This document shows, piece by piece, positions 1 through 64,000 of a DNA stretch of 64,000 bases. A program made the translations under genes and the position numbers. Origin of the DNA: Rhodanobacter sp. Soil772. Lineage in GTDB: Bacteria; Pseudomonadota; Gammaproteobacteria; Xanthomonadales; Rhodanobacteraceae. The stretch is taken from contig NZ_LMSK01000002.1 of the NCBI RefSeq assembly GCF_001428385.1, positions 216,704 through 280,703 on the forward strand, given 5' to 3'. Within the stretch, counting starts at the first letter, position 1. Every line of letters begins with the position of its first letter. The notes under the pieces were generated by a model that worked only from the letters and a program-made list of their open reading frames with translations, did no database searches and was not told the origin of the DNA.

Positions 1-2579
1 TCGAGCGGTGTGCTCAGCAGCAGTTCGGCCATGCCCATCACGCCGGTCATCGGCGTGCGGATCTCGTGGCTCAGCGTGGCCAGGAACTGGGTCTTCGCCG
101 CGCTCGCCGCCTCCGCCATCTGCCGCTGCTGCTCGACCAGCTGCACGTGATGGCGCTGCGCCAGGCGCCGGCGCCAGCTGTGCAAGGCCAGGCCGACGAT
201 GGCGGCGGTAAGCAGTACATAGGCCAGCCACGCCCACCAGCGCGCCCACGGCGGCGCCTGCACATGAATCCTCAGCGGCGTGGCCAGCGTGCTCCACGCT
301 CCATCCGCCCCCGCGGCCATCACTTCCAGCATGTAGTCGCCGGCACCGAGCCCGGCGAATTCGCGCTCACCATGATTGCCGGCATCCACCCAGTTGCTGT
401 CGAAGCCGTGCAGGCGGAAGCGATAGCGGTTGGCGGCCGGATCGACGAACGACGCCACCCTGGCCTCGACGTGCAGGTCACGATCACGCCAGTGCAGTTG
501 TATCGGCCGGTCCAGCGCCAGCGGCTGGACGCGATTGTCCCGCCGCACCGTGACCCGGGTCAGCGTCAGCCCTGGCGGGGCGCCGCGTTGCTCCGGTTTC
601 GCCAGGCGTTCCGGCTGGAACGCCATCACGCCACCGCTGCTGGCGGCAAACAGCGTGCCGTCCGACGCCATCTCGACCGAGCCGTTGGTGAACTCGCTGC
701 TCGACAGGCCCTGCGACGGGCCGAACCCGGTGAACTGCTTCGTCTTCGGCTCGAACCGCCACAGCCCCGGGTTGGCGAACAGCCACAGTTGGTCCTGGTG
801 GTCGACCTGGATGGCCATCAGGTCGGCGGCGAACGGCAGGCGGCTGATGTCGACGCTGGCATCGCGCTCGGCGCGATCACCGGCGTTCCGGTAGTGTTCG
901 AGCGCCTGGTCGGTGGCGGTCCAGAAACCGCCGGCATCGAACGCGAAGGCGAGGATCTCGTGGCGCGGCACGCCGGGCACGAAGGCCAGCCGCTGGTCCG
1001 GGCCATCGCCACGCAGCAGGCCGCCGGCGCTGGCGTACCACAGGTGGCCCGCATGAAAGCTCAGCTGGTCGTGGAAGCGGGTGTCGCTCGGCGCATCCGC
1101 CGGCATCACCGAGGTCGCGACCAGACTGTCGGAGTCGAACGCAAACACGCCCTCGCCCCACGAGGACACATAAATGCGCCCATCGTTGCCGGCCACGAGC
1201 GCGGTGGGTCGGCTGATGTGGCTCCGTTTCGCTTCGAGGGCGGTCAGCTTGCCGTGGTCGTAGCGGTAGATCTCGCCTGGCCCGGCGATCCACAACCGGC
1301 CGCCGGTGTCTTCCGCCAGCGAGGCGAGGTTGCCACGCAGGTTCTTCACCACGTGGCTGACCACGCCGGTAGCTGGATCCAGCTTGTCGACCCAGCCGTT
1401 GAAGCCACCGACCCACAGCTGGTTGTCGCGGCTGCGGCGCACCGACAGCGCGGCAATATTCGACAAACTCTGCGGATCGTCGGGAACGTGGGTGAAGCGG
1501 GTGAAACCGTTCCAGCCCGGCGGCAGGTAGGCGACGCTGGATTGGTCGAAGGTGAACCAGAGTCCGCCCTCGCGATCGCGCAGCACCTGCCACAGGCGAT
1601 CGCCGGGCAGGCCACCGGGCAGCAGCGGCTGGCCAATGATGTGCTGCAGGCGGCCGCTACCGTCATCCAGCCATACGCCGTTCAAGCTGCCCATCCACAA
1701 CCGGCCCTGCGCATCGCGGGCACTGCTGAGGATGCGCAGCGACGACAGTTGCGAGCTCGCCAACGGACGCGCCACGCCATCGGCGCCGATCACCAGCAGG
1801 CCGCCTTCCAGCGCCACCCGCACTTCGCCATCGCCACCGTCGATGCGCCAGACCTTGCCGACCTCGCCACGGAAGGCCGGATCCACCGGCACGCGTCGGA
1901 TCGTGCCGTCCGGCTGGCGCAGGTACAGGCCGCTGTGCGCACCGATCCACAACCGCCCATCGGCCTCCGCCAGCAGCGCGCGGGTGGCGCCGAACGATCC
2001 GGCGTGGCTGCCGTCGACATCCAGCGGGACGTGATCGAAACCGCTGCCGTCCGCCCGCAGGCGATCCAGCCCGTCCTGGGTGGCGACCCAGATCTGGCCG
2101 TCTGCGGTCTGCGCGATGCTCCAGACTTCGTTGCTGGCGAGGCTGTCCGGCTTGTCGTCGTCATGCGCCCAGTGCTGGAAGCGGTTACTCGTCTGATCGT
2201 AGGCGGTCAGCCCGGTCGAGACACCACCGGCCCAGACCCGGTTGTCGCGATCGACGAACAGCGAATAGGTCTGGTTCGCCGGCAACGACAGCGGATCGCC
2301 CACGACATGCCGGAACACCGTGAAGTCGACCCCGTCGAAGCACACCAGGCCGCCGGCCGAACCGAACCACATCAAGCCGTTGCGATCCTGTGCCACGGCA
2401 TAGATCGCCCCGCTGGGCAGGCCATTCGCCGTCTCGTAGCGGCGGAACTGCGGCGTCGGCAACGGACTCGCCGCCGCTGCGCCCGGCACCACGGGTTCCG
2501 CCAGGACAGCAGGCATGGACACGAACGCGCCCAGGACCACGCCCAACAGCCAAGCGGTCAACCTTGATCCGTTCCCCAT
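1..2579 (-). CDS. Sensor histidine kinase with periplasmic propeller (C-terminus outside window)
   Basis: Inner-membrane sensor kinase of the two-component-regulator-propeller class. The 859 residues visible start with a signal peptide (about 1-27, ending AVLA). A long run of propeller repeats with LWIG/LWMG/LWFT-like strands fills about 40-690, followed by a Y_Y_Y-type immunoglobulin-like domain (about 700-765) and one membrane helix (about 781-802). The dimerisation helix begins with the H-box [13 protein letters not shown], whose phosphoacceptor His is near residue 838. The window ends just after it, so the ATPase domain and any receiver or regulator domains are not visible. The family often forms hybrid kinases that sense extracellular carbohydrates; the ligand here is unknown. 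The ATG at 2579 was chosen for its signal peptide and the GGGGGA just upstream. It is divergent from the GTPase gene. Confidence 0.85.
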
Positions 2580-2708
2580 CAGTCCCCCGAACCGGCGTTG
2601 CGAATCCGCGCCGGCCTCGGCCGAAGCCGCGTCCCAGCGCACGATAGTGCCAAAACCACGTCGCGGGCGCGAGCACGGCCTGCGCAAGGCCGGCCACACG
2701 AAGCTGGC

Positions 2709-2714
2709 TAGAAT
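2709..2714 (+). promoter_or_regulatory. Candidate -10 box (TAGAAT) 6 bp before the GTPase ATG
   Basis: TAGAAT ends exactly 6 bp before the ATG at 2721. If used, transcription would begin at or next to the start codon, giving a leaderless mRNA. No Shine-Dalgarno and no convincing -35 hexamer is visible. The same geometry occurs before apaG, dusB and uup. Confidence 0.4.
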
Positions 2715-2720
2715 GCGCGG

Positions 2721-4181
2721 ATGTCCCGACGCCTGCGATTGCTGTTCACCGCGTTAGCCATGGCCGCGCTGCTGTGGCTGCTGTTCGCCGCCGCCGAACG
2801 CGCGCTGGCGCTGGCGCAGCGTTTCCTGGATTTGCCGACGTGGTTGCAGTGGACACTTGGCGGCGTGCTGCTGATCTTCGCCGCAGCCGGCCTCGGCGTG
2901 CTGTGGTGGCTGCTGCGGCCGCGCCGCAAGCGCCTGCCGCTGCCGGTGCCCGATCGCGGCAGCCTGGAACAGCGCATCGGCCAGCTGCGCGAACGCGGCG
3001 CCGACACCGGCGCGCTGGCAGCCGAACTCGGCGAACTCGATCGCCGTCGTGCCAGCGCACGCGTCTACGTCGCGCTGTTCGGCGAAATCTCCACCGGCAA
3101 GTCCAGCCTGATCCGCGCGCTGGCGCCGCACGCCCAGGTCGCCAGCGACGCACGCGGCGGCACCACCCACGCCGTCGGCCATTATGACGGCCAGTTGCCG
3201 GACGGCCGCACGCTGGTGCTGGCCGACGTGCCCGGCAGCCGCGAAGCCGGCGGCGAGGCGCACGAAACGCTGGCGCACGAGGAAGCGCTGCGCGCGCACG
3301 CCGTGATCTACCTCTGTGTCGGCGATCTCAACCGCAGCCAGGCCAATGAATTGCGCTGGCTGGCCGACTTCGGCAAGCCGCTGCTGCTGGTGCTGAACAA
3401 GGCCGACCAATGGAGCAGCAGCGAACTCGATCAACTGCTGGCGCGCCTGCGCCGGCACGCGCGCGGCATCGCCAGCGTGGTGCTGGCGATCAGCGCCGGC
3501 GGCAGCGAACGCTACCAGCGCCAGCTCGCCGACGGCAGCACCGAGTCAGTCGAGCGCCAACGCAAGCCCGCGATCGAATCGCTGCTGCAGGCACTCGAAC
3601 GACTCACCGCGCCCGGCGCCGAAGGCCTGGAAGATCTGCGCGAGAACGCCGTGTTGGCCGGCCTGCACCAACGCACCGGCACGCTGGAAGCGCACACCCG
3701 CGCCGAGGAAGCCGAACGCATCGTACGCAAGTACGCCCGTCGCGCCATCGTCGGTGCGCTCGCCGCGGTGGCGCCCGGCAGCGACCTGGTGATCCAGGGC
3801 GTGCTCGCCACCGGCCTCACCCGCGCGCTCGCCGAACTGTACGGCGTCAAGGTCAGCGACGTGCAGATCGAGGATTTCGTGCAACAGGCCAAGCTCACCC
3901 TGCGCACCGGCAGCTCGATCGTGCTGGCCGTCGCCGGCAACGCGCTGAAGGCGTTCCCCGGCCTCGGCACCCTGGGCGGCGGCGTGCTGCACGCATTCGC
4001 CTACGCACTGATCTTCGACTCGATGGGCCGCGCGCTGGCCGCCTCGCTGGCCGAACGCCACAGCCTCGATCAGGACGACGCCGGCGCCCGCCTCAAGGAA
4101 CTCCTCACCGACGCCGGCGGCACCCGCCTGCGCCAGCTGGCTGCACTGACGATGGAAGCGGTGCGCGAGCGCGCTGAATGA
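2721..4181 (+). CDS. Membrane-anchored GTPase with DUF697 domain
   Basis: Predicted inner-membrane GTPase, 486 aa. Two N-terminal hydrophobic segments (about 6-26 and 44-66) are followed by a basic stretch and a dynamin-superfamily-like G domain. Visible motifs are the P-loop GEISTGKSS (121-129), a TT switch at 148-149, DVPG (169-172) and NKAD (226-229). The C-terminal part (about 335-465) is hydrophobic and resembles DUF697, the domain found in YcjF-type proteins. Such proteins are poorly characterised; membrane or envelope stress roles have been suggested for relatives. There is no obvious partner gene: the upstream neighbour is the divergent sensor kinase and downstream is a non-coding repeat. 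No Shine-Dalgarno precedes the ATG (see the -10 box at 2709). Confidence 0.8.
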
Positions 4182-4229
4182 GGCGCATCGCTCCGATGGC
4201 GCATGTGGTGGTTGCACTTCCATGGCTGG

Positions 4230-4720
4230 AAGAAAAAAAGCTCAAGAGCTTTCGTGCGCCTACGGCGCCCGAGTCACTTTCTCTCGCTTGCCCGAGAGAA
4301 AGTAACCAAAGAGAGGGGCACCCCGCTTGCGCGCCTTGCGGGCATCCTGCCCGCAAGGTCCGCGGTCGGGTTACGGGGTTTGTCGACAGCACATCCTGTG
4401 CTGACGCCAAACTGGCCGGCATCCATGCCGGCCACCCTTCGGGCTTTTCCTCCTCCCGCCCGCCGCTCTACCCGGGGTCCCTTGCGCGGCGGTGAGGCGG
4501 GGTCGACAGGCCGCGCAGCGGGAACCGACAGGGATGTCGGTTCCTTTTCGCACGGGCAGGATGCCCGTTCGAAAAGCCCGGCCCCGACTCACGGACTTGC
4601 CGGGCAGGAGCCCGGCAAGCGCCAAGCGGGGTGGCCTTTCTCTTTGGTTATCTTTCTCTTTGGCCACGCAAAGAGAAAGTAACTCGGCCTCCGAAGGAGG
4701 TCGAAAGCTCCTCGCTCTCG
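4230..4720. repeat. Inverted-repeat-bounded non-coding element
   Basis: The 608 bp between 4182 and 4789 hold no credible gene. A left arm (about 4230-4362) and a right arm (about 4590-4720) are imperfect inverted copies of each other. Both contain an ACTTTCTCT ... AGAGAAAGT hairpin, then AACCAAAGAGA, then CCCCGCTTG, then a GC-rich palindrome (CTGCCCGCAAG on the left, CTGCCCGGCAAG on the right). Short ORFs in it have the Arg/Ser/Pro-rich composition of translated non-coding DNA. I recall similar stretches being spuriously annotated as small proteins in xanthomonads and pseudomonads. A MITE-like or large REP-like dispersed element is likely; no transposase is present. Confidence 0.7.
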
Positions 4721-4789
4721 ACTTATCAGCAACCACACCAAACAGCACTCTGCATGATCACAGAAAGTCTCCGTGAGAGTCCTGCAAAA

Positions 4790-5584
4790 CTACGGCGTGC
4801 CGGCGAACGCCGCGCGAAGCCAGTCGTGCATCAGGCGGTAGCTGCGGGTGGCGGCGCGTCCGTCGTAACGGCAGCCGGGCGAGTTCTCGCCGACCTCGGT
4901 GAAGCAGTGCACCGCGTGGCCGATCACCACGAACTGCCAGTCGGCGGGGCTCATGCGCATCTCGTCCATGAACTTGTCCGCGTCCGGCATGGTGCCCTTG
5001 TCATCGGCGCCGTTCATCGCCAGCACGCGTGCCTTGATATTTTTCGCCAGCGCCGGGTTGTCGGTATCCAGGCCACCATGGAACGACACCACCGCCGCAA
5101 CGTCCGCGCCGCTGCGCGCCAGGTCGAGCACGGCCGAGCCACCGAAGCAGAAGCCGATCGCGGCCAGCTTCGCCGCGTCGAGCGGCGCGTTCGCGGCTTG
5201 CGCCTTCAACTGGTCCAGCGCCACGTTGATGCGCTTGCGCATCAGCGCGCGGTCGCCGTACAGCGGCTTCACCGCTGCCTGCGCCTGCGACGCGCTGCCC
5301 GGCTGCGGGCGCACGCTGGCGCCGTACATGTCGGTGAGCAGGATCACGTAATCCTTGCCGGCGATCATTTCGGCCTTCTTTACGGCCACGTCATTGATGC
5401 CGTACCAGTTCGGCACCATCACCAGACCCGGTCGCTTCGCGCTCGAAGCGTCGTCGTAGACCAGTACGCTATGGAAGCGGGTGCCATCCTGCGTCCATTC
5501 GACCGGGCGATGGACCATCTTCGCCTGGGCGGCAAAACTTGAACCGGCCAGCAACAACAGACAGAAAAGTCGGGCGATACGCAT
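4790..5584 (-). CDS. Secreted dienelactone-hydrolase-family protein
   Basis: Alpha/beta hydrolase of the dienelactone hydrolase family, 264 aa, exported by a signal peptide (1-21, ending AAQA). The nucleophile elbow GFCFGGS places the catalytic Cys at 146. Asp194 (NGADD) and a His near 223-226 (GHAVH) complete a Cys-Asp-His triad. The physiological substrate cannot be inferred; family members cleave ester or lactone bonds. The ATG at 5584 is preferred over a longer reading because GGAGG lies at ideal spacing before it and a clean signal peptide follows. It lies directly downstream of the ubiquinone hydroxylases on the same strand, separated by a REP-like hairpin, so co-transcription is possible but unproven. 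Confidence 0.8.
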   Translation of the reverse strand: MRIARLFCLLLLAGSSFAAQAKMVHRPVEWTQDGTRFHSVLVYDDASSAKRPGLVMVPNWYGINDVAVKKAEMIAGKDYVILLTDMYGASVRPQPGSASQAQAAVKPLYGDRALMRKRINVALDQLKAQAANAPLDAAKLAAIGFCFGGSAVLDLARSGADVAAVVSFHGGLDTDNPALAKNIKARVLAMNGADDKGTMPDADKFMDEMRMSPADWQFVVIGHAVHCFTEVGENSPGCRYDGRAATRSYRLMHDWLRAAFAGTP

Positions 5585-5610
5585 GGTCAATCCTCCGGTG
5601 GTTTGGCGGC

Positions 5611-5637
5611 ACCCTCTCCCTGCACGCAGGAAGAGGC
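5611..5637. repeat. REP-like palindrome, CCTCTCCCTGC type
   Basis: CCTCTCCCTGC and GCAGGAAGAGG face each other across a 2-base loop between the ubiI-like gene and the dienelactone hydrolase gene. The same palindrome type recurs inside murE (35403-35426) and, diverged, at 39892-39938. Confidence 0.6.
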
Positions 5638-5644
5638 GCAAAGA

Positions 5645-6856
5645 CTAAAGTCCCGCAGCGTGTTCCGAGAGTTTCCGCTTCAACGGCGCGAGCCGATCGA
5701 GCAGACGCACGCCGACGCCACGCACGGCGACCAGCGCCGGTGACTGCCACGCGTAGACGCGCGCCAGCGCGTCGAAGCCCAGCGCGTCCAGCGTGTCGGC
5801 GCTGCGCCGGCGGCGCGCGTAACGGCGCAGCACATGCGCGGCTCCGATGTCGCGGCCGGCCGCACGTGCGTCGACCAGCGTGTCGCGCAGCTCGATCACG
5901 TCGCGCAGGCCCAGGTTGACGCCCTGCCCGGCCAGCGGATGCACCGCGTGCGCGGCGTCGCCCAGCAGCACGAAACGATCGGCCTGGTAGCGCTCGGCCA
6001 GCTGCAATTTCAACGGGAACGCCGCACGTGGCGTCGCGGCGACGATCCGGCCCAGCTGAAAATCGCTGGCCACGCCCAGCTCGTCCAGGAAGGCCTGCTC
6101 GTCCAGCGCCAGCACACGCCGCGCCTCGGCTTCGGGCAGCGACCACACGACCGAGCTGCGCCCGTCGGCCAGCGGCAGCAGCGCCAGCGGCCCGCCGGGC
6201 AGGAAACGCTGCCACGCAGTGTCTTCATGCGGACGTTCGGTGGCCACGTGTGCCACCACCGCGCGCTGTGCATAGTCGCGGCCGCGCGTACCGATGCCGG
6301 CCAACTGGCGCAGCGGCGAAGCGGCGCCATCCGCAGCCACCAGCAGGCCGGTAGCCAGGGTTTCGCCATCGGCCAGTTCGAGCTGGATGCGATCTTCGCG
6401 CGCCTCGAAGCCCTTCACTTCGGCCGGACACAAGCGGCGCACCCCGGCCACTTCGAGCGCCTGCCACAGCGTCCACTGCACCAGGTTGTTCTCGACGATG
6501 TAGCCGAGCCGGTCGCGGCCTTCGCTGGCCGCGTCGAAGTCGATCGCCGCACCGCTTTCGGCGTCCCATACGTGCATGTGCGAATACGGGCCGACGCGAG
6601 CGTCACGAATGGACGTCCAGACGCCCAACTCGTCGAGCAAGGCCAGCGACGACGGCGCCAGCCCGACCACGCGCAGGTCCACCTCGGCGTTCGCGTCCCA
6701 TGCCGCCGGCGCGCGCGCCTCCAGCAAGGCGGTGCTGAAACCGGCCCGTGCCAACGCCAGCGCAGCGGCGGCGCCGACCATGCCGCCGCCGACCACGGCC
6801 ACGTCCAGCGCGGGTGCGCGACGGCGGGAAGGCATGTCCTGCAGCGAAGCATTCAT
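5645..6856 (-). CDS. FAD-dependent ubiquinone-ring hydroxylase, UbiI/UbiF-like
   Basis: Aromatic-ring hydroxylase of ubiquinone biosynthesis (UbiH/UbiF/UbiI/Coq6 family), 403 aa. The N-terminal Rossmann motif VVGGGMVG (21-28) binds FAD ADP. An AADGAASPLR segment carries the family's DG motif, and GDAAHAVHPLAGQGVN (about 299-314) binds the flavin ribityl region. The HPLAGQGVNLG version is closest to UbiI/VisC, which hydroxylates C5 of the ring, but UbiF (C6) cannot be excluded from sequence alone. The ATG at 6856 overlaps the ubiH stop by 4 bp (ATGA), so the pair is translationally coupled, like the adjacent ubiH-ubiI pair of E. coli. Confidence 0.85.
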   Translation of the reverse strand: MNASLQDMPSRRRAPALDVAVVGGGMVGAAAALALARAGFSTALLEARAPAAWDANAEVDLRVVGLAPSSLALLDELGVWTSIRDARVGPYSHMHVWDAESGAAIDFDAASEGRDRLGYIVENNLVQWTLWQALEVAGVRRLCPAEVKGFEAREDRIQLELADGETLATGLLVAADGAASPLRQLAGIGTRGRDYAQRAVVAHVATERPHEDTAWQRFLPGGPLALLPLADGRSSVVWSLPEAEARRVLALDEQAFLDELGVASDFQLGRIVAATPRAAFPLKLQLAERYQADRFVLLGDAAHAVHPLAGQGVNLGLRDVIELRDTLVDARAAGRDIGAAHVLRRYARRRRSADTLDALGFDALARVYAWQSPALVAVRGVGVRLLDRLAPLKRKLSEHAAGL

Positions 6857-8082
6857 GGCAGGCGCTCCAGCACCGCCAGCGGCGGCTCGCCGCGAAAACC
6901 CATGCCGCGGCGCGCCAGCGCGCGCTGCAATAGCGGCAGCCGATCGCAAGCCAACAACGCCAGCGAGCGCAGCGGCGCCAGCAGCGGCTGCGGCAGGCAG
7001 GCCAGCCGTACCAGGCCGTGGCTCATCGTCATGGTGCCTTCGCGATCCAGCGCGCGCCGCGCGGCGTAGCGTTCCAGCAGACCAGCCGCGCCCGGATCGG
7101 GCGCGGCCGCCACCAGCTCGGCCAGGGTCAGCGCGTCGCGCAGGCCCAGGTTGAAACCCTGCGCGCCGATCGGATGCACGGTCTGCGCGGCATTGCCGAC
7201 CAGCACCGCGCGCGGCGCGGTCAGCTGCGCGGCGGCGACCCGGTGAATCGCGTACGGATGACGCTTGCCCGGCCGACTGAGCCGACCCAGGCGCCAGCCG
7301 AAACGGCGCTGCGCCAGTTCGATGAAACCCGCATCGTCCAGCGCGGCTACGGCATCGGCCTCGTCGGCGGGCACCGTGAGCACCAAGCCGCAACGGCGCT
7401 CGGCCAGCGGCAGCAGCGCGACCGGACCGTCGTCGGCGAACCGCTCGTACGCGCGGTTCGCGTGATCGCGCTCCGGCGTGACCGTGCACACGAACAGGGT
7501 TTGCCGGTAGTCATGCCGTTCGGCATCGATGCCGAGTTGCGCACGCACAAACGAATGCGTGCCGTCGGCGCCGACCAGCAGCGGCGTGTCGATGCTGCGC
7601 GCGCCGTCGGCGCTGGCGACCTGCGCACGCCAGCCGCCGACCAGCGGCTGCAGGGCGGACAAGGTGGCCGGCGCCAACCGGGTCAGCCGGGTACATTCGT
7701 CCAGCCGACGCAGCAGCGCCGCGCCGAGTTCGCGCGCCGGCAGGGTCCAGCCCAATGCGTCGACGCCCTGCCTGTCGGCGTCGATGCGCGCGCTGCCGAA
7801 CTCGCCGGCACGACTGACATGGATGTGCTTGATCGGCGTGGCGCGGGCGGCGGCATGCCGCCACACGCCGATCGCCTCGAGTCCGTTGACGGTGGCACGG
7901 GCCAGCGCCAGGTTGCGTTCGTCGTAGCTGGGCTGGGCGTCGGCGCGCGGTGCGGCGGTCTCGACCAGGGTGGCGGCGATGCCGGCGGCATCCAGCGCGA
8001 TCGCCAGACTGGCGCCGACCAGGCCGCCACCGACGATCAGCACGCCAGACTCGCTCACGACGGGGGATTCGGGGGCATTCAT
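6853..8082 (-). CDS. ubiH: 2-octaprenyl-6-methoxyphenol hydroxylase UbiH
   Basis: FAD monooxygenase that hydroxylates C1 of the ubiquinone precursor ring, acting in the membrane-associated Ubi complex. It has 409 aa. FAD-binding GGGLVG lies at about 18-23, and the second motif is GNAAQTVHPIGAQGFNLG (from about 296). The GNAAQ form, in place of the usual GDAAH, is the UbiH hallmark also seen in E. coli UbiH and separates it from its downstream partner. It is the first gene of the ubiH-ubiI-like pair and diverges from the btuM-like gene with an 86-bp gap that must hold both promoters. Confidence 0.9.
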   Translation of the reverse strand: MNAPESPVVSESGVLIVGGGLVGASLAIALDAAGIAATLVETAAPRADAQPSYDERNLALARATVNGLEAIGVWRHAAARATPIKHIHVSRAGEFGSARIDADRQGVDALGWTLPARELGAALLRRLDECTRLTRLAPATLSALQPLVGGWRAQVASADGARSIDTPLLVGADGTHSFVRAQLGIDAERHDYRQTLFVCTVTPERDHANRAYERFADDGPVALLPLAERRCGLVLTVPADEADAVAALDDAGFIELAQRRFGWRLGRLSRPGKRHPYAIHRVAAAQLTAPRAVLVGNAAQTVHPIGAQGFNLGLRDALTLAELVAAAPDPGAAGLLERYAARRALDREGTMTMSHGLVRLACLPQPLLAPLRSLALLACDRLPLLQRALARRGMGFRGEPPLAVLERLP

Positions 8083-8168
8083 GCGCCGATAATACGCGCT
8101 GGCGCTGTCGGCGTTGCGGCACGTTGGGCTAGACTAGCGGTCTGTCCAGACCCCACACGGAGCACCCC

Positions 8169-8765
8169 ATGGCCAAGACGCAGACCCAACGCATCGGCAT
8201 CTTCCTGATGCTGGCCCTGGTGATGGCGGCCACCCGCCTGCATCATTTCAGCGCGCTGCCCGACGCTTCGTGGGGCGTGTTCTTCCTGGCCGGCTTCTGG
8301 CTGCGCGGCTCCGCGCGCTGGGCGTTTCCGCTGCTGATCGCCGAGGCGGTGCTGGTCGACTTCTTCGTGATTACCGGCGCCGGCCTCAACTTCTGGACGC
8401 ACTACTGCGTCTCGCCGGCGTACTGGACGATGCCGGCGTACCTCGGCGCGCTGTGGTTCGGCGGCAGCTGGCTGGCCCGTCACCAGTCCGGCCTGCGCCT
8501 ACCCACGCTGGGCCTGGCCGCGGTGGCGCTGGTAGTCAGCGAGACGGTCTGCTACCTGATCTCCAACGGCAGCTTCTACTGGCTCAGCGCCAGCGTGCCG
8601 CTGCCGCGCAGCGCAGCCAGCTGGTTCGCCAACCTCGGCGACTGGTACCTGCCGTTCCTGGGTACCACCGCACTGTATGTAGGCATCGGCGCCGCGCTGC
8701 ACGTGGGCGTGACGTTGCTGGCACGCACCCTGCGCAGCTCCAGCCAGCCCGGCCTGAGCCACTAA
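8169..8765 (+). CDS. btuM: Probable vitamin B12 transporter, BtuM-like solitary S-component
   Basis: Small integral membrane protein, 198 aa, with about six hydrophobic segments. Its size and topology match ECF S-components, and it stands immediately upstream of a cobalamin adenosyltransferase gene. Its single cysteine in the loop after the second/third helix (WTHYCVSP) falls exactly at residue 80. The BtuM protein of Thiobacillus denitrificans has an invariant Cys80 that ligands cobalt and helps remove cyanide from cyanocobalamin. No ECF ATPase or T-component gene is nearby, consistent with a solitary transporter. GGAG precedes the ATG. The assignment rests on context, size and the cysteine, not on an alignment. 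Confidence 0.65.
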   Translation: MAKTQTQRIGIFLMLALVMAATRLHHFSALPDASWGVFFLAGFWLRGSARWAFPLLIAEAVLVDFFVITGAGLNFWTHYCVSPAYWTMPAYLGALWFGGSWLARHQSGLRLPTLGLAAVALVVSETVCYLISNGSFYWLSASVPLPRSAASWFANLGDWYLPFLGTTALYVGIGAALHVGVTLLARTLRSSSQPGLSH

Positions 8766-8774
8766 GCCGGCGCG

Positions 8775-9344
8775 ATGGGCAACCGGCTCTCGAAGATCTA
8801 CACGCGCACCGGCGACGACGGCAGCACCGGCCTCGGCGACGGTTCGCGGGTGGGCAAGGATTCGCTGCGGGTCAACGCCTACGGCACGGTGGACGAGCTC
8901 AACAGCACGATCGGCATGCTGCTGGCCGCCGACGGCGTCAGCGACGAGGTGCGCGAAGCGCTGACCCAGGTGCAGCACGACCTGTTCGACCTCGGCGGCG
9001 AGTTGTGCATCCCCGGCATGGCGATGGTCGAGGACAGCGACATCGACCGCCTGGAAACCATCCTCGACGCCCTCAACGAACCGCTGCCGCCATTGAAGGA
9101 ATTCATCCTGCCCGGCGGCGGCATGGCCGCGGCCTGCGGCCATCTGGCGCGCACCGTGTGTCGTCGTGCCGAGCGCGAGGTGATCGCGCTGTCGCGAGTG
9201 GAGGGCATCCGCAACCAGCCGCAACGCTACTTGAACCGGCTGTCCGACCTGCTGTTCGTGATCTCGCGCGTGCTGGCCCGCGCCAGCGGCCACGGCGAAG
9301 TGCTGTGGCAGCACGAGCGCCGCCGCAAGCCTTCCACGAAGTAG
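8775..9344 (+). CDS. Cob(I)alamin adenosyltransferase, PduO type
   Basis: Transfers the 5'-deoxyadenosyl group of ATP to cob(I)alamin, making adenosylcobalamin in the cytoplasm. The 189-aa length is standard for the PduO/MMAB family. The N-terminal ATP-binding signature is clear (TRTGDDGSTGL, about residues 10-20), as are the DELNS segment and the C-terminal RAEREV...LNRLSDLLFV helix. It starts 9 bp after the btuM-like stop, so the two are almost certainly co-transcribed: uptake followed by adenosylation of imported corrinoid. No de novo cobalamin biosynthesis genes are in the window. Confidence 0.92.
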   Translation: MGNRLSKIYTRTGDDGSTGLGDGSRVGKDSLRVNAYGTVDELNSTIGMLLAADGVSDEVREALTQVQHDLFDLGGELCIPGMAMVEDSDIDRLETILDALNEPLPPLKEFILPGGGMAAACGHLARTVCRRAEREVIALSRVEGIRNQPQRYLNRLSDLLFVISRVLARASGHGEVLWQHERRRKPSTK

Positions 9345-9353
9345 GCCCGCCGC

Positions 9354-10274
9354 ATGCTGCGGCTGTACACCCACCCCGCCTGCCTGCGACATGACCCCGG
9401 CCCGGGCCACGCCGAGCGACCGGCGCGGCTGCACGCGGTGCTGCAGGCGCTGGACCACGACCGCTATGCCGCTCTCGATCGCATCGAGGCGCCGCCGGCC
9501 ACGCGCGAGCAGCTGTTGCGCGTGCACAGCGCCGCCCACGTCGAGGAGGTCCTGGTCGGTGCGCCGCCGGACGATATGCTCGCCCTGGACCAGGACACCG
9601 TGATGGGCCCCGGCTCGACCGAGGCAGCCCTGCGCGCGGCTGGCGCCGTGGTCGCCGCGGTCGATGCGGTGCTCGGCGGCACGACGCGGCGTGCGTTCTG
9701 CGCGGTGCGCCCGCCCGGCCACCACGCCACGCGCGACCGGGCGATGGGCTTCTGCCTGTTCAACAACATCGCGGTGGGCGCCGCCCACGCGCTGGTCGCG
9801 TACGGCCTGAAGCGGGTCGCGATCGCCGACTTCGACGTGCACCACGGCAACGGCACCCAAGCCATCTTCGAACGCGAGCCGCGCGTGCTGTTTGCCTCCA
9901 GCCACCAGTCGCCGTTGTACCCGGACAGCGGCCGCGAGGACGAACGCGGCGTGGGCAACATCGTCAACGGCACGTTGTCGCCCGGTGCCGGCTCGCATGA
10001 ATTCCGCGAACTGTGGGACAACGTGTTGCTGCCGCGACTGCATGCGTTCAAGCCGCAGTTGGTGCTGATCTCGGCCGGCTTCGACGCCCATCGCAACGAT
10101 CCGCTGGCCGACATCCGGCTGGGCCAGGAAGACTACGCGTGGATCACCGAACGCCTGGCGGCGCTGGCCGACGCGCACGCCAGCGGGCGGATGGTCTCCA
10201 CTCTGGAAGGCGGCTACGACCTGGCCGCACTGGCCGCCAGCGTGAGTGCGCACGTCAGTGCTCTCATCGCGTAA
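9354..10274 (+). CDS. Histone-deacetylase-family amidohydrolase
   Basis: Zinc-dependent deacetylase of the arginase/HDAC fold, 306 aa. The active-site His pair is in RPPGHHA (H123-H124). Zinc ligands are read as D161 and H163 (DFDVHHGNG) and D249 (HRNDP). Bacterial members include acetoin-utilisation AcuC, acetylpolyamine amidohydrolases and protein deacylases; sequence alone does not say which this is. It follows the adenosyltransferase by 9 bp and so shares its transcript, although a functional link with cobalamin is not evident. Confidence 0.88.
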   Translation: MLRLYTHPACLRHDPGPGHAERPARLHAVLQALDHDRYAALDRIEAPPATREQLLRVHSAAHVEEVLVGAPPDDMLALDQDTVMGPGSTEAALRAAGAVVAAVDAVLGGTTRRAFCAVRPPGHHATRDRAMGFCLFNNIAVGAAHALVAYGLKRVAIADFDVHHGNGTQAIFEREPRVLFASSHQSPLYPDSGREDERGVGNIVNGTLSPGAGSHEFRELWDNVLLPRLHAFKPQLVLISAGFDAHRNDPLADIRLGQEDYAWITERLAALADAHASGRMVSTLEGGYDLAALAASVSAHVSALIA

Positions 10275-10423
10275 AACCGTGCGCTGCACGCGACATTGCG
10301 CATCGAATTTCCCCGTTTAATGCTCGCCCATGCTGAATCCCGGCGTGCAGCGGGAAACGTTTATCTGCCGTCCGGGGGGTCTTTCTGCTAGCTTAACGAG
10401 CCTTCGAAGCCGGCAGATTCCCC

Positions 10424-12805
10424 GTGACGCCCAAGCTACCTCCACGCCGCCTGCTGGCGGTTGCTGCCGCCCTTGCCGTGTTCGGCGGCCAGGCCGACGC
10501 CAGCAACGCCCAGATCTCCCCCGCAAGTCCCGCGAACCCGACCGACCTGGCCTGTCCGCTGGGTTCGTTCCACTGTGCACCGCGCCCACTCAACTACGCG
10601 ATGTGCCGGCCCAATGCCCTGCTGGAGTTCTACGACCCCAGCCTGAGCAAGGACACCAGCCTGCGCGAAACCAGCCCGACCCAGGTGCAGGCGCAGCACG
10701 TGGACAGCTCCAACCAGTCGGTCTACCACCTGTCCGGTGAGGTGAAGCTGCAACGTGCCGACCAGCAGCTGCAGGCCGAGCGCATCGACTACAACAACGA
10801 GAACACCGACTACGACGCCCGCGGCAACGTGCGCTACCAGGAAGCCGGCCAGCTGCTGGCTGCCTCGCACATGCGCGGCAACACCGACGCCAGCCGCGGC
10901 ATCGCCGACGACGTGCGTTATCAGATGCTCGATGCGCGCGGCAACGGCGTGGCCAAACAGGGCCACATGCTGGACGCTCAGCACGCCCGTTATTCGATGG
11001 CCACGTATTCCACCTGCGACGTCGGTCACCACCTGTGGGAGTTCCGCGCCAAGTCGATCACCATCAACCAGGCCACCGGCGTCGGCGTGGCGCGCGGCGC
11101 CACCATGCGGCTCGGCAACGTGCCGTTCCTGTACTTGCCGTACTTCAGCTTCCCGGTCGACGACCGCCGCAAGAGCGGCTTCCTCTACCCGACCATCGGC
11201 CACACCGGCCGCTCGGGCTACGAGATCAGCACGCCGTACTACCTGAACCTGGCGCCGAACTACGACGCCACGCTGGACCCGCGCATCTACAGCGAGCGCG
11301 GCGCGATGCTGGCCGGCGAGTTCCGTTATCTGACGCCGGGCAGCCGCGGCCAGCTCAACGTGGAATACGTGCCGAACGACCACGGCGAGAGCGACGGCCT
11401 CACCGACACCCAGGGCGACTCGCGCTACCTGGTCAAGTTCTCCGATCGCACGCGGCTGTGGCAAGGCTGGCAGCTCGTGGGTTCGTACAACCACGCTTCG
11501 GACAGCAGCTACCTGTACGACTACGGCGATGCCTTGTCCCACGCCACGGTCTATACGCTGGGTTCCAATGCCGCGGTCGTGGGCGGCGGCAAGTGGTGGA
11601 ACGCCTCCTTCGGCGGCACCATCTACCAGAACGTGAATCCGTTCGTCACCGACCGCGGCCTGCCGTACAAGCAGCTGCCCTACGCGAAGTTCGGCATGGA
11701 CGTGCCGCTGTCGCGCTGGCTTGAATTCGGCATGGACACCTCGGCGGTGGCGTTCCGCAAGACCGGCTTCGTCGAAGGCCAGCGCGAGGATCTCTACCCC
11801 TACCTGGCCGCCGACTTCGGCACCTCCGCCTGGTTCGTGCGGCCGCGCCTCGCTTACCGCTACACCGCCTACCAGTTGGGCAGCGACTATCAGGATTACG
11901 GCTACCGCGGGTTGCTCGGCAGCGGCGCGACCACGCCGTTCGACCAGAAGTCGCCGAGCCGTTCGCTGCCGGTCGTCAGCCTCGACAGCGGGCTGGTGTT
12001 CGACCGCAGCACCACGCTGTTCGGCAGCAGCTACACGCAGACCCTGGAGCCGCGGCTGTTCTACCTGTACGTGCCGTACCGCAACCAGAACAACCTGCCG
12101 CTGTTCGATACCAACGTGATGTCGTTCGACTACTGGCAGCTGTTCTCGACCAACCAGTTCTCCGGTGCCGACCGGCAGATGGATGCGAACAATCTCACCG
12201 CGGCGCTCACCACCCGCCTGCTCGACGACAGCGGTGTCGAGCGGGTGTCGGCCAGCATCGGCCAGATCCACTATTTCAGCCCGCAGAAAGTGCTGGCCAC
12301 CGACTGGGTGCGCTCGGCCTACGTGGCCCAGCTCGACGTGCAGCTCAGCGACCGCTGGCGCCTGAACAGCGCCTACCAGTGGAGCCCGAACACCCGCCTC
12401 ACCGACATGGCGGCAGTGCAGTTGCAGCGGCGCCTGCGTACCGATGGCATCTTCAACTTCTCGTACCGCTACCGCCGCGGCCTGCTGGAACAATACAGCG
12501 CTTCCGTGGTCTACCCGGTGTCCGAACGCTGGCGGCTGGTGGGCTCATGGACTTATTCGGTGAAGGACCGCCAGAGCGTCGATGCGCTGGCGGGCGTGGA
12601 ATACGACAGCTGCTGCGTGTCGCTGCGGCTGGTCGGGCGCAGTTACGTGAACCAGAGCTACTACGGCTTCGGACCGGCTCCCACGGGCAGCAACCTCGAC
12701 CGGCGCGACAACGCCGTCCTGTTCGAGGTGGTTTTCAAGGGGCTGGGTTCCACCGGCGGCCAAATCGATCCACTGCTGCGCCGTGATATTCTCGGCTATC
12801 AATAA
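10424..12805 (+). CDS. lptD: LPS-assembly outer-membrane protein LptD
   Basis: Outer-membrane beta-barrel that, with LptE, inserts lipopolysaccharide into the outer leaflet. It has 793 aa: signal sequence (about 1-26), periplasmic OstA/LptA-like jellyroll (about 85-230) and a C-terminal barrel ending in a short tail. Cysteines suited to the required inter-domain disulfides are present: Cys198 in the jellyroll region, the adjacent pair Cys730-Cys731 near the C-terminus, and three N-terminal ones (44, 51, 61), more than in E. coli. The first usable start is GTG at 10424 with a weak ribosome site. It heads the lptD-surA-pdxA-rsmA-apaG-apaH operon. Confidence 0.95.
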   Translation: MTPKLPPRRLLAVAAALAVFGGQADASNAQISPASPANPTDLACPLGSFHCAPRPLNYAMCRPNALLEFYDPSLSKDTSLRETSPTQVQAQHVDSSNQSVYHLSGEVKLQRADQQLQAERIDYNNENTDYDARGNVRYQEAGQLLAASHMRGNTDASRGIADDVRYQMLDARGNGVAKQGHMLDAQHARYSMATYSTCDVGHHLWEFRAKSITINQATGVGVARGATMRLGNVPFLYLPYFSFPVDDRRKSGFLYPTIGHTGRSGYEISTPYYLNLAPNYDATLDPRIYSERGAMLAGEFRYLTPGSRGQLNVEYVPNDHGESDGLTDTQGDSRYLVKFSDRTRLWQGWQLVGSYNHASDSSYLYDYGDALSHATVYTLGSNAAVVGGGKWWNASFGGTIYQNVNPFVTDRGLPYKQLPYAKFGMDVPLSRWLEFGMDTSAVAFRKTGFVEGQREDLYPYLAADFGTSAWFVRPRLAYRYTAYQLGSDYQDYGYRGLLGSGATTPFDQKSPSRSLPVVSLDSGLVFDRSTTLFGSSYTQTLEPRLFYLYVPYRNQNNLPLFDTNVMSFDYWQLFSTNQFSGADRQMDANNLTAALTTRLLDDSGVERVSASIGQIHYFSPQKVLATDWVRSAYVAQLDVQLSDRWRLNSAYQWSPNTRLTDMAAVQLQRRLRTDGIFNFSYRYRRGLLEQYSASVVYPVSERWRLVGSWTYSVKDRQSVDALAGVEYDSCCVSLRLVGRSYVNQSYYGFGPAPTGSNLDRRDNAVLFEVVFKGLGSTGGQIDPLLRRDILGYQ

Positions 12806-12841
12806 ACGCACATTCGCCCCGGCGACCCAGGCTGTCCACTG

Positions 12842-14182
12842 ATGAAGCAATCCCTTGCATCTCTCCTGCTCGCGCTCGCGATCATGCTCCCCGCCCACGC
12901 CCAGCTGCTGACGCCGGCCGCGCCGGCCGGCCAGCCGCTGGACCGCATCGTGGCCGTGGTCAACGACGACGTGATCCTGCAGAGCGAGCTGAACGACGCC
13001 GTGCTTTCGGTGCAGCAGCAGTACGCCGGTCACACCGAGCAACTGCCGCCGATGAACGTGCTGCAGCAGCAGGTGCTCAACCGGCTGGTGCTGATGCGGC
13101 TGCAGATCCAGAAGGCGCAGGACCAGGGCATTCACGTGTCCGATGCCGACGTCGACCAGGCGATCCAGGGCGTGGCCCAGCAGAACAAGCTCAGCCCCGA
13201 GCAGCTGCGTGCCGAGGTGGAGCGCAGCGGCGCCAGCTTCGCCTCGTTCCGCGAGCAGCTGTCCGACCAGATCACCGTGCAACGGCTGCACCAGAGCGTG
13301 GTGCAGGACTCGGTCTCGATCACCGACAGCGAGATCGACAACCTGCTCAGCAGCCCGACCTACAAGGCCGGTGAAGTGCACCTGGCGCATATCCAGATCA
13401 GCATCCCCGGCGGCGCCGACGCGGCGGCGATCCAGGCCAGCCAGGCCAAGTCCGAGCAGGCGCTGGCGGCGATCCACGGCGGTATGGATTTCAACGCCGC
13501 CGCGATCCGCTACTCCGACGCGCCCGACGCGCTGGAGGGCGGCGACCTCGGCTGGCGCCGGCTGGACGAGATCCCGCCCGCGTTCGCCGACACCATCGCC
13601 TCGATGAAGCCCGGCGACGTCAGCCCGGCGTTGCGCGGCCCGACCGGCTTCCACATCCTCAAGCTGGTCGACCAGCGCCAGAGCAGCCGCAAGATGGTCA
13701 CCGAGCTGCACGCCCGGCAGATCCTGATCAAGCCGAGCGAACTGCTGACTCCGGCGCAGGCCGGGCAGAAGGCACAGGACCTGTACCACCGCATCGTCGA
13801 CAAGCACGAGGACTTCGCCACCCTGGCGAAGGAAAACTCCAAGGACGACACCACCGCCAACCTCGGCGGCGACATGGGCTGGTTCCCGCAGCAGGCGTGG
13901 GGCCAGACCATCGCCACGCAACTGGGCCAGCTGAAGGACAACGAGGTATCGCAGCCGTTCCAGAGCGAAGCCGGCTGGCATATCCTGCAGCGGCTCGGCG
14001 AGCGCCAGAGCGACCAGACCACGCAGATCGAACGTGACCAGGCGCGCCAGGCCATCGGCACGCGCAAGTCCGAACAAGCCTACGACGACTACCTGCGCGA
14101 CCTGCGCTCCAACGCCTACGTCGACATCCTGGTGCCCGAGCTGCGCGACGCGGACGACCAGGCTGCCGCCAGTTCGCCGTAA
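12842..14182 (+). CDS. surA: Periplasmic chaperone / peptidyl-prolyl isomerase SurA
   Basis: Escorts outer-membrane proteins, including LptD, through the periplasm. It has 446 aa. A signal peptide (1-20, ending PAHA) is followed by the SurA N-domain, which starts with the diagnostic DRIVAVVNDDVILQSEL. Two parvulin domains follow (about 175-280 and 285-390), each with a GGDLGW/GGDMGW motif and a GFHIL/GWHIL strand. The length is typical. It lies 36 bp after lptD, the same order as in E. coli, coupling the client to its chaperone. Confidence 0.96.
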   Translation: MKQSLASLLLALAIMLPAHAQLLTPAAPAGQPLDRIVAVVNDDVILQSELNDAVLSVQQQYAGHTEQLPPMNVLQQQVLNRLVLMRLQIQKAQDQGIHVSDADVDQAIQGVAQQNKLSPEQLRAEVERSGASFASFREQLSDQITVQRLHQSVVQDSVSITDSEIDNLLSSPTYKAGEVHLAHIQISIPGGADAAAIQASQAKSEQALAAIHGGMDFNAAAIRYSDAPDALEGGDLGWRRLDEIPPAFADTIASMKPGDVSPALRGPTGFHILKLVDQRQSSRKMVTELHARQILIKPSELLTPAQAGQKAQDLYHRIVDKHEDFATLAKENSKDDTTANLGGDMGWFPQQAWGQTIATQLGQLKDNEVSQPFQSEAGWHILQRLGERQSDQTTQIERDQARQAIGTRKSEQAYDDYLRDLRSNAYVDILVPELRDADDQAAASSP

Positions 14183-14197
14183 AGGCGGTTGGACGCC

Positions 14198-15202
14198 ATG
14201 CCACTGCCCCGGCTCGCGCTCACTGCGGGCGAGCCGGCGGGCATCGGCCCCGAACTGCTGATCCGCCTGGCCGCCACGCCGCTGGCCGCGAGTCTGGTGG
14301 CGATCACCGACCGCGCCGTGCTGCAGCGCGCGGCCTCACGCTGCGGCCTGGCCATCGAGCTGGTCGATGACGATGGCAGCACACAAGCTACGCGCCGTCC
14401 CGGCACGCTGCGCGTGCGCCACACCCCGCTGGCCATCGACGAAGTACCCGGCCAGCCCGACCCGCGCAACGCCCGGCACGTGCTGGACACGCTGGCCGAG
14501 GCCGCCGACGGCTGCATGGCCGGGCGTTACGACGCGGTGGTCACCGCGCCGCTGCAGAAATCCTCGATCAACGACGCCGGCATCCGTTTCAGCGGGCACA
14601 CCGAATTCTTCGCCGAACGCGCGCACGCCGACGTGGTGATGATGCTGGCCAGCCCGGAACTGCGGGTGGCGCTGGCCACCACCCACCTGCCGCTGGCGGC
14701 GGTATCGGCGGCGATCACGCCGGCTGCGCTGACCCGCACGCTGCGCATCGTGCATGCCGAGCTGCAGCGCAAGTTCGGCATCGCCGAGCCGCGCATCGCG
14801 GTGCTCGGCCTCAACCCGCATGCCGGCGAAGGCGGTCACCTCGGCCACGAGGAAATCGACACGCTGATCCCGGTATTGAACGCGTTGCGCGGCGAAGGCA
14901 TGCACCTGCTCGGCCCGCTGCCCGCCGACACCGCGTTCGTGCCGGCGCAGCGCGCGCGCTACGATGCGGTGCTGGCGATGTACCACGACCAGGCGCTGCC
15001 GGTGCTGAAGAGCGAGGCGTTCGACCGTACCGTGAACCTCACCCTCGGCCTGCCGTTCATCCGTACCTCGGTCGACCACGGCACCGCACTGGATCTCGCC
15101 GGTACCGGCACCGCCGACCCGGCCAGCCTGATCGCCGCGGCGAACATGGCGCTCACGCTGGTCCGGCGCAGAAACGAGCAGAGTGGAGAGAGAAATGAGT
15201 AA
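14198..15202 (+). CDS. pdxA: 4-hydroxythreonine-4-phosphate dehydrogenase PdxA
   Basis: Oxidises 4-phosphohydroxy-L-threonine in the DXP-dependent pyridoxal phosphate pathway. It has 334 aa when started at the ATG at 14198; a TTG nine bases upstream would add three residues but is less likely. The N-terminal LTAGEPAGIGPEL is characteristic, as are FSGHTEFFAE, LNPHAGEGGHLG and MYHDQALPVLK, which carry the metal-binding histidines. It lies 15 bp after surA in the conserved operon. Confidence 0.95.
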   Translation: MPLPRLALTAGEPAGIGPELLIRLAATPLAASLVAITDRAVLQRAASRCGLAIELVDDDGSTQATRRPGTLRVRHTPLAIDEVPGQPDPRNARHVLDTLAEAADGCMAGRYDAVVTAPLQKSSINDAGIRFSGHTEFFAERAHADVVMMLASPELRVALATTHLPLAAVSAAITPAALTRTLRIVHAELQRKFGIAEPRIAVLGLNPHAGEGGHLGHEEIDTLIPVLNALRGEGMHLLGPLPADTAFVPAQRARYDAVLAMYHDQALPVLKSEAFDRTVNLTLGLPFIRTSVDHGTALDLAGTGTADPASLIAAANMALTLVRRRNEQSGERNE

Positions 15203-15253
15203 AAGCGAAGACCGCCAACTCGTTTCTCACTTCTGCCCACTGACTCCTGCCCC

Positions 15254-16042
15254 ATGAACGCGCGCCCCAAGAAAAGCTTCGGCCAGCACTTCCTGCACGA
15301 CCGGCGTTACATCGACCGCATCGTCAGCGCGGTGGCGCCGCGGGCGGAGGATTTCGTGGTCGAGATCGGCCCCGGCGAAGGCGCGCTGACCCTGCCGCTG
15401 CTGGCCGCGGCCGGCAAGCTCACCGCGATCGAGCTGGACACCGACCTGATCCCCGCCCTGCAGGCGCGTGCCGCCACCGCGGGCGAGCTGCACATCATCC
15501 ACGCCGACGTGCTGAGGGTGGACTTCAGCGCGCTGGCGCACAGCCACGGCGTGCCGCGGCTGCGCATCGCCGGCAACCTGCCGTACTACATCTCCAGCCC
15601 GATCCTGTTCCATTGCCTCGATCACGCCGCGGCGATCCAGGACATGCACTTCATGCTGCAGAAGGAAGTGGTCGAGCGCATGGCCGCCGAGCCGGGCAGC
15701 AAGGTGTACGGCCGGCTGTCGGTGATGCTGCAGCTGGCGTGCCGGGTCGAGCCGCTGTTCGACGTGCCGCCGGAAGCATTCCGCCCGTCACCGAAGGTGG
15801 AATCCGCGGTGGTGCGATTGTTGCCGCTGCCGGCCGTCGAGCTGCACGATGCGCAGCCCGGGCACGTCTACGCCGTGGTCAAGGCCGCGTTCGGGCAGCG
15901 GCGCAAGACGCTGGCCAATGCGCTGAGGCAATTGCTCGACGCCGACGCGATCCGCCGCGCCGACGTCGATCCGAAAGCGCGCGCCGAAACCCTTGCCCCA
16001 GCCGACTTCGTGCGCCTGGCCAAGGTCTACGGCGCTCTCTGA
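15254..16042 (+). CDS. rsmA: 16S rRNA dimethyladenosine transferase RsmA (KsgA)
   Basis: Dimethylates A1518 and A1519 of 16S rRNA late in 30S assembly. It has 262 aa. The SAM-binding motif EIGPGEGALT is near residues 38-47, the acidic ELDTD strand end follows, and the catalytic NLPYYISSP is near 113-121. The start fits the family (NARPKKSFGQHFL). It is separated from pdxA by about 50 bp, still within the operon. Confidence 0.96.
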   Translation: MNARPKKSFGQHFLHDRRYIDRIVSAVAPRAEDFVVEIGPGEGALTLPLLAAAGKLTAIELDTDLIPALQARAATAGELHIIHADVLRVDFSALAHSHGVPRLRIAGNLPYYISSPILFHCLDHAAAIQDMHFMLQKEVVERMAAEPGSKVYGRLSVMLQLACRVEPLFDVPPEAFRPSPKVESAVVRLLPLPAVELHDAQPGHVYAVVKAAFGQRRKTLANALRQLLDADAIRRADVDPKARAETLAPADFVRLAKVYGAL

Positions 16043-16096
16043 CGAAGAAGCGGCGCCCGATCGTGGCCGCTTTGCCCCATTCGTGGCGACAGGCCT

Positions 16097-16102
16097 TACA
16101 AT
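16097..16102 (+). promoter_or_regulatory. Candidate -10 box (TACAAT) before apaG
   Basis: TACAAT ends 6 bp before the apaG ATG, with TTGCCC 19 bp upstream as a poor -35. It could drive apaG-apaH independently, from a leaderless start. Confidence 0.4.
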
Positions 16103-16108
16103 CCGGCC

Positions 16109-16492
16109 ATGACTGAAAAATCTTCCTACACGATCGACGTGCAGGTCGAAACCCGCTTCGTCCCCGACCAATCGAAGCCCGGTGACAATCGCTACGTTTT
16201 CGCCTACACCATAACCCTGCGCAACGCCGGCAAGATGCCCGCACGCCTGCTCACCCGCCGCTGGATGATCACCGACGCCAACGGCAAGGTGGAGGAAGTA
16301 ACCGGCGAAGGCGTGGTCGGCGAGCAGCCGTGGATGCGGCCCGGCGACGATTTCGAATACACCTCCGGCGCGGTGCTGGAAACCCCGGTCGGCACCATGG
16401 GCGGCAGCTACCAGATGCTGGCCGACGACGGTACGGAGTTCGACGCCCCCATCCCGACCTTCACCCTGTCCATTCCGCGTACGCTGCACTGA
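16109..16492 (+). CDS. apaG: ApaG family protein
   Basis: Small FN3-like beta-sandwich protein (127 aa) of unknown biochemical role, linked genetically with ApaH. The conserved core reads [11 protein letters not shown], then FAYTITLRN, then a [11 protein letters not shown] strand and a GVVGEQP...PG-D-F-YTSG loop. No Shine-Dalgarno is present upstream, and an internal promoter is possible (TACAAT at 16097). Confidence 0.95.
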
Positions 16493-16507
16493 TGGCCCTG
16501 CGCTGAC

Positions 16508-17359
16508 ATGGCTACGTACGCGATCGGCGACGTGCAGGGCTGCTATCCCGAATTGCAACGCCTGCTCGACAAGCTGCGCTTCGACCCGGCGCAGGACCAG
16601 TTGTGGTTCTGCGGCGACCTGGTCAACCGCGGCGGCCAGTCGCTGGACACGCTGCGGCTGATCCACGGCCTGCGCGAGTCCAGCGTGGTCACCCTGGGCA
16701 ACCACGACCTCAGCCTGCTGGCGATCGCCCAGCGCCGGCCCGATGCGCAGGCGCGGGTGAATCCCGAACTGCGCGAAGTGCTGTTCGCCGACGACGCGCC
16801 GGTGCTGTTCGAATGGCTGCGCTCGCAGAAACTGCTGCACCACGACGAGCAGCTCAACTGGACGATGGTGCACGCCGGCCTCGCGCCGATGTGGACGCTG
16901 CGGCAGGCCCAGAGATCCGCCGAGGACGTCGAGCGCGAGCTGTCCAGTCCGCGTCATCCGCGCCTGCTGCGCAACCTGTTCGGCAACCGGCCGGCGGTAT
17001 GGTCCAGCCGGCTGCAAGGGCTGGACCGCCAGCGCGCCACCATCAACACGATGACCCGGATGCGCTACTGCGACGTCAACGGCCGCATCGACTTCGAGGC
17101 GAAGGGCGTCCCCGGCACTCAGAAGGCGGGGCTGTACCCGTGGTTCGAAGTGCCCGGCATGCGCCGGCGCGATACCCGCATCGTCTGCGGCCACTGGTCG
17201 GCGCTGGGCCGCTTCGCCGGACTCGGCGTGCACGCGATCGACACCGGCTGCGTCTGGGGCGGGCAACTCACCGCACTGCGGCTGGACGGCGAGGAGCCGC
17301 AGTACATCGCGGTCAACGCCGAACCGCATCGCAAGCGGCCGCCCGGCGCCGAGGACTGA
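16508..17359 (+). CDS. apaH: Symmetrical bis(5'-nucleosyl)-tetraphosphatase ApaH
   Basis: Cytoplasmic phosphatase that hydrolyses Ap4A and can remove Np4 caps from RNA. It has 283 aa. Metallophosphoesterase motifs are in order: IGDVQGCY (GD-x-x-G-C), FCGDLVNRG (GDLVNRG) and TLGNHD (GNHD), then histidines in MVHAGL and CGHWSALG. It is the last gene of the lptD operon and is followed by a strong hairpin terminator. Confidence 0.96.
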   Translation: MATYAIGDVQGCYPELQRLLDKLRFDPAQDQLWFCGDLVNRGGQSLDTLRLIHGLRESSVVTLGNHDLSLLAIAQRRPDAQARVNPELREVLFADDAPVLFEWLRSQKLLHHDEQLNWTMVHAGLAPMWTLRQAQRSAEDVERELSSPRHPRLLRNLFGNRPAVWSSRLQGLDRQRATINTMTRMRYCDVNGRIDFEAKGVPGTQKAGLYPWFEVPGMRRRDTRIVCGHWSALGRFAGLGVHAIDTGCVWGGQLTALRLDGEEPQYIAVNAEPHRKRPPGAED

Positions 17360-17384
17360 TTCACCGCGTATCGAATTCGCATTC

Positions 17385-17416
17385 ATGAAAAACCCCGCCG
17401 CAGCGGGGTTTTTCAT
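17385..17416. terminator. Bidirectional intrinsic terminator between apaH and secA
   Basis: Perfect 14-bp inverted repeat (ATGAAAAACCCCGC and its complement) around a 4-base loop. A-rich and T-rich flanks on both sides make it work for apaH (plus) and secA (minus), which converge here. Confidence 0.9.
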
Positions 17417-17431
17417 GACGGCCGGAATGGC

Positions 17432-20173
17432 TCAGGCAAGCTGGCCGTGGCAGTGCTTGTACTTCTTGCCCGAACCGCACGGACACGGATCGTTGCGGCC
17501 GACCTTGGGGCCGTCATGCTGCGCCGGCTGCTGCGCCAGGCGCATGCCGGCACCGACCGGCGCCTCCGCCTCGCCGCCACCGAACGCGCCGGCCGGCGGA
17601 GCGCCGCCACCGCTCGCCTGCATCTGCTTCTGCAGACGCTCGGCCAGGCGCCGTTGCTCGGCCTCCATGGCGGCCACTTCCTCCTCGCTGCGAATGCGGA
17701 TCCGCGCCAGCATCTGGGTCACTTCGGCCTTGATCCGTTCGAGCATCTCGGAGAACAGCTTGAACGACTCGCGCTTGAACGCCTGCTTCGGATCCTGCTG
17801 CGCATAACCGACCAGATAGATGCCCTGGCGCAGGTAGTCCATGCTGGCCAGGTGATCCTTCCAGGCGTTGTCGACCACGGTGAGCATGACGTGCTTTTCC
17901 AGCTGGCGCATGGTGTCGCCGCCGATCTGCGCCTCCTTCGCCTCGAACAGCCCGTTCACCGCGCCGCGCACGTGTTCGAGGATCATCCTGGCATCGACCT
18001 CCTGCTGCTGCTCGATCCAGTTCTTGAGGTCGAGCGACAGGCCGAGCTCGCTTTCCAGTTCGCGATCGAGGCCGGCCAGATCCCACTGGTCGTCGATGCT
18101 GTCGTCCGGCACATACGCGCGCACCATCGTCTGCACCACATCCTCGCGGATGTCGGCGACGGTGGCCGACACCTCGTCGCCCTCGAGCAGTTCATCACGC
18201 TGGCCATAGATCACCTTGCGCTGGTCATTGGCGACATCGTCGAACTCCAGCAGGTGCTTGCGGATGTCGAAGTTGTGCTGCTCGACCTTGCGCTGCGCCT
18301 TCTCGATCTGCCGGCTGATCATGCGATCTTCCAGCGCGTCGTCGTCCTTCATGCCGAAGCGCTTCATCCAGCGCACCAAGCCTTCGCCGCCGAATATGCG
18401 CAGCAGGTTGTCTTCCAGCGACAGGTAGAAGCGCGAGGAACCCGGGTCGCCCTGGCGGCCGGAACGGCCGCGCAGCTGGTTGTCGATGCGGCGCGACTCG
18501 TGCCGCTCGGTGCCGATGATGTGCAGGCCGCCGGCCGCGACCACCCGTTCGTGCAATACCGTCCACTCGCTCTTGACGCGCTGACGATCCAGCTCGCTGG
18601 CGTCCGCCGGCAATTCGGCCAGGGCCGCTTCCAGGCTGCCGCCCAGCACGATGTCGGTACCGCGGCCAGCCATGTTGGTGGCGATGGTGACCTGGCCGGG
18701 CGCGCCGGCCTGGGCCACGATGTGCGCCTCGCGCTCGTGCTGCTTGGCGTTGAGCACCTCATGCACCACGCCGGCCTTGGTCAACAGGCCGGACAGCAGT
18801 TCGGACACCTCGATCGAGGTGGTGCCGACCAGCACCGGCTGACCACGCTTGTGGCAGTCCCGGATGTCCTCGATCACCGAACGGTATTTCGGATCCTGCG
18901 CGAGGAAGATCATGTCCGGGTTGTCCTTGCGGATCATCGGCTTGTGGGTGGGAATCACCACCACCTCCAGGCCGTAGATGCTCTGGAACTCGAACGCCTC
19001 GGTGTCGGCCGTGCCGGTCATGCCGGCCAGCTTCTTGTACATGCGGAACAGGTTCTGGAACGTCACCGTCGCCAGCGTCTGGTTCTCGCGCTGGATCGGC
19101 ACGCCCTCCTTCGCCTCGACCGCCTGATGCAGGCCGTCCGACCAGCGCCGGCCGGCCAGGGTGCGGCCAGTGAATTCGTCGACGATGATCACTTCGCCGT
19201 CGCGCACGATGTAATCCACGTCGCGCTGGTAGATGCCGTTGGCGCGCAGCGCGGCATTGAGGTGATGCACCACCGCCAGGTTCTTGGAGTCGTACAGGCC
19301 GCTGTCCTGATCGATCACGCCAGTCGCGCGCAGCAGCTCGTCAGCATGCTGCATGCCCGCCTCGGACAGGTGCACCTGTTTCTGCTTCTCGTCGACCCAA
19401 TAATCGCCTTCGCCGTCTTCCTCGGTCTGGCGGACCATCTGCGGCACGATCTTGTTCACCGCGAGGTACAGCTGCGGGGAATCCTCGGCCGGGCCGGAAA
19501 TGATCAGCGGGGTGCGCGCCTCGTCGATCAGGATCGAGTCGACTTCGTCGACGATCGCGTAGTTCAGGCCGCGCTGGTAGCGCTGTTCCTTGCTCAACGC
19601 CATGTTGTCGCGCAGGTAGTCGAAACCGAATTCGTTGTTGGTGCCGTAGGTGATGTCGGCAGCGTAGGCCGCGTTCTTGTCGGCGTGATCCATGCCCGGA
19701 TACACCACGCCCACGTTGAGGCCGAGGAAGCTGTACAGCTTGCCCATCTGCGCGGAGTCGCGCCGAGCCAGGTAGTCGTTGACGGTGACCACGTGCACAC
19801 CCTTGCCGGCGAGTGCGTTGAGATAGACCGGCAGCGTGCCGACCAGGGTCTTGCCTTCGCCGGTGCGCATCTCGGCGATCTTGCCCTGATGCAGCACCAT
19901 GCCGCCGATCATCTGCACGTCGTAATGGCGCATGCCCAGGGTGCGTTTGGCTGCCTCGCGGACCACCGCAAACGCCTCCGGCAGCAGCTTGTCCAGCGAA
20001 TCGCCGCCGGCAATGCGCTGCTTGAACTCGTCGGTCTTGCCACGCAGGGCGTCATCGCTCAGTTTTTCGAATTCGGGCTCCAGCGCATTGATGCGGTTAA
20101 CGCTCTTGGAAAGCTGGCGCAATACGCGCTCGTTGCGGCTACCAAACAGGCTCGTCAGGGCACGATTGAACAT
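17432..20173 (-). CDS. secA: Preprotein translocase ATPase SecA
   Basis: Motor ATPase that pushes unfolded precursors through SecYEG. It has 913 aa. Walker A is seen in MRTGEGKT and the DEAD-like box in [14 protein letters not shown]. The GMTGTA motif, [11 protein letters not shown] and a helicase [15 protein letters not shown] segment follow, and the C-terminal zinc-binding SecB-interaction tail is [14 protein letters not shown]. The ATG at 20173 gives the conserved [16 protein letters not shown] start with GGAAGA upstream. A longer open frame continues upstream but lacks conservation. It is downstream of the M23 peptidase gene on the same strand with about 190 bp between. Confidence 0.97.
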
Positions 20174-20223
20174 CGATCTTCCGGGTTGGGAGTGAAATGC
20201 CCGCTGCAGGCGCGGGCCAATCG

Positions 20224-20241
20224 GGCATGTTACTACATGCC
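20224..20241. promoter_or_regulatory. Inverted repeat GGCATGT/ACATGCC upstream of secA
   Basis: Perfect 7-bp inverted repeat with a 4-base spacer, about 50 bp before the secA start, in the presumed promoter region. It could be an operator or a short mRNA hairpin; E. coli-type secM is absent from this position. Confidence 0.3.
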
Positions 20242-20367
20242 AACAGGGCATCGCCCGTGAAGGCCTGCCCTGCCGGGATACGACCGCTCAAGCCTTGCCG
20301 ATCCCGCCGTCCTGAATGGCGCCGGCCGCGGCGGGATTCAAGGGACTCCGGGCCGCCGGGGCCCGGG

Positions 20368-21297
20368 TCAGCGGTGGTTGCGCACGAACGCCAGCGGATT
20401 GACCACGCGGCCGTCGTACCAGACCTCGAAATGCACGTGCGACCCGGTGGAGCGGCCAGTGGAGCCAGCCCGGGCGATCACGTCGCCGACCTGCACATGC
20501 TGGCCCGGATGCGCCACCAACGCACTGTTGTGCGCATAGCGGGTCATGTAGCCGTTGCCGTGGTCGATCTCGATCACGTTGCCATAGCCGCTGCGCACCC
20601 CGGCAAAGGTCACCATGCCTTCGGCCACGGTATGCACCGGCGTGCCGAGCGGGGTCGAGATATCGATGCCGGTATGCCGCGCCGAGTGGCCATCGAACGG
20701 GTCCGCACGCACGCCGAAATAGGAGGAGATGTAGCCCGGCACCGGCATCCCGGTCGGCTTCAGGTTCGACTCGATCTTGGCGTCCAGCAACAGGCTCTGC
20801 AGCGCCGACAACTGCGCCTGCTGCCGGTCGAACTGGCTGGCCAACTGGTTGATGCTGTTGTCCAGCACAGGCGGCAGCGCATAGGCGCTGCTGCCGGCGT
20901 CCTCAATGCCGCCCACCGCCGGCTGCTGGTCGAAATCGAATTCGCCGTCGTCGAGCTTGCCGACCTCGGCCAGCCGTTCGCCCAGGGCGTTCAGACGGGT
21001 CGACTGGGCCTGCAACTGGCCCAGTTTCACGGCCAGCGCATCGAGGCCACGCTGGGCATCCTGGCGCACGCCGCCCAGTTGGGTGTTCTGTTGCTGGATC
21101 TGCTGCTGCAGGTCACGGATCTCGGCCAGCGCCCGGTCGCGCGGACTGGCCACCAGCACGGCCAGTGCCACGCCGACCCCCATGCAACCGAGTACCGCCA
21201 GCGAGGCCGCCGAAAACAGTTTCCAACGCAGGCGGCGGTCCGCCAGGTCAAGAGTTTTCGGCAATTTCCTGGCACGTGATACGAGTATGATTTGCAT
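20368..21297 (-). CDS. Membrane-anchored M23 (LytM-type) peptidase
   Basis: Probable peptidoglycan endopeptidase or LytM-like activator, 309 aa. A short cytoplasmic N-terminus and one membrane helix (about 28-50) are followed by a Q/L-rich coiled coil (about 53-95). The C-terminal LytM domain (about 190-300) keeps the zinc motifs HTGIDISTP (H-x3-D) and HVHFEVW (H-x-H), so it should be catalytically active. The start is 27 bp from the divergent dciA-like start. The same lpxC, DUF721, M23, secA neighbourhood is known from Pseudomonas, as far as I recall. Confidence 0.88.
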   Translation of the reverse strand: MQIILVSRARKLPKTLDLADRRLRWKLFSAASLAVLGCMGVGVALAVLVASPRDRALAEIRDLQQQIQQQNTQLGGVRQDAQRGLDALAVKLGQLQAQSTRLNALGERLAEVGKLDDGEFDFDQQPAVGGIEDAGSSAYALPPVLDNSINQLASQFDRQQAQLSALQSLLLDAKIESNLKPTGMPVPGYISSYFGVRADPFDGHSARHTGIDISTPLGTPVHTVAEGMVTFAGVRSGYGNVIEIDHGNGYMTRYAHNSALVAHPGQHVQVGDVIARAGSTGRSTGSHVHFEVWYDGRVVNPLAFVRNHR

Positions 21298-21324
21298 GTC
21301 TTTCCAAGATCGAATTCCGGCACC

Positions 21325-21807
21325 ATGCAGCGCGCCAACCCGGCCACTTCCCGCCGCACCGGCAACGGACCGAAGTCCCTCGTCGACTGCGGCTCCTTCG
21401 CGACACTGGCCCGAAAGGCCGGTGCGCTGGAAGCGCTGGACCGCGCACTGCGCCAGACGTTGCCATCGCCGTTGCGCGAGCAGGTGAGATTCGCCAACCT
21501 GCGCAACGACCGCCTCGTCTTCCTGGCGTCTTCACCGGGCTGGGCATCGCGTCTGCGCTTGATGCAGACGCAAATCCTTGCCGCCGCACATGCCATCGGC
21601 ACCTGCGCCAGTTCAGTCACCGTGAAAGTGGTCCCCCCACCGGTGGTCGCCATGGCGCCGGACCGGTCGAAACCGCTTTCGCCTGCCGCCGCCGCCCACC
21701 TCAGGGCCGCCGCCGCGTCATTCACAGACCCCGAATTGCGGGCACTGTTCCTTGAGCTGGCGTCCTTCGCCGAAACCGCTGATTCCCCCGTGCCCGGTAC
21801 GGACTGA
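21325..21807 (+). CDS. dciA: DUF721 family, DciA-like helicase-loading protein
   Basis: 160 aa. The N-terminal part (about 15-95) fits the DUF721/DciA KH-like fold: ALEALDRALRQTLPSPLREQVRFANLRNDRLVFLASS, given here only as landmarks LPSPLREQVRF and LVFLASSPGWASRLR. DciA is the ancestral replicative-helicase (DnaB) operator in bacteria lacking DnaC; that role is established in Pseudomonas and inferred here. The C-terminus is Ala/Pro-rich and probably disordered. The ATG at 21325 is chosen over upstream starts because it avoids extending into the divergent promoter. No strong ribosome site is present. Confidence 0.7.
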   Translation: MQRANPATSRRTGNGPKSLVDCGSFATLARKAGALEALDRALRQTLPSPLREQVRFANLRNDRLVFLASSPGWASRLRLMQTQILAAAHAIGTCASSVTVKVVPPPVVAMAPDRSKPLSPAAAAHLRAAAASFTDPELRALFLELASFAETADSPVPGTD

Positions 21808-21921
21808 CTTGCGCCACTCCGTTTACCGGAGATGGGTTTATAGCATGCAGTTTGTTAAGGAATAACCCCCGATGTCATGGAGACGTGAAGCGCAACGCGG
21901 GGGAAATGTGATGCTCACCAC

Positions 21922-21956
21922 AAAAAACGGCCATGTCTCGCGACACGGCCGTTTTC
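21922..21956. terminator. Convergent terminator between dciA-like gene and lpxC
   Basis: AAAAACGGCC pairs with GGCCGTTTT (stem extended by TGT/ACA around a mismatch, loop CTCGCG). In the lpxC direction the hairpin is followed by a six-T run, giving an intrinsic terminator for lpxC. It probably also stops dciA transcripts. Confidence 0.8.
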
Positions 21957-21988
21957 GTTGAAGGGCTGGTAAAGGGACGGACTTCGGC

Positions 21989-22903
21989 TCAGATCGCCTG
22001 TGCCGGATGGGCGTAGGAGATCGGCGAGGTGGCCGGGTCGTCCTGGTAGCTGACCTCTTCCCACGCCGAGGCATCGGCCATCAGCGTGCGCAGCAGCTTG
22101 TTGTTCAACTCATGGCCGGATTTGTGCGCGTGGTACGCGCCGATCAGGCTGTGGCCGAGCAGGTACAGATCGCCGATCGCGTCGAGGATCTTGTGCTTGA
22201 CGAACTCGTCCTCGTAACGCAGGCCGTCCTCGTTCAGCACGCGGTAGTCGTCCAGCACCACCGCATTGTCCATCGAGCCGCCCAGCGCCAGGTTGTGCTC
22301 GCGCAGCATCTCGATGTCGCGCATGAAGCCGAACGTGCGTGCGCGGCTCACTTCCTTGACGAAGGACGTGGTGGAGAAGTCGATCTCGGCACGCGAGGTG
22401 CGCTGGCTGATGATCGGGTGGTTGAAGTCGATCGAGAAGCCGACCTTGAAGCCCTCGAACGGCTCGAAGCTGGCCCACTTGTCGCCTTCCTGCACCTTCA
22501 CCGGCTTCTTGATGCGGATGAAGCGCTTGGCCACGTTCTGCTCTTCGATGCCGGCAGACTGCAGCAGGAAGACGAACGGACCGGCGCTGCCGTCCATGAT
22601 CGGCACTTCCGGCGCGGAGAGGTCGACATAGGCGTTGTCGATGCCCAGGCCCGCCATCGCCGAGAGCAGATGCTCGACCGTGGAGACGCGGGCGTCGCCG
22701 TTGACCAGCGTGGTCGACAGCCGGGTATCGCCGACATTGTCCTGGCGAGCGCGGATATCCACCGGCGGATCGAGATCCGTACGGCGGAATACGATGCCGG
22801 TATTCGGCGCCGCGGGACGCAAGGTCATGTACACCTTGTCACCCGTATGCAGGCCGACGCCGGTCGCCCGGATGACATTCTTAAGCGTACGCTGCTTGAT
22901 CAT
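21989..22903 (-). CDS. lpxC: UDP-3-O-acyl-N-acetylglucosamine deacetylase LpxC
   Basis: Zinc deacetylase catalysing the committed step of lipid A synthesis. It has 304 aa. It starts at the conserved MIKQRTLKN; a longer frame upstream is not conserved. [17 protein letters not shown] carries the first zinc His, [10 protein letters not shown] is the substrate loop, and [14 protein letters not shown] carries the remaining zinc ligands (His and Asp). The C-terminus (SYAHPAQAI) may hold the proteolysis signal known in the family. It is downstream of ftsZ but separated by about 460 bp, so it probably has its own promoter. Confidence 0.97.
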
Positions 22904-23363
22904 TGTAGTTGGTACCTGTGTAGGCAGCAGCCAATCAGGAGCGGATGCTAACACAGTTTTAACCTGTGATAAAAGCAAACCGTACCGTACAGTCTGATTA
23001 AGCCTTCATGTTTCTTTCATCCTTGGAGGCGATCGGCGTCCGTTGCGGTTTTCTTTGTGAAACCAGGGATTCGACACGACGCCCCGCGCCTGGGACGGGA
23101 ATCCGGCACGGGGCATCGGGCCGGCCGCCACGGCAAATCCGCGACGGCTGGCCGTGCGTCGTCCCGACGCACAGTCTTGTGCTGCACCTCTGCGAACGGC
23201 CTGCCCGAGCGCGACCGGCCTTCATCACTTCCCATCCACCCGTGCGATACGGCTGGGCGGCAGCCGGCACGGCACAACGGGAGTAGTGACCGACCCAACG
23301 GGCGTTCGTTCAATACTTTCGCATCTCCTTAACTTGTGCAACCTGCCAGAAGTCAGCCTGCCC
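22904..23363. other. Intergenic region between ftsZ and lpxC, no gene seen
   Basis: 460 bp on which several frames are open on both strands, but all translate to Arg/Pro-rich sequence with no recognisable motif. I call none of them. Near lpxC a possible minus-strand promoter is TTATCA (complement of 22967-22972), a 16-bp spacer, then TAGCAT (22945-22950), just inside the AT-rich tract 22945-22990. A 7-bp hairpin lies at 23154-23172. No clear T-tailed terminator for ftsZ was found. Confidence 0.5.
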
Positions 23364-24551
23364 TCAGTCGGCCTGGCGGCGCAGGAACGCCGGAATGTCC
23401 AGGTAATCGAAGCCCGGCTCGGCATGCTTCGCCGGCGCCACGGGTTCCGCACGGCTGTGACTGACCGTCATGTCCGGCTGCGCATAGTCCACTACCTCGT
23501 TGCCGGTACCGGTACGCAGCACCACCGGGCGCGGGCGCATCTGCACCTGCTGGGTCTCGACCATGCGGATCGGCGGCTGCTGGCGCGACGCCATCGCCCG
23601 GTTGAGGCCGGTGGCGACCACGGTGACGCGTACGTCGTCCTTCATTTCCGGATCGAGCGAGGTGCCCATCACCACGGTGGCGTCTTCGCTGGCGAAGTCG
23701 TGGATGATACGGCCGATCTCGTCGAACTCACGCATGGTCAGGTTCGGACCGGCGGTGACGTTGACCAGGATGCCGCAGGCGCCGTTGAGGTTGACGTCCT
23801 CCAGCAGCGGGTTCTTGATCGCCGCCTCGGCCGCCGCCTGGGCACGGTCGTCGCCGCGGGCGGTGCCCGAGCCCATCATCGCCAGACCCATCTCCGACAT
23901 CACGGTGCGCACGTCGGCGAAGTCGACGTTGATCAGGCCAGGGGCGGTGATCAGGTCGGCAATGCCCTGCACGGCGCCCTGCAGCACGTCGTTGGCAGCC
24001 TTGAACGCATTCAGCAAGGTGACGTCACGGCCGAGCACGCTGAGCAGCTTCTCGTTCGGCACGGTGATCAGCGAGTCGACGTGCTGCTGCAGATCCTCGA
24101 TGCCCTTCAATGCCACCTGCATGCGCCGCCGGCCCTCGAACGGGAACGGCTTGGTCACCACCGCCACGGTGAGGATGCCCTTTTCCTTGGCCAGCTGGGC
24201 CACCACCGGCGCCGCGCCGGTACCGGTGCCGCCGCCCATGCCGGCGGTGATGAACACCATGTCGGCGCCTTCGAGCATCGCCTCGATCCGTTCGCGATCC
24301 TCCAGCGCGGCCTGCCGGCCGACCTCGGGATTCGCGCCGGCGCCGAGACCCTTGGTCACGTTGCCACCGAGTTGCAAATGGGTGCGCGAGCCGCAGGTAG
24401 TCATCGCCTGCGCGTCGGTGTTGGCGACGATGAACTCCACGCCTTCGATGTTGGCATTCAACATGTGTGCCACGGCATTGCCGCCGCCGCCGCCCACGCC
24501 GATCACTTTGATGACTGCATTGGGTGCGAGTTTATCAATCAGTTCAAACAT
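23364..24551 (-). CDS. ftsZ: Cell-division tubulin homologue FtsZ
   Basis: GTPase that polymerises into the Z-ring. It has 395 aa. Start [20 protein letters not shown] is preceded by [16 protein letters not shown] and the tubulin signature [10 protein letters not shown] are the nucleotide-binding loops. The T7 loop ([15 protein letters not shown]) carries the catalytic acids. A variable linker leads to the conserved C-terminal peptide [13 protein letters not shown], which binds FtsA and ZipA. It is the last gene of the dcw cluster, 124 bp after ftsA. Confidence 0.98.
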
Positions 24552-24675
24552 TTCCCGTCCTCCGTAGAGTTGTTGTCGTTGTAACCATGGAGCGCGACTC
24601 CTGTCGGTCCGTGGTGGTGGGCGAACGTCCTTCTGCCCGTGGCTGCGCCTCCTGCGCCGCCTAGAAAAATCGTCA

Positions 24676-25908
24676 TCAGAAATTCCGGGTGAGCCAGCCG
24701 CGCAACTTGCCGACCAGGCCGCCGACGCTGCCGCCACCCGAGCCGCCCATGCGCGTACCGCCGGCGCGCGAGCCATGCAGCAGCAAGCCCACGCCGGTGG
24801 CGTGCAGCGGGCTGGAGACGACTTCGCCGAGGCCGTCGATCTGCTGCGGCACGCCGATGCGCACCATCTTGTGGAAGATCTCCTCGGCCAGCTCCAGCGC
24901 GCCTTCCATCTTCGAGGCGCCGCCAGTCAGCACCACGCCGGCTGCGACCAGGCTCTCGTAGCCGGAGCGGCGCAGCTGGTCCTGCACCATTTCGAAGATC
25001 TCCTCGTAGCGCGCCTGCACCGACTGCGCCAGCGACTGCCGCGCCAGCCGGCGCGGCGGGCGATCGCCGACGCTGGGCACCTGGATGGTTTCCTCGGCGT
25101 GCGCCAGCCCGGTCTGCGCGCAGGCGTACTTGATCTTGATCTCCTCCGCGTGCGCGGTCGGCGTGTGCACGCCGTAGGCGATGTCGCTGGTGACCTGGTC
25201 GCCGCCGACCGGCAGCGAGGCGGTGTAGCGGATCGAGCCCTGCGTATAGATCGCGATGTCGGTGGTGCCGGCACCGATGTCGACCAGGCACACGCCCAGC
25301 TCGCGTTCGTCGTCGGTCAGCACCGCCTTCGCGCTGGCGACGGCCGACGGCACCAGCTCGTCCACGGTGAGGCCGCAGCGCTGGATGCACTTGGTGACGT
25401 TCTGCACCGCCGCCGCCGCGCCGGTGACCAGGTGCACGTTCGCCTCCAGCCGCACGCCGCTCATGCCGATCGGGGCACGGATGCCGTCCTGGCCGTCGAT
25501 GCGGTATTCCTGCGATTCCTTGTAGAGCACCTTGCGGTCGGCCGGGATCGCCACCGCGCTGGCCGCCTCCAGTACCTGTTCCAGGTCGCTGGCGGTGACT
25601 TCGCGATCGCGGATCGCCGCGTTGCCGTGCGAGTTGCGGGTTTCCAGGTGGCTGCCGGAGATCGACGCGTAGACCGAGCGGATGTCGCAGCCGGCCATCA
25701 GCTCGGCCTCCTCCACCGCGCGCTGGATCGAGTGCACGGTCGATTCGATGTCGACCACCGAGCCGCGCTTCATGCCGCGCGAGACGTGGGTGCCGATGCC
25801 GATCACGGTGATCGGTTCGCCCGGCTCGTACTCGCCGACGATCGCCACCACCTTCGAGGTGCCGATGTCGAGCCCCACTACCAATTGCTTGTCATTGCGC
25901 GGCTTCAT
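24676..25908 (-). CDS. ftsA: Cell-division actin homologue FtsA
   Basis: Membrane tether for FtsZ and recruiter of late division proteins. It has 410 aa. Actin-fold phosphate loops are [13 protein letters not shown] (about 12-24) and [12 protein letters not shown]. The 1C subdomain lies between them, and the C-terminal amphipathic membrane-targeting helix is [14 protein letters not shown]. The linker before it is Gly-rich ([10 protein letters not shown]). The start overlaps the ftsQ stop by 4 bp (ATGA). Confidence 0.97.
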
Positions 25909-26639
25909 GAGCGGGGCGAACCTCCAGCGTTGACGGCGGCCGTCTGCGGCCAGCGCACGGCGAATCCATTGGTGTAGCGAAGATCGGCGTAGGCGAAGCC
26001 GTCGGTATGGCCGGCGATCAGCTGCGGGTAGACGTCGAGGAAGCGACGCAGCCGGCGCCCGGCGTACTCGCGGTCGCCGATCACGATCTGCGCGCCGTCC
26101 GCCATGCTCACGCTCCAGCTGCCGCGGTCGGTCAGCGCCACACCGGTGATCTGCAGCTGGGTGCCGGCGAATGCCTTGCGGGTTTCCGCATAGAAGCTGA
26201 CCACTTCGGCCAGCCGCGCATCCGGGCCATGCAGGCTCGGCAGCCCGCCGGCGCCGTCCATGCCCGGCGCATCGAACACCAGGCCTTGACGGCTGATCAG
26301 CTGCTTGTCGTTCCAGCGGGCGAACGGCTGACGCTCGTAGATGCGCAACTGCAAGGTGGCCGGCCAGCGCTTGCGCGCCTCGACCGATTCCACCCACGGC
26401 AGCGCGGCGACGGCCTTCTGTACCGCGTCCAGATCCAGCGCGAAGAAACCCTTGCCCAAGCGCGGCCGCACCGCGGCGCGGATGTCGTCCGCGCTGACAT
26501 GCTTGAACTCGGCCTGCACCGTCAGCTGGGTCACCGGCCAGCGCCCGGCCGCAAACCACCCGCGCAGCACGCCGACGATCGGCAGCGCGACCAGCGCGAT
26601 GGCGAGGCACCAGGCGACGAGGCGGACGGTTCCTTTCAC
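25905..26639 (-). CDS. ftsQ: Cell-division protein FtsQ
   Basis: Bitopic divisome protein linking FtsBL with the early ring. It has 244 aa: one N-terminal membrane helix (about 5-28), a POTRA domain (about 36-105, starting [18 protein letters not shown], shown by [10 protein letters not shown]), and an FtsQ/DivIB beta domain. The start is GTG at 26639, overlapping the ddl stop (GTGA). Its Shine-Dalgarno AAGGAGG lies 6-7 bp upstream, inside the flank of the GATTCGG repeat element at the end of ddl. Confidence 0.95.
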
Positions 26640-27667
26640 TGGGCGCCTCCTTTGGAGTCGCGGGATTCGGGATTCGGGATTCGGGATTCGGTGAAGCCGG
26701 TCCGCGCGGTTACCGATTCCCGAGCGAAGCTCGTCTCAAGCACGCGCCAGCACAGTTCCTGGTAATCGATGCCGGCGACTTTGGCCGCCTTCGGTACCAG
26801 CGAGTGCGAGGTCATGCCCGGCGCGGTGTTCACTTCCAGCAGCCAGTTGCGGCCGGCGCGGTCGCGCATCACGTCGACGCGGCCCCAGCCTTGGCAACCC
26901 AGTGCATCGAACGCGGCGAGCGCCAGTGCGCGCAGCTCCGCTTCGGCGTCGCCTTCAAGGCCGGGACACAGGTACAGCGTGTCCTCGGCGATGTACTTCG
27001 CGTTGTAGTCGTAGAACGCACCCTTCGGCACGATGTGGATGCTCGGCAACACCTGGCGGCCGAGGATGCCGACGGTCAGCTCGTCGCCCTCGATCAGGGT
27101 TTCCATCAGCAGGTCGCCCGGATACTTCGCGGCCAGCTCCACCGCCTGATCCAGCTGCGCTTCCTCGAACACGCGGGTGACGCCCACGCTGGAACCCTCG
27201 CAGGCCGGCTTCACGATCAACGGGAAGCCGATCTGTTTCGCCGCCGCATGCACATCGGCGCCGCGCGGCAAGGCCACGAACTTCGGCGTTGGCAGGCCGA
27301 GCGACTGCCACACGCGCTTCGAACGCGTCTTGTCCATCGACAACGCCGAGCCCAGCACACCCGAGCCGGTGTAAGGCACCTTGAGCGCCTCCAGCGCACC
27401 TTGCAGCACGCCGTCCTCGCCACCGCCATGCTGGCCGTGCAGGATGTTGAACACGCGCGCGAAATGGTCGGTGCGCAACGCGTCGAGCAGCGCCGGGATG
27501 CCGTCGACCGCATGCGCGTCCACGCCGCGCGCCTTGAGCGCCTCCAGCACGTTGCGGCCGGAATCCAGCGAGACTTCACGCTCGGCCGAGCTGCCGCCCA
27601 TCGCCACGGCGACGCGACCGAACTGGGCAGGATCGCTGATTTTGTCCACGGTCACCTTCACGCTCAC
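26636..27667 (-). CDS. ddl: D-alanine--D-alanine ligase Ddl (B type)
   Basis: ATP-grasp ligase making the D-Ala-D-Ala dipeptide for MurF. It has 343 aa, longer than the roughly 306 of E. coli Ddl[15 protein letters not shown] (about 20-33), the EGSSVGVT lid loop and the [15 protein letters not shown] metal/substrate segment are all intact. The extra length includes a C-terminal tail of about 28 residues after LETSFA ([15 protein letters not shown] at its end) that is translated from repeat copy A. The start is GTG at 27667, overlapping the murC stop (GTGA); an ATG-based start is not available nearby. Confidence 0.95.
26641..26725. repeat. GATTCGG palindromic element, copy A (ddl/ftsQ)
   Basis: Four tandem 7-bp GGGATTC units (26662-26689) face a short inverted arm (CCGATTCCCG, 26713-26722) across a GC-rich loop. 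The flank at 26644-26656 reads, on the minus strand, CTCCAAAGGAGG, the same motif that flanks copy C. The element encodes the last residues of Ddl and places a Shine-Dalgarno before ftsQ. Confidence 0.8.
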
Positions 27668-29103
27668 TTGTTCGTCCTCAGGTTGCCGAGCTGGGCCAGC
27701 TCGACCGCTGCCGCGCCGATGTCGCCGGCACCCAGCAGCAGCAGCAGGTCACCATCGCGCAGCAGCGCCGGCAGGGTTTCCTTCAGCTCGCGCGGATGCT
27801 CGACCAGCACCGGGTCGACCTTGCCGCGCGCGCGCACCGCACGCGCCAGCGCGCGGCCGTCGGCACCGGCGATCGGCGCCTCGCCGGCCGGGTAGACGTC
27901 GGTCAGCACCAGCACGTCGACCTCGGCCAGCACGTTGGCGAAGTCGTCCAGCAGGTCGCGCGTGCGGCTGTAGCGGTGCGGCTGGAAACCGACCACCAGG
28001 CGGCGCTCGGGCCAGCCACCGCGGGCGGCGGCGAACACCGCGGCCAGCTCGCGCGGGTGATGGCCGTAGTCGTCGACCAGCAGCACGTGGCCCTGGTCCA
28101 GCGCGATCTCGCCGCGCCGGTGGAAGCGCCGACCGACGCCCTGGAAGTTCTCCAGCGCACGCGCCAGCGCCGCCGCCTCCACGCCCAGCTGCCAGCCGAT
28201 CGCAGACGCGGCCAGCGCGTTCAGCACGTTGTGCCGGCCCGGCAGGTTGAGCTTCACCGGCAGCGCTTCGTCGCGACCGGGCAGCAGCAGGTCGAAGTGC
28301 ATCTCAAAACCATGCTGGCTCACGTTCAACGCGCGCACGTCGGCGTCCGCGGTGTCGATGCCGTAGGTCATCACGCGGCGCGTGGTGGACTTCGCCAGCA
28401 CGGCCACTTCGGGGTCGTCCACGCACAGCACGGCCAGGCCGTAGAACGGCAGCCGGTGCAGGAAATCGGCGAACGCCTTCTTCACCTCGGCAAAATCGCC
28501 GTGGTAGTTCTCCAGGTGATCGGCGTCGATGTTGGTGACCGCGGCGATCACCGGCGACAGCAGCAGGAACGAGCCGTCGGATTCGTCGGCTTCCGCGACC
28601 AGGTACTGGCCGGTGCCGAGTCGCGCGTTCGCGCCAGCCGCATTGAGCTGACCGCCAATCACGAAGGTCGGGTCGTAGCCGGCCTCGGCCAGCACGCTGG
28701 CGGTGAGGCTGGTGGTGGTGGTCTTGCCGTGGGTGCCGGCGATCGCCACGCCGCGGCGGAAGCGCATCAGCTCGCCCAGCATCTCCGCACGCGGGATCAC
28801 CGGGATGCGCGCCGCGCGGGCGGCGACCAGTTCCACGTTGTCCTGCTTGATCGCGCTGGAGGTCACCACCACGTCGGCGTCACCGATGTTTTCCGCGGCG
28901 TGCCCGACGTGCACGACGATGCCCAGCTGCTGCAGCCGCTGCGCGGTCGGCGAATGCGCGCGGTCGGAACCGGACACCGCGTAGCCGAGGTTGTGCAGCA
29001 CCTCGGCGATGCCGCTCATGCCGACGCCGCCGATGCCGATGAAATGCACCCGGCGGAACGTGCTCATCGGGTCTTCGTGTGCATGCAACCTGCGCGGCGT
29101 CAT
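27664..29103 (-). CDS. murC: UDP-N-acetylmuramate--L-alanine ligase MurC
   Basis: Adds L-Ala to UDP-MurNAc. It has 479 aa from the ATG at 29103, which overlaps the murG stop (ATGA); an internal ATG at 29067 would remove 12 residues. [13 protein letters not shown] is the N-terminal Rossmann motif, [11 protein letters not shown] the Mur-ligase P-loop, and [10 protein letters not shown] plus [13 protein letters not shown] the central-domain motifs. [10 protein letters not shown] lies in the C-terminal domain. I prefer the coupled upstream start because xanthomonad MurC proteins commonly carry a short N-terminal extension. Confidence 0.95.
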
Positions 29104-30257
29104 GCGGCCACCTCCAGGCAAGCGCGCGCGATGACCTGCGCCGCGTCGGGTTTGGCCAGCGTGCGCGCGGCTTCGGCCATCGCCAGCAGGCGGCCGCGAT
29201 CGCCCAGCAGCGACTCCAGTCGCTGCGCCAGAATCTGTACGTCCAGCTCGTTCTCCTGCATCAGTTCGGCGGCTCCGGCCGCCATCAGTACTTCGGCATT
29301 GCGCGTCTGGTGGTCGTCCACCGCGTGCGGGAACGGCACCAGCACGGCACCCAGCCCGGCCGCAGCCAGTTCGGCCAAGGTCAGCGCGCCGGCGCGGCAG
29401 ACGGCCAGGTCGGCCCAGCCATAGGTGCCGGCCATGTCGTCGATGAACGCGACCACCTGCGCCTCGACGCCGGCCTTCGCATACGCCGCACGCGCTTCGT
29501 CGAGACCGCGGTTGCCGCACTGGTGCAGCACCTCGGGACGCTGCGCCGGGGTCAGTTGCGCCAGCGCCTGCGGCAGCGCCAGGTTCAGCGCACGGGCGCC
29601 GAGACTGCCGCCCAGCACCAGCAGGCGCGGCTTGCCATCGCGCCCGGCCATGCGCTCGGCCGGCGGCGGCAGCACGGCGATCGCCTCGCGCACCGGGTTG
29701 CCGACCCACTCGGCCCGCGGCAAGGCATCTGCGAAACCGGCCAGCACGCGCTTCGCCAGTCCGGCCAGCTTGCGGTTGGTAAACCCGGCCACGCGGTTCT
29801 GCTCGTGCACCAGCAGCGGCCTGCGCAATAGCCATGCGGCGAGGCCGCCAGGGCCGGCCACGTAGCCGCCCATCGACAACACGCTGCGCGGCTGCACCTG
29901 GCGCAGCACGGCCAGCGACGCGAACAGCGCGCGCAGCAACATCAGCGGCGCCAGCAGCCGGGTCCTGATGCCCTTGCCGCGCAGGCCGCCGACCGCCACC
30001 GTGTGCAGCTCGATCCGCTGCGCCGGCACCACCGTCGTTTCCATCCCGCCGACCGCGCCCAGCCACACCACCGGCACGCCTTGCGCGCGCAAGCACTCGG
30101 CCACCGCCAGTCCGGGGAAGATGTGGCCGCCAGTGCCGCCGGCCATGATCAATACGGGACGGGATTCGGGAATGGAGAATCGGGAATCGGCAAAAGCAGA
30201 GCGCGACCCGCTCTGGCCATTCCCGATTCCCGATTCCCGATTCCCGATGGTCATCAT
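29100..30257 (-). CDS. murG: Lipid II synthase MurG with repeat-encoded N-terminus
   Basis: Glycosyltransferase adding GlcNAc to lipid I on the inner face of the cytoplasmic membrane. It has 385 aa. The core begins VLIMAGGTGGHIFPG, whose G-rich loop binds lipid I. SMGGYVAGPGG, LVLGGSLGARALN and the AVDDHQTRNAE donor site follow. Before the core lie 34 residues (MMTIGNRESGIGNG onward), about 26 more than in E. coli, translated from repeat copy B. The ATG at 30257 overlaps the ftsW stop (ATGA). Starting later would delete the first beta strand, so the repeat-encoded segment seems to be part of the protein. Confidence 0.93.
   Translation of the reverse strand: MMTIGNRESGIGNGQSGSRSAFADSRFSIPESRPVLIMAGGTGGHIFPGLAVAECLRAQGVPVVWLGAVGGMETTVVPAQRIELHTVAVGGLRGKGIRTRLLAPLMLLRALFASLAVLRQVQPRSVLSMGGYVAGPGGLAAWLLRRPLLVHEQNRVAGFTNRKLAGLAKRVLAGFADALPRAEWVGNPVREAIAVLPPPAERMAGRDGKPRLLVLGGSLGARALNLALPQALAQLTPAQRPEVLHQCGNRGLDEARAAYAKAGVEAQVVAFIDDMAGTYGWADLAVCRAGALTLAELAAAGLGAVLVPFPHAVDDHQTRNAEVLMAAGAAELMQENELDVQILAQRLESLLGDRGRLLAMAEAARTLAKPDAAQVIARACLEVAA
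30161..30250. repeat. GATTCGG palindromic element, copy B (murG start)
   Basis: Arms at 30161-30190 and 30217-30250 are built of 7-bp GATTCGG/GATTCCC units and pair with each other. The loop contains its own AGAGCG/CGCTCT hairpin. The whole element is translated as MurG residues about 3-33. Confidence 0.8.
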
Positions 30258-31489
30258 GCGGCCACCGCCTCGCGCGGCTTCGCCGCGACATTCGCATCGG
30301 CCGCGGCCACCGCCGCCGGCATCCGCGTGGCCATCTGCCGCGCGTCCAGCGCGCGGTTGATCTCGTAGGTGGCGCGCAGCAAGACGCCGGCCATCGCGCA
30401 GGTCAGCACCATCGACGAGCCGCCGTAGCTGATCAGCGGCAGGGTCAGTCCCTTGGTCGGCAGCGCGCCCAAGTTCACGCCGACCGACACGAACGCCTGC
30501 ATCGCCAGCATCAGCGAGACGCCGAACGCGACGTAACCGGCAAAGCGCTGGCCCACCTCGACGCCCTTCAGGCCCAGGTACAGGCCGCGCCCTACCGCCA
30601 GTCCGAACAGGCCGATCACCAGCAGCACGCCGGCCAGGCCCAGTTCCTCGCCGATTACCGCGAAGATGAAGTCGGTATGCGCCTCCGGCAGATAGGACAG
30701 CTTCAGCACGCTGGAGCCCAGCCCCACCCCGGTCCACTCGCCGCGGCCGATCGCCATCAGCGACTGGGTCAGCTGGAAGCCGTCGTTGAACGGATCCTTC
30801 CACGGGTCCATGAACGAGGTCAGCCGCTTCATGCGGTAGCTCTCGCCGGTCGCCGCCACGTACAGCAGTGGCATCAGCGGCAAGCCCATCAGGAACAGGA
30901 AGATCGGCCGCGCGCCGCCCAGCCAGACCATGGCGATGGTCACCGCGATCACCAGCGTGGCCGAGCCGAAGTCCGGCTGCGCCAGCAGCAGCAGCACGAT
31001 CATGCCGGCGACCAGCACCGGCTTGAACAGGCCCAGGAACTTCGTCTCCACGTTCTCGCGATGACGCACCAGGTAACTGGCGACGTAGATCACCAGGATG
31101 AGTTTTACCGCCTCGACCGGCTGGAACGTGGTGACCAGCAGGTTCAGCCAGCGCCGCGCGCCGTTGATGCGCAGGCCGAGGTGCGGCACGAACACCGCCA
31201 GCAGCATCAGGAACGCCAGCGCCAGCAGCGGGAACGCATATTTTTCCAGCAGCTTCAGCTCGGTGCGCATCGCCATGCCGGCCGCGAACAGACCCAGGCC
31301 GAGGAACAGCAGGTGCTTCTTCAGGAAGTAGAACGCGCCGATGTGCTGGCTGTCCGCCACCGCGATCGAGCTCGACGTCACCATCACCACGCCCACGCTG
31401 GCCAGCCCGACCAGTGCGACCAGCAGCCACAGGTCGAAGCTGCCGCGCGGTCCGCTGCGGCGTTTGGCTTGGGTGGTGGCGTCAAACAT
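30254..31489 (-). CDS. ftsW: Septal SEDS glycosyltransferase FtsW
   Basis: Polymerises lipid II at the septum together with FtsI. It has 411 aa with about ten membrane helices. Family signatures include INGARRWLNL, QPVEAVKL, the catalytic-region LAQPDFGSA, and the C-terminal LPLISYGGSS loop. The ATG at 31489 has AGGAGG at good spacing. A GTG six bases further upstream overlaps that ribosome site and is rejected. It is separated from mraY by repeat copy C, the only break in the overlapping chain from rsmH to ftsA. Confidence 0.96.
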   Translation of the reverse strand: MFDATTQAKRRSGPRGSFDLWLLVALVGLASVGVVMVTSSSIAVADSQHIGAFYFLKKHLLFLGLGLFAAGMAMRTELKLLEKYAFPLLALAFLMLLAVFVPHLGLRINGARRWLNLLVTTFQPVEAVKLILVIYVASYLVRHRENVETKFLGLFKPVLVAGMIVLLLLAQPDFGSATLVIAVTIAMVWLGGARPIFLFLMGLPLMPLLYVAATGESYRMKRLTSFMDPWKDPFNDGFQLTQSLMAIGRGEWTGVGLGSSVLKLSYLPEAHTDFIFAVIGEELGLAGVLLVIGLFGLAVGRGLYLGLKGVEVGQRFAGYVAFGVSLMLAMQAFVSVGVNLGALPTKGLTLPLISYGGSSMVLTCAMAGVLLRATYEINRALDARQMATRMPAAVAAADANVAAKPREAVAA

Positions 31490-31508
31490 GGGCACCTCCT
31501 TTGGAGGC

Positions 31509-31615
31509 GCGGGATTCGGGATTTGGAATTCGGGATTCGGAAAGACGCGCGCGCCGCAGCGCTGCGGATGTGCGTGCGCTCTTGCGAATCCCGAATCCCG
31601 AATCCCAAATCCCGG
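31509..31615. repeat. GATTCGG palindromic element, copy C (ftsW/mraY)
   Basis: Arms at 31510-31540 and 31586-31615 are inverted copies built from 7-bp GATTCGG units. The loop carries CCGCAGCGCTGCGG. The minus-strand flank toward ftsW reads CTCCAAAGGAGG and provides the ftsW ribosome site, as in copy A for ftsQ. Confidence 0.8.
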
Positions 31616-31624
31616 CTTTCATAG

Positions 31625-32728
31625 TCACCGCACCTTCAACGTGGCAAGACCGATCAGCACCAGCACCACGGAGATGATCCAGAAGCGCACGATCACGCGC
31701 GGCTCGGGCCAGCCCTTCAATTCGAAGTGGTGGTGGATCGGCGCCATCCGGAACACGCGCTTGCCGGTCAGCTTGAAGCTGGTCACCTGGATCATCACCG
31801 ACGCGGTTTCCATCACGAACACGCCGCCCATCACCAGCAGCACGATCTCCTGGCGCACGATCACCGCGACGCAACCGAGCGCCGCACCCATCGCCAGCGC
31901 GCCGACGTCGCCCATGAACACCTGCGCCGGATATGTGTTGAACCACAGGAAGCCCAACCCTGCGCCGGCCAGCGCGCCGGTGAAGATCGCCAGCTCGCCC
32001 GCGCCGGGAATCGAGGGGATGCCCAGGTATTCGGAAAACACCTTGTTGCCAGCCAGGTAGGCGAATACGCCAAGCGCGCCGGAAACCAGCACGGTCGGCA
32101 TGATCGCCAGGCCGTCCAGACCGTCGGTGAGGTTCACCGCGTTGGAGAAGCCCACGATCATGAAATAGGTGATCACCACGAAGAACAGTCCCAGCGGCAG
32201 CACCACGTGTTTGAACAGCGGCACGTACAGTGCGGTCTCCGCCACCGGCAGGCCGGCAGCCGCCGCATGCGGCGCGCTGTAGTACAGGAACAGCGCCGCG
32301 CCGAGGCCGAACACCGACTGCCAGAAATACTTCCAGCGGCTGGCCAGGCCGCGGCTGTCCTTCAGCACCAGCTTGCGGTAGTCGTCGTAGAAGCCGATCA
32401 CGCCGAAGCTCAGCAGCACCGCCAGCACCACCCACACGTAGCGGTTGTGCAGGTCGGCCCACAGCAAGGTGGCGACGGTGACCGAAAGCAGGATCATCAC
32501 GCCGCCCATGGTCGGCGTGCCGGCCTTGACCAGGTGCGTCTGCGGACCGTCGCTGCGCACCACCTGGCCGGCCTTCAGCGCGGCCAGCCGGTTGATCAGC
32601 CACGGCCCGCACAGCAGCGACAGCGACAGTGCGGTGAGCGCCGCCATGATCGTGCGGAAGGTGATGTACTGGAACAGATGCAGCGCGGTGAAATGCCGTG
32701 CCATCCAGTCGGCCAGTTCAAGCAGCAT
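31625..32728 (-). CDS. mraY: Phospho-MurNAc-pentapeptide transferase MraY
   Basis: Transfers phospho-MurNAc-pentapeptide to undecaprenyl phosphate, forming lipid I. It has 367 aa, about ten membrane helices. Motifs are GTPTMGG, the catalytic-region [32 protein letters not shown] and the [11 protein letters not shown] loop. The ATG at 32728 lies 11 bp inside the end of murF. A longer frame upstream (into murF) is not conserved. Confidence 0.96.
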
Positions 32729-34106
32729 CGGATGCGTCCCCCTTGTTCTTGCCGGCATGACCGCCGAACGCCGCCACCACCTGCTCCATGCCGGCCGAGC
32801 GCGAGCCCTTCACCAGGCAGGTGACGCCCGCGTGCACGCGCGATTTCAAGGCGGCGATCAGCGCAGCCTTGTCGTCGAAATGCTCGCCGCCCGCGCCGAA
32901 GGCCTCGACCGTGGCCACGCCGAGCGGGCCCACCGCGAACAACCGGTCGACGCCGCGCTCGCGCGCGCGCGCGCCGATGCCGGCATGCAGCGCTCGCGCG
33001 TCCGCGCCCAGCTCGGCCATGTCGCCCAGCACCAGCCAGCGTTCGCCGCCAGCCAGCAGCAAGGTGTCGATCGCCGCCGCCATCGAGCTGGGGTTCGCGT
33101 TGTAGCTGTCGTCGATCAGGGTCCAGCCGCCGTCCATCGTCTCGCGGCGCAGCCGGCCGGCCACGCCGGGCACCTGCTCCAGCCCGGCCACGATGGTGTC
33201 CAGCGGCACCTCCAGCGCCAGCGCCACCGCCGTCGCAGCCAGCGCATTGGCGATGTTGTGGCGGCCGGGCAACGGCAGCGCCACCTCGGCGTCGCCGTGC
33301 GGCGTGCTCAGCACGAAGCGCGAACCGTCCACGCGCTGCTCGATGATGTCGGCACCGACATCGGCCGGCTGATCGAGGCCGAAACGCAGTTGCCTGCGCG
33401 CGCCGGCCAGGCCGCCGAAGAAACTGGCGAACGCGTCGTCGGCGTTGATGATTGCGATGCCGTCCGCCGGCAACGCCTGGTACAGCGCGCCCTTGGTCTC
33501 GGCCACGCCCTCGATGCTGCCCATGCGCGCAAGATGCGCCGGCGCGATGAGCGTGACGAGGCCGATATCTGGCCGTGCGATGGCAGCCAAGTAGGCGATG
33601 TCGCCCGGCTTGCCGGCGCCCATCTCGAACACTGCGTATTCGGTGTCCTGCGGCATCGAGAGCAGGCTTAGCGGCAGGCCCAGCTCGTTGTTGAAGTTGC
33701 CCGCGCTGACGTGGGTACGGCCATGCCGCGACAGGATCGAGGCCACCAGCGTCTTCACCGTGGTCTTGCCGTTGGAACCGGTGATGCCGATCACGCGCAC
33801 GTCGCGCTGGGCGCGCACCGCGCTGGCCAGGTCGCCCAGCGCCAGCACGGCGTCGTTCACCAGCACCTGCGGCAGTTCGCTGTCGACTTTGCGCGTGACC
33901 AGCACGGCCACCGCGCCGCGCGCGGCGGCCTCGTCCAGGTAGTCGTGGCCATCGGCCCGCTCGCCCTTGATCGCCACGAACAGGTCGCCCGACTGCAGCT
34001 TGCGCGTGTCGATCGCGACGCCGGTGATCTCGGCGCCGTCCAGCCCCGCACCGCTGTCGAGCAGGCGTCCGTGGGTCCACATCGCGATGGCGCCCAGCCG
34101 GATCAT
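32718..34106 (-). CDS. murF: UDP-MurNAc-tripeptide--D-Ala-D-Ala ligase MurF
   Basis: Adds D-Ala-D-Ala to complete the UDP-MurNAc-pentapeptide. It has 462 aa. [15 protein letters not shown] is the UDP-binding domain motif, [12 protein letters not shown] the P-loop, [15 protein letters not shown] and [11 protein letters not shown] the central domain, and [11 protein letters not shown] the C-terminal domain. The start overlaps the murE stop by 4 bp (ATGA). Confidence 0.96.
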
Positions 34107-35665
34107 GCGCGCGGCTCCCGGTTGATCCGTTCCAGCACGGCATGCGCCACCGCCAGATCGTCGAACGGACGCTTGCCGGTGGCGCCGTCCTGATAGGTTT
34201 CGTGGCCCTTGCCGGCGATCAGCACGACGTCGCCGGCGTGCGCCAGCTGCAGCGCGTCGGCGATCGCCACCGCGCGATCGCGCTCTACCGTCATCGCGCG
34301 CGCCGCGGCCATGCCGGCGACGATCTGCGCCACGATCGCGTCGCCGTCTTCGCCGCGCGGATTGTCGTCGGTGACGATCGCCACATCGGCCAGCCGTGCC
34401 GCAATCTCGCCCATCAACGGACGCTTGCCCGCATCGCGCTCGCCGCCGCAGCCGAACACGCAGATCAGCTTGCCGGCGCAATGCGCGCGCACCGCGGTCA
34501 GCGCCTGCTCCAGCGCGTCCGGCGTATGCGCGTAATCGACCACCACCAGCGGCTGGCCGCGCAGGCCACCGAGCCGGCTCATCCGTCCGTTGACCGGCTG
34601 CAACTGCTCGACCACTTCGACGATGCGCGCGAACGGCTCGCCCAGCGCGCCGAGACAACCCACCACGGCGAGCAGGTTGGCCACGTTGAAGCGACCGATC
34701 AGATGGCTGCGGATCGCCCGCGTGCCCCACGGCGTGCGCAGCTGGAACGCCAGCCCTTCGGCCGAGGTGACGATCGCGCTGGCGGCGATCTCCGCCTCGC
34801 TGTCGTCGGCCATGCTGAAACGCAGGCGCTGCACGCCGGCAGGTAGTTGCGTCGCCAGTTCGCGGCCGAACGCATCGTCGATGTTGATTACCGCGCCACG
34901 CAGGCCCGGCCAGGCGAACAGCTTCGCCTTCGCCGCGCCGTAGGCTTCCATACTGCCGTGGTAATCCAGATGGTCGCGGGTGAGGTTGGTGAACGCGGCC
35001 ACCTCGAAATCCACTGCACCCACACGACCTTGCTCCAGCGCGTGCGACGACACCTCCATCGCCACGTGGCCGACCTTGGCGTCGCGGAATTCCGCCAGCA
35101 GCGCCTGCACGCTGATCGCATCCGGCGTGGTGCGCTCGCCTTCGCGCAGCTGGCCATGCACGCCGGCGCCGAGCGTGCCGATCGAGGCCGCGCGATGGCC
35201 GAGCAGGGTCAACGCTTGCGCCAGCAGCTGCACGCACGACGTCTTGCCGTTGGTGCCGGTGACGCCGACCATCCGCATCGATTCGCTGGGGCGGTTGTAA
35301 AAACGTGCAGCAATTTCGCTGACCTGATCGTGCAGGTCGTCGATCCACAGTACGGGAACCTCACCGACTGCCTGCGGCAGTCGACCCCTTCCGCCTTCGG
35401 CACCTTCCCCTGCAAGCAGGGGAAGGGATTCACCTGGTGCGGGTGCCTCGACCAGCACCACCCGGGCGCCGCGCTGCACGGCGCCGGCGGCGAAGGTGAT
35501 GCCGTGGGCCAGACTACCGCGCAAGGCGAAGAACGCGTCGCCGCGCTGCACCCGGCGCGAATCGAGGGTCAGGCCGGACACCACGATGCGGCCGGTCTCC
35601 GGCGCGGCGGCGATCGGCGCATCGGCGATGCCCAGCAGCAACTGGTCGAGGTGGCCGGTGCTCAT
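34103..35665 (-). CDS. murE: UDP-MurNAc-tripeptide synthetase MurE with in-frame REP insertion
   Basis: Adds the third stem residue (meso-diaminopimelate expected) to UDP-MurNAc-L-Ala-D-Glu. It has 520 aa, about 25 above E. coli. Motifs: LTLDSRRVQRGDAF, GVTGTNGKTSC (P-loop), MEVSSHALEQ, FTNLTRDHLDYHG, and DNPRGEDGDAI. The DNPR signature selects diaminopimelate over lysine. In the N-terminal domain, between VLVEAPAP and EVPVLWIDDL, sits an extra GESLPLLAGEGAEGGRG stretch encoded by a REP-like palindrome. The start overlaps the ftsI stop (ATGA). Confidence 0.95.
   Translation of the reverse strand: MSTGHLDQLLLGIADAPIAAAPETGRIVVSGLTLDSRRVQRGDAFFALRGSLAHGITFAAGAVQRGARVVLVEAPAPGESLPLLAGEGAEGGRGRLPQAVGEVPVLWIDDLHDQVSEIAARFYNRPSESMRMVGVTGTNGKTSCVQLLAQALTLLGHRAASIGTLGAGVHGQLREGERTTPDAISVQALLAEFRDAKVGHVAMEVSSHALEQGRVGAVDFEVAAFTNLTRDHLDYHGSMEAYGAAKAKLFAWPGLRGAVINIDDAFGRELATQLPAGVQRLRFSMADDSEAEIAASAIVTSAEGLAFQLRTPWGTRAIRSHLIGRFNVANLLAVVGCLGALGEPFARIVEVVEQLQPVNGRMSRLGGLRGQPLVVVDYAHTPDALEQALTAVRAHCAGKLICVFGCGGERDAGKRPLMGEIAARLADVAIVTDDNPRGEDGDAIVAQIVAGMAAARAMTVERDRAVAIADALQLAHAGDVVLIAGKGHETYQDGATGKRPFDDLAVAHAVLERINREPRA
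35403..35426. repeat. REP-like palindrome inside murE
   Basis: Perfect 11-bp inverted repeat (CCTTCCCCTGC and complement) with a 2-base loop, in frame within murE. It is related to the intergenic palindrome at 5611-5637. Confidence 0.75.
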
Positions 35666-37476
35666 GGCGTGCCCTCGTCGATCGGAGCATCGTCGATCGG
35701 TGCCTCGACCGGAGGCTTGCTGCCGACCAGTCCATCCGGGCTCTGCAGCGGACCGCCGACATACCAGCGGCCGATGTTGTCCGGCGGCACGTCGAGCAGG
35801 CGCAGCGCGCCCTCCATCACCTTGGCGAACACCGGCGCGGAGACCATGCCGCCGTAGTAGCTGCCCTTCTGCGGGTCGTCGATCACCACCACCGCGGCCA
35901 GGCGCGGGTTCGACGCCGGCACGATGCCGGCGAACGCCGCGGTGTAGTTGTCCTTGGCGTAACTGCCGGCGCTGGCCTTGTGCGCGGTGCCGGTCTTGCC
36001 GGCCACGCTGTAGTTGGCGATGCGCGCCTGCGGCGCCGTGCTGCCCGGCCCGGTCACCGTCTCCATCATGCGGACCAGTTGGGTTGCCACTTCCGGCGAG
36101 ATGATCTGCTTGGCGGCGACGTCGCCACCCTTGATGAAGCTGGGGCTGTGCATCACCCCACCGTCGGCGATGGTGGCGTAGGCGTTGGCCAGTTGCAGCA
36201 CGGTGACGTTGAGGCCGTAGCCGTAGCCGAGAATGGCCTTTTCCAGCGGCCGCCAGTCGCGCCCGATCCGCAGGTAGCCGGAGGCTTCGCCGGGGAAGCC
36301 GCTCTCGGTGCTGTTGCCGAAACCGAACGCACGATAGGTGTCGTACATCAGGCCGGTATCGAGCGTCATCGCGATGCGCGCGGCACCCACGTTGCTCGAT
36401 TTGGTGATCACGCCGGTCGGCGTCAGCACCCCGTAATTGTGGGTGTCGTGGATGTCGTGGCCCTGGAAATACCAATGCCCGCCGGTGGTGTCGATGAGCG
36501 GGCTGGTCGGCGTGTACTTGCCGCTGGACAGCGCCGCCGCCATCAGGATCGGCTTCACCGTCGAGCCCGGCTCGAGCACGTCGGTCATCGCCCGGTTGCG
36601 GCGCTGGCCGGGCCGGCTGCCGCTGAGCGCATTCGGGTTGTAGGTGGGCAGGTTGACCATCGCCAGCACTTCGCCGGTCCTGACGTCGAGGATCACCATC
36701 GAGCCGGAGTCGGCCTGGAATTTCTCCAGCGTGTTCTTCAGCTCGCTGTAGGCGAGGAACTGGATGCGCCGGTCGATGCTGAGCGTGAGATTCTGCCCCG
36801 GCTTCGGCGCGCGTACCTGCTCGATGTCCTCCACCACATGGCCCATGCGATCGCGAATCACGCGCTTGGCGCCCGGCTTGCCGGCCAGCCAGTCGTCGTA
36901 GGCCAGCTCCAGGCCTTCCTGGCCGCGGTCGTCGATGTTGGTGAAGCCGAGCACATGCGCGGTCACTTCGCCGGACGGGTAGTAGCGCTTGAACTCACGC
37001 TGGCCGTTGATGCCGGGAATGCCCAGGTCCAGCACGGCCTGCGCCGCGGCCGGCGCCATCTGCCGACGCAGGTACACGAACTCGCGGTCGGAGCGCTGCG
37101 CCAGCTGCGCCTTCAGGCCGTCCGCATCCACGCCCAGCGCCTGCGCCAGCGCGGGGATGCGCTCGTCGTTGTCGAGCACCTCGGACGGGTTCGCCCAGAT
37201 CGACATCATCGGGGTCGACACCGCCAGCGGCTCGCCGTTGCGGTCGAAGATGGTGCCGCGCGACACCGGGATCGGCATCTCGCGCAGGAAGCGCGCGTCG
37301 CCCTGGCGCTGGTAGAACTGCTTGCGCACCACCTGCAAGTCGAACGCGCGCGCGACCAGGCCGATCGAGGCCAGTCCGAGCAGGCCGACCACCACCACCA
37401 TGCGCCGGCGCGCACTGGGGCCGGCGCTGCGGCGCCGGCCGGACGGAGGGGGAGTGTTGTGGTTGCGCCAGCTCAT
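35662..37476 (-). CDS. ftsI: Septal transpeptidase FtsI (PBP3)
   Basis: Class B penicillin-binding protein cross-linking septal peptidoglycan. It has 604 aa. A basic cytoplasmic tail and one membrane helix (about 26-46) precede the pedestal domain. Transpeptidase motifs are S305-TVK308 (EPGSTVKP), S360-S-N362 and K494-T-G496. The C-terminal 25 residues are Pro/Asp/Glu-rich with an APIDDAPIDEG repeat. The start overlaps the ftsL stop by 4 bp. Confidence 0.97.
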   Translation of the reverse strand: MSWRNHNTPPPSGRRRSAGPSARRRMVVVVGLLGLASIGLVARAFDLQVVRKQFYQRQGDARFLREMPIPVSRGTIFDRNGEPLAVSTPMMSIWANPSEVLDNDERIPALAQALGVDADGLKAQLAQRSDREFVYLRRQMAPAAAQAVLDLGIPGINGQREFKRYYPSGEVTAHVLGFTNIDDRGQEGLELAYDDWLAGKPGAKRVIRDRMGHVVEDIEQVRAPKPGQNLTLSIDRRIQFLAYSELKNTLEKFQADSGSMVILDVRTGEVLAMVNLPTYNPNALSGSRPGQRRNRAMTDVLEPGSTVKPILMAAALSSGKYTPTSPLIDTTGGHWYFQGHDIHDTHNYGVLTPTGVITKSSNVGAARIAMTLDTGLMYDTYRAFGFGNSTESGFPGEASGYLRIGRDWRPLEKAILGYGYGLNVTVLQLANAYATIADGGVMHSPSFIKGGDVAAKQIISPEVATQLVRMMETVTGPGSTAPQARIANYSVAGKTGTAHKASAGSYAKDNYTAAFAGIVPASNPRLAAVVVIDDPQKGSYYGGMVSAPVFAKVMEGALRLLDVPPDNIGRWYVGGPLQSPDGLVGSKPPVEAPIDDAPIDEGTP

Positions 37477-37742
37477 CGCAGCAACCGGATGTCTTGCGGG
37501 CGCGGATCGACCATGCCCAGCTTCTGCCGGGCCTCGTCGTCGATGCGCCGCGGTTCGGCGTAGGTGGCCTGCTCCAGCTCGAGCTTGCCGTATTCGATGT
37601 TCAGCTCGTCGCGCTGGTTCTGCAGCGCGGTCAGGTTGACGAACAGCACGCGGCTCTCGTGACGCGTCCACACCACGCCGAGCGCACTGGCCAGCACGGC
37701 GACCAGCAGGGTCAGCAGGCACATGGCGCCGATCGCCTTCAT
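37473..37742 (-). CDS. ftsL: Cell-division protein FtsL
   Basis: Small bitopic divisome protein (89 aa) that forms a coiled coil with FtsB and activates FtsWI. A membrane helix spans about 5-24, and a leucine-rich periplasmic coiled coil follows ([20 protein letters not shown]). The tail [18 protein letters not shown] is typical of gammaproteobacterial FtsL. The ATG at 37742 overlaps the rsmH stop (ATGA). Confidence 0.93.
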
Positions 37743-38680
37743 GCGCACGCTCCTTCGGGCAATTTTTCCGCCATGCGCAGCACCGCCGAGCGCGCGCGCG
37801 GGTTCACCGCCAGCTCGGCGTCGGACGGGAACTGCGCCTTGCCGACCGCTGCCAGCCGCGCCGGGGCAGCCTGCACCGGTGGCCCGCGGCGGCTGTTCTG
37901 CACGCGGCCGGAATGATCGCGGATGAACAATTTCACCGCGCGGTCTTCCAGCGAATGGAAGCTGATCACCGCCAGCCGGCCACCGGGCTTGAGCCGTTCC
38001 AGCGCCGCGTTCAAGCCCTGCTGCAAGGCATCCAGCTCGCCGTTCACACGGATGCGCAGCGCCTGGAAGCTGCGCGTGGCCGGATGCTTGCCCGGTTCGC
38101 GCCGGCCCGCCACGCGCTCGATCAGCGCGGCCAGCTGGCCGGTGCGGGTAAATGGGGTGGCGTCGCGGTCGGCCACGATGGCGCGGGCGATGCGCCGGCT
38201 GTGGCGCTCTTCGCCATAGTTCCACAGCACATCGGCGATCTCGCGCTCACTGGCCTGGGCCAGGAAATCCGCGACGCTCTCGCCCTGGGTGGTATCCATG
38301 CGCATGTCCAACGGCGCATCGGCCATGAAGCTGAAACCGCGCGCGGCCTCATCCAGCTGCGGCGAGGACACACCGAGGTCGAGCAGCACGCCGTCGAGGC
38401 CGGCCGCGGTCTCGTCCCACTCGGCCAGGCTGGAGAAATTCGCATGCCGGATCGCGACGCGCGGGTCGCCGGCGAACTCCGCCTGCGCCGCGGTGATAGC
38501 GGTGGGATCGCGATCCATCAGCAACAGGCGGCCGTCGGGACCCAGGCGCGACAGAACCGCGCGGGCGTGACCGCCGCGACCGAAGGTTCCATCGAGATAG
38601 CGCCCGCCAGCCTGCACGGCGAGTCCCTCCACTGCTTCACCCAGCATCACCGGGATGTGCCGCAACTGCTGCTCGGCCAT
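37739..38680 (-). CDS. rsmH: 16S rRNA m4C1402 methyltransferase RsmH (MraW)
   Basis: N4-methylates C1402 of 16S rRNA; RsmI, encoded about 1.3 kb away, adds the 2'-O-methyl on the same nucleotide. It has 313 aa. [13 protein letters not shown], the SAM-binding [24 protein letters not shown] and [12 protein letters not shown] are all present. The ATG at 38680, with a GGGAG upstream, gives the family start; a 10-residue longer frame is not conserved. Confidence 0.96.
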
Positions 38681-38722
38681 GCCGCACTCCCGCTCCCGTC
38701 CCGCCCACATGCCGATCGCGCC

Positions 38723-39169
38723 TTACAGGCGCAATTCCGCCATTGCCTGTGTGATCTCGCCTTCACCGATGGTCTGGCGGATCTTCTTGAGGTGTTCCTG
38801 TTCGCTCCACAATTCGAATTTGTCGCCCATGCCCAGCAGCACCGCCTTCTTGTCGATGCCGGTCGTGGCACGCTGGCTGGCGGGCAGCAGGACCCGCGAC
38901 GCCGAATCAGGCTCGACCACGGCGGCCGCGCCGACCAGCTTCATCTGCATGTCGCGATGCGCCTTGACCACTTTGGAAAGTGCGTTGACCTGGTCGCGCA
39001 CCAGTTCCCACGCCGCGTGCGGAAACAGCCACAGGCAACCCGGCTCGAACGGGTTGTAGGTGACCACCAGACGATTGGCGCACTCGCCCGCCACCTGTTC
39101 CCGATATGCCGTCGGAATGGTCAGGCGACCCTTGTCGTCGATGGTGATGGCGGTTTCGCCCTGAAACAC
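38723..39169 (-). CDS. mraZ: Transcriptional regulator MraZ
   Basis: DNA-binding repressor of its own dcw operon, 148 aa, made of two SpoVT-AbrB-like half-domains. The first carries DDKGRLTIPTAYR and the second ASRVLLPASQR. The start is GTG at 39169, giving MFQGETAITIDDKGR as in the family. It is the first gene of the dcw cluster, with four direct repeats for MraZ binding immediately upstream and 42 bp to rsmH. Confidence 0.95.
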   Translation of the reverse strand: MFQGETAITIDDKGRLTIPTAYREQVAGECANRLVVTYNPFEPGCLWLFPHAAWELVRDQVNALSKVVKAHRDMQMKLVGAAAVVEPDSASRVLLPASQRATTGIDKKAVLLGMGDKFELWSEQEHLKKIRQTIGEGEITQAMAELRL

Positions 39170-39175
39170 GATCAG

Positions 39176-39215
39176 CAGACTCCACTAAAACCCACGATTT
39201 CACACTGGAGCCCAC
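39176..39215 (-). promoter_or_regulatory. MraZ operator: four 10-bp direct repeats
   Basis: Read on the minus strand, four consecutive 10-bp units begin GTGGG, GTGTG, GTGGG and GTGGA. MraZ is known to bind TGGGN repeats with 10-bp periodicity before mraZ. The most upstream unit overlaps the -10 box, the rest lie in the leader. Confidence 0.85.
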
Positions 39216-39242
39216 GATAATCTCGCCCCATGAGACTGTCAA
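39214..39242 (-). promoter_or_regulatory. dcw (mra) operon promoter
   Basis: On the minus strand a perfect TTGACA (-35, 39237-39242) is followed by a 17-bp spacer and TATCGT (-10, 39214-39219). It reads into mraZ, and the first MraZ repeat overlaps the -10. The upstream 39243-39440 stretch has AT-rich patches (39336-39360) but no gene. Confidence 0.8.
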
Positions 39243-39442
39243 GGGAATTTCGCTTGTGAATCAAGGAGTAAAGGCAGAATGCTGACCATACATGCAGCAT
39301 ATTCTCAGGAACGCCGGCAAGGTGTTTGAAAGCAGGGAATTTTTTATAAATTCAAATGCACTGCTTTGGATCCAAACCGAATGAAATCGAGCCGGATCGG
39401 CGCCGTGGCACCGCTCCGGGATGAATCGCCGTTCACGCAGAC

Positions 39443-39487
39443 GCCTTCATCACCACCGCGACGACGGGTCGCGGTGGTGATGAAGGC
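39443..39487. terminator. 20-bp perfect hairpin at the 3' end of rnpB
   Basis: Left arm 39443-39462 and right arm 39468-39487 pair perfectly over 20 bp around a 5-base loop (GACGG). It lies 3 bp beyond the 3' end of the RNase P RNA in its direction of transcription. There is no T-run, so it may be a processing or stability hairpin, or a factor-dependent terminator. Confidence 0.55.
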
Positions 39488-39490
39488 ACG

Positions 39491-39857
<367 letters not shown>

Positions 39858-39864
39858 ATCGGGA

Positions 39865-39870
39865 ATTGTA
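39865..39870 (-). promoter_or_regulatory. -10 box (TACAAT) of rnpB
   Basis: On the minus strand TACAAT stands 7 bp before the first G of the P1 helix, matching a start at the mature 5' end. No good -35 hexamer is seen at 16-18 bp. Confidence 0.55.
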
Positions 39871-39891
39871 GCGCGATAGCGCCAGCAACAT

Positions 39892-39938
39892 CCCCTCTCC
39901 CACCGGGAGAGGGTGCCCGCAGGGCAGGAGAGGGGGCC
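39892..39938. repeat. REP-like palindrome between rsmI and rnpB
   Basis: CCCTCTCCC/GGGAGAGGG form a 9-bp stem with a 3-base loop. A second small hairpin (GCCCGCAGGGC) and a further GGAGAGGGGG follow. It is related in style to the palindromes at 5611 and 35403, and sits just upstream of the rnpB promoter. Confidence 0.6.
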
Positions 39939-39974
39939 CGACGCTGCATTGACTCCCATCAGTGCCGACCCACC

Positions 39975-40802
39975 CTACCCCTGGTACAGGAGTTTCCGCG
40001 GCGCGCCGCTGATCGCTGACGCCAGCTTCGCCGCCTTCGCCGGCGGCAGCTCATCGCGCAGGATCGCGAAGACGCGTTGCCCTTCGGCCAGCTTCGCGTC
40101 CACTTCCTCGCCACGCCCCGCGATCAGGATCACATGCTCGCCACGCTGCTGGTCGGGATCGTTGACAACCCGCGCCGCCAGCTCCGCCAGCGGCGCGCCC
40201 AGCACGGTCTCGAACAGCTTGGTCAGTTCGCGCGCCAGCACCGCCTCGCGGTCGGCACCGAACACGTCGCGCATGTCGGCCAGGCTCTCGGCGACCCGAT
40301 GCGACGACTCATAGAAGATGAGCGTGCGCGCGTCGCCCGCCAGCTCCTGCAGCCGACTGCGTCGTGCGGCGGCTTTCGGCGGCAGGAAACCCTCGAACAC
40401 GAAACGGTCGCTGGGCAGGCCGGCCACCGACAACGCCGCGATTGCCGCGCAGGCGCCCGGCACCGGAATGCAGCGGATGCCCGCGGCGCGCGCGGCGCGC
40501 ACCAGCCGGAAACCCGGATCGCTGATCAGCGGCGTGCCCGCATCGGAGATCAGCGCCACCGCATCGCCGCCCTGCATCCGGCGCACGATCGCGTCCACCG
40601 CATCGCGCTCGTTGTGCTCGTGCAGCGCGATCAGCGGCGTGTCGATGTTGTGATGCACCAGCAGCGGCCGGCTGTGCCGGGTATCTTCCGCCGCGATCAC
40701 CGCCGCCGCACGCAAGGTTTCGATCGCGCGGGCGGACAGGTCATCGCGATGGCCGATAGGGGTAGCTACCACCCACAGGCAACCTGGCTGAACTGCTGAC
40801 AT
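39975..40802 (-). CDS. rsmI: 16S rRNA 2'-O-ribose C1402 methyltransferase RsmI
   Basis: Methylates the ribose of C1402. It has 275 aa from the ATG at 40802, which has GGAG at 7-bp spacing; the ATG at 40808 would add two residues. The tetrapyrrole-methylase-like fold is shown by VVATPIGHRDDLSARA, AAEDTRHSRPLL, LISDAGTPLISDPG and VPGACAAIAAL. It is divergent from lpoA, an arrangement shared with other gammaproteobacteria. Confidence 0.95.
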   Translation of the reverse strand: MSAVQPGCLWVVATPIGHRDDLSARAIETLRAAAVIAAEDTRHSRPLLVHHNIDTPLIALHEHNERDAVDAIVRRMQGGDAVALISDAGTPLISDPGFRLVRAARAAGIRCIPVPGACAAIAALSVAGLPSDRFVFEGFLPPKAAARRSRLQELAGDARTLIFYESSHRVAESLADMRDVFGADREAVLARELTKLFETVLGAPLAELAARVVNDPDQQRGEHVILIAGRGEEVDAKLAEGQRVFAILRDELPPAKAAKLASAISGAPRKLLYQG

Positions 40803-40883
40803 CGTCATACTCCTGCGCCGTGAGCCGGCAATCCGATCGGCTATGATCGCGCATTGACGACCATGACGAACAAGGGATTTCCC

Positions 40884-42800
40884 ATGCGCTTCATGCGCCT
40901 CTCGCGCGTCGCCGCGATCGGACTGCTGTTTTCACTGGCGCTGGCCGCCTGCGTGCCGGCGAACGCGCCGCGCTCGCCGGCCGAACTCGCTGCCGCGCAA
41001 AGCGCCGAGGCGTTGTCCCGGCAAGGCCAGTTCGACCAGGCCGCCCAGGCATGGCTGGCGCTGGCCACGCAATCGCGCGCCCACGCCGACAGCTACCGCC
41101 TGCTCGCCGCCGAGGCCTGGCGCGAGGAAGGTCAGCTCGAGCGCGCCGCCCCGGTGCTGGACAGCATCAAGCGCCAGCGCCTGAGCGGGGACGAGCCACT
41201 CCGCTTCGACCTGCTGCTGGCCGAGCTCGCGCTCGACCGGCACGACGCGGCCACCGCGCTGCGGCTCACCACGCAACCGAACGTCGTGGCGCCGCCCGCG
41301 CTGCAACTGCGCCTGCTGGAATGGCGCGCCCGCGCCATGGCCGCCGGCGGCGACCGTTGGGGCGCCGCGCGCACCCGCGTGCAGATGGACGGCCAATTGA
41401 GCGGTTTCGACCATACCCAGAATCGCCAGCAGATCCTCGCTCTGCTCAACCAGGTCGGCGTCGAGTCGCTCAAGCAGCGCGCCGCCGCGATGCAGCGCGG
41501 CGACCGCATGCTGCCATGGGTGAACGAGGCGCTGAGCCAGCTTGGCGTCGCCGTGGCGCAACCGCCGCCGGACCTGCAGCAGCCGGTCGGCACCCTGCTG
41601 CCCGGCGCCGACGCGAACGTGCGCGAAGGCTACAAGGCCCCCCCCCAGGTCGCCCTGCTGCTGCCCAACGACGGCAATTACGGCGCGGCAAGCACGGCGA
41701 TCCGCGAAGGCTTCTTCGCGGCTTATCTCGACGCCGGGCGCAACCATGCGCCGCGTCCGTCGGTGCGCGTCTACGACAGCCAGGGCACCGCCGACGGCGC
41801 GGTCAAGGCGTACCAGCAGGCGGTCAGCGACGGCGCCCGGCTGGTGGTCGGTCCACTGACCCGCAGCGAAGTCGCCGCGGTGTTCAGCCAGGCGCAACTG
41901 CCGGTGCCGGTGCTGGCACTGAACCATCCCGACGACAAGCAGTTGCCGGCGGCCAATGCCAGCGAATTCGGCCTGCTGCCGGAAACCGAAGGCGCCCAGG
42001 CCGCCGATCACATGGTCGAGCGCGGCCTGCGTCAGGTCTACGTCGTGATCTCCACCGACGACTTCGCACAGCGCGCAGCGAGCGCCTTCAAGGCCGAGCT
42101 GGCGGCGCGCGGCGGGCAGATCGCCGGCACGATCACCCTGCCGCCGGGCATCACCAGCTACGCCAGCATCATCGCCGGGCTGAAGCTGCCCACCGCACCC
42201 GCCGCCTCCGCACCTGCCGCCAACGGCACCGCCGCGCCGGCCGAAAGCAGCGTCGTGAGCGACGCCGGCATCTTCATCAGCATGCGTCCGGCGCAGGCGC
42301 GCGTGCTGCTGCCGCAGTTGCGCATCGCACGGGTGAACCTGCCGGTGTTCGCCACCTCGCACGTCTATGAAGGCAGCGACGACGCCGCCGCCAATCGCGA
42401 CCTGGACGGCGTGGAATTCTGCGACGCGCCATGGCTGTTCGACGCCCAGCCGGGCCTGCCGAACCACGACGGGATCGCCGCGCGCCTGCCGGCGGCCCGC
42501 GGCGGCGCCGCGCGGCTGTTCGCGTTCGGCATGGATGCGTGGAACCTGGTGCCTTATCTCGACTGGCTGCGCGCGCACCCGGGCAGCTACGTGCCCGGCG
42601 CCAGCGGCCAGCTCGCCGCCGACCAGTTCGGCCGGGTACGCCGCGTGCTGATCTGGGCGCAGTTCCAGAACGGCCTGGCGCGCCCGCTGGGCGGCAGCCT
42701 GCAGATGGACGATGTGCCGTCGAACGCGCCACCCGCCACGACCGAGCCGTCGCCGGCCAGCTCCTCGCCGAGCGGGGGCTTCCAGCCCGCAGCGAACTGA
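40884..42800 (+). CDS. lpoA: LpoA/LppC-family outer-membrane lipoprotein
   Basis: Activator of PBP1A in E. coli, 638 aa here. A lipoprotein signal peptide ends in LAAC with the lipidated Cys at 23. An N-terminal TPR-like helical region (about 35-230) is followed by a periplasmic-binding-protein-like domain (about 255-600), starting PPQVALLLPNDGNYGAAS. A Pro/Ser/Ala-rich insertion lies around 440-460 and a similar disordered tail at the end. The ATG at 40884 is chosen for AAGGGA upstream and the clean lipobox. A TATGAT -10 box lies at 40842-40847. Confidence 0.88.
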   Translation: MRFMRLSRVAAIGLLFSLALAACVPANAPRSPAELAAAQSAEALSRQGQFDQAAQAWLALATQSRAHADSYRLLAAEAWREEGQLERAAPVLDSIKRQRLSGDEPLRFDLLLAELALDRHDAATALRLTTQPNVVAPPALQLRLLEWRARAMAAGGDRWGAARTRVQMDGQLSGFDHTQNRQQILALLNQVGVESLKQRAAAMQRGDRMLPWVNEALSQLGVAVAQPPPDLQQPVGTLLPGADANVREGYKAPPQVALLLPNDGNYGAASTAIREGFFAAYLDAGRNHAPRPSVRVYDSQGTADGAVKAYQQAVSDGARLVVGPLTRSEVAAVFSQAQLPVPVLALNHPDDKQLPAANASEFGLLPETEGAQAADHMVERGLRQVYVVISTDDFAQRAASAFKAELAARGGQIAGTITLPPGITSYASIIAGLKLPTAPAASAPAANGTAAPAESSVVSDAGIFISMRPAQARVLLPQLRIARVNLPVFATSHVYEGSDDAAANRDLDGVEFCDAPWLFDAQPGLPNHDGIAARLPAARGGAARLFAFGMDAWNLVPYLDWLRAHPGSYVPGASGQLAADQFGRVRRVLIWAQFQNGLARPLGGSLQMDDVPSNAPPATTEPSPASSSPSGGFQPAAN

Positions 42801-43156
42801 TGCGCGCCGCCGGCGACGATTTCGAACAGCGCGCCTGCGCCGAACTCGAACGCGCCGGCCTGAAGCTGCTGGCGCGCAACTACACCACCCGCCACGGCGA
42901 GCTGGACCTGGTGATGCGCGACGGCGACAGCGTGGTGTTCGTCGAAGTGCGCTATCGCCGCAGCGCCAGCCATGGCGACGCCGCCACGTCGGTCACCACG
43001 GCCAAGCAGGCGAAACTGATCCTCGCGGCGCAACACTGGCTGGCCGCACATCCGCAACACGCGCGACGCAGCTGCCGCTTCGACGTGGTCAGCTACGACG
43101 GCCCACCCGATGCCGTCCGGCGCGAGTGGCTGCGCGGCGCATTCGAAGCTGGCTGA
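42800..43156 (+). CDS. yraN: YraN/UPF0102 family endonuclease-like protein
   Basis: Small protein (118 aa) with a restriction-endonuclease-like fold. The E-x-D-x(n)-E-V core reads GELDLVMRDGDSVVFVEVRYR (active-site landmarks ELDLV and FVEVRYR). The function is not established; Holliday-junction-resolvase-like nucleases are relatives. Its ATG overlaps the lpoA stop as TGATG, so the two are coupled, as in E. coli yraM-yraN. The stop codon lies within a 14-bp tandem repeat. Confidence 0.9.
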   Translation: MRAAGDDFEQRACAELERAGLKLLARNYTTRHGELDLVMRDGDSVVFVEVRYRRSASHGDAATSVTTAKQAKLILAAQHWLAAHPQHARRSCRFDVVSYDGPPDAVRREWLRGAFEAG

Positions 43157-43194
43157 TCGGGCCCGACTGATCCGGCCCGGCTGATCTGGCGCAG
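43153..43194. repeat. Three 14-bp tandem repeats over the yraN stop
   Basis: Three consecutive imperfect copies start CTGATCGGGCCCGA, CTGATCCGGCCCGG and CTGATCTGGCGCAG. The first contains the yraN TGA. Confidence 0.7.
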
Positions 43195-43228
43195 CAAATT
43201 TTTCCCGCGAGTGGATTACGCTTTGCCG

Positions 43229-44599
43229 ATGCACCTGCCCGCCGAACTGCTTGCCCGCCTGCGCGAGATCTTCCCCATCGACGCACTCGCCACCGGCGAA
43301 GCGGAGCGGATCGCCTACTCGTACGACAACTCGCGCCGGCATGCGCTGCCCGACGCGGTAGTGTTTGCCACCGAACATGCCCAGGTCGAGGCGCTGGTGC
43401 AGGCCTGTCGTGCGCACAAGGTGCCGGTGATCGCGCGCGGGCGCGGCAGCAATACCACCGGCGCCACGGTGCCGGTGGCTGGTGGCGTGGTGGTGAGTTT
43501 CGAGCGGATGAACCGGATCCTGCGGATCGACCCGGACAACCGCCTCGCGGTGGTCGAACCCGGTGTATTGAACGGCGACCTGCAGCAGGCGCTGGCCGCC
43601 CACGGTTTCTTCTGGCCGCCCGATCCCTCCTCGGCGCCGTGGTGCAGCATCGGCGGCAACCTCGCCTGCAATTCGGCCGGACCGCGCACGGTGAAATACG
43701 GCAGTCCGCGCGAGAACACGCTGGGCCTGCGCGCGGTGGCCGGCAGCGGCGAAGGTTTCCGCTGCGGCACTTACACCAGCAAGGGCGCGACAGGCTACGA
43801 CCTGACCCGCCTGCTGATCGGTTCGGAAGGCACGCTGGCGCTGATCACCGAAGCCACCCTGAAACTCACCCCGAAACCGTCGGCGGTGCGCACGCTGCGT
43901 GCGACCTATCGCGATGTCGGCGCAGCGGCGCGCGCGGTGGCGCGGATCATGGCGCAGCCGGTGACGCCGTGCGCGCTGGAGTTCATCGACGACGTGGCGC
44001 TGAAGCTGGCGCACGAGCACGGCGGCGACGGCGTGCCGCTGGCCGGCGCGATGCTGATGATCGAGGTGGACGGCGAAGCGGCCACGTTGCCTTCGGCCGT
44101 CGACGCAGTGTCGGCAGCGGCGCGCGGCGATGGGCTGGAAGAACTGCGCGTCGCCGAAACCGCCGAGGAAACCCGTGCGCTGTGGGCCGCACGCAAGGCA
44201 CTGTCGCCGGCGCAGCGCACCATCTCGCCGCACAAGATCAACGAGGACGTGGTGGTGCCGGTCAGTCACCTGCCCGCGCTGGTCGACGGCATCAAGCAAT
44301 TGTCGGCGAAGCACGACGTGCTGATCGTCAGCTTCGGCCACGCCGGCAACGGCAACCTGCACGTGAACCTGCTGCCGCGCGCCGACGCCGAACGCGAGCG
44401 CGCACACGCCTGCCTCGCCGACGTGTTCGCGCTGGTGATCTCGCTTGAGGGCACGCTGTCGGGCGAGCACGGCATCGGCCTGGTCAAGCGCGAATTCATG
44501 CCGCTGGCACTGGAGCCGGCGACGCTGGGGCTGATGCGCAACATCAAGGCGGCATTCGACCCGGATGGCATCCTCAATCCGGGCAAGTTGCTGCCCTGA
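43229..44599 (+). CDS. FAD-linked 2-hydroxy-acid oxidase, GlcD/D-lactate dehydrogenase-like
   Basis: Flavoprotein of the VAO/PCMH family, 456 aa. The FAD-binding half has ARGRGSNTTGATVPV (pyrophosphate loop) and GGNLACNSAGPRTVKYG. The C-terminal FAD-oxidase domain has HKINEDVVVP, GHAGNGNLHVN and GEHGIGLVKR, which carry the metal/substrate histidines. These features fit D-lactate, glycolate or D-2-hydroxyglutarate dehydrogenase. No glcE/glcF subunits are adjacent, favouring a single-subunit D-2-hydroxyacid dehydrogenase. The ATG at 43229 is preferred over a GTG 18 bases upstream. Confidence 0.82.
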   Translation: MHLPAELLARLREIFPIDALATGEAERIAYSYDNSRRHALPDAVVFATEHAQVEALVQACRAHKVPVIARGRGSNTTGATVPVAGGVVVSFERMNRILRIDPDNRLAVVEPGVLNGDLQQALAAHGFFWPPDPSSAPWCSIGGNLACNSAGPRTVKYGSPRENTLGLRAVAGSGEGFRCGTYTSKGATGYDLTRLLIGSEGTLALITEATLKLTPKPSAVRTLRATYRDVGAAARAVARIMAQPVTPCALEFIDDVALKLAHEHGGDGVPLAGAMLMIEVDGEAATLPSAVDAVSAAARGDGLEELRVAETAEETRALWAARKALSPAQRTISPHKINEDVVVPVSHLPALVDGIKQLSAKHDVLIVSFGHAGNGNLHVNLLPRADAERERAHACLADVFALVISLEGTLSGEHGIGLVKREFMPLALEPATLGLMRNIKAAFDPDGILNPGKLLP

Positions 44600-44758
44600 G
44601 CAAAGCTTCGGCAAGCCATGGCCCCGACCATCATCGGCTTCGCAAAAAGCTGCGACACCTGATGCTTTTCCTTGCGCACGTGACTGGGCTATACAGACAG
44701 AAGGCATCGGATGGATCGCCAAAGGCATCCTTCGATTCACAGGGGCGGGGGAAAGCAC

Positions 44759-45580
44759 ATGAAATTTTTCGCAAGCGTCGCGCTGGTAGTGGCCTGCCTG
44801 GGCAGTGCCTCATGCAACCAGCAGAAGCTCATCGACCAGTTCACGCCGAAGACCGAAGCGGCGATGGCAAAAAGCACGCTGGACGATCTGCGCAGAGGCA
44901 AGCTGGACACCATTGAATCGCGACTGGCGCCAAACTTGCGAAACGATCCCGCCGTCGACGCCAAACTGCACCAACTCACCGGCTATTTCCCGCCGGGCGA
45001 GCCACGCTCGATGAAAACGGTAGGCGCCTTCTCAAACACCTTCAATGGCGTCAAGCATGTTCGCTTGACCTACGAATACCAATTCGATGCATCGTGGCTG
45101 CTGGCCGAGGTGGCCATGGTGCAGGATGGCGACAAAATCCTGATCGAAGGGTTGCATGTCAATCGCACGGAACGTTCGCTGGCGCAGACCAACGCGTTCA
45201 GCCTGCAGGGCAAGGGGCCAGTGGCCTGGCTGATGATGGGCTTGGTGTGCGTACTTCCGCTGTTCTGCCTGTTTGCCTTCGTGCTGTGCCTGCGCACGCC
45301 CATGCGGGAACGCAAATGGCTGTGGGCCATCTTTACCCTGATTGGGGTAGTTACCGTGCGGCTCAATTTGGCGAATGGCGATTTCAACGTGTCCCTGATC
45401 AGCGCCCAGTTGTTCAGCGCCTCGGCGTCGCAGTTCCTGAATGGGCCATGGACACTGGGGGTTTCCTTTCCGCTGGGTGCGATGATGTTCCTGCTGCGAC
45501 GACGCGACCTGATGTTCCGACCCAGCACGGCCATACCACCGATGTTGCCAGGCAGTGATCGCGACTCATCGGGTGTCTGA
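44759..45580 (+). CDS. Unknown membrane protein with putative lipoprotein signal
   Basis: 273 aa, not recognised. The N-terminus MKFFASVALVVACLGSASC looks like a lipoprotein signal peptide, though Ser at -3 is atypical. Residues 20-150 form a soluble, presumably periplasmic domain with alternating strands, likely a fold for a small ligand or interaction. Three hydrophobic segments follow (about 154-179, 186-204, 231-246), an odd combination for a lipoprotein. GGGGGA precedes the ATG. Codon choice is less GC-biased than its neighbours (frequent AAA, GAA, CAA and TTG-rich stretches), which may hint at recent acquisition. Neighbours give no functional clue. Confidence 0.65.
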   Translation: MKFFASVALVVACLGSASCNQQKLIDQFTPKTEAAMAKSTLDDLRRGKLDTIESRLAPNLRNDPAVDAKLHQLTGYFPPGEPRSMKTVGAFSNTFNGVKHVRLTYEYQFDASWLLAEVAMVQDGDKILIEGLHVNRTERSLAQTNAFSLQGKGPVAWLMMGLVCVLPLFCLFAFVLCLRTPMRERKWLWAIFTLIGVVTVRLNLANGDFNVSLISAQLFSASASQFLNGPWTLGVSFPLGAMMFLLRRRDLMFRPSTAIPPMLPGSDRDSSGV

Positions 45581-45691
45581 TTGGCGTGCCGATACGGCGT
45601 TGCTGTGCCACTCGCGCACCTTGCCTCTTGATGCTTGTCGCGGCGACGCTCTATCGTGTATGGACCCATGCCCCCATTTGATGATTCATCC

Positions 45692-46282
45692 ATGAGCCTC
45701 GACAAGCTGCTTGTCGAGATCCGCGCCTGCCGGATCTGCGCGGCGCATCTGCCGTTGGGCCCGCGGCCGGTGCTGCAGGCGTCGGCGACGTCGCGGCTGC
45801 TGATCGTCAGCCAGGCACCGGGACGCAAGGTGCACGAGACCGGCATCCCGTTCAACGACCCCAGCGGCGACCGGCTGCGCGACTGGCTGGGGATCGACAA
45901 GGCCACGTTCTACGACGCCGGCCGCATCGCGATCGTGCCGATGGGTTTCTGTTTCCCCGGCACCGGCAAGGGCGGCGACCTGCCGCCGCGGCCCGAGTGC
46001 GCGCCGACCTGGCATCCGCGTCTGCTGCCGCTGCTGAAGCAGGTACAGCTGACCCTGGTGATAGGCCAGTACGCGCAGGCCGGCCTGCTCGGCGTGGCGC
46101 GCGGCACGCGCCTCACCGACACCGTGCAGGCCTGGCGCGAGCACCTTGCCCACGGCCGTCTGCCGCTGCCGCATCCCAGCCCGCGCAATCGGCTGTGGCT
46201 GGTGCGCAACCCGTGGTTCGAGACCGAGCTGCTGCCGGTGCTGCGCGAGCGCGTGGCCGCGGCGCTGCACGCAGCGGACTGA
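45692..46282 (+). CDS. Uracil-DNA-glycosylase-family protein
   Basis: 196 aa from the ATG at 45692; an ATG at 45668 would add eight residues, and no ribosome site decides between them. The UDG-superfamily motif A is SQAPGRKVHETG with the downstream IPFNDPSGDRLRDWLG, and the motif B-like HPSPRN lies near the C-terminus. Cysteines near the N-terminus (RACRIC) and in PRPEC recall the Fe-S-type family 4 enzymes, but the full four-Cys pattern is not clear. It probably acts in removing deaminated bases from DNA; catalytic activity is inferred, not shown. Confidence 0.75.
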   Translation: MSLDKLLVEIRACRICAAHLPLGPRPVLQASATSRLLIVSQAPGRKVHETGIPFNDPSGDRLRDWLGIDKATFYDAGRIAIVPMGFCFPGTGKGGDLPPRPECAPTWHPRLLPLLKQVQLTLVIGQYAQAGLLGVARGTRLTDTVQAWREHLAHGRLPLPHPSPRNRLWLVRNPWFETELLPVLRERVAAALHAAD

Positions 46283-46403
46283 GCACACGCCGCAGCGCGC
46301 CTTGCCGCCCGCCCGCCGATTCATCTAACCTGCCCGGGCTTCATGGCCACGGGGCCGTTCCCTCGGCCTTTCCTGGGGAACCCGACATGCTGGATACCGG
46401 CCG

Positions 46404-47675
46404 ATGAGCATCAAGCTCCGCCTTGTGGCGATGAATTTTCTGCAGTTTTTCGTATGGGGCGCGTGGCTGATCACCATCGGCGCCTACTGGTTCCAGTACC
46501 GGCACTGGTCCGGCGCGCAGTTCGGCGCGATCTTCTCGACCATGGGCATCGCCTCGCTGTTCATGCCCTCGCTGATGGGCGTGATCGCGGACAAGTGGCT
46601 CAACGCGGAAAAGCTCTACGGCCTGCTGCACATCGGCGGCGCAATCGTGCTGTTCATCGTGCCCTCGATCGACAACCCGAACACGCTGTTCTGGGTGATG
46701 CTGCTCAACATGATGTGCTACATGCCGACGATCTCGCTGGCGATCGCGGTGGCCTACAACGCATTGAAGACCGACGGTGCGGATGTAGTACTGGTGTTTC
46801 CGCCGATCCGCGTGTGGGGCACGATCGGCTTCATCGCCGCGATGTGGACGGTGAGCCTGCTGCACCTGGAAACCTCGGGCGGCCAGTTCTACGTGGCTTC
46901 CGGCGCGGCCCTGCTGCTCGGCCTGTATGCGTTCACCCTGCCGAAGTGCCCGCCGCGCCTGCGCGGTCAGGCGCACACCTCGTGGCTGGATACACTGGGG
47001 CTGACCTCGTTCGCGCTGTTCAAGAACAGCAAGATGGCGATCTTCTTCATCTTCGCGATGCTGCTGGGTGCGGCGCTGCAGCTGACCAACGCCTACGGCG
47101 ACACCTTCCTGCACGACTTCGCCAACGTCGACGCGTACAAGGGCATGATCGCGGTGCGCTACCCGGCGATCATCATGTCGATCTCGCAGGTTTCCGAAAC
47201 CCTGTTCATCCTGGCCATCCCGTTCTTCTTCAAGCGCTTCGGCATCAAGACGGTGATGCTGATCAGCATGGTCGCGTGGGTGCTGCGCTTCGGCCTGTTC
47301 GCCTACGGCGACCCGGGCCCGGGCCTGTGGATGATCGTGATGTCGTGCATCGTCTACGGCATGGCGTTCGATTTCTTCAACATCTCCGGCTCGCTGTTCG
47401 TCGAGGAGCAGAGCGACCCGGCGATCCGCGCCAGCGCGCAAGGCCTGTTCATGCTGATGACGAACGGCGTCGGCGCGATCCTGGGCAGCTCGATCAGCGG
47501 CGTGATCATCGACCTCTGGTTCACCCACGCCGACGGCAGCAAGGACTGGCACGGCATCTGGACCACCTTCGCGCTGTACTCGCTGGTGGTGGCGGTGCTG
47601 TTCGCGATCTTCTTCAAGCACAAGCATGTGCGCGGTAATGCCGCACCGACGGCGGGCGGCCCGCTGCACGGCTGA
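46404..47675 (+). CDS. nupG: Nucleoside:H+ symporter, NupG/XapB-type MFS
   Basis: Inner-membrane permease, 423 aa, with 12 predicted helices. The N-terminal NFLQFFVWGAWLITIGAYW is characteristic of the nucleoside:H+ symporter family. Loop motifs GVIADKWLNAEK and FFNISGSLFVEEQ match too. Nucleoside uptake is inferred from family; no salvage enzymes are adjacent. Confidence 0.85.
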   Translation: MSIKLRLVAMNFLQFFVWGAWLITIGAYWFQYRHWSGAQFGAIFSTMGIASLFMPSLMGVIADKWLNAEKLYGLLHIGGAIVLFIVPSIDNPNTLFWVMLLNMMCYMPTISLAIAVAYNALKTDGADVVLVFPPIRVWGTIGFIAAMWTVSLLHLETSGGQFYVASGAALLLGLYAFTLPKCPPRLRGQAHTSWLDTLGLTSFALFKNSKMAIFFIFAMLLGAALQLTNAYGDTFLHDFANVDAYKGMIAVRYPAIIMSISQVSETLFILAIPFFFKRFGIKTVMLISMVAWVLRFGLFAYGDPGPGLWMIVMSCIVYGMAFDFFNISGSLFVEEQSDPAIRASAQGLFMLMTNGVGAILGSSISGVIIDLWFTHADGSKDWHGIWTTFALYSLVVAVLFAIFFKHKHVRGNAAPTAGGPLHG

Positions 47676-47716
47676 GGCCGGCATCGCACCCCGCCGGGTC
47701 GGCCCGATTCGGCGGA

Positions 47717-47738
47717 ATGATTGTAATTGCGAATCATT
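47717..47738 (+). promoter_or_regulatory. Putative Fur box
   Basis: AATGATT and AATCATT form a perfect 7-bp inverted repeat with an 8-base spacer, continuing into TTTCATT. This resembles the GATAATGATAATCATTATC Fur consensus and lies 36 bp before the TonB receptor start, so iron repression of the receptor-PepSY pair is likely. Confidence 0.7.
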
Positions 47739-47774
47739 TTCATTTAACATGCGCCTCCTCACCAGGAGGCCTTC

Positions 47775-49895
47775 ATGTCGTTCCCCGCTCGTCCGCTTGC
47801 CCTTGCCGTCGTGTTCGCCCTCGCCGGCGTCGCCCATGCCGCCGACCAGAAGGATGCCGTCGAGCTCAGACGCATCGAGGTTTCCGAAAGCACGCTGCGC
47901 ATGCCGCAGAGCCAGGGCGCGCTGCCGACCACGATCACGGTGATCACCAGCGAGGACCTGCGCCAGCAGCTGGCGATCACGCCGGACCTCTCCGACGCCA
48001 TCGGCAACCTGCTGCCCTCGTTCGCCCCCTCGACGCAGAAGCTCAGCTCGCGCGGACAGACCCTGCGCGGGCGCAACCCGTTGTACATGATCGACGGCGT
48101 GCCGCAATCGAGCCCGCTGCGCAACGGTTCGCGCGACGCCTACACGATCGACCCGGCGATGATCGAGCGGATCGAGATCGTCGAGGGCTCCAACTCGATG
48201 CAGGGCCTCGGTGCCGCCGGCGGCATCATCAACATCATCACCAAGCAGGCGCCGAAGCAGGATGGAGTGCGCCAGGAAGTCACCGTCAACACCAGCGCGC
48301 CGACCCGTGGCGCGAACGGCCTGGGCTACGGCGCGGCGTACCTGCTGGGCATGCGCAGCGGCGCGCTCGACCTGGTCGCCGGTGCGTCGTGGCGCAAGCG
48401 CGGCATGTACTCCGACGCGAAGGGACGGCTGATCGGCGTCGACGGCACCCAGGGCGACCTGATGGATTCGCGCAGCACGGACGGCTTCGCCAAGCTCGGC
48501 TACGACTTCGCCGGCGCGCGCCGGTTGCAGCTGACGGTCAACCGTTTCGACCTGCAGGGCAACGGCGACTACACCGCCGTGCCGGGCGACATGACGAACA
48601 ACCTGCCGACCACCTCGGTCCGCGGCAAACAGCCCGGCGATGCGCCGCGCAACCGCGTGCTGACCAGCAGCCTCGACTACCGCGACCCGGCGCTGGCGGG
48701 CGGCGAACTGCGCGCGCAGCTGTACCACCAGAAGAACCGCGAACTGTTCGGCGGCGGCAGTTTCGCCACCTTCCAGGACCCGGCCTACGGTCCGAACGTT
48801 TTCGACCAGTCGCAGAACGTGTCGACCAAGGATGGCGCGCGGCTGTCATGGGCCAGGCGCGGCCTGCTCGACGACAAGCTCACCGTGCTGGCCGGCGCCG
48901 ACGGTTACCGCGACACCACCTTCCAGGAACTGACCCACACCGGCCGCCACTGGGTGCCGGACAGCACCTACACCGGCTGGGCGCCGTTCCTGCAGGCCGA
49001 GTACTGGCCGCTCGAGTCGCTGTCGCTGTCCGGCGGCCTGCGCCACGAGCACGGCACGCTGGATGTACCCACCTTCCAGACGCTGGCCGCCTACCACGGC
49101 GTCACCGTGCAAGGCGGCTCCACCAGTTTCAGCAAGACGCTGCCGAACGTCGGCGCGGTCTGGTACCTCACCGGCCAGCTCAACCTGTTCGCCAGCTACG
49201 CCGAGGGCTACACCCTGCCCGACGTGGGCCGCGTGCTGCGCGCGATCAACAAGCCGGGCCAGAACGTGGCCGACTTCCTCGACCTCAAGCCGGTGGTCTC
49301 GGACAACCGCGAAGTAGGCGCCGAGTTCGCCGGCGACCGCGTGGGCGCCCGGGTGAGCTACTACGTCTCGCGCTCGCGGCTGGGCTCGGTACTGGTGTTC
49401 GATGCGCCGAACCAGGTCTACAACGTGATGCGCCAACGCACCGCGATCAGCGGCTGGGAGGCACGCGCGAACTGGCAGCCGCTCGACGGCACCCGCCTCG
49501 ACGCCTCCTTCGCGATCAACCGCGGCCGCTCGGACCGCAACGGCGACGGCCAGGTCGACTCCGACCTCGACGGCGCCAACATCGCGCCGAACCGGCTCAA
49601 CCTGTCGTGGACGCAGCGCTGGAACGACGCGCTGTCTAGCTATCTGCAATTCAGCCACGCCTACAGCCGCGACTTCGCCACGCTGGGCCGGCGCAGCGCG
49701 CACTTCGACGGCTACAGCACCGCCGACGCCTACCTGAAGTGGCACACCGGCAGCGCCGGCGACTGGACCCTGGGCGTGCAGAACCTCGCCAACAAGCAAT
49801 ACATCAACTACGTCTCGCAGACCGTCGGCGACAACGACTCGTACTTCGCCGGCCGCGGCCGCGTGGTCTCGCTGACCTGGCAGCAGGCCTTCTGA
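47775..49895 (+). CDS. TonB-dependent siderophore-type receptor
   Basis: Outer-membrane receptor, 706 aa. Signal peptide 1-22 (ending AHA). The plug domain (about 50-155) has TTITVITSEDL, RGRNPLYMIDGVPQ and IERIEIVEGSNSMQGLGAAGGIINIITK. The barrel ends in the typical LTWQQAF with a terminal Phe. An ideal AGGAGG ribosome site precedes the ATG. A Fur box upstream and a PepSY membrane protein downstream support ferric-siderophore uptake; the actual ligand is unknown. Confidence 0.9.
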   Translation: MSFPARPLALAVVFALAGVAHAADQKDAVELRRIEVSESTLRMPQSQGALPTTITVITSEDLRQQLAITPDLSDAIGNLLPSFAPSTQKLSSRGQTLRGRNPLYMIDGVPQSSPLRNGSRDAYTIDPAMIERIEIVEGSNSMQGLGAAGGIINIITKQAPKQDGVRQEVTVNTSAPTRGANGLGYGAAYLLGMRSGALDLVAGASWRKRGMYSDAKGRLIGVDGTQGDLMDSRSTDGFAKLGYDFAGARRLQLTVNRFDLQGNGDYTAVPGDMTNNLPTTSVRGKQPGDAPRNRVLTSSLDYRDPALAGGELRAQLYHQKNRELFGGGSFATFQDPAYGPNVFDQSQNVSTKDGARLSWARRGLLDDKLTVLAGADGYRDTTFQELTHTGRHWVPDSTYTGWAPFLQAEYWPLESLSLSGGLRHEHGTLDVPTFQTLAAYHGVTVQGGSTSFSKTLPNVGAVWYLTGQLNLFASYAEGYTLPDVGRVLRAINKPGQNVADFLDLKPVVSDNREVGAEFAGDRVGARVSYYVSRSRLGSVLVFDAPNQVYNVMRQRTAISGWEARANWQPLDGTRLDASFAINRGRSDRNGDGQVDSDLDGANIAPNRLNLSWTQRWNDALSSYLQFSHAYSRDFATLGRRSAHFDGYSTADAYLKWHTGSAGDWTLGVQNLANKQYINYVSQTVGDNDSYFAGRGRVVSLTWQQAF

Positions 49896-49896
49896 A

Positions 49897-51009
49897 GTGT
49901 CCGCCTCCGCGACCACGATCGACGCGCCGGCGCGCCGTGCCGGCGCCGTGCGGTACTGGCTCAAGCGCCTGCACCTGTGGGTCGGCCTCAGCCTGGGGTC
50001 GGTCTACGCACTGATCGCGCTCAGCGGCAGCGTGCTGGTGTTGCAGGGGCCGCTGCTGCGCCTGCTGCATCCGGCGCTGGCCACGCATGCCTTGCCCGAC
50101 GCCACTGCGCGCGCGGCCGTGCTGACGCGCATCACGCACGAATGGCCGTCCAGAGGACTGCGCAGTGCTGATCTGCCGACCGCCGAGCTGCCGGTATGGC
50201 AGCTGTATTTTTCCGACGGCTCACGGCGCTATATCGATCCGGCCAACGGCAACTTGCTGCTCACGCGCGCACCCGGCAGCGACCTGCTGCTGACCCTGCG
50301 CGACTGGCACACTCACCTGCTCGCCGGGGAAACCGGCGAGGCCGTGCTGGGTGTGCTCGGCTGGCTCACGTTGGGACTGCTGCTTTCCGGCGTGTGGCTG
50401 TGGTGGCCGGGCCGGCGGAATCTGCGCGGCAGCCTGCGTATCCACACGCAGCCGCCGGCGCGGCGCTGGGTCAGCTGGCACCGCAGCACCGGCGCGCTCA
50501 GCCTGCCGTTGCTGCTGCTGGTGACCTTGACCGGCACCTTGATGGTCTACAGCGCGGGCACTCGGCACGTCTTGCAGACGCTGTTCGCGGATGCGCCGGC
50601 CACGCCGACGCCGGCGCGCATCGCACCGCGACCGCAGGCGATCGACTGGGCGGCGGTGCTCAACGCCGCGCAACTCGCGCTGCCGGGCGCCGAATTGCGC
50701 CGCATCGCGCTGCCCTCGGCCAACGACGGCCGCGTGACGATCCGCGCGCGGGCGCCGGGCGAATGGCATCCGGTCGGGCGCAGTCAGGTGTGGCTCGATC
50801 CCTACCGGGCCCAAGTGCTGGGCGCCGTCGACGCCACCGCCGAGGGCGCCGGCGCGCGCCTCAGCAACGCGATCTATCCGCTGCACGCCGGCAGCGTGGG
50901 CGGCCTGGCCGGAAAGCTGCTGGTGCTGCTGTGCGGTCTGCTGCCGCCCTTCTTCCTGGTGACTGGGTTCCTGTTCTGGCGCACGCGCCAACGGCGCCAA
51001 CGGCAGTAA
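49897..51009 (+). CDS. PepSY-associated membrane protein
   Basis: 370 aa with four predicted helices: about 24-46, 148-168, 195-220 and 335-358. PepSY-TM features include LHLWVGLSLGSVYALIALSG, DWHTHLLAG and WHRSTGALSLPL, with His residues in the helices suited to haem binding. Relatives accompany siderophore receptors and are thought to act in periplasmic or membrane reduction of ferric complexes. The GTG start is 1 bp after the receptor stop, so the two are coupled. Confidence 0.85.
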   Translation: MSASATTIDAPARRAGAVRYWLKRLHLWVGLSLGSVYALIALSGSVLVLQGPLLRLLHPALATHALPDATARAAVLTRITHEWPSRGLRSADLPTAELPVWQLYFSDGSRRYIDPANGNLLLTRAPGSDLLLTLRDWHTHLLAGETGEAVLGVLGWLTLGLLLSGVWLWWPGRRNLRGSLRIHTQPPARRWVSWHRSTGALSLPLLLLVTLTGTLMVYSAGTRHVLQTLFADAPATPTPARIAPRPQAIDWAAVLNAAQLALPGAELRRIALPSANDGRVTIRARAPGEWHPVGRSQVWLDPYRAQVLGAVDATAEGAGARLSNAIYPLHAGSVGGLAGKLLVLLCGLLPPFFLVTGFLFWRTRQRRQRQ

Positions 51010-51411
51010 AACGCAGGGGACATCCCACGCTTGCCGCTGCACCCGGGCCACGGCGGCACGGCCGTGGCTGCGTGTCGACGCCGAACCGGCACGCCACCAA
51101 CGCACACATCCCTCGACAGCCAAAGACACTCCCCCCGAAGCCTGCAGTTCGCGGGGCAGATAGCGCATGTCGTTTTTTCTTGCGATGCAAAAAAACTCAT
51201 TTTTTCATTACGTTGCTTTCGATTTTGGCAATGGCTAGGATGCCTGTGTCACAAGAAATTACGTTTTGTAATACAAAGTTTTAACTTCGCACCCAGCGCC
51301 GTCGCCACGGGTCGGAGCGTGCATTCGGGTCGGGAATCAAAGAGCGGGCACGGTGCAACGCCGTTGGGGGGCGTCACCGCGCACCAAGGTCCATCACGGG
51401 GGGGAGCAACC
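51010..51411. other. 402-bp intergenic region with promoter of second TonB receptor
   Basis: No gene is seen. An 8-bp GCCACGGC/GCCGTGGC hairpin (51047-51068) follows the PepSY gene but lacks a T-run. An AT-rich tract (about 51170-51290) contains TTGCTT (51213-51218), a 17-bp spacer and TAGGAT (51236-51241), a reasonable plus-strand promoter. A palindrome TTTGTA-A-TACAAA (51265-51277) sits about 24-36 bp downstream of it, a position suited to an operator. A long leader of about 160 nt follows. Confidence 0.5.
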
Positions 51412-53964
51412 ATGAATATTCGCAATTACCGGCGGCAACGGCTGGCGTTCTCGATCATCGCCACGCTCGCCGCGACCCAGCTGCCGCTGGCATACGCACA
51501 GGACGCCGCGGCGCCCGCCAGCGACGATCAGGAAACCGGCAAGCGGGTCACCACGCTCAGCCAGATCACGGTGCAGGCGCAGAAACGCGTGGAGCTGCTG
51601 CAGGACGTGCCGATCACCATGGCGACCCTGCCCGAGCAGCTGCTGCAGGACACCGGGGTGCGCGACATCAAGGATCTGCAGACCCTGGTGCCGACCTTGT
51701 TCGTTGCCAGCACCACGTCGGAAACCCAAACCACCGCGCGCATCCGCGGCGTCGGCACGGTCGGCGACAACCCCGGCCTGGAATCCTCGGTCGGCGTCGT
51801 GATCGACGGCGTGCCGCGTGCGCGCAACGGCGTGGCGTTCGGCGACCTCGGCGAGCTCGAGCAGATCGAGGTGCTGAAGGGTCCGCAGGGCACCGTGTTC
51901 GGCAAGAACACCTCGGCCGGCCTGATCAACGTAATCACCAAGCGGCCCAGCTTCAAGGAGGAAGGCAACCTCGAGTTCACCGCGGGCAACTACGGTGCCG
52001 CGGGCGTGGCCGGTTCGTACAACAACAAGCTGAGCGACTATGCCGCGTTCCGCATCTACGCCGCGGACCGCAAGCGCAACGGCTTCAACGACGTGAACAC
52101 CGGCGTGGGCCCGCGCACGCTCACCAGCGACGGCGACCAGGACTTCCACTCGGTGCGTGCGCAGTTGCTGATCAAGCCTGCCAACGATGTCGACATCAAC
52201 ATCATCGGCGACTACACCCAGCGCAACGAAAACTGCTGCGTCGGCGTCACCGTGGTGCGCGGCCCCAGCGCGGCGATCGTCAACGCGCTGGCCGGCGGCA
52301 ACGGCGTCATCCAGGCCGTGGACATCGACAAGCGCCTCACCTACAACAACCGCGACACCACCCAGAAGATCACCGACAAGGGCCTGTCGGCCGAGGTCAA
52401 CTGGAATACGTCGTGGTTCGGCAATGCCACGCTCACCTCGATCACCGCGCTGCGCAAGTGGGACGCGATCGGCGGCGCCGACATCGACTACAGCGGCGCC
52501 GACATCTGGTACCGCCCGTACGGCGCGAACGACAACTCGGTGCGCTTCAAGACCTTCAGCCAGGAACTGCGCCTGGCCGGCAACGCCGACCGCGTCGACT
52601 GGATGGCCGGCCTGTATTACGACAACGAAAAACTGCAGCGCCACGACGCGGTCACGCTGGGCTCGGCTTACGAGCCTTACCTCTCCACCGCCCTGCTCGG
52701 CGGCATCGCCAGCAACCTCGGCGTTTTCGGCATCCCGGTCAACATGAGCAATGCCGGTGCCTTCCTGTCCGAAGCCGCCGGGATGCCGTACGGCACGGCG
52801 TTTGCGGGCGCAGCCTCGCGTGACCGCTGGAACCAGGATGCCAAGAGTACGGCGGCGTTCACCAACGTCACCTACCACGCCACCGACAAGCTGGCGCTGA
52901 CCCTAGGCCTGCGCTACACCCACGAGAACAAGTCGGTCGACTCGTTCTACAGCAACCCGAACGGCGGCCAGGGCTGCGCCGCGGCGCTGACCCATCCGGC
53001 CAGCATCGACGCGGCCCTGGTGGGCCGCGGCGTACCGGGCTTCTTCACTCCGTTCGTGACACCGACGGTCGTCGGCTACATGTGCCTGCCCTGGGCGAAC
53101 ACCCTGTTCAACGGGCGCACCACCGCGCAGGCATTCAGCGAGAACGAATGGTCGGGCACGCTGAAGGCCACCTATCGCTGGACCGACAGCGTGATGACGT
53201 ACGCCTCGGCCGCCCGCGGCTACAAGGCCGGCGGCTTCAACCTCGATCGCGTGCAGTCGGGCAACGGCCTCAGCGACGGCCCCGCCGGGATCATCCCGGT
53301 CACCGACACTTCGTTCCCGGGCGAATTCGTGGACAGCTACGAGCTGGGCAGCAAGACCAGTTGGCAGGACGGCAACCTGCTGCTGAACGCGGCGCTGTTC
53401 CACGCGAAGTACACCGACTTCCAGCTCAACAGCTTCCTCGGCACCAGCTACGTGGTGCGTTCGGTCCCCGAATTGACCACGCGGGGCCTGGACGCGGACT
53501 TGCTATGGCAGACCCGGGTCCCAGGGCTGTCGCTGCAGGCCGGCGCGACCTACACCGACGCGAAGTACGGCGACGATCCGCTACCCGATGCCGGACTGGC
53601 CTTGGTTCCGGGCAACACCGCCAGCTTCGCGCCGAAGTGGGCGATCACCGGCGGCGTCACCTACCAATGGGATTTCAACGCCTACCTGATGGGCCGCTTC
53701 AACGTCGGCGCCAAGCACACCACCGAATACAACACCGGCTCGGACCTGAATCCGCACAAGATGCAGCCGGCCTACACCCTGCTGAACGCCCGCCTCGTCG
53801 TCGGCGCGATCAGCAAGCGCTGGCAGGTCGAGTTGTGGGGCAACAACCTCACCAACAAGACCTATATGCAGGTGGGCTACGACGCACCAATCCAGACCGG
53901 TTCGGTCAACGCCTTCCTGGGCGCCCCCCGCACGTTCGGCCTGACCGTGCGCGGCGCGCTGTAG
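51412..53964 (+). CDS. TonB-dependent receptor, substrate unknown
   Basis: 850-aa outer-membrane receptor of the large TonB class. The signal peptide covers about 1-30. The TonB-box region is near ITVQAQKRVELLQDVPI. The plug has RIRGVGTVGDNPGLESSVG and LEQIEVLKGPQGTVFGKNTSAG. The barrel ends FGLTVRGAL. The plug type resembles receptors of sphingomonads and xanthomonads for non-iron or unidentified ligands. The 13-nt G-rich GGGGGGGAGCAACC leader provides a ribosome site. No Fur box was seen upstream, unlike the preceding receptor. It is probably monocistronic, since a hairpin terminator follows. Confidence 0.88.
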   Translation: MNIRNYRRQRLAFSIIATLAATQLPLAYAQDAAAPASDDQETGKRVTTLSQITVQAQKRVELLQDVPITMATLPEQLLQDTGVRDIKDLQTLVPTLFVASTTSETQTTARIRGVGTVGDNPGLESSVGVVIDGVPRARNGVAFGDLGELEQIEVLKGPQGTVFGKNTSAGLINVITKRPSFKEEGNLEFTAGNYGAAGVAGSYNNKLSDYAAFRIYAADRKRNGFNDVNTGVGPRTLTSDGDQDFHSVRAQLLIKPANDVDINIIGDYTQRNENCCVGVTVVRGPSAAIVNALAGGNGVIQAVDIDKRLTYNNRDTTQKITDKGLSAEVNWNTSWFGNATLTSITALRKWDAIGGADIDYSGADIWYRPYGANDNSVRFKTFSQELRLAGNADRVDWMAGLYYDNEKLQRHDAVTLGSAYEPYLSTALLGGIASNLGVFGIPVNMSNAGAFLSEAAGMPYGTAFAGAASRDRWNQDAKSTAAFTNVTYHATDKLALTLGLRYTHENKSVDSFYSNPNGGQGCAAALTHPASIDAALVGRGVPGFFTPFVTPTVVGYMCLPWANTLFNGRTTAQAFSENEWSGTLKATYRWTDSVMTYASAARGYKAGGFNLDRVQSGNGLSDGPAGIIPVTDTSFPGEFVDSYELGSKTSWQDGNLLLNAALFHAKYTDFQLNSFLGTSYVVRSVPELTTRGLDADLLWQTRVPGLSLQAGATYTDAKYGDDPLPDAGLALVPGNTASFAPKWAITGGVTYQWDFNAYLMGRFNVGAKHTTEYNTGSDLNPHKMQPAYTLLNARLVVGAISKRWQVELWGNNLTNKTYMQVGYDAPIQTGSVNAFLGAPRTFGLTVRGAL

Positions 53965-53971
53965 CCCGATC

Positions 53972-54002
53972 CCCGGAAACCGCCGGCACGGCGGTTTCCG
54001 GG
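53972..54002 (+). terminator. Hairpin after the second TonB receptor
   Basis: Perfect 13-bp stem (CCCGGAAACCGCC and complement) with a 5-base loop (GGCAC). The T-run is absent, so strength is uncertain. The dusB start region follows directly. Confidence 0.65.
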
Positions 54003-54008
54003 ATTCAC

Positions 54009-54014
54009 TACAAT
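54009..54014 (+). promoter_or_regulatory. Candidate -10 box (TACAAT) 6 bp before dusB
   Basis: TACAAT ends 6 bp before the dusB ATG, there is no Shine-Dalgarno, and the spacing predicts transcription starting at the initiation codon. Confidence 0.45.
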
Positions 54015-54020
54015 GGCCGG

Positions 54021-55007
54021 ATGCAAATCGGTCCCTACCGTATCGACCCGCCGCTGGTGCTCGCCCCGATGGCGGGCGTCACCGACAAGCCGTTCCGCCT
54101 GCTGTGCAAGCGGCTCGGCGCGGGCCTGGCCGTGTCCGAGATGACCAGCGCCGACCCGACCCTGTGGCAGACGCGCAAGTCGCTGCGCCGGATGGACCAC
54201 GCCGGCGAGCCCGAACCGGTCAGCGTGCAGATCGCCGGCTACGACCCCTCGATGCTGGCCGAGGCGGCACGCTTCAACGTCGCCAACGGCGCGCAGCTCA
54301 TCGACATCAACATGGGCTGCCCGGCCAAGAAGGTGTGCAACGTGTGGTCGGGCTCGGCCCTGCTGCAGGACGAGCCGCTGGTGGCGCGCATCGTGAAAGC
54401 GGTGGTGGACGCCGTCGACGTGCCGGTGACGCTGAAGATCCGCACCGGCTGGAACCGCGACAACCGCAACGCGCTCAATATCGCCCGCATCGCCGAGGAT
54501 AGCGGCATCGCCGCGCTGGCCGTGCACGGCCGTACCCGCGCCGACAAATACGAAGGCGAGGCCGAGTACGCCACCATTGCTGCGGTGAAGGCCGCCGTGC
54601 GCATCCCGGTGCTGGCCAACGGCGACGTCTGCACGCCGCAGCAGGCGCAACACGTGCTCGCCGTCACCGGCGCCGACGCGGTGATGGTCGGCCGCGGCGC
54701 CCAGGGCCGGCCGTGGATCTTCCGCGAGATCGCGCATTACCTCGCCACCGGCGAACTATTGCCCGAGCCCGAACCGGCCGAAGTCGCCGCGATCCTGCTT
54801 GGTCACCTCGAACACCTGCACGCGTTCTACGGCGAACCGGCCGGCGTGCGCATCGCGCGCAAGCACCTGGGCTGGTACGCGAAGGACCGCCCCGAGAACG
54901 CCGCGTTCCGGCAAGTGGTCAACCGCGCCGAAACCGCCAGCGAACAGCTGCGCCTGACCCGCGACTACTTCGCCGCGCTGGCCAGCGGCGAGCGCCTGGC
55001 CGCCTGA
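54021..55007 (+). CDS. dusB: tRNA-dihydrouridine synthase B
   Basis: FMN enzyme reducing U17 in the tRNA D-loop. It has 328 aa. LVLAPMAGVTDKPFR is the FMN phosphate-side motif. INMGCPAKKV contains the catalytic Cys100, the same position as in E. coli DusB. VHGRTRADKY and VMVGRGAQGRPWIF follow. fis, which follows dusB in enterics, is absent here; metK comes next instead. Confidence 0.93.
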   Translation: MQIGPYRIDPPLVLAPMAGVTDKPFRLLCKRLGAGLAVSEMTSADPTLWQTRKSLRRMDHAGEPEPVSVQIAGYDPSMLAEAARFNVANGAQLIDINMGCPAKKVCNVWSGSALLQDEPLVARIVKAVVDAVDVPVTLKIRTGWNRDNRNALNIARIAEDSGIAALAVHGRTRADKYEGEAEYATIAAVKAAVRIPVLANGDVCTPQQAQHVLAVTGADAVMVGRGAQGRPWIFREIAHYLATGELLPEPEPAEVAAILLGHLEHLHAFYGEPAGVRIARKHLGWYAKDRPENAAFRQVVNRAETASEQLRLTRDYFAALASGERLAA

Positions 55008-55082
55008 TGCCGGCGAAAAACCGAACAGCCGTCCATACGGCTGAACGCGCGGCAACCCCCGGGCAAGCTGAACGACGACGGG

Positions 55083-55111
55083 CTGCAAAAGCGGAGGCGG
55101 GGATGTATCAT
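55083..55111 (+). promoter_or_regulatory. Possible metK promoter
   Basis: CTGCAA, a 17-bp spacer and TATCAT (55106-55111) precede metK by about 48 bp. A CAGCCG/CGGCTG hairpin lies upstream (55026-55043). No known SAM-riboswitch core was recognised in the leader. Confidence 0.3.
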
Positions 55112-55159
55112 GCCCGACTTCATTTATCTTTCTATCCGTACAAAGGGATATAAACCGCG

Positions 55160-56359
55160 ATGTCCAACTACCTGTTCACCTCCGAATCGGTCTCCGAAGG
55201 CCATCCGGACAAAGTCGCCGACCAGATCTCCGATGCCGTGCTCGACGCGATCATCGCGCAGGACCCGCGCGCCCGCGTCGCCTGCGAAACCATGGTCAAG
55301 ACCGGCGTGGCGATCGTCGCCGGCGAAATCACCACCAATGCGTGGATCGACTTGGAAGCACTGACCCGCAAGGTCATCGTGGACATCGGTTACGACTCCA
55401 GCGACGTCGGCTTCGACGGCGCCACCTGCGGCGTGATCAACCTGATCGGCAAGCAGTCGCCGGACATCAACCAGGGCGTGGACCGCAAGAAGCCGGAAGA
55501 ACAGGGCGCGGGCGACCAGGGCCTGATGTTCGGCTACGCCACCAACGAGACGAAGGACTTCATGCCGGCGGCGATCTACTACTCGCACCGCCTGGTCGAG
55601 CAGCAGGCGAAAGTCCGCAAGCGGAAGAACTCGCCGCTGCCGTGGCTGCGCCCGGACGCCAAGAGCCAAGTCACCCTGCGCTACGAGCACGGCGTGGCAA
55701 CGGCGATCGACGCCGTGGTGCTGTCGACCCAGCACGACCCGGACGTGAAGCAGAAAGACCTGATCGAAGCCGTGCGCGAGACCATCCTCAAGCCGGTGCT
55801 GCCGGCCAAGCTGCTGCACAAGGGCACCAAGTTCCACATCAACCCGACCGGCAAGTTCGTGATCGGCGGCCCGGTGGGCGACTGCGGCCTGACCGGCCGC
55901 AAGATCATCGTGGATACCTACGGCGGCTGGGCCCGTCACGGTGGCGGCGCGTTCTCGGGCAAGGATCCGTCCAAGGTCGACCGTTCGGCCGCCTACGCCG
56001 CGCGCTACGTGGCCAAGAACATCGTGGCCGCCGGCATCGCCGATCGCTGCGAAGTGCAGGTGAGCTACGCGATCGGCGTGGCGCACCCGACCTCGATCTC
56101 GGTCACCACGTTCGGCACCGGCAAGATCAGCGACGAGAAGATCGAGAAGCTGATCCGCAAGCACTTCGACCTGCGCCCGTACGGCATCCTGCAGATGCTC
56201 GACCTGATCCACCCGATGTACCAGCAGACCGCCAGCTACGGCCACTTCGGCCGCACCCCGCAACAGCTGAAAGACGCCAACGGCAAGGCCTTCACCGCGT
56301 TCTCGTGGGAAAAGACCGACCGCGCCGAGGCGCTGCGCAAGGATGCGAAGCTGAAGTAA
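55160..56359 (+). CDS. metK: S-adenosylmethionine synthetase
   Basis: Makes S-adenosylmethionine from methionine and ATP. It has 399 aa. [18 protein letters not shown] (His and Asp of the active site), [16 protein letters not shown] (signature 1) and [16 protein letters not shown] (signature 2) are intact. A strong intrinsic terminator follows. Together with ahcY about 6 kb downstream it covers both sides of the methylation cycle. Confidence 0.98.
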
Positions 56360-56383
56360 GCCGGCGTCACAACGCTGCAAGCG

Positions 56384-56417
56384 AAACGGGCCGCCTTGTG
56401 CGGCCCGTTTTGTTTTT
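56384..56417 (+). terminator. Intrinsic terminator after metK
   Basis: AAACGGGCCGC pairs with GCGGCCCGTTT around a CTTGT loop, followed by TGTTTTT. Confidence 0.92.
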
Positions 56418-56478
56418 CACCTGCCTTGCGAAGCGAACTCCAGAGGCAGCGATGCACGGGAAAACCTGCAGCACCAGC

Positions 56479-56484
56479 TACAAT
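56479..56484 (+). promoter_or_regulatory. Candidate -10 box (TACAAT) 6 bp before uup
   Basis: TACAAT ends 6 bp before the uup ATG. There is no Shine-Dalgarno between it and the start, suggesting leaderless transcription after the metK terminator. Confidence 0.45.
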
Positions 56485-56490
56485 GAGCAG

Positions 56491-58353
56491 ATGTCTCTAA
56501 TCCAATTGCAACGCGTCGACTTCAGCATCGGCGGCCCACTCCTGCTCGAACATGTCGATCTGTCGATCGAGGCGAACGAGCGGGTGTGCATCGTCGGCCG
56601 CAACGGCGAAGGCAAATCCACCCTGATGAAGCTGATCGCCGGCGAGCTGCACGCCGACGACGGCGAGGTGCGTGTCCAGAACGGCGTCGTGGTCGCGCGG
56701 ATGGCGCAGGAGGTGCCTCAGGGTACTGCCGGCAGCGTGTTCGACGTGGTCGCCGAAGGGCTGGGCGATCTCGGCCGGCTGCTGGCGCGCTACCACCATC
56801 TGCTGGCCGAGGGCGACTTCGATGCGCTCGGCGACGTGCAGCACCAGATCGAGGCGCAGCACGGCTGGGATCTGGATCGCCGCGTCAGCGATGTGCTGAC
56901 CCAGCTGGAACTGCCGGGCGACACCGACTTCGCCGCGCTGTCCGGCGGCATGAAGCGCCGCGTGCTGCTGGCGCAGGCGCTGGTGCGCAAGCCCGACGTG
57001 CTGCTGCTGGACGAACCGACCAACCATCTCGACATCGAGGCGATCGGCTGGCTGGAAACCTTCCTCAAGCAGTTCGCCGGCAGCATCCTGTTCGTCACCC
57101 ATGACCGCAGCTTCCTGCGCGCGCTGGCCACGCGCATCGTCGAGATCGACCGCGGCGCGCTCACCGACTGGCCCGGCGACTACGACAACTACCTGCGCCG
57201 GCGCGAGGAACGCCTGCACGCCGAAGCGCAGGCGAACGCGCTGTTCGACAAGAAGCTGGCGCAGGAGGAAGTGTGGATCCGCCAGGGCATCAAGGCCCGG
57301 CGCACTCGCAACGAAGGCCGCGTGCGCGCGCTGAAGGCGCTGCGCAACGAGCGCGCCGAGCGACGCAACCTGAGCGGCAACGTCAAGATGAATGCGGCGA
57401 ACGCGCAGGCCTCGGGCAAGAAGGTGATCGACCTGCAGCACGTGCACCAGGCCTATGACGGACGCGTGCTGATCGAGGATCTTTCCACCACGATCATGCG
57501 CGGCGACCGCATCGGCATCATCGGTCCCAACGGCGCCGGCAAGAGCACCCTGCTGAAGATCATGCTGGGCGAACTGACCCCGCTGCGCGGCACGGCCGAG
57601 CTGGGCACCGGCATCCAGATCGCCTACTTCGACCAGCACCGCCTGCAGCTCAACGACAAGCTCAACGCGCTGGACAATGTGGCCGAGGGCCGCGAGTTCA
57701 TCGAACTCAACGGCCAGCGCAAGCACATCATCGGCTACCTGCAGGACTTCCTGTTCTCGCCCGATCGCGCGCGCGCGCCGATCACTCGCCTGTCCGGCGG
57801 CGAGCGCAACCGCCTGCTGCTGGCCAAGCTGTTCGCGCAGCCGTCGAACCTGCTGGTGATGGACGAGCCGACCAACGATCTGGACGTCGAGACGCTGGAA
57901 CTGCTGGAAGAACTGCTGACCGATTATCAGGGCACCCTGCTACTGGTCTCGCACGATCGCGCCTTCCTCGACAACGTGGTGTCCAGCACCCTGGTGCTGG
58001 AGGGCGAAGGCCGGATCGGCGAATACGTGGGCGGCTATACGGACTGGCTGCGCCAGCGGCCCACCGCGCGCAGCACCCCTGCCACCGGCAAATCCGCCAC
58101 GCCGGCGCCGACACTCGCGGCGCCCGTTGCGGCTAAGCGCAAGCGCAGCTTCAAGGAACAGCACGAACTGGAACAGTTGCCCAAACGCATCGAGCAACTG
58201 GAAGGCGACATCGCCGCGCGCACCGCCGCGATGAACGAACCGGCCTTCTTCCAGCAGGACAGCGCCGCCATCGTCAAGGCGAACGAAGCGCTGGTGGCAC
58301 TGCAGGCCGAACTGGACGCGGCCTACGCGCGCTGGACGGAACTGGACGGCTGA
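56491..58353 (+). CDS. uup: ABC-F ATPase, Uup-like
   Basis: Cytoplasmic ribosome-associated ATPase of the ABC-F class, 620 aa, no membrane segments. The two ABC domains have Walker A GRNGEGKST and GPNGAGKST, signatures LSGGMKRR and LSGGERNR, and Walker B LLLDEPTNHLD and LVMDEPTNDLD. A Lys/Arg-rich linker (IKARRTRNEGRVRALKAL) joins them. The C-terminal coiled coil (from about 550, RSFKEQHELEQLPKRIEQLE) is the Uup hallmark and binds nucleic acid. A much longer open frame extends upstream through metK but is only a shadow. Confidence 0.92.
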   Translation: MSLIQLQRVDFSIGGPLLLEHVDLSIEANERVCIVGRNGEGKSTLMKLIAGELHADDGEVRVQNGVVVARMAQEVPQGTAGSVFDVVAEGLGDLGRLLARYHHLLAEGDFDALGDVQHQIEAQHGWDLDRRVSDVLTQLELPGDTDFAALSGGMKRRVLLAQALVRKPDVLLLDEPTNHLDIEAIGWLETFLKQFAGSILFVTHDRSFLRALATRIVEIDRGALTDWPGDYDNYLRRREERLHAEAQANALFDKKLAQEEVWIRQGIKARRTRNEGRVRALKALRNERAERRNLSGNVKMNAANAQASGKKVIDLQHVHQAYDGRVLIEDLSTTIMRGDRIGIIGPNGAGKSTLLKIMLGELTPLRGTAELGTGIQIAYFDQHRLQLNDKLNALDNVAEGREFIELNGQRKHIIGYLQDFLFSPDRARAPITRLSGGERNRLLLAKLFAQPSNLLVMDEPTNDLDVETLELLEELLTDYQGTLLLVSHDRAFLDNVVSSTLVLEGEGRIGEYVGGYTDWLRQRPTARSTPATGKSATPAPTLAAPVAAKRKRSFKEQHELEQLPKRIEQLEGDIAARTAAMNEPAFFQQDSAAIVKANEALVALQAELDAAYARWTELDG

Positions 58354-58416
58354 GCTTCGGCCGGCGCGGCGACGCAGCGGCGTATCATTCGCGGATTGCC
58401 TCTGCGGATGATCGCC

Positions 58417-59046
58417 ATGTACACGCTCTACTACGCCCCCGGCTCGGCCAACTTGCTGGTGCACCTGGCCCTGCTCGAAATCGGCGCGCCGCACACGTTG
58501 GAGCGGGTCGATCTGGACGCCGGCCAGCAACGCAGCGCGGCCTACCTGGCGCTGAATCCGAACGGCGTGGTGCCGACCCTGGTGATCGACGGCGTACCGC
58601 ACGGCGAGGCGGCGGCGCTGGCGATGCTGCTGGCCGAACGGCATCCCGAAGCCGCGCTGGCGCCCGCCATCGGCAGCGCACAGCGCGCCGATTACCTGCA
58701 ATGGATGCTGTACCTGGCCAACTCGCTGCAGCCGCTGTTCCGCCAGTGGTTCTATCCCGCTGATCACCTGCCCGGCGCCGGCGACGGCATCAAGGAAGCG
58801 GCACGCATCGGCATCGAGAAGTGCTGGTCGCACATCGATGCGCAGCTGGCCGCGCACGGCCCGCACATGCTGGGCGACACGTTCGGTGTGGTGGACTTGT
58901 ACGCGCTGATGCTGATGCGCTGGTCGCGCAACATGCCGCGCCCGGCGACGGCATGGCCGCAGCTGGCTGCGCTGGCCACGCGATTGAAGGCGCGCCCGTC
59001 GTGGAAGCGCGTGTGCGAGGCCGAAGGCCTGGTCGAGTGGGCCTGA
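58417..59046 (+). CDS. Glutathione S-transferase family protein
   Basis: 209 aa. The N-terminal thioredoxin-like domain starts MYTLYYAPGSANLLVHLAL and includes NPNGVVPTLVIDG with the family cis-Pro and a GEAAALAMLL segment. An all-helical C-terminal domain with DTFGVVDLYAL (the N-capping box region) follows. Ser near residue 9 could be the catalytic residue. The substrate is unknown. Upstream ATG 58408 and TTG 58396 are in frame, but the 58417 start best matches the fold. A TATCAT box lies at 58383-58388. Confidence 0.82.
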   Translation: MYTLYYAPGSANLLVHLALLEIGAPHTLERVDLDAGQQRSAAYLALNPNGVVPTLVIDGVPHGEAAALAMLLAERHPEAALAPAIGSAQRADYLQWMLYLANSLQPLFRQWFYPADHLPGAGDGIKEAARIGIEKCWSHIDAQLAAHGPHMLGDTFGVVDLYALMLMRWSRNMPRPATAWPQLAALATRLKARPSWKRVCEAEGLVEWA

Positions 59047-59050
59047 ACCC

Positions 59051-59323
59051 ATGAGCGACGCCAGCGCCGACGCCTGGGCCGTGTACCTGCTGGAGTGCGC
59101 CGACGGCCGCGTCTACACCGGCATCGCGCGCGACCCCGAACAGCGCTACGCGAAACACCTCGCCGGCAAAGGCGCCCGCTTCACCCGCTCCAACCCGCCA
59201 CGGCATCTGCTGGGCTGGGTCTGGGTCGTCGACCGCAGCGCGGCGCTGCGGCTGGAGATCGCCTGGAAGCGGCTGCCGCGCGATGAACGCATCGCCGCGC
59301 TGCACGAAAGCCTCAAGCCGTAG
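59051..59323 (+). CDS. GIY-YIG domain protein, YhbQ-like
   Basis: Small single-domain nuclease-like protein, 90 aa. VYLLECADGRVYTGIARDPEQRY holds the two-strand core: here YLL and YTG replace GIY and YIG, and the Arg (IARD) and H (AKHLAG) residues are kept. ARFTRSNPP and LEIAWKRLP match the UPF0213 family. The function is not established, possibly DNA repair. It begins 4 bp after the GST stop, so co-transcribed. Confidence 0.88.
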   Translation: MSDASADAWAVYLLECADGRVYTGIARDPEQRYAKHLAGKGARFTRSNPPRHLLGWVWVVDRSAALRLEIAWKRLPRDERIAALHESLKP

Positions 59324-59334
59324 GAGAGCCGCCG

Positions 59335-62040
59335 TCAGCCGGTATTCTGCAGGCCCTGCGAGACGCCATTGACGCAGGCGACCAGCGCCTGCAGCACGGC
59401 ATCGTCGTTGCGCTCGCCGGCGCGCCAGCGCTGCAGCAGGTCGACCTGCAGCAGGCTCATCGGATCGACATAGGGGTTGCGCAGGCGGATCGAGGCGGCC
59501 AGGCGTGGCTCTCCGCGCAGCAGGACGTCGCTGCCCTTCAGCTGCAGCAACCAATGGCGGGTGCGCGCGAACTCGGCGCGGATCAGGCCGAAGAATTCGT
59601 CGTGCAGCGGGCCGGACAGTTTCGAGAACGCCTCGGCGATGTCCAGGTCGCACTTGGCCAGCACCATCTCGACGTCGTCGAGCAGGTTGGTGAAGAACGG
59701 CCAGTCGCGCGCCATCTCCGCCAGCGTTTCTTCGCCGAACTGCTGCACGCCCTGCTCCAGCGCGCTGCCGAGGCCGTACCAGCCGGGCAGGATCGAGCGG
59801 CACTGGGTCCACGCGAACACCCACGGGATCGCGCGCAGGTCCTGCACCCCGCGCATGCTGCGGCGGCTGGCCGGACGCGAGCCCAAGGTCATCTGCTCGA
59901 TCACGTCGACCGGCGTAGCGCTGCGAAAGTAATCGACGAAGCCCGCGCGCTCGACGAAGTCGCGATAGCTGCGCCGGCTGGTCGTCGACAGCGTATCCAT
60001 CAGTTCGCGCCAGCGCGCCTCGCGCGGCTCGTCTTCGCGCGGACGCAGCGACGCGCGCAGTACCGCGCCCACGGTCTGCTCCAGGTTGCGCAGCGCCAGC
60101 GCGCGGATGCCGTACTTGCGATGGATCACCTCGCCCTGCTCGGTCACCCGCAGCACGCCAGCCACCGCGCCGCGCGGCGAGGACATCAGCGCCGGCGTGA
60201 TGCGTGCGCCGCCGCGGCTGGCCGAGCCGCCGCGGCCGTGGAAGAACGCGAGATGGATACCCGCCGCGTGCGCCACGTCCAGCAACTCCGCCTGCGCGCG
60301 CTGCAGGCCCCAGCGCGAGGCCAGCGTGCCGCCGTCCTTGCCGCTGTCGGAGTAGCCCAGCATCACCCACTGCTGGTCGTCACGCGCAGCCAGATGACGG
60401 CGATAGACCGGATCGTCGAGCAGCGCGCGCAAGGTGGCCGGCGCGTTCTTCAGGTCGTCGACGGTTTCGAACAGCGGGGCAATATTGAGCGGCACATGCT
60501 GCGCTTCGTCGACCAGCCCGCCGCGCCGCGCCAGCGCCAGCACCGCCAGCACGTCGGCGGCCGAGCGCGCCATGCTGATGATGTACAGGCCGGTGGCGTC
60601 GTGGCCGTGGCTCTGGCGACTGTCGCGCAAGGTGGTGAACACCGCCTGCAGCGACTCGGCATTCGCGTCGCTGCTGTGCGCAAACGCGGCTTCGCCGCTG
60701 GCGTAGGGGCGCAGCCGATCGGCGCGTGCGGCGCTATCACGAGTGGGCCAACCCGGATCGGCCAGCAAGGCCGCCAGCGCGTCGTCGTGCACGCGCGAAT
60801 CCTGCCGCACGTCCAGCCGCGCCAGATGGAAGCCGAAGCTGCGCACGCGGCACAGCAGGCGTTCCACCGCATAGGCGCCGGCGTGCACGCCGCGATGCTG
60901 GAACAGGCTGTCGGCGATCAGCTGCAGGTCGTCCAGCAATTCGACGCTGGACGGATAGCCGTCCGAAGATTCGTCATCGGTCAGCACCAGCCGTGCGCCG
61001 ACCAACTGCAGCAAGCAGCGGTACGGCATGTCAGCATGGCGCGGACGGATCTGCGCCGCGGCCGCGGGAAAACGTTCGCGATAGTCCGCCAGCCGCGCGC
61101 GCAACGCCGCCGACGCGGCGACCCGGCCCTCGGTCTGGCTGAGCTGGCGCGCCAGCGTGGCCACGTCCTCGCGATAGCGCTCCAGCACCAGCGCGCGCTG
61201 CGAATCGAGGCAGGCGGCGATGGTGTCGGCGCCGACGTTCGGGTTGCCGTCCATGTCGCCGCCGACCCAACTGGCGAAGCGCAGCAGTCGTGGCAGCTTG
61301 ATCGCCACGCCGTAGGTTGCCTGCAGCGCCTGCGCCATCGATTCGTACAGCGCCGGCACGATCCGGTACAGCGGGTTGGCCAGGTAGAAGTCGACGTGTT
61401 CGCGCTCGTCCTGCACGCTGGGCCGCACCGGCGAGGCCTCGGCGGTCTGCCAGCCGGCGGACAGCGCCATGTAGATGCGGTCGTCGTCCTCCTTGCGTTC
61501 CTGCGGCGTGCGCTGCGGGTCGAAGCCGTCGATCAGCGAGCGCACGATCGCCTGTTCCTTCTCCAGCAGCGAGCGGCGCACCGCCTCGGTCGGGTGCGCG
61601 GTGAACACCGGCTCGATCCACAGCCGGTCGAGCCAGCCGACCAGCTCGTCGGCGCCCACGCCTGCGGCCTTCAGCCGACCCAGCACGTCGAGCAGCGACT
61701 CCGGCTGCGGCGCGCTGCCCTCGCGCTGGTAGTCGCGGCGACGGCGGATGCGGTGCACCCGCTCGGCCGTGTTCACCGCCTGGAAATAGGTGGCGAACGC
61801 GCGCGCCAGCGCTTCGGCGTCGTGGGCGTCGAGACCGGCCAGCGAGGCGGCCAGGTCGTCCACCGTGGCGCCTTCGCGGCGCCGGCGGATCGCTGCGGTG
61901 CGCACCTGCTCGACCCGCTCGAAGAACGCCGTGCCGCCCTGCTCGGCCAGCATCCGCCCGACCATCGCGCCGAGTCGACTGACGTCTTCGCGCAGCGGGC
62001 CGTCGGGCGGCAGGAACTCGGGTTCGCGACTTGATTCCAT
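59335..62040 (-). CDS. ppc: Phosphoenolpyruvate carboxylase
   Basis: Carboxylates phosphoenolpyruvate to oxaloacetate, an anaplerotic reaction feeding the citric-acid cycle. It has 901 aa. Active-site motifs: [11 protein letters not shown] (His149), [10 protein letters not shown] and [12 protein letters not shown]. It ends in the conserved [11 protein letters not shown]. The ATG at 62040 has CGGAG upstream. It runs convergent with the GIY-YIG gene (11 bp between the stops) and divergent from the riboswitch-controlled ahcY. Confidence 0.97.
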
Positions 62041-62079
62041 GCGGGGCTCCGGGCGGGATGAACGGCCAGCCTAAACGAA

Positions 62080-62110
62080 TTGCAGCGTCGCCGGCTTCTG
62101 CCGTTACAAT
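62080..62110 (+). promoter_or_regulatory. ahcY promoter
   Basis: TTGCAG (62080-62085) and TACAAT (62105-62110), spaced 19 bp (18 if read TTACAA). The start would fall near 62117, about 13 bp before the SAH aptamer. Confidence 0.5.
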
Positions 62111-62128
62111 AACGGGCTTGTACTGCCC

Positions 62129-62252
62129 GCCGAGGGGCGCTGCGACCGTTTATTCGTGAATGCGGATCCATCCGCGACTGCCTGCATATCCCTGTGCAGA
62201 CTCCTCACGAAACCGGCCAGGCTCGGCGCGGCACGTTCCACAACGGCGCTCA
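62129..62252 (+). promoter_or_regulatory. S-adenosylhomocysteine (SAH) riboswitch
   Basis: The leader of ahcY matches the SAH riboswitch core. CCGAGGGGCGCTGCGACC (62130-62147) opens the P1/P2 region, GCCAGGCTCGG (about 62216-62226) closes P1, and AACGGCGCTC (62242-62251) can pair with GGGCGCTG to form the pseudoknot. The element is known to switch on ahcY when SAH accumulates. About 80 bp lie between the aptamer and the ATG. Confidence 0.9.
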
Positions 62253-62331
62253 GTACGCGAGTCCCTTCGCGGAAGACCGGCCATCCGTGGCCGGACTCCT
62301 CGAAAGAGCCTCGCATCAACTGGAGATATCC

Positions 62332-63771
62332 ATGAACGCCGCACTCAAAGAAAACACCCCCGACTACAAGATCCGCGACCTCTCGCTCGCCGACTGGGGC
62401 CGCAAGGAGCTGGACATCGCCGAGCACGAGATGCCGGGCCTGATGTCGATCCGCAAGAAGCACGCCGCCACGTTGCCGCTGAAGGGCGTGCGCGTGACCG
62501 GCTCGCTGCACATGACGATCCAGACCGCGGTGCTGATCGAGACGCTGAAGGACATCGGCGCCGACGTGCGCTGGGCCTCGTGCAACATCTTCTCGACCCA
62601 GGACCACGCCGCCGCCGCGATCGCCGCCACCGGCACGCCGGTGTTCGCGTGGAAGGGCGAGACGCTGGAAGAGTATTGGGACTGCACGCTGGATGCGCTG
62701 TCCTTCCCCGACGGCAAGGGCGGTTTCCTTGGGCCCCAACTGGTGGTCGACGACGGCGGCGACGTGACGCTGCTGATCCACAAGGGCTACGAGCTGGAGA
62801 ACGGTTCGAAGTGGGTCGACGAGAAGGCGTCCTCGCACGAGGAGCAGGTGATCAAGAACCTGCTCAAGCGCGTGCACGCGGAGCGTCCGGGTTACTGGCA
62901 CACCGTGGTCAAGGACTGGAAGGGCGTCTCCGAGGAGACCACCACCGGCGTGCATCGCTTGTACCAGCTGGCCGAGGCGAAGTCGCTGCTGATCCCCGCG
63001 ATCAACGTCAACGACTCGGTCACCAAGTCGAAGTTCGACAACCTGTACGGCTGCCGCGAATCGCTGGCTGACGGCCTCAAGCGCGCGATGGACGTGATGC
63101 TGGCCGGCAAGGTCGCCGTGGTGTGCGGCTACGGCGACGTCGGCAAGGGTTGCGCGCATTCGCTGCGTGCCTACGGTTCGCGCGTGGTGGTCACCGAGAT
63201 CGATCCGATCAACGCGCTGCAGGCGGCGATGGAAGGCTTCGAGGTCAACACCGTCGAATCGACCCTCGGCCGCGGCGACATCTACGTCACCACCACCGGC
63301 AACAAGGACGTGCTGACGCTGGATCACCTGAAGTCGATGAAGGACCAGGCGATCGTCTGCAACATCGGCCACTTCGACAACGAAATCCAGGTCGACGCGC
63401 TGAACGCGATGGCCGGCGTGGAGAAGATCAACATCAAGCCGCAGGTGGACAAGTACGTGTTCCCGGATGGCCGCGCGATCTTCCTGCTCGCCGAAGGCCG
63501 CCTGGTGAATCTCGGCTGCGCCACCGGTCACCCGAGCTTCGTGATGTCCAATTCGTTCTCCAACCAGACCCTGGCGCAGATCGACCTGTGGGCGAACAAG
63601 GACAAGTACGAGGCCAAGGTCTACATCCTGCCGAAGAAGCTCGACGAGGAAGTCGCGCGCCTGCATCTGGAGAAGATCGGCGTGAAGCTGACCACGCTCA
63701 GCGCCCCCCAGGCCGCGTACCTCGGCGTGCCGGTGGAAGGCCCGTACAAGCCGGATCACTACCGCTACTGA
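62332..63771 (+). CDS. ahcY: Adenosylhomocysteinase
   Basis: Hydrolyses SAH to adenosine and homocysteine, relieving product inhibition of methyltransferases. It has 479 aa. Landmarks are [16 protein letters not shown] and [14 protein letters not shown], then the NAD-binding [11 protein letters not shown], and the C-terminal [16 protein letters not shown] that reaches into the partner subunit. TGGAG lies before the ATG. The gene is controlled by the SAH riboswitch and followed by an intrinsic-type hairpin. Confidence 0.98.
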
Positions 63772-63798
63772 GCCGCTAGCGGATCATCGGTCGGTTGC

Positions 63799-63831
63799 AG
63801 CAGAACGGGCGCGCAAGGCGCCCGTTCTGCT
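63799..63831 (+). terminator. Hairpin terminator after ahcY
   Basis: A 14-bp perfect stem (AGCAGAACGGGCGC and complement) with a 5-base GCAAG loop, followed by a short non-T tail. Confidence 0.75.
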
Positions 63832-63934
63832 ATCGCCAGCTACCACCGGGCAGCGTGCACCGTGCGGCCTGCGCTGCGCCGGATCATACTTTCGTACCGA
63901 TCCAACACGATCGAACCCACGGGAGACGGCATCG

Positions 63935-64000
63935 ATGTCGCCAAAGCCAAGCAGCGCCGACCGGCGATTGTTCAGCCAGCTTCGCAGTGAAATGGATCGG
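63935..64000 (+). CDS. Start of an unidentified gene
   Basis: GGGAGACGG precedes an ATG opening MSPKPSSADRRLFSQLRSEM, which runs off the window after 22 codons. It is not recognisable from so little. The ribosome site and lack of stops make it a plausible gene start. Confidence 0.45.
   Translation, partial: MSPKPSSADRRLFSQLRSEMDR

Follow-up and report, generated by a model that had tools for sequence, protein, structure and literature searches.

Heptamer repeats at dcw gene junctions of Rhodanobacter sp. Soil772 and the open reading frames that run through them

Results

Heptamer arrays in the dcw window

The window, a 64-kb stretch of the Rhodanobacter sp. Soil772 genome, contains tandem heptamer arrays at three junctions of the dcw genes (Table 1) and, as the original prediction had it, nowhere else: at a tolerance of three mismatches the window has 13 matches to GGGATTCGGGATTCGG and 16 to GGGAATCGGGAATCGG, every one of them inside these sites, while 100 shuffles of the same search gave about 0.5 matches on average and four at most. 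The arrays are made of GGGNATC-type units, at least two per array, as in the heptamer family of Rehm 2015, and they carry four G-tracts and may form quadruplexes.

The prediction had described facing arms of GGGATTC/GATTCGG units at all three sites. Units of this type are present at sites 1 and 3, while site 2 is built on GGGAATC. Facing arms are found at sites 2 and 3, whose predicted folds were not equalled by any of 200 shuffles (z = -6.8 and -9.2, respectively; the stretch 31490-31625 around site 3 folds at a predicted -83 kcal/mol). Site 1 is one array with a lone degenerate facing unit and without a real second arm; its z is only -1.2, and 29 of 200 shuffles fold equally well. A consensus scan revealed no intrinsic-terminator-like site at the three elements.

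At sites 1 and 2 a neighbouring protein is longer: past its conserved core Ddl carries 29 residues versus 4 in near relatives without the element, and MurG has 32 residues ahead of its core versus 4, most of these 32 being encoded by site 2. At site 3 the ATG of a mini-ORF starts 5 nt past the first base of the mraY stop, and its own stop starts 5 nt past the first base of the ftsW ATG.

Table 1. Repeat arrays and associated features at the dcw junctions (window coordinates)
Feature	Position	Strand	Description
Site 1, ddl/ftsQ	26661..26691	+	four exact units of GGGATTC; coding (minus) strand C-rich
Site 2, ftsW/murG	30160..30248	.	two GGGAATC arms face to face; predicted hairpin of -62.9 kcal/mol
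Site 3, mraY/ftsW	31510..31614	.	two GGGATTC arms face to face
Ddl tail past the conserved core	26636..26725	-	29 residues, site 1 read through; GTGA overlap with the ftsQ start
Shine-Dalgarno-like AAAGGAGG of ftsQ	26646..26653	-	just 3' of the C-rich array; read from sequence
murG	29100..30257	-	start overlaps the ftsW stop as ATGA
Mini-ORF across site 3	31482..31622	-	46 codons
Small predicted hairpin with the ftsW AAAGGAGG inside	31492..31510	-	directly 3' of the C-rich arm

Copies across the genome

The same repeat is dispersed over the chromosome, mostly between genes, which is also a feature of the Rehm 2015 family. The whole genome contains 69 exact copies of GGGATTCGGGATTC (none of its reversed control) and 233 matches to GGGANTCGGGANTC at no more than one mismatch (four of the control); the window is atypical in this respect. 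In the fetched part of the genome we counted 54 sites, of which 51 lie outside dcw, and the preference for the dcw operon proposed earlier is not supported. According to our own gene caller, which was used instead of the annotation, 40 sites are located between co-directional, 9 between convergent and 2 between divergent genes, and only 3 are inside predicted genes. Outside dcw, 28 of the 37 co-directional sites begin within 20 nt of the upstream stop codon or before it. The idea of a dispersed family biased towards gene junctions is therefore supported, and a spread without junction bias, which would have refuted it, is not observed.

The number of units per array ranges from 2 to 12, four being the commonest (53 of 86 arrays). 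In the 32 two-arm copies of this genome GNAAAAGC is preferred after the arm on both strands, so that the GC-rich loops, previously called unrelated, are not wholly so. Matching of the arms is weakly backed by a half-swap test, in which the own pairing beats the mean swap in 14/17, 8/12 and 17/32 cases. Among the features of MITEs, facing arms occur at two of the three dcw sites; in alignments with empty sites no clean target-site duplication was seen by eye, the flanks being changed. A shared Shine-Dalgarno hairpin travelling with the element is unsupported, since the stretches fetched from this genome contain a single CCTCCNNNGGAGG. Tandems of GGGATTC and GGGAATC are stop-free, as predicted for the 7-bp unit, but this is unremarkable: we rejected it as a special adaptation because the property, judged in six frames on tandem units, belongs to 50% of all heptamers and is lacking in GGGAATA and GTGAACA units.

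Presence and absence among relatives

On a tree of 87 loci the element fills 17 mraY/ftsW, 12 ftsW/murG and 15 ddl/ftsQ junctions, with 14, 9 and 11 presence changes, respectively; the occupation of these junctions in all relatives, which would have refuted the prediction, is not seen. R. thiooxydans LCS2 is filled at all three junctions. In G164, the nearest relative, none of the three dcw sites holds the element, and of 22 further sites tried 16 are empty and six filled; G106 is empty at 12 of 21. At nine sites filled in both this genome and G106 the unit is swapped, the T:A ratio being 52:6 here versus 7:29 in G106. Units seen among the genomes include GGGATTC, GGGAATC, GGGACTC, GGGGAAC, GGGATAC and GTGAACA, and decayed copies exist, e.g., a short remnant at the ftsW/murG junction of L054. 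These comparisons are best read as a quick turnover of the repeat by gain, loss and replacement. For Xanthomonas, contrary to this, it is reported that 83% of the Xcc repeats keep their context in Xac and that stability is higher in repeat-bearing regions than in controls (PMC4692102).

Reading frame at filled junctions

Over 112 loci an open frame crosses all 82 element-carrying dcw junctions and closes no more than 5 nt from the next start, usually as ATGA. The automatic rule takes in 84 junctions, each crossed by a frame closing on the next start (offset +1 in 60, +5 in 17, -2 in 5, -5 in one and -3 in one); two of them (ftsW/murG of L171 and L180) are alanine-rich FtsW tails without heptamers and were removed. 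After shifts of 1 or 2 nt, 14 to 19 junctions pass. At mraY/ftsW a stop 5 nt into ftsW, in three spellings, characterises 17/17 filled versus 1/93 element-free junctions. The crossing follows one of three routes, namely a C-terminal extension, an N-terminal extension or a mini-ORF, the first and the last both being found at ddl/ftsQ, and the heptamers are read in different frames at different junctions and lineages. The coupling criterion was rewritten after its first version had passed 64 of 80 junctions; the 16 misses were partly inspected by eye (L161, L177, L182 and L184), where start-position limits had excluded the paths. The rewritten criterion, applied identically to its frameshift controls, has a slightly lower repeat threshold, which adds four ftsW/murG junctions, including the two non-elements.

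In 65 cases (17 mraY/ftsW, 28 ddl/ftsQ, and 8 MurG and 12 FtsQ C-terminal extensions) the frame is not evidently needed to encode the core of the neighbouring protein. At ftsW/murG the need to translate MurG dictates the frame in part. The mraY/ftsW and ddl/ftsQ junctions are partly tolerant of frame shifts, 16/17 and 11/28, respectively, passing in two of four shifts, and since filled loci share kinship, the 82 junctions do not represent 82 independent events.

Of 582 dcw junctions without the element, 525 have genes that overlap or come within 5 nt of each other, which leaves coupling that could be lost; in the accompanying split by family, three loci of the window's own family (L168-L170) stood under 'other'. 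We dropped the suggestion that elements avoid non-overlapping junctions, since overlap is the usual state of each of the six dcw junction types, also of those left empty in this family. Outside dcw a path is present at 7 of the 37 co-directional sites of this genome versus 4 and 4 in controls, and a looser test gave 14/40, the three dcw sites included, versus 7 and 7. A genome-wide coupling rule is therefore unsupported, and the family taken as a whole does not serve as a coupling device.

Discussion

We suggest, with a probability of roughly 0.72, that the element is a fast-turning palindromic repeat, a passenger tolerated in coupled operons only if it is translatable. The three dcw copies would be members of a dispersed family without a transposase gene, commonly composed of four G-rich heptamers, a variable GC-rich loop with the edges AAAAGC/GCTTTT, and commonly four complementary heptamers. 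Its copies would settle mostly just 3' of stop codons and be quickly gained, lost and replaced, and as far as the evidence goes the family may be regarded as a passenger. The dcw genes being normally joined by stop/start overlaps, only copies leaving a continuous ribosome path would persist there: either the upstream protein is extended through the element, or the downstream protein begins ahead of it and is thus extended, or a mini-ORF leads ribosomes across from the first stop to the following start. With the repeat readable by ribosomes throughout, the next gene would remain translatable. The anatomy, the patchy presence and the frame rule with its controls are seen in the sequences compared. 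The rule would then reflect selection that favours translational coupling or that acts against polarity or blockage by the hairpin; the mini-ORFs and extensions are presumably translated into peptides, and the element itself probably has no positive role.

The strongest rival, which we nevertheless consider unlikely, holds that each junction received one ancient insertion, which was then inherited and repeatedly lost, so that the common phase reflects inheritance and not selection. It is consistent with ATGTTTGA being common to most filled mraY/ftsW junctions of different genera, with GCGGAGCA(A/G)GCCC standing directly ahead of it in four (three Rhodanobacter and one Frateuria) and its close variants in others, Dyella among them, and with an apparent 3' remnant at one G164 site. 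However, the gap to ftsW varies by lineage from 114 to 184 nt with the path still kept. The 14 changes on the tree and the two routes at ddl/ftsQ also argue against inheritance alone. Moreover, element-free FtsW proteins mostly start with one or two additional residues, which would not be regained by a simple deletion between the two ATGs.

Somewhat less credible still is homogenisation in trans, in which each genome keeps its unit dialect and elements at fixed gene junctions are rewritten wholesale by a non-Y1, non-RVT_1 copying process, and coupled operons admit only the translatable products. If true, it would amount to a novel way in which bacteria maintain dispersed repeats.

We find it improbable that the element is a working regulator, an RNA hairpin or G-quadruplex which, unless ribosomes from the upstream gene pass through it, would occlude the next ribosome-binding site or stop transcription, enforcing the stoichiometry of neighbours. 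The very stable hairpins predicted at two sites, the frame rule, and the location of AAAGGAGG at sites 1 and 3, directly 3' of the C-rich arm and in a small hairpin of its own at site 3, all agree with such a role, as does the report that in Xac transcript starts and ends are more frequent at repeats able to form quadruplexes than at controls, although the same work could identify no regulatory role (PMC4692102). Most of the 87 tree loci, however, lack the element at the same junctions, the nearest relatives, with genes about 93-97% identical, manage without it, paths are not in excess outside dcw, and nothing resembling an intrinsic terminator accompanies the three elements.

Plain simple-sequence repeats, changing by polymerase slippage without movement between sites, with array collapse accounting for differences in presence, are an even poorer account. 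Unit number does vary, a near-precise deletion seems to have occurred at one G164 site (L144), and PMC4692102 classes the repeats as SSRs and discusses slippage. Slippage alone, however, does not yield facing arms with matched unit types around a loop with preferred edges, nor does it explain 100 pattern matches in this genome versus 9 in G164, or the change of unit at the sites filled in both this genome and G106 (which has 12 pattern matches).

Mobilisation as a REP element by a Y1 (RAYT) transposase, or an origin as a retro-element, would fit the palindromic, dispersed copies at gene ends but is very improbable: Y1_Tnp (PF01797) has no match in this genome, on which ground RAYT was rejected as the driver, and RVT_1 (PF00078), without a match in this and the three other top-count genomes of the genus and matched in 5 of 7 with 12 or fewer repeat matches, fails to track copy number in 11 genomes. 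Both families are largely refuted as movers; another enzyme is possible.

In bacterial operons of the dcw type neighbouring genes are packed together, overlapping by a few bases, and what these overlaps weigh in the cell is difficult to judge unless essential genes are mutated. A natural insertion experiment has apparently been run here many times, and each surviving case examined keeps a possible ribosome path by one of three routes. If translation is confirmed, these cases would test translational coupling in an essential operon by comparison, protein tails such as GNRESGIGN would be explained, for the cases seen here, as translated repeats, and annotators would have a warning about the ends of MurG, Ddl and FtsW. 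Genome-specific units and turnover between close relatives make the copying mechanism of the family accessible to comparison.

Comparison with known systems

REP/BIME elements with RAYT are short dispersed palindromes located behind genes, as are the elements studied here, which differ in being heptamer arrays in a genome without a Y1 transposase match. Intergenic heptamer arrays are also described in Beggiatoaceae, with a suggested regulatory role (PMC4679880), but their TAACTGA unit holds stop codons, and GGGATTC and GGGAATC do not.

The Rickettsia palindromic elements are described in a review as palindromes with a length of about 150 bp that often sit in frame within genes unrelated to one another (PMC10969869). 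Judged by this description, site 2, palindromic and in frame within murG, is similar; site 1, in frame but not palindromic, is only partly so. Unlike the Rickettsia elements, which are said there to encode a conserved peptide, our heptamers have none, are read in whatever frame the junction offers, and lie at gene junctions, where the frame links two genes.

The repeat family itself is the known GGGNATC heptamer of Rehm 2015, described as heptameric, quadruplex-forming GGGAATC/GGGNATC repeats of Xanthomonas (PMC4692102). The original prediction had missed both that the family was already in print and that the dcw elements are always in a translatable state. According to the published description, the two sets share the unit, a preference for arrays of four, the occurrence of facing pairs, location 3' of stop codons between aligned genes with rarity between divergent ones, change of length and sequence between related species, and lack of a known function. 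The hosts differ, being here Rhodanobacteraceae and other families, and so does turnover, 83% of repeats being common to Xcc and Xac versus 6 of 22 tried sites filled in G164. We found no treatment of frames across repeats in PMC4692102, whose main text contains "translational coupling", "Shine" and "murG" 0 times, and no report of translated heptamer repeats elsewhere in a search covering few of the subscription journals. Beyond that description, the present data add preferred loop edges, lineage-specific units, junction presence and absence over 112 loci, and, as read from the sequences, the new observation of an open frame through every filled dcw junction examined (82/82).

Heptamer Arrays in the dcw Operon and across the Genome

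The minus strand of the window carries what we take, from the encoded proteins and their order, to be a dcw operon composed of mraY, ftsW, murG, murC, ddl, ftsQ, and ftsA. The genome comprises 3.57 Mb in five contigs, and its MurG is 89–97% identical to that of several Rhodanobacter. The ORF list for window positions 30254–32758 contains no murD-like ORF between mraY and ftsW, which directly follows mraY. The original prediction of palindromic arrays at junctions of this operon was mostly right: they occupy three places and no others in the window, and folding gives long hairpins at site 2 (z −6.8) and site 3 (z −9.2), equalled by none of 200 shuffles, but no hairpin at site 1 (z −1.2).

Heptamer arrays at dcw junctions of the window
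Site	Junction	Position	Feature
1	ddl/ftsQ	26661–26691	heptamer array
2	ftsW/murG	30160–30248	heptamer array
3	mraY/ftsW	31510–31614	heptamer array

The accompanying suggestion that the repeat prefers this operon proved wrong, since, of the at least 54 sites located across the window and the other stretches of the genome that were covered (starting from the first 100 listed matches, all exact), most lie outside the window's dcw operon. Genome-wide, GGGATTCGGGATTC occurs 69 times (reversed control 0) and GGGANTCGGGANTC, with at most one mismatch, 233 times (reversed control 4). According to a codon-usage gene caller, the sites lie between co-directional (40), convergent (9), or divergent (2) genes or inside genes (3), while the element-free adjacent gene pairs of the same stretches number, by subtraction, about 107, 7, and 24, respectively. 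Four units are found in 53 of 86 arrays. The 32 two-arm copies all lead with the G-rich arm, and their consensus is ..GCC-(GGGATTC)n-G-N-AAAAGC-loop-GCTTTT-N-C-(GAATCCC)n-GGC... The unit type is mostly common to both arms of a copy (4/1/0/27, p 0.00014); half-swap folding lends matched arms weak support.

Open Reading Paths inside the Operon

In the window, Ddl extends 29 residues past its core (otherwise 4), retaining the GTGA overlap with ftsQ; MurG has 32 residues ahead of its core (otherwise 4), with no in-frame start within 45 nt upstream of the core; and a 46-codon mini-ORF spans the mraY–ftsW gap. Judged from the sequence, all three are candidate paths along which ribosomes may pass the elements.

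An open path across the element (a protein extension or mini-ORF) ending no more than 5 nt from the following start was present at 84/84 dcw junctions passing the automatic criterion; the rule for scoring a path was fixed after an earlier version gave only 64/80. Two of these, in loci L171 and L180 at ftsW/murG, are false positives (alanine-rich FtsW tails without heptamers), which leaves 82/82 filled junctions. Of the 84 paths, 37 lengthen the upstream protein, 18 lengthen the downstream one, and 29 are mini-ORFs; 60 end at offset +1 (ATGA or GTGA). When the middle of the element lost or gained 1 or 2 nt, between 14 and 19 of the 84 still passed, depending on the shift. No ftsW/murG control did so; at ddl/ftsQ 11/28 and at mraY/ftsW 16/17 passed, each in two of the four shifts, and the passing mraY/ftsW controls are presumably FtsW extensions. 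At ddl/ftsQ of locus L161, the Ddl extension overlaps a second ORF that continues to ftsQ. A stop codon 5 nt downstream of the A of the ftsW ATG, spelled ATGTTTGA, ATGCTTGA, or ATGCTTAA, occurs at 17/17 filled versus 1/93 element-free mraY/ftsW junctions. Outside dcw, 7 of the 37 co-directional sites of the window's genome have such a path (controls 4 and 4); the usual copy there sits in a spacer immediately after a stop codon, and 28 of the 37 lie within 20 nt of the stop or before it.

The comparison covers 112 loci: 81 in the first set (the window and the best 80 of 186 relatives) and 40 from further genomes, less 9 duplicates. As one search peptide sits inside the MurG extension and the second set was picked partly for high repeat number, the fill frequencies cannot be read as prevalences; claims restricted to filled junctions escape this particular bias. 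In 525/582 cases, neighbouring genes at element-free dcw junctions overlap or lie no more than 5 nt apart.

Filled dcw junctions in the biased sample of 112 loci
Junction	Window's family	Other families
mraY/ftsW	17/90	0/20
ftsW/murG	12/91	2/20, both false
murG/murC	0/92	9/20
murC/ddl	4/92	0/20
ddl/ftsQ	16/91	12/20
ftsQ/ftsA	2/90	10/20

In the Dyella loci L061 and L086, the mraY/ftsW unit is GTGAACA-like and mostly free of G-runs, while the facing arms and mini-ORF are retained, so quadruplex formation is unlikely to be the sole constraint. Elsewhere, about 6.2–6.4 kb separates murC from ddl in L094 and L109, resembling an insertion into the operon, and the 325-nt murC/ddl junction of L063 lacks heptamers and has inverted ends by eye, perhaps marking another small palindromic element.

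Turnover among Relatives

On a tree of 87 loci built from ftsW, murG, and murC cores (the other 25 among the 112 being 20 from other families, L167–L170 from the window's family, and one incomplete), the minimum presence changes, gain and loss being indistinguishable, are 14 for mraY/ftsW, 9 for ftsW/murG, and 11 for ddl/ftsQ. All three junctions are empty in the nearest relative, G164, whose genes are 94–96.5% identical to the window's. Elsewhere in the genome, 22 of 30 two-arm sites were tried against relatives; with a site scored as empty if it had at most two units and its periodicity was weak, 16/22 lack the element in G164 and 12/21 in a second genome, G106. One of the six sites filled in G164 (L138) is doubtful, and one scored empty (L125) may hold remnants. 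At nine sites filled in both the window's genome and G106, the unit's fifth base is T:A 52:6 in the former and 7:29 in the latter. Unit make-up is more similar between different dcw junctions within a genome (0.43) than at the same junction across genomes (0.27), with a permutation p of 0.0005, the lowest value that 2000 shuffles can give, and without control for relatedness.

The findings are most simply explained by a palindromic repeat that lacks a transposase gene of its own, is copied by some agent, and turns over fast. New copies would favour positions following stop codons; in an essential operon whose genes are coupled, those breaking ribosome traffic would be removed, the cost avoided being that genes become uncoupled, that polarity sets in, or that a hairpin sits at the ribosome-binding site. 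Neither Y1 transposase nor RVT_1 reverse transcriptase has a match in the window's genome. Another genome, G056, has eighteen Y1_Tnp matches, many equal in score, probably a recent Y1-type transposon expansion.

Relation to the Known Heptamer Family

The GGGANTCGGGANTC pattern occurs at least once in 83 of 200 genomes sampled across the order (maximum 371 matches), varying strongly, from 0 to 108, over 11 genomes of the window's genus; among 276 genomes sampled class-wide, none outside the order exceeds 10 matches. The reversed control CTNAGGGCTNAGGG matches in G037 (188+228), G024 (11+28), and G101 (16+20) of the order-wide sample and in G336 (16+14) of the class-wide one, so that relatives probably harbour further families of G-rich heptamers.

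The window's repeats belong to an already published family: in two Xanthomonas genomes, Rehm et al. (2015, PMC4692102) describe 186 and 183 arrays of the same heptamer, with a preference for four units, 70 and 75 facing pairs, locations mostly between aligned ORFs and close to stop codons, and quadruplex formation in vitro. What we did not find reported in the literature searched is the translatable state inside dcw and the genome-specific turnover. That paper reports that 83% of the Xcc repeats also occur in Xac, in surroundings more stable than controls, in contrast to the turnover between the window's genome and G164 or G106.
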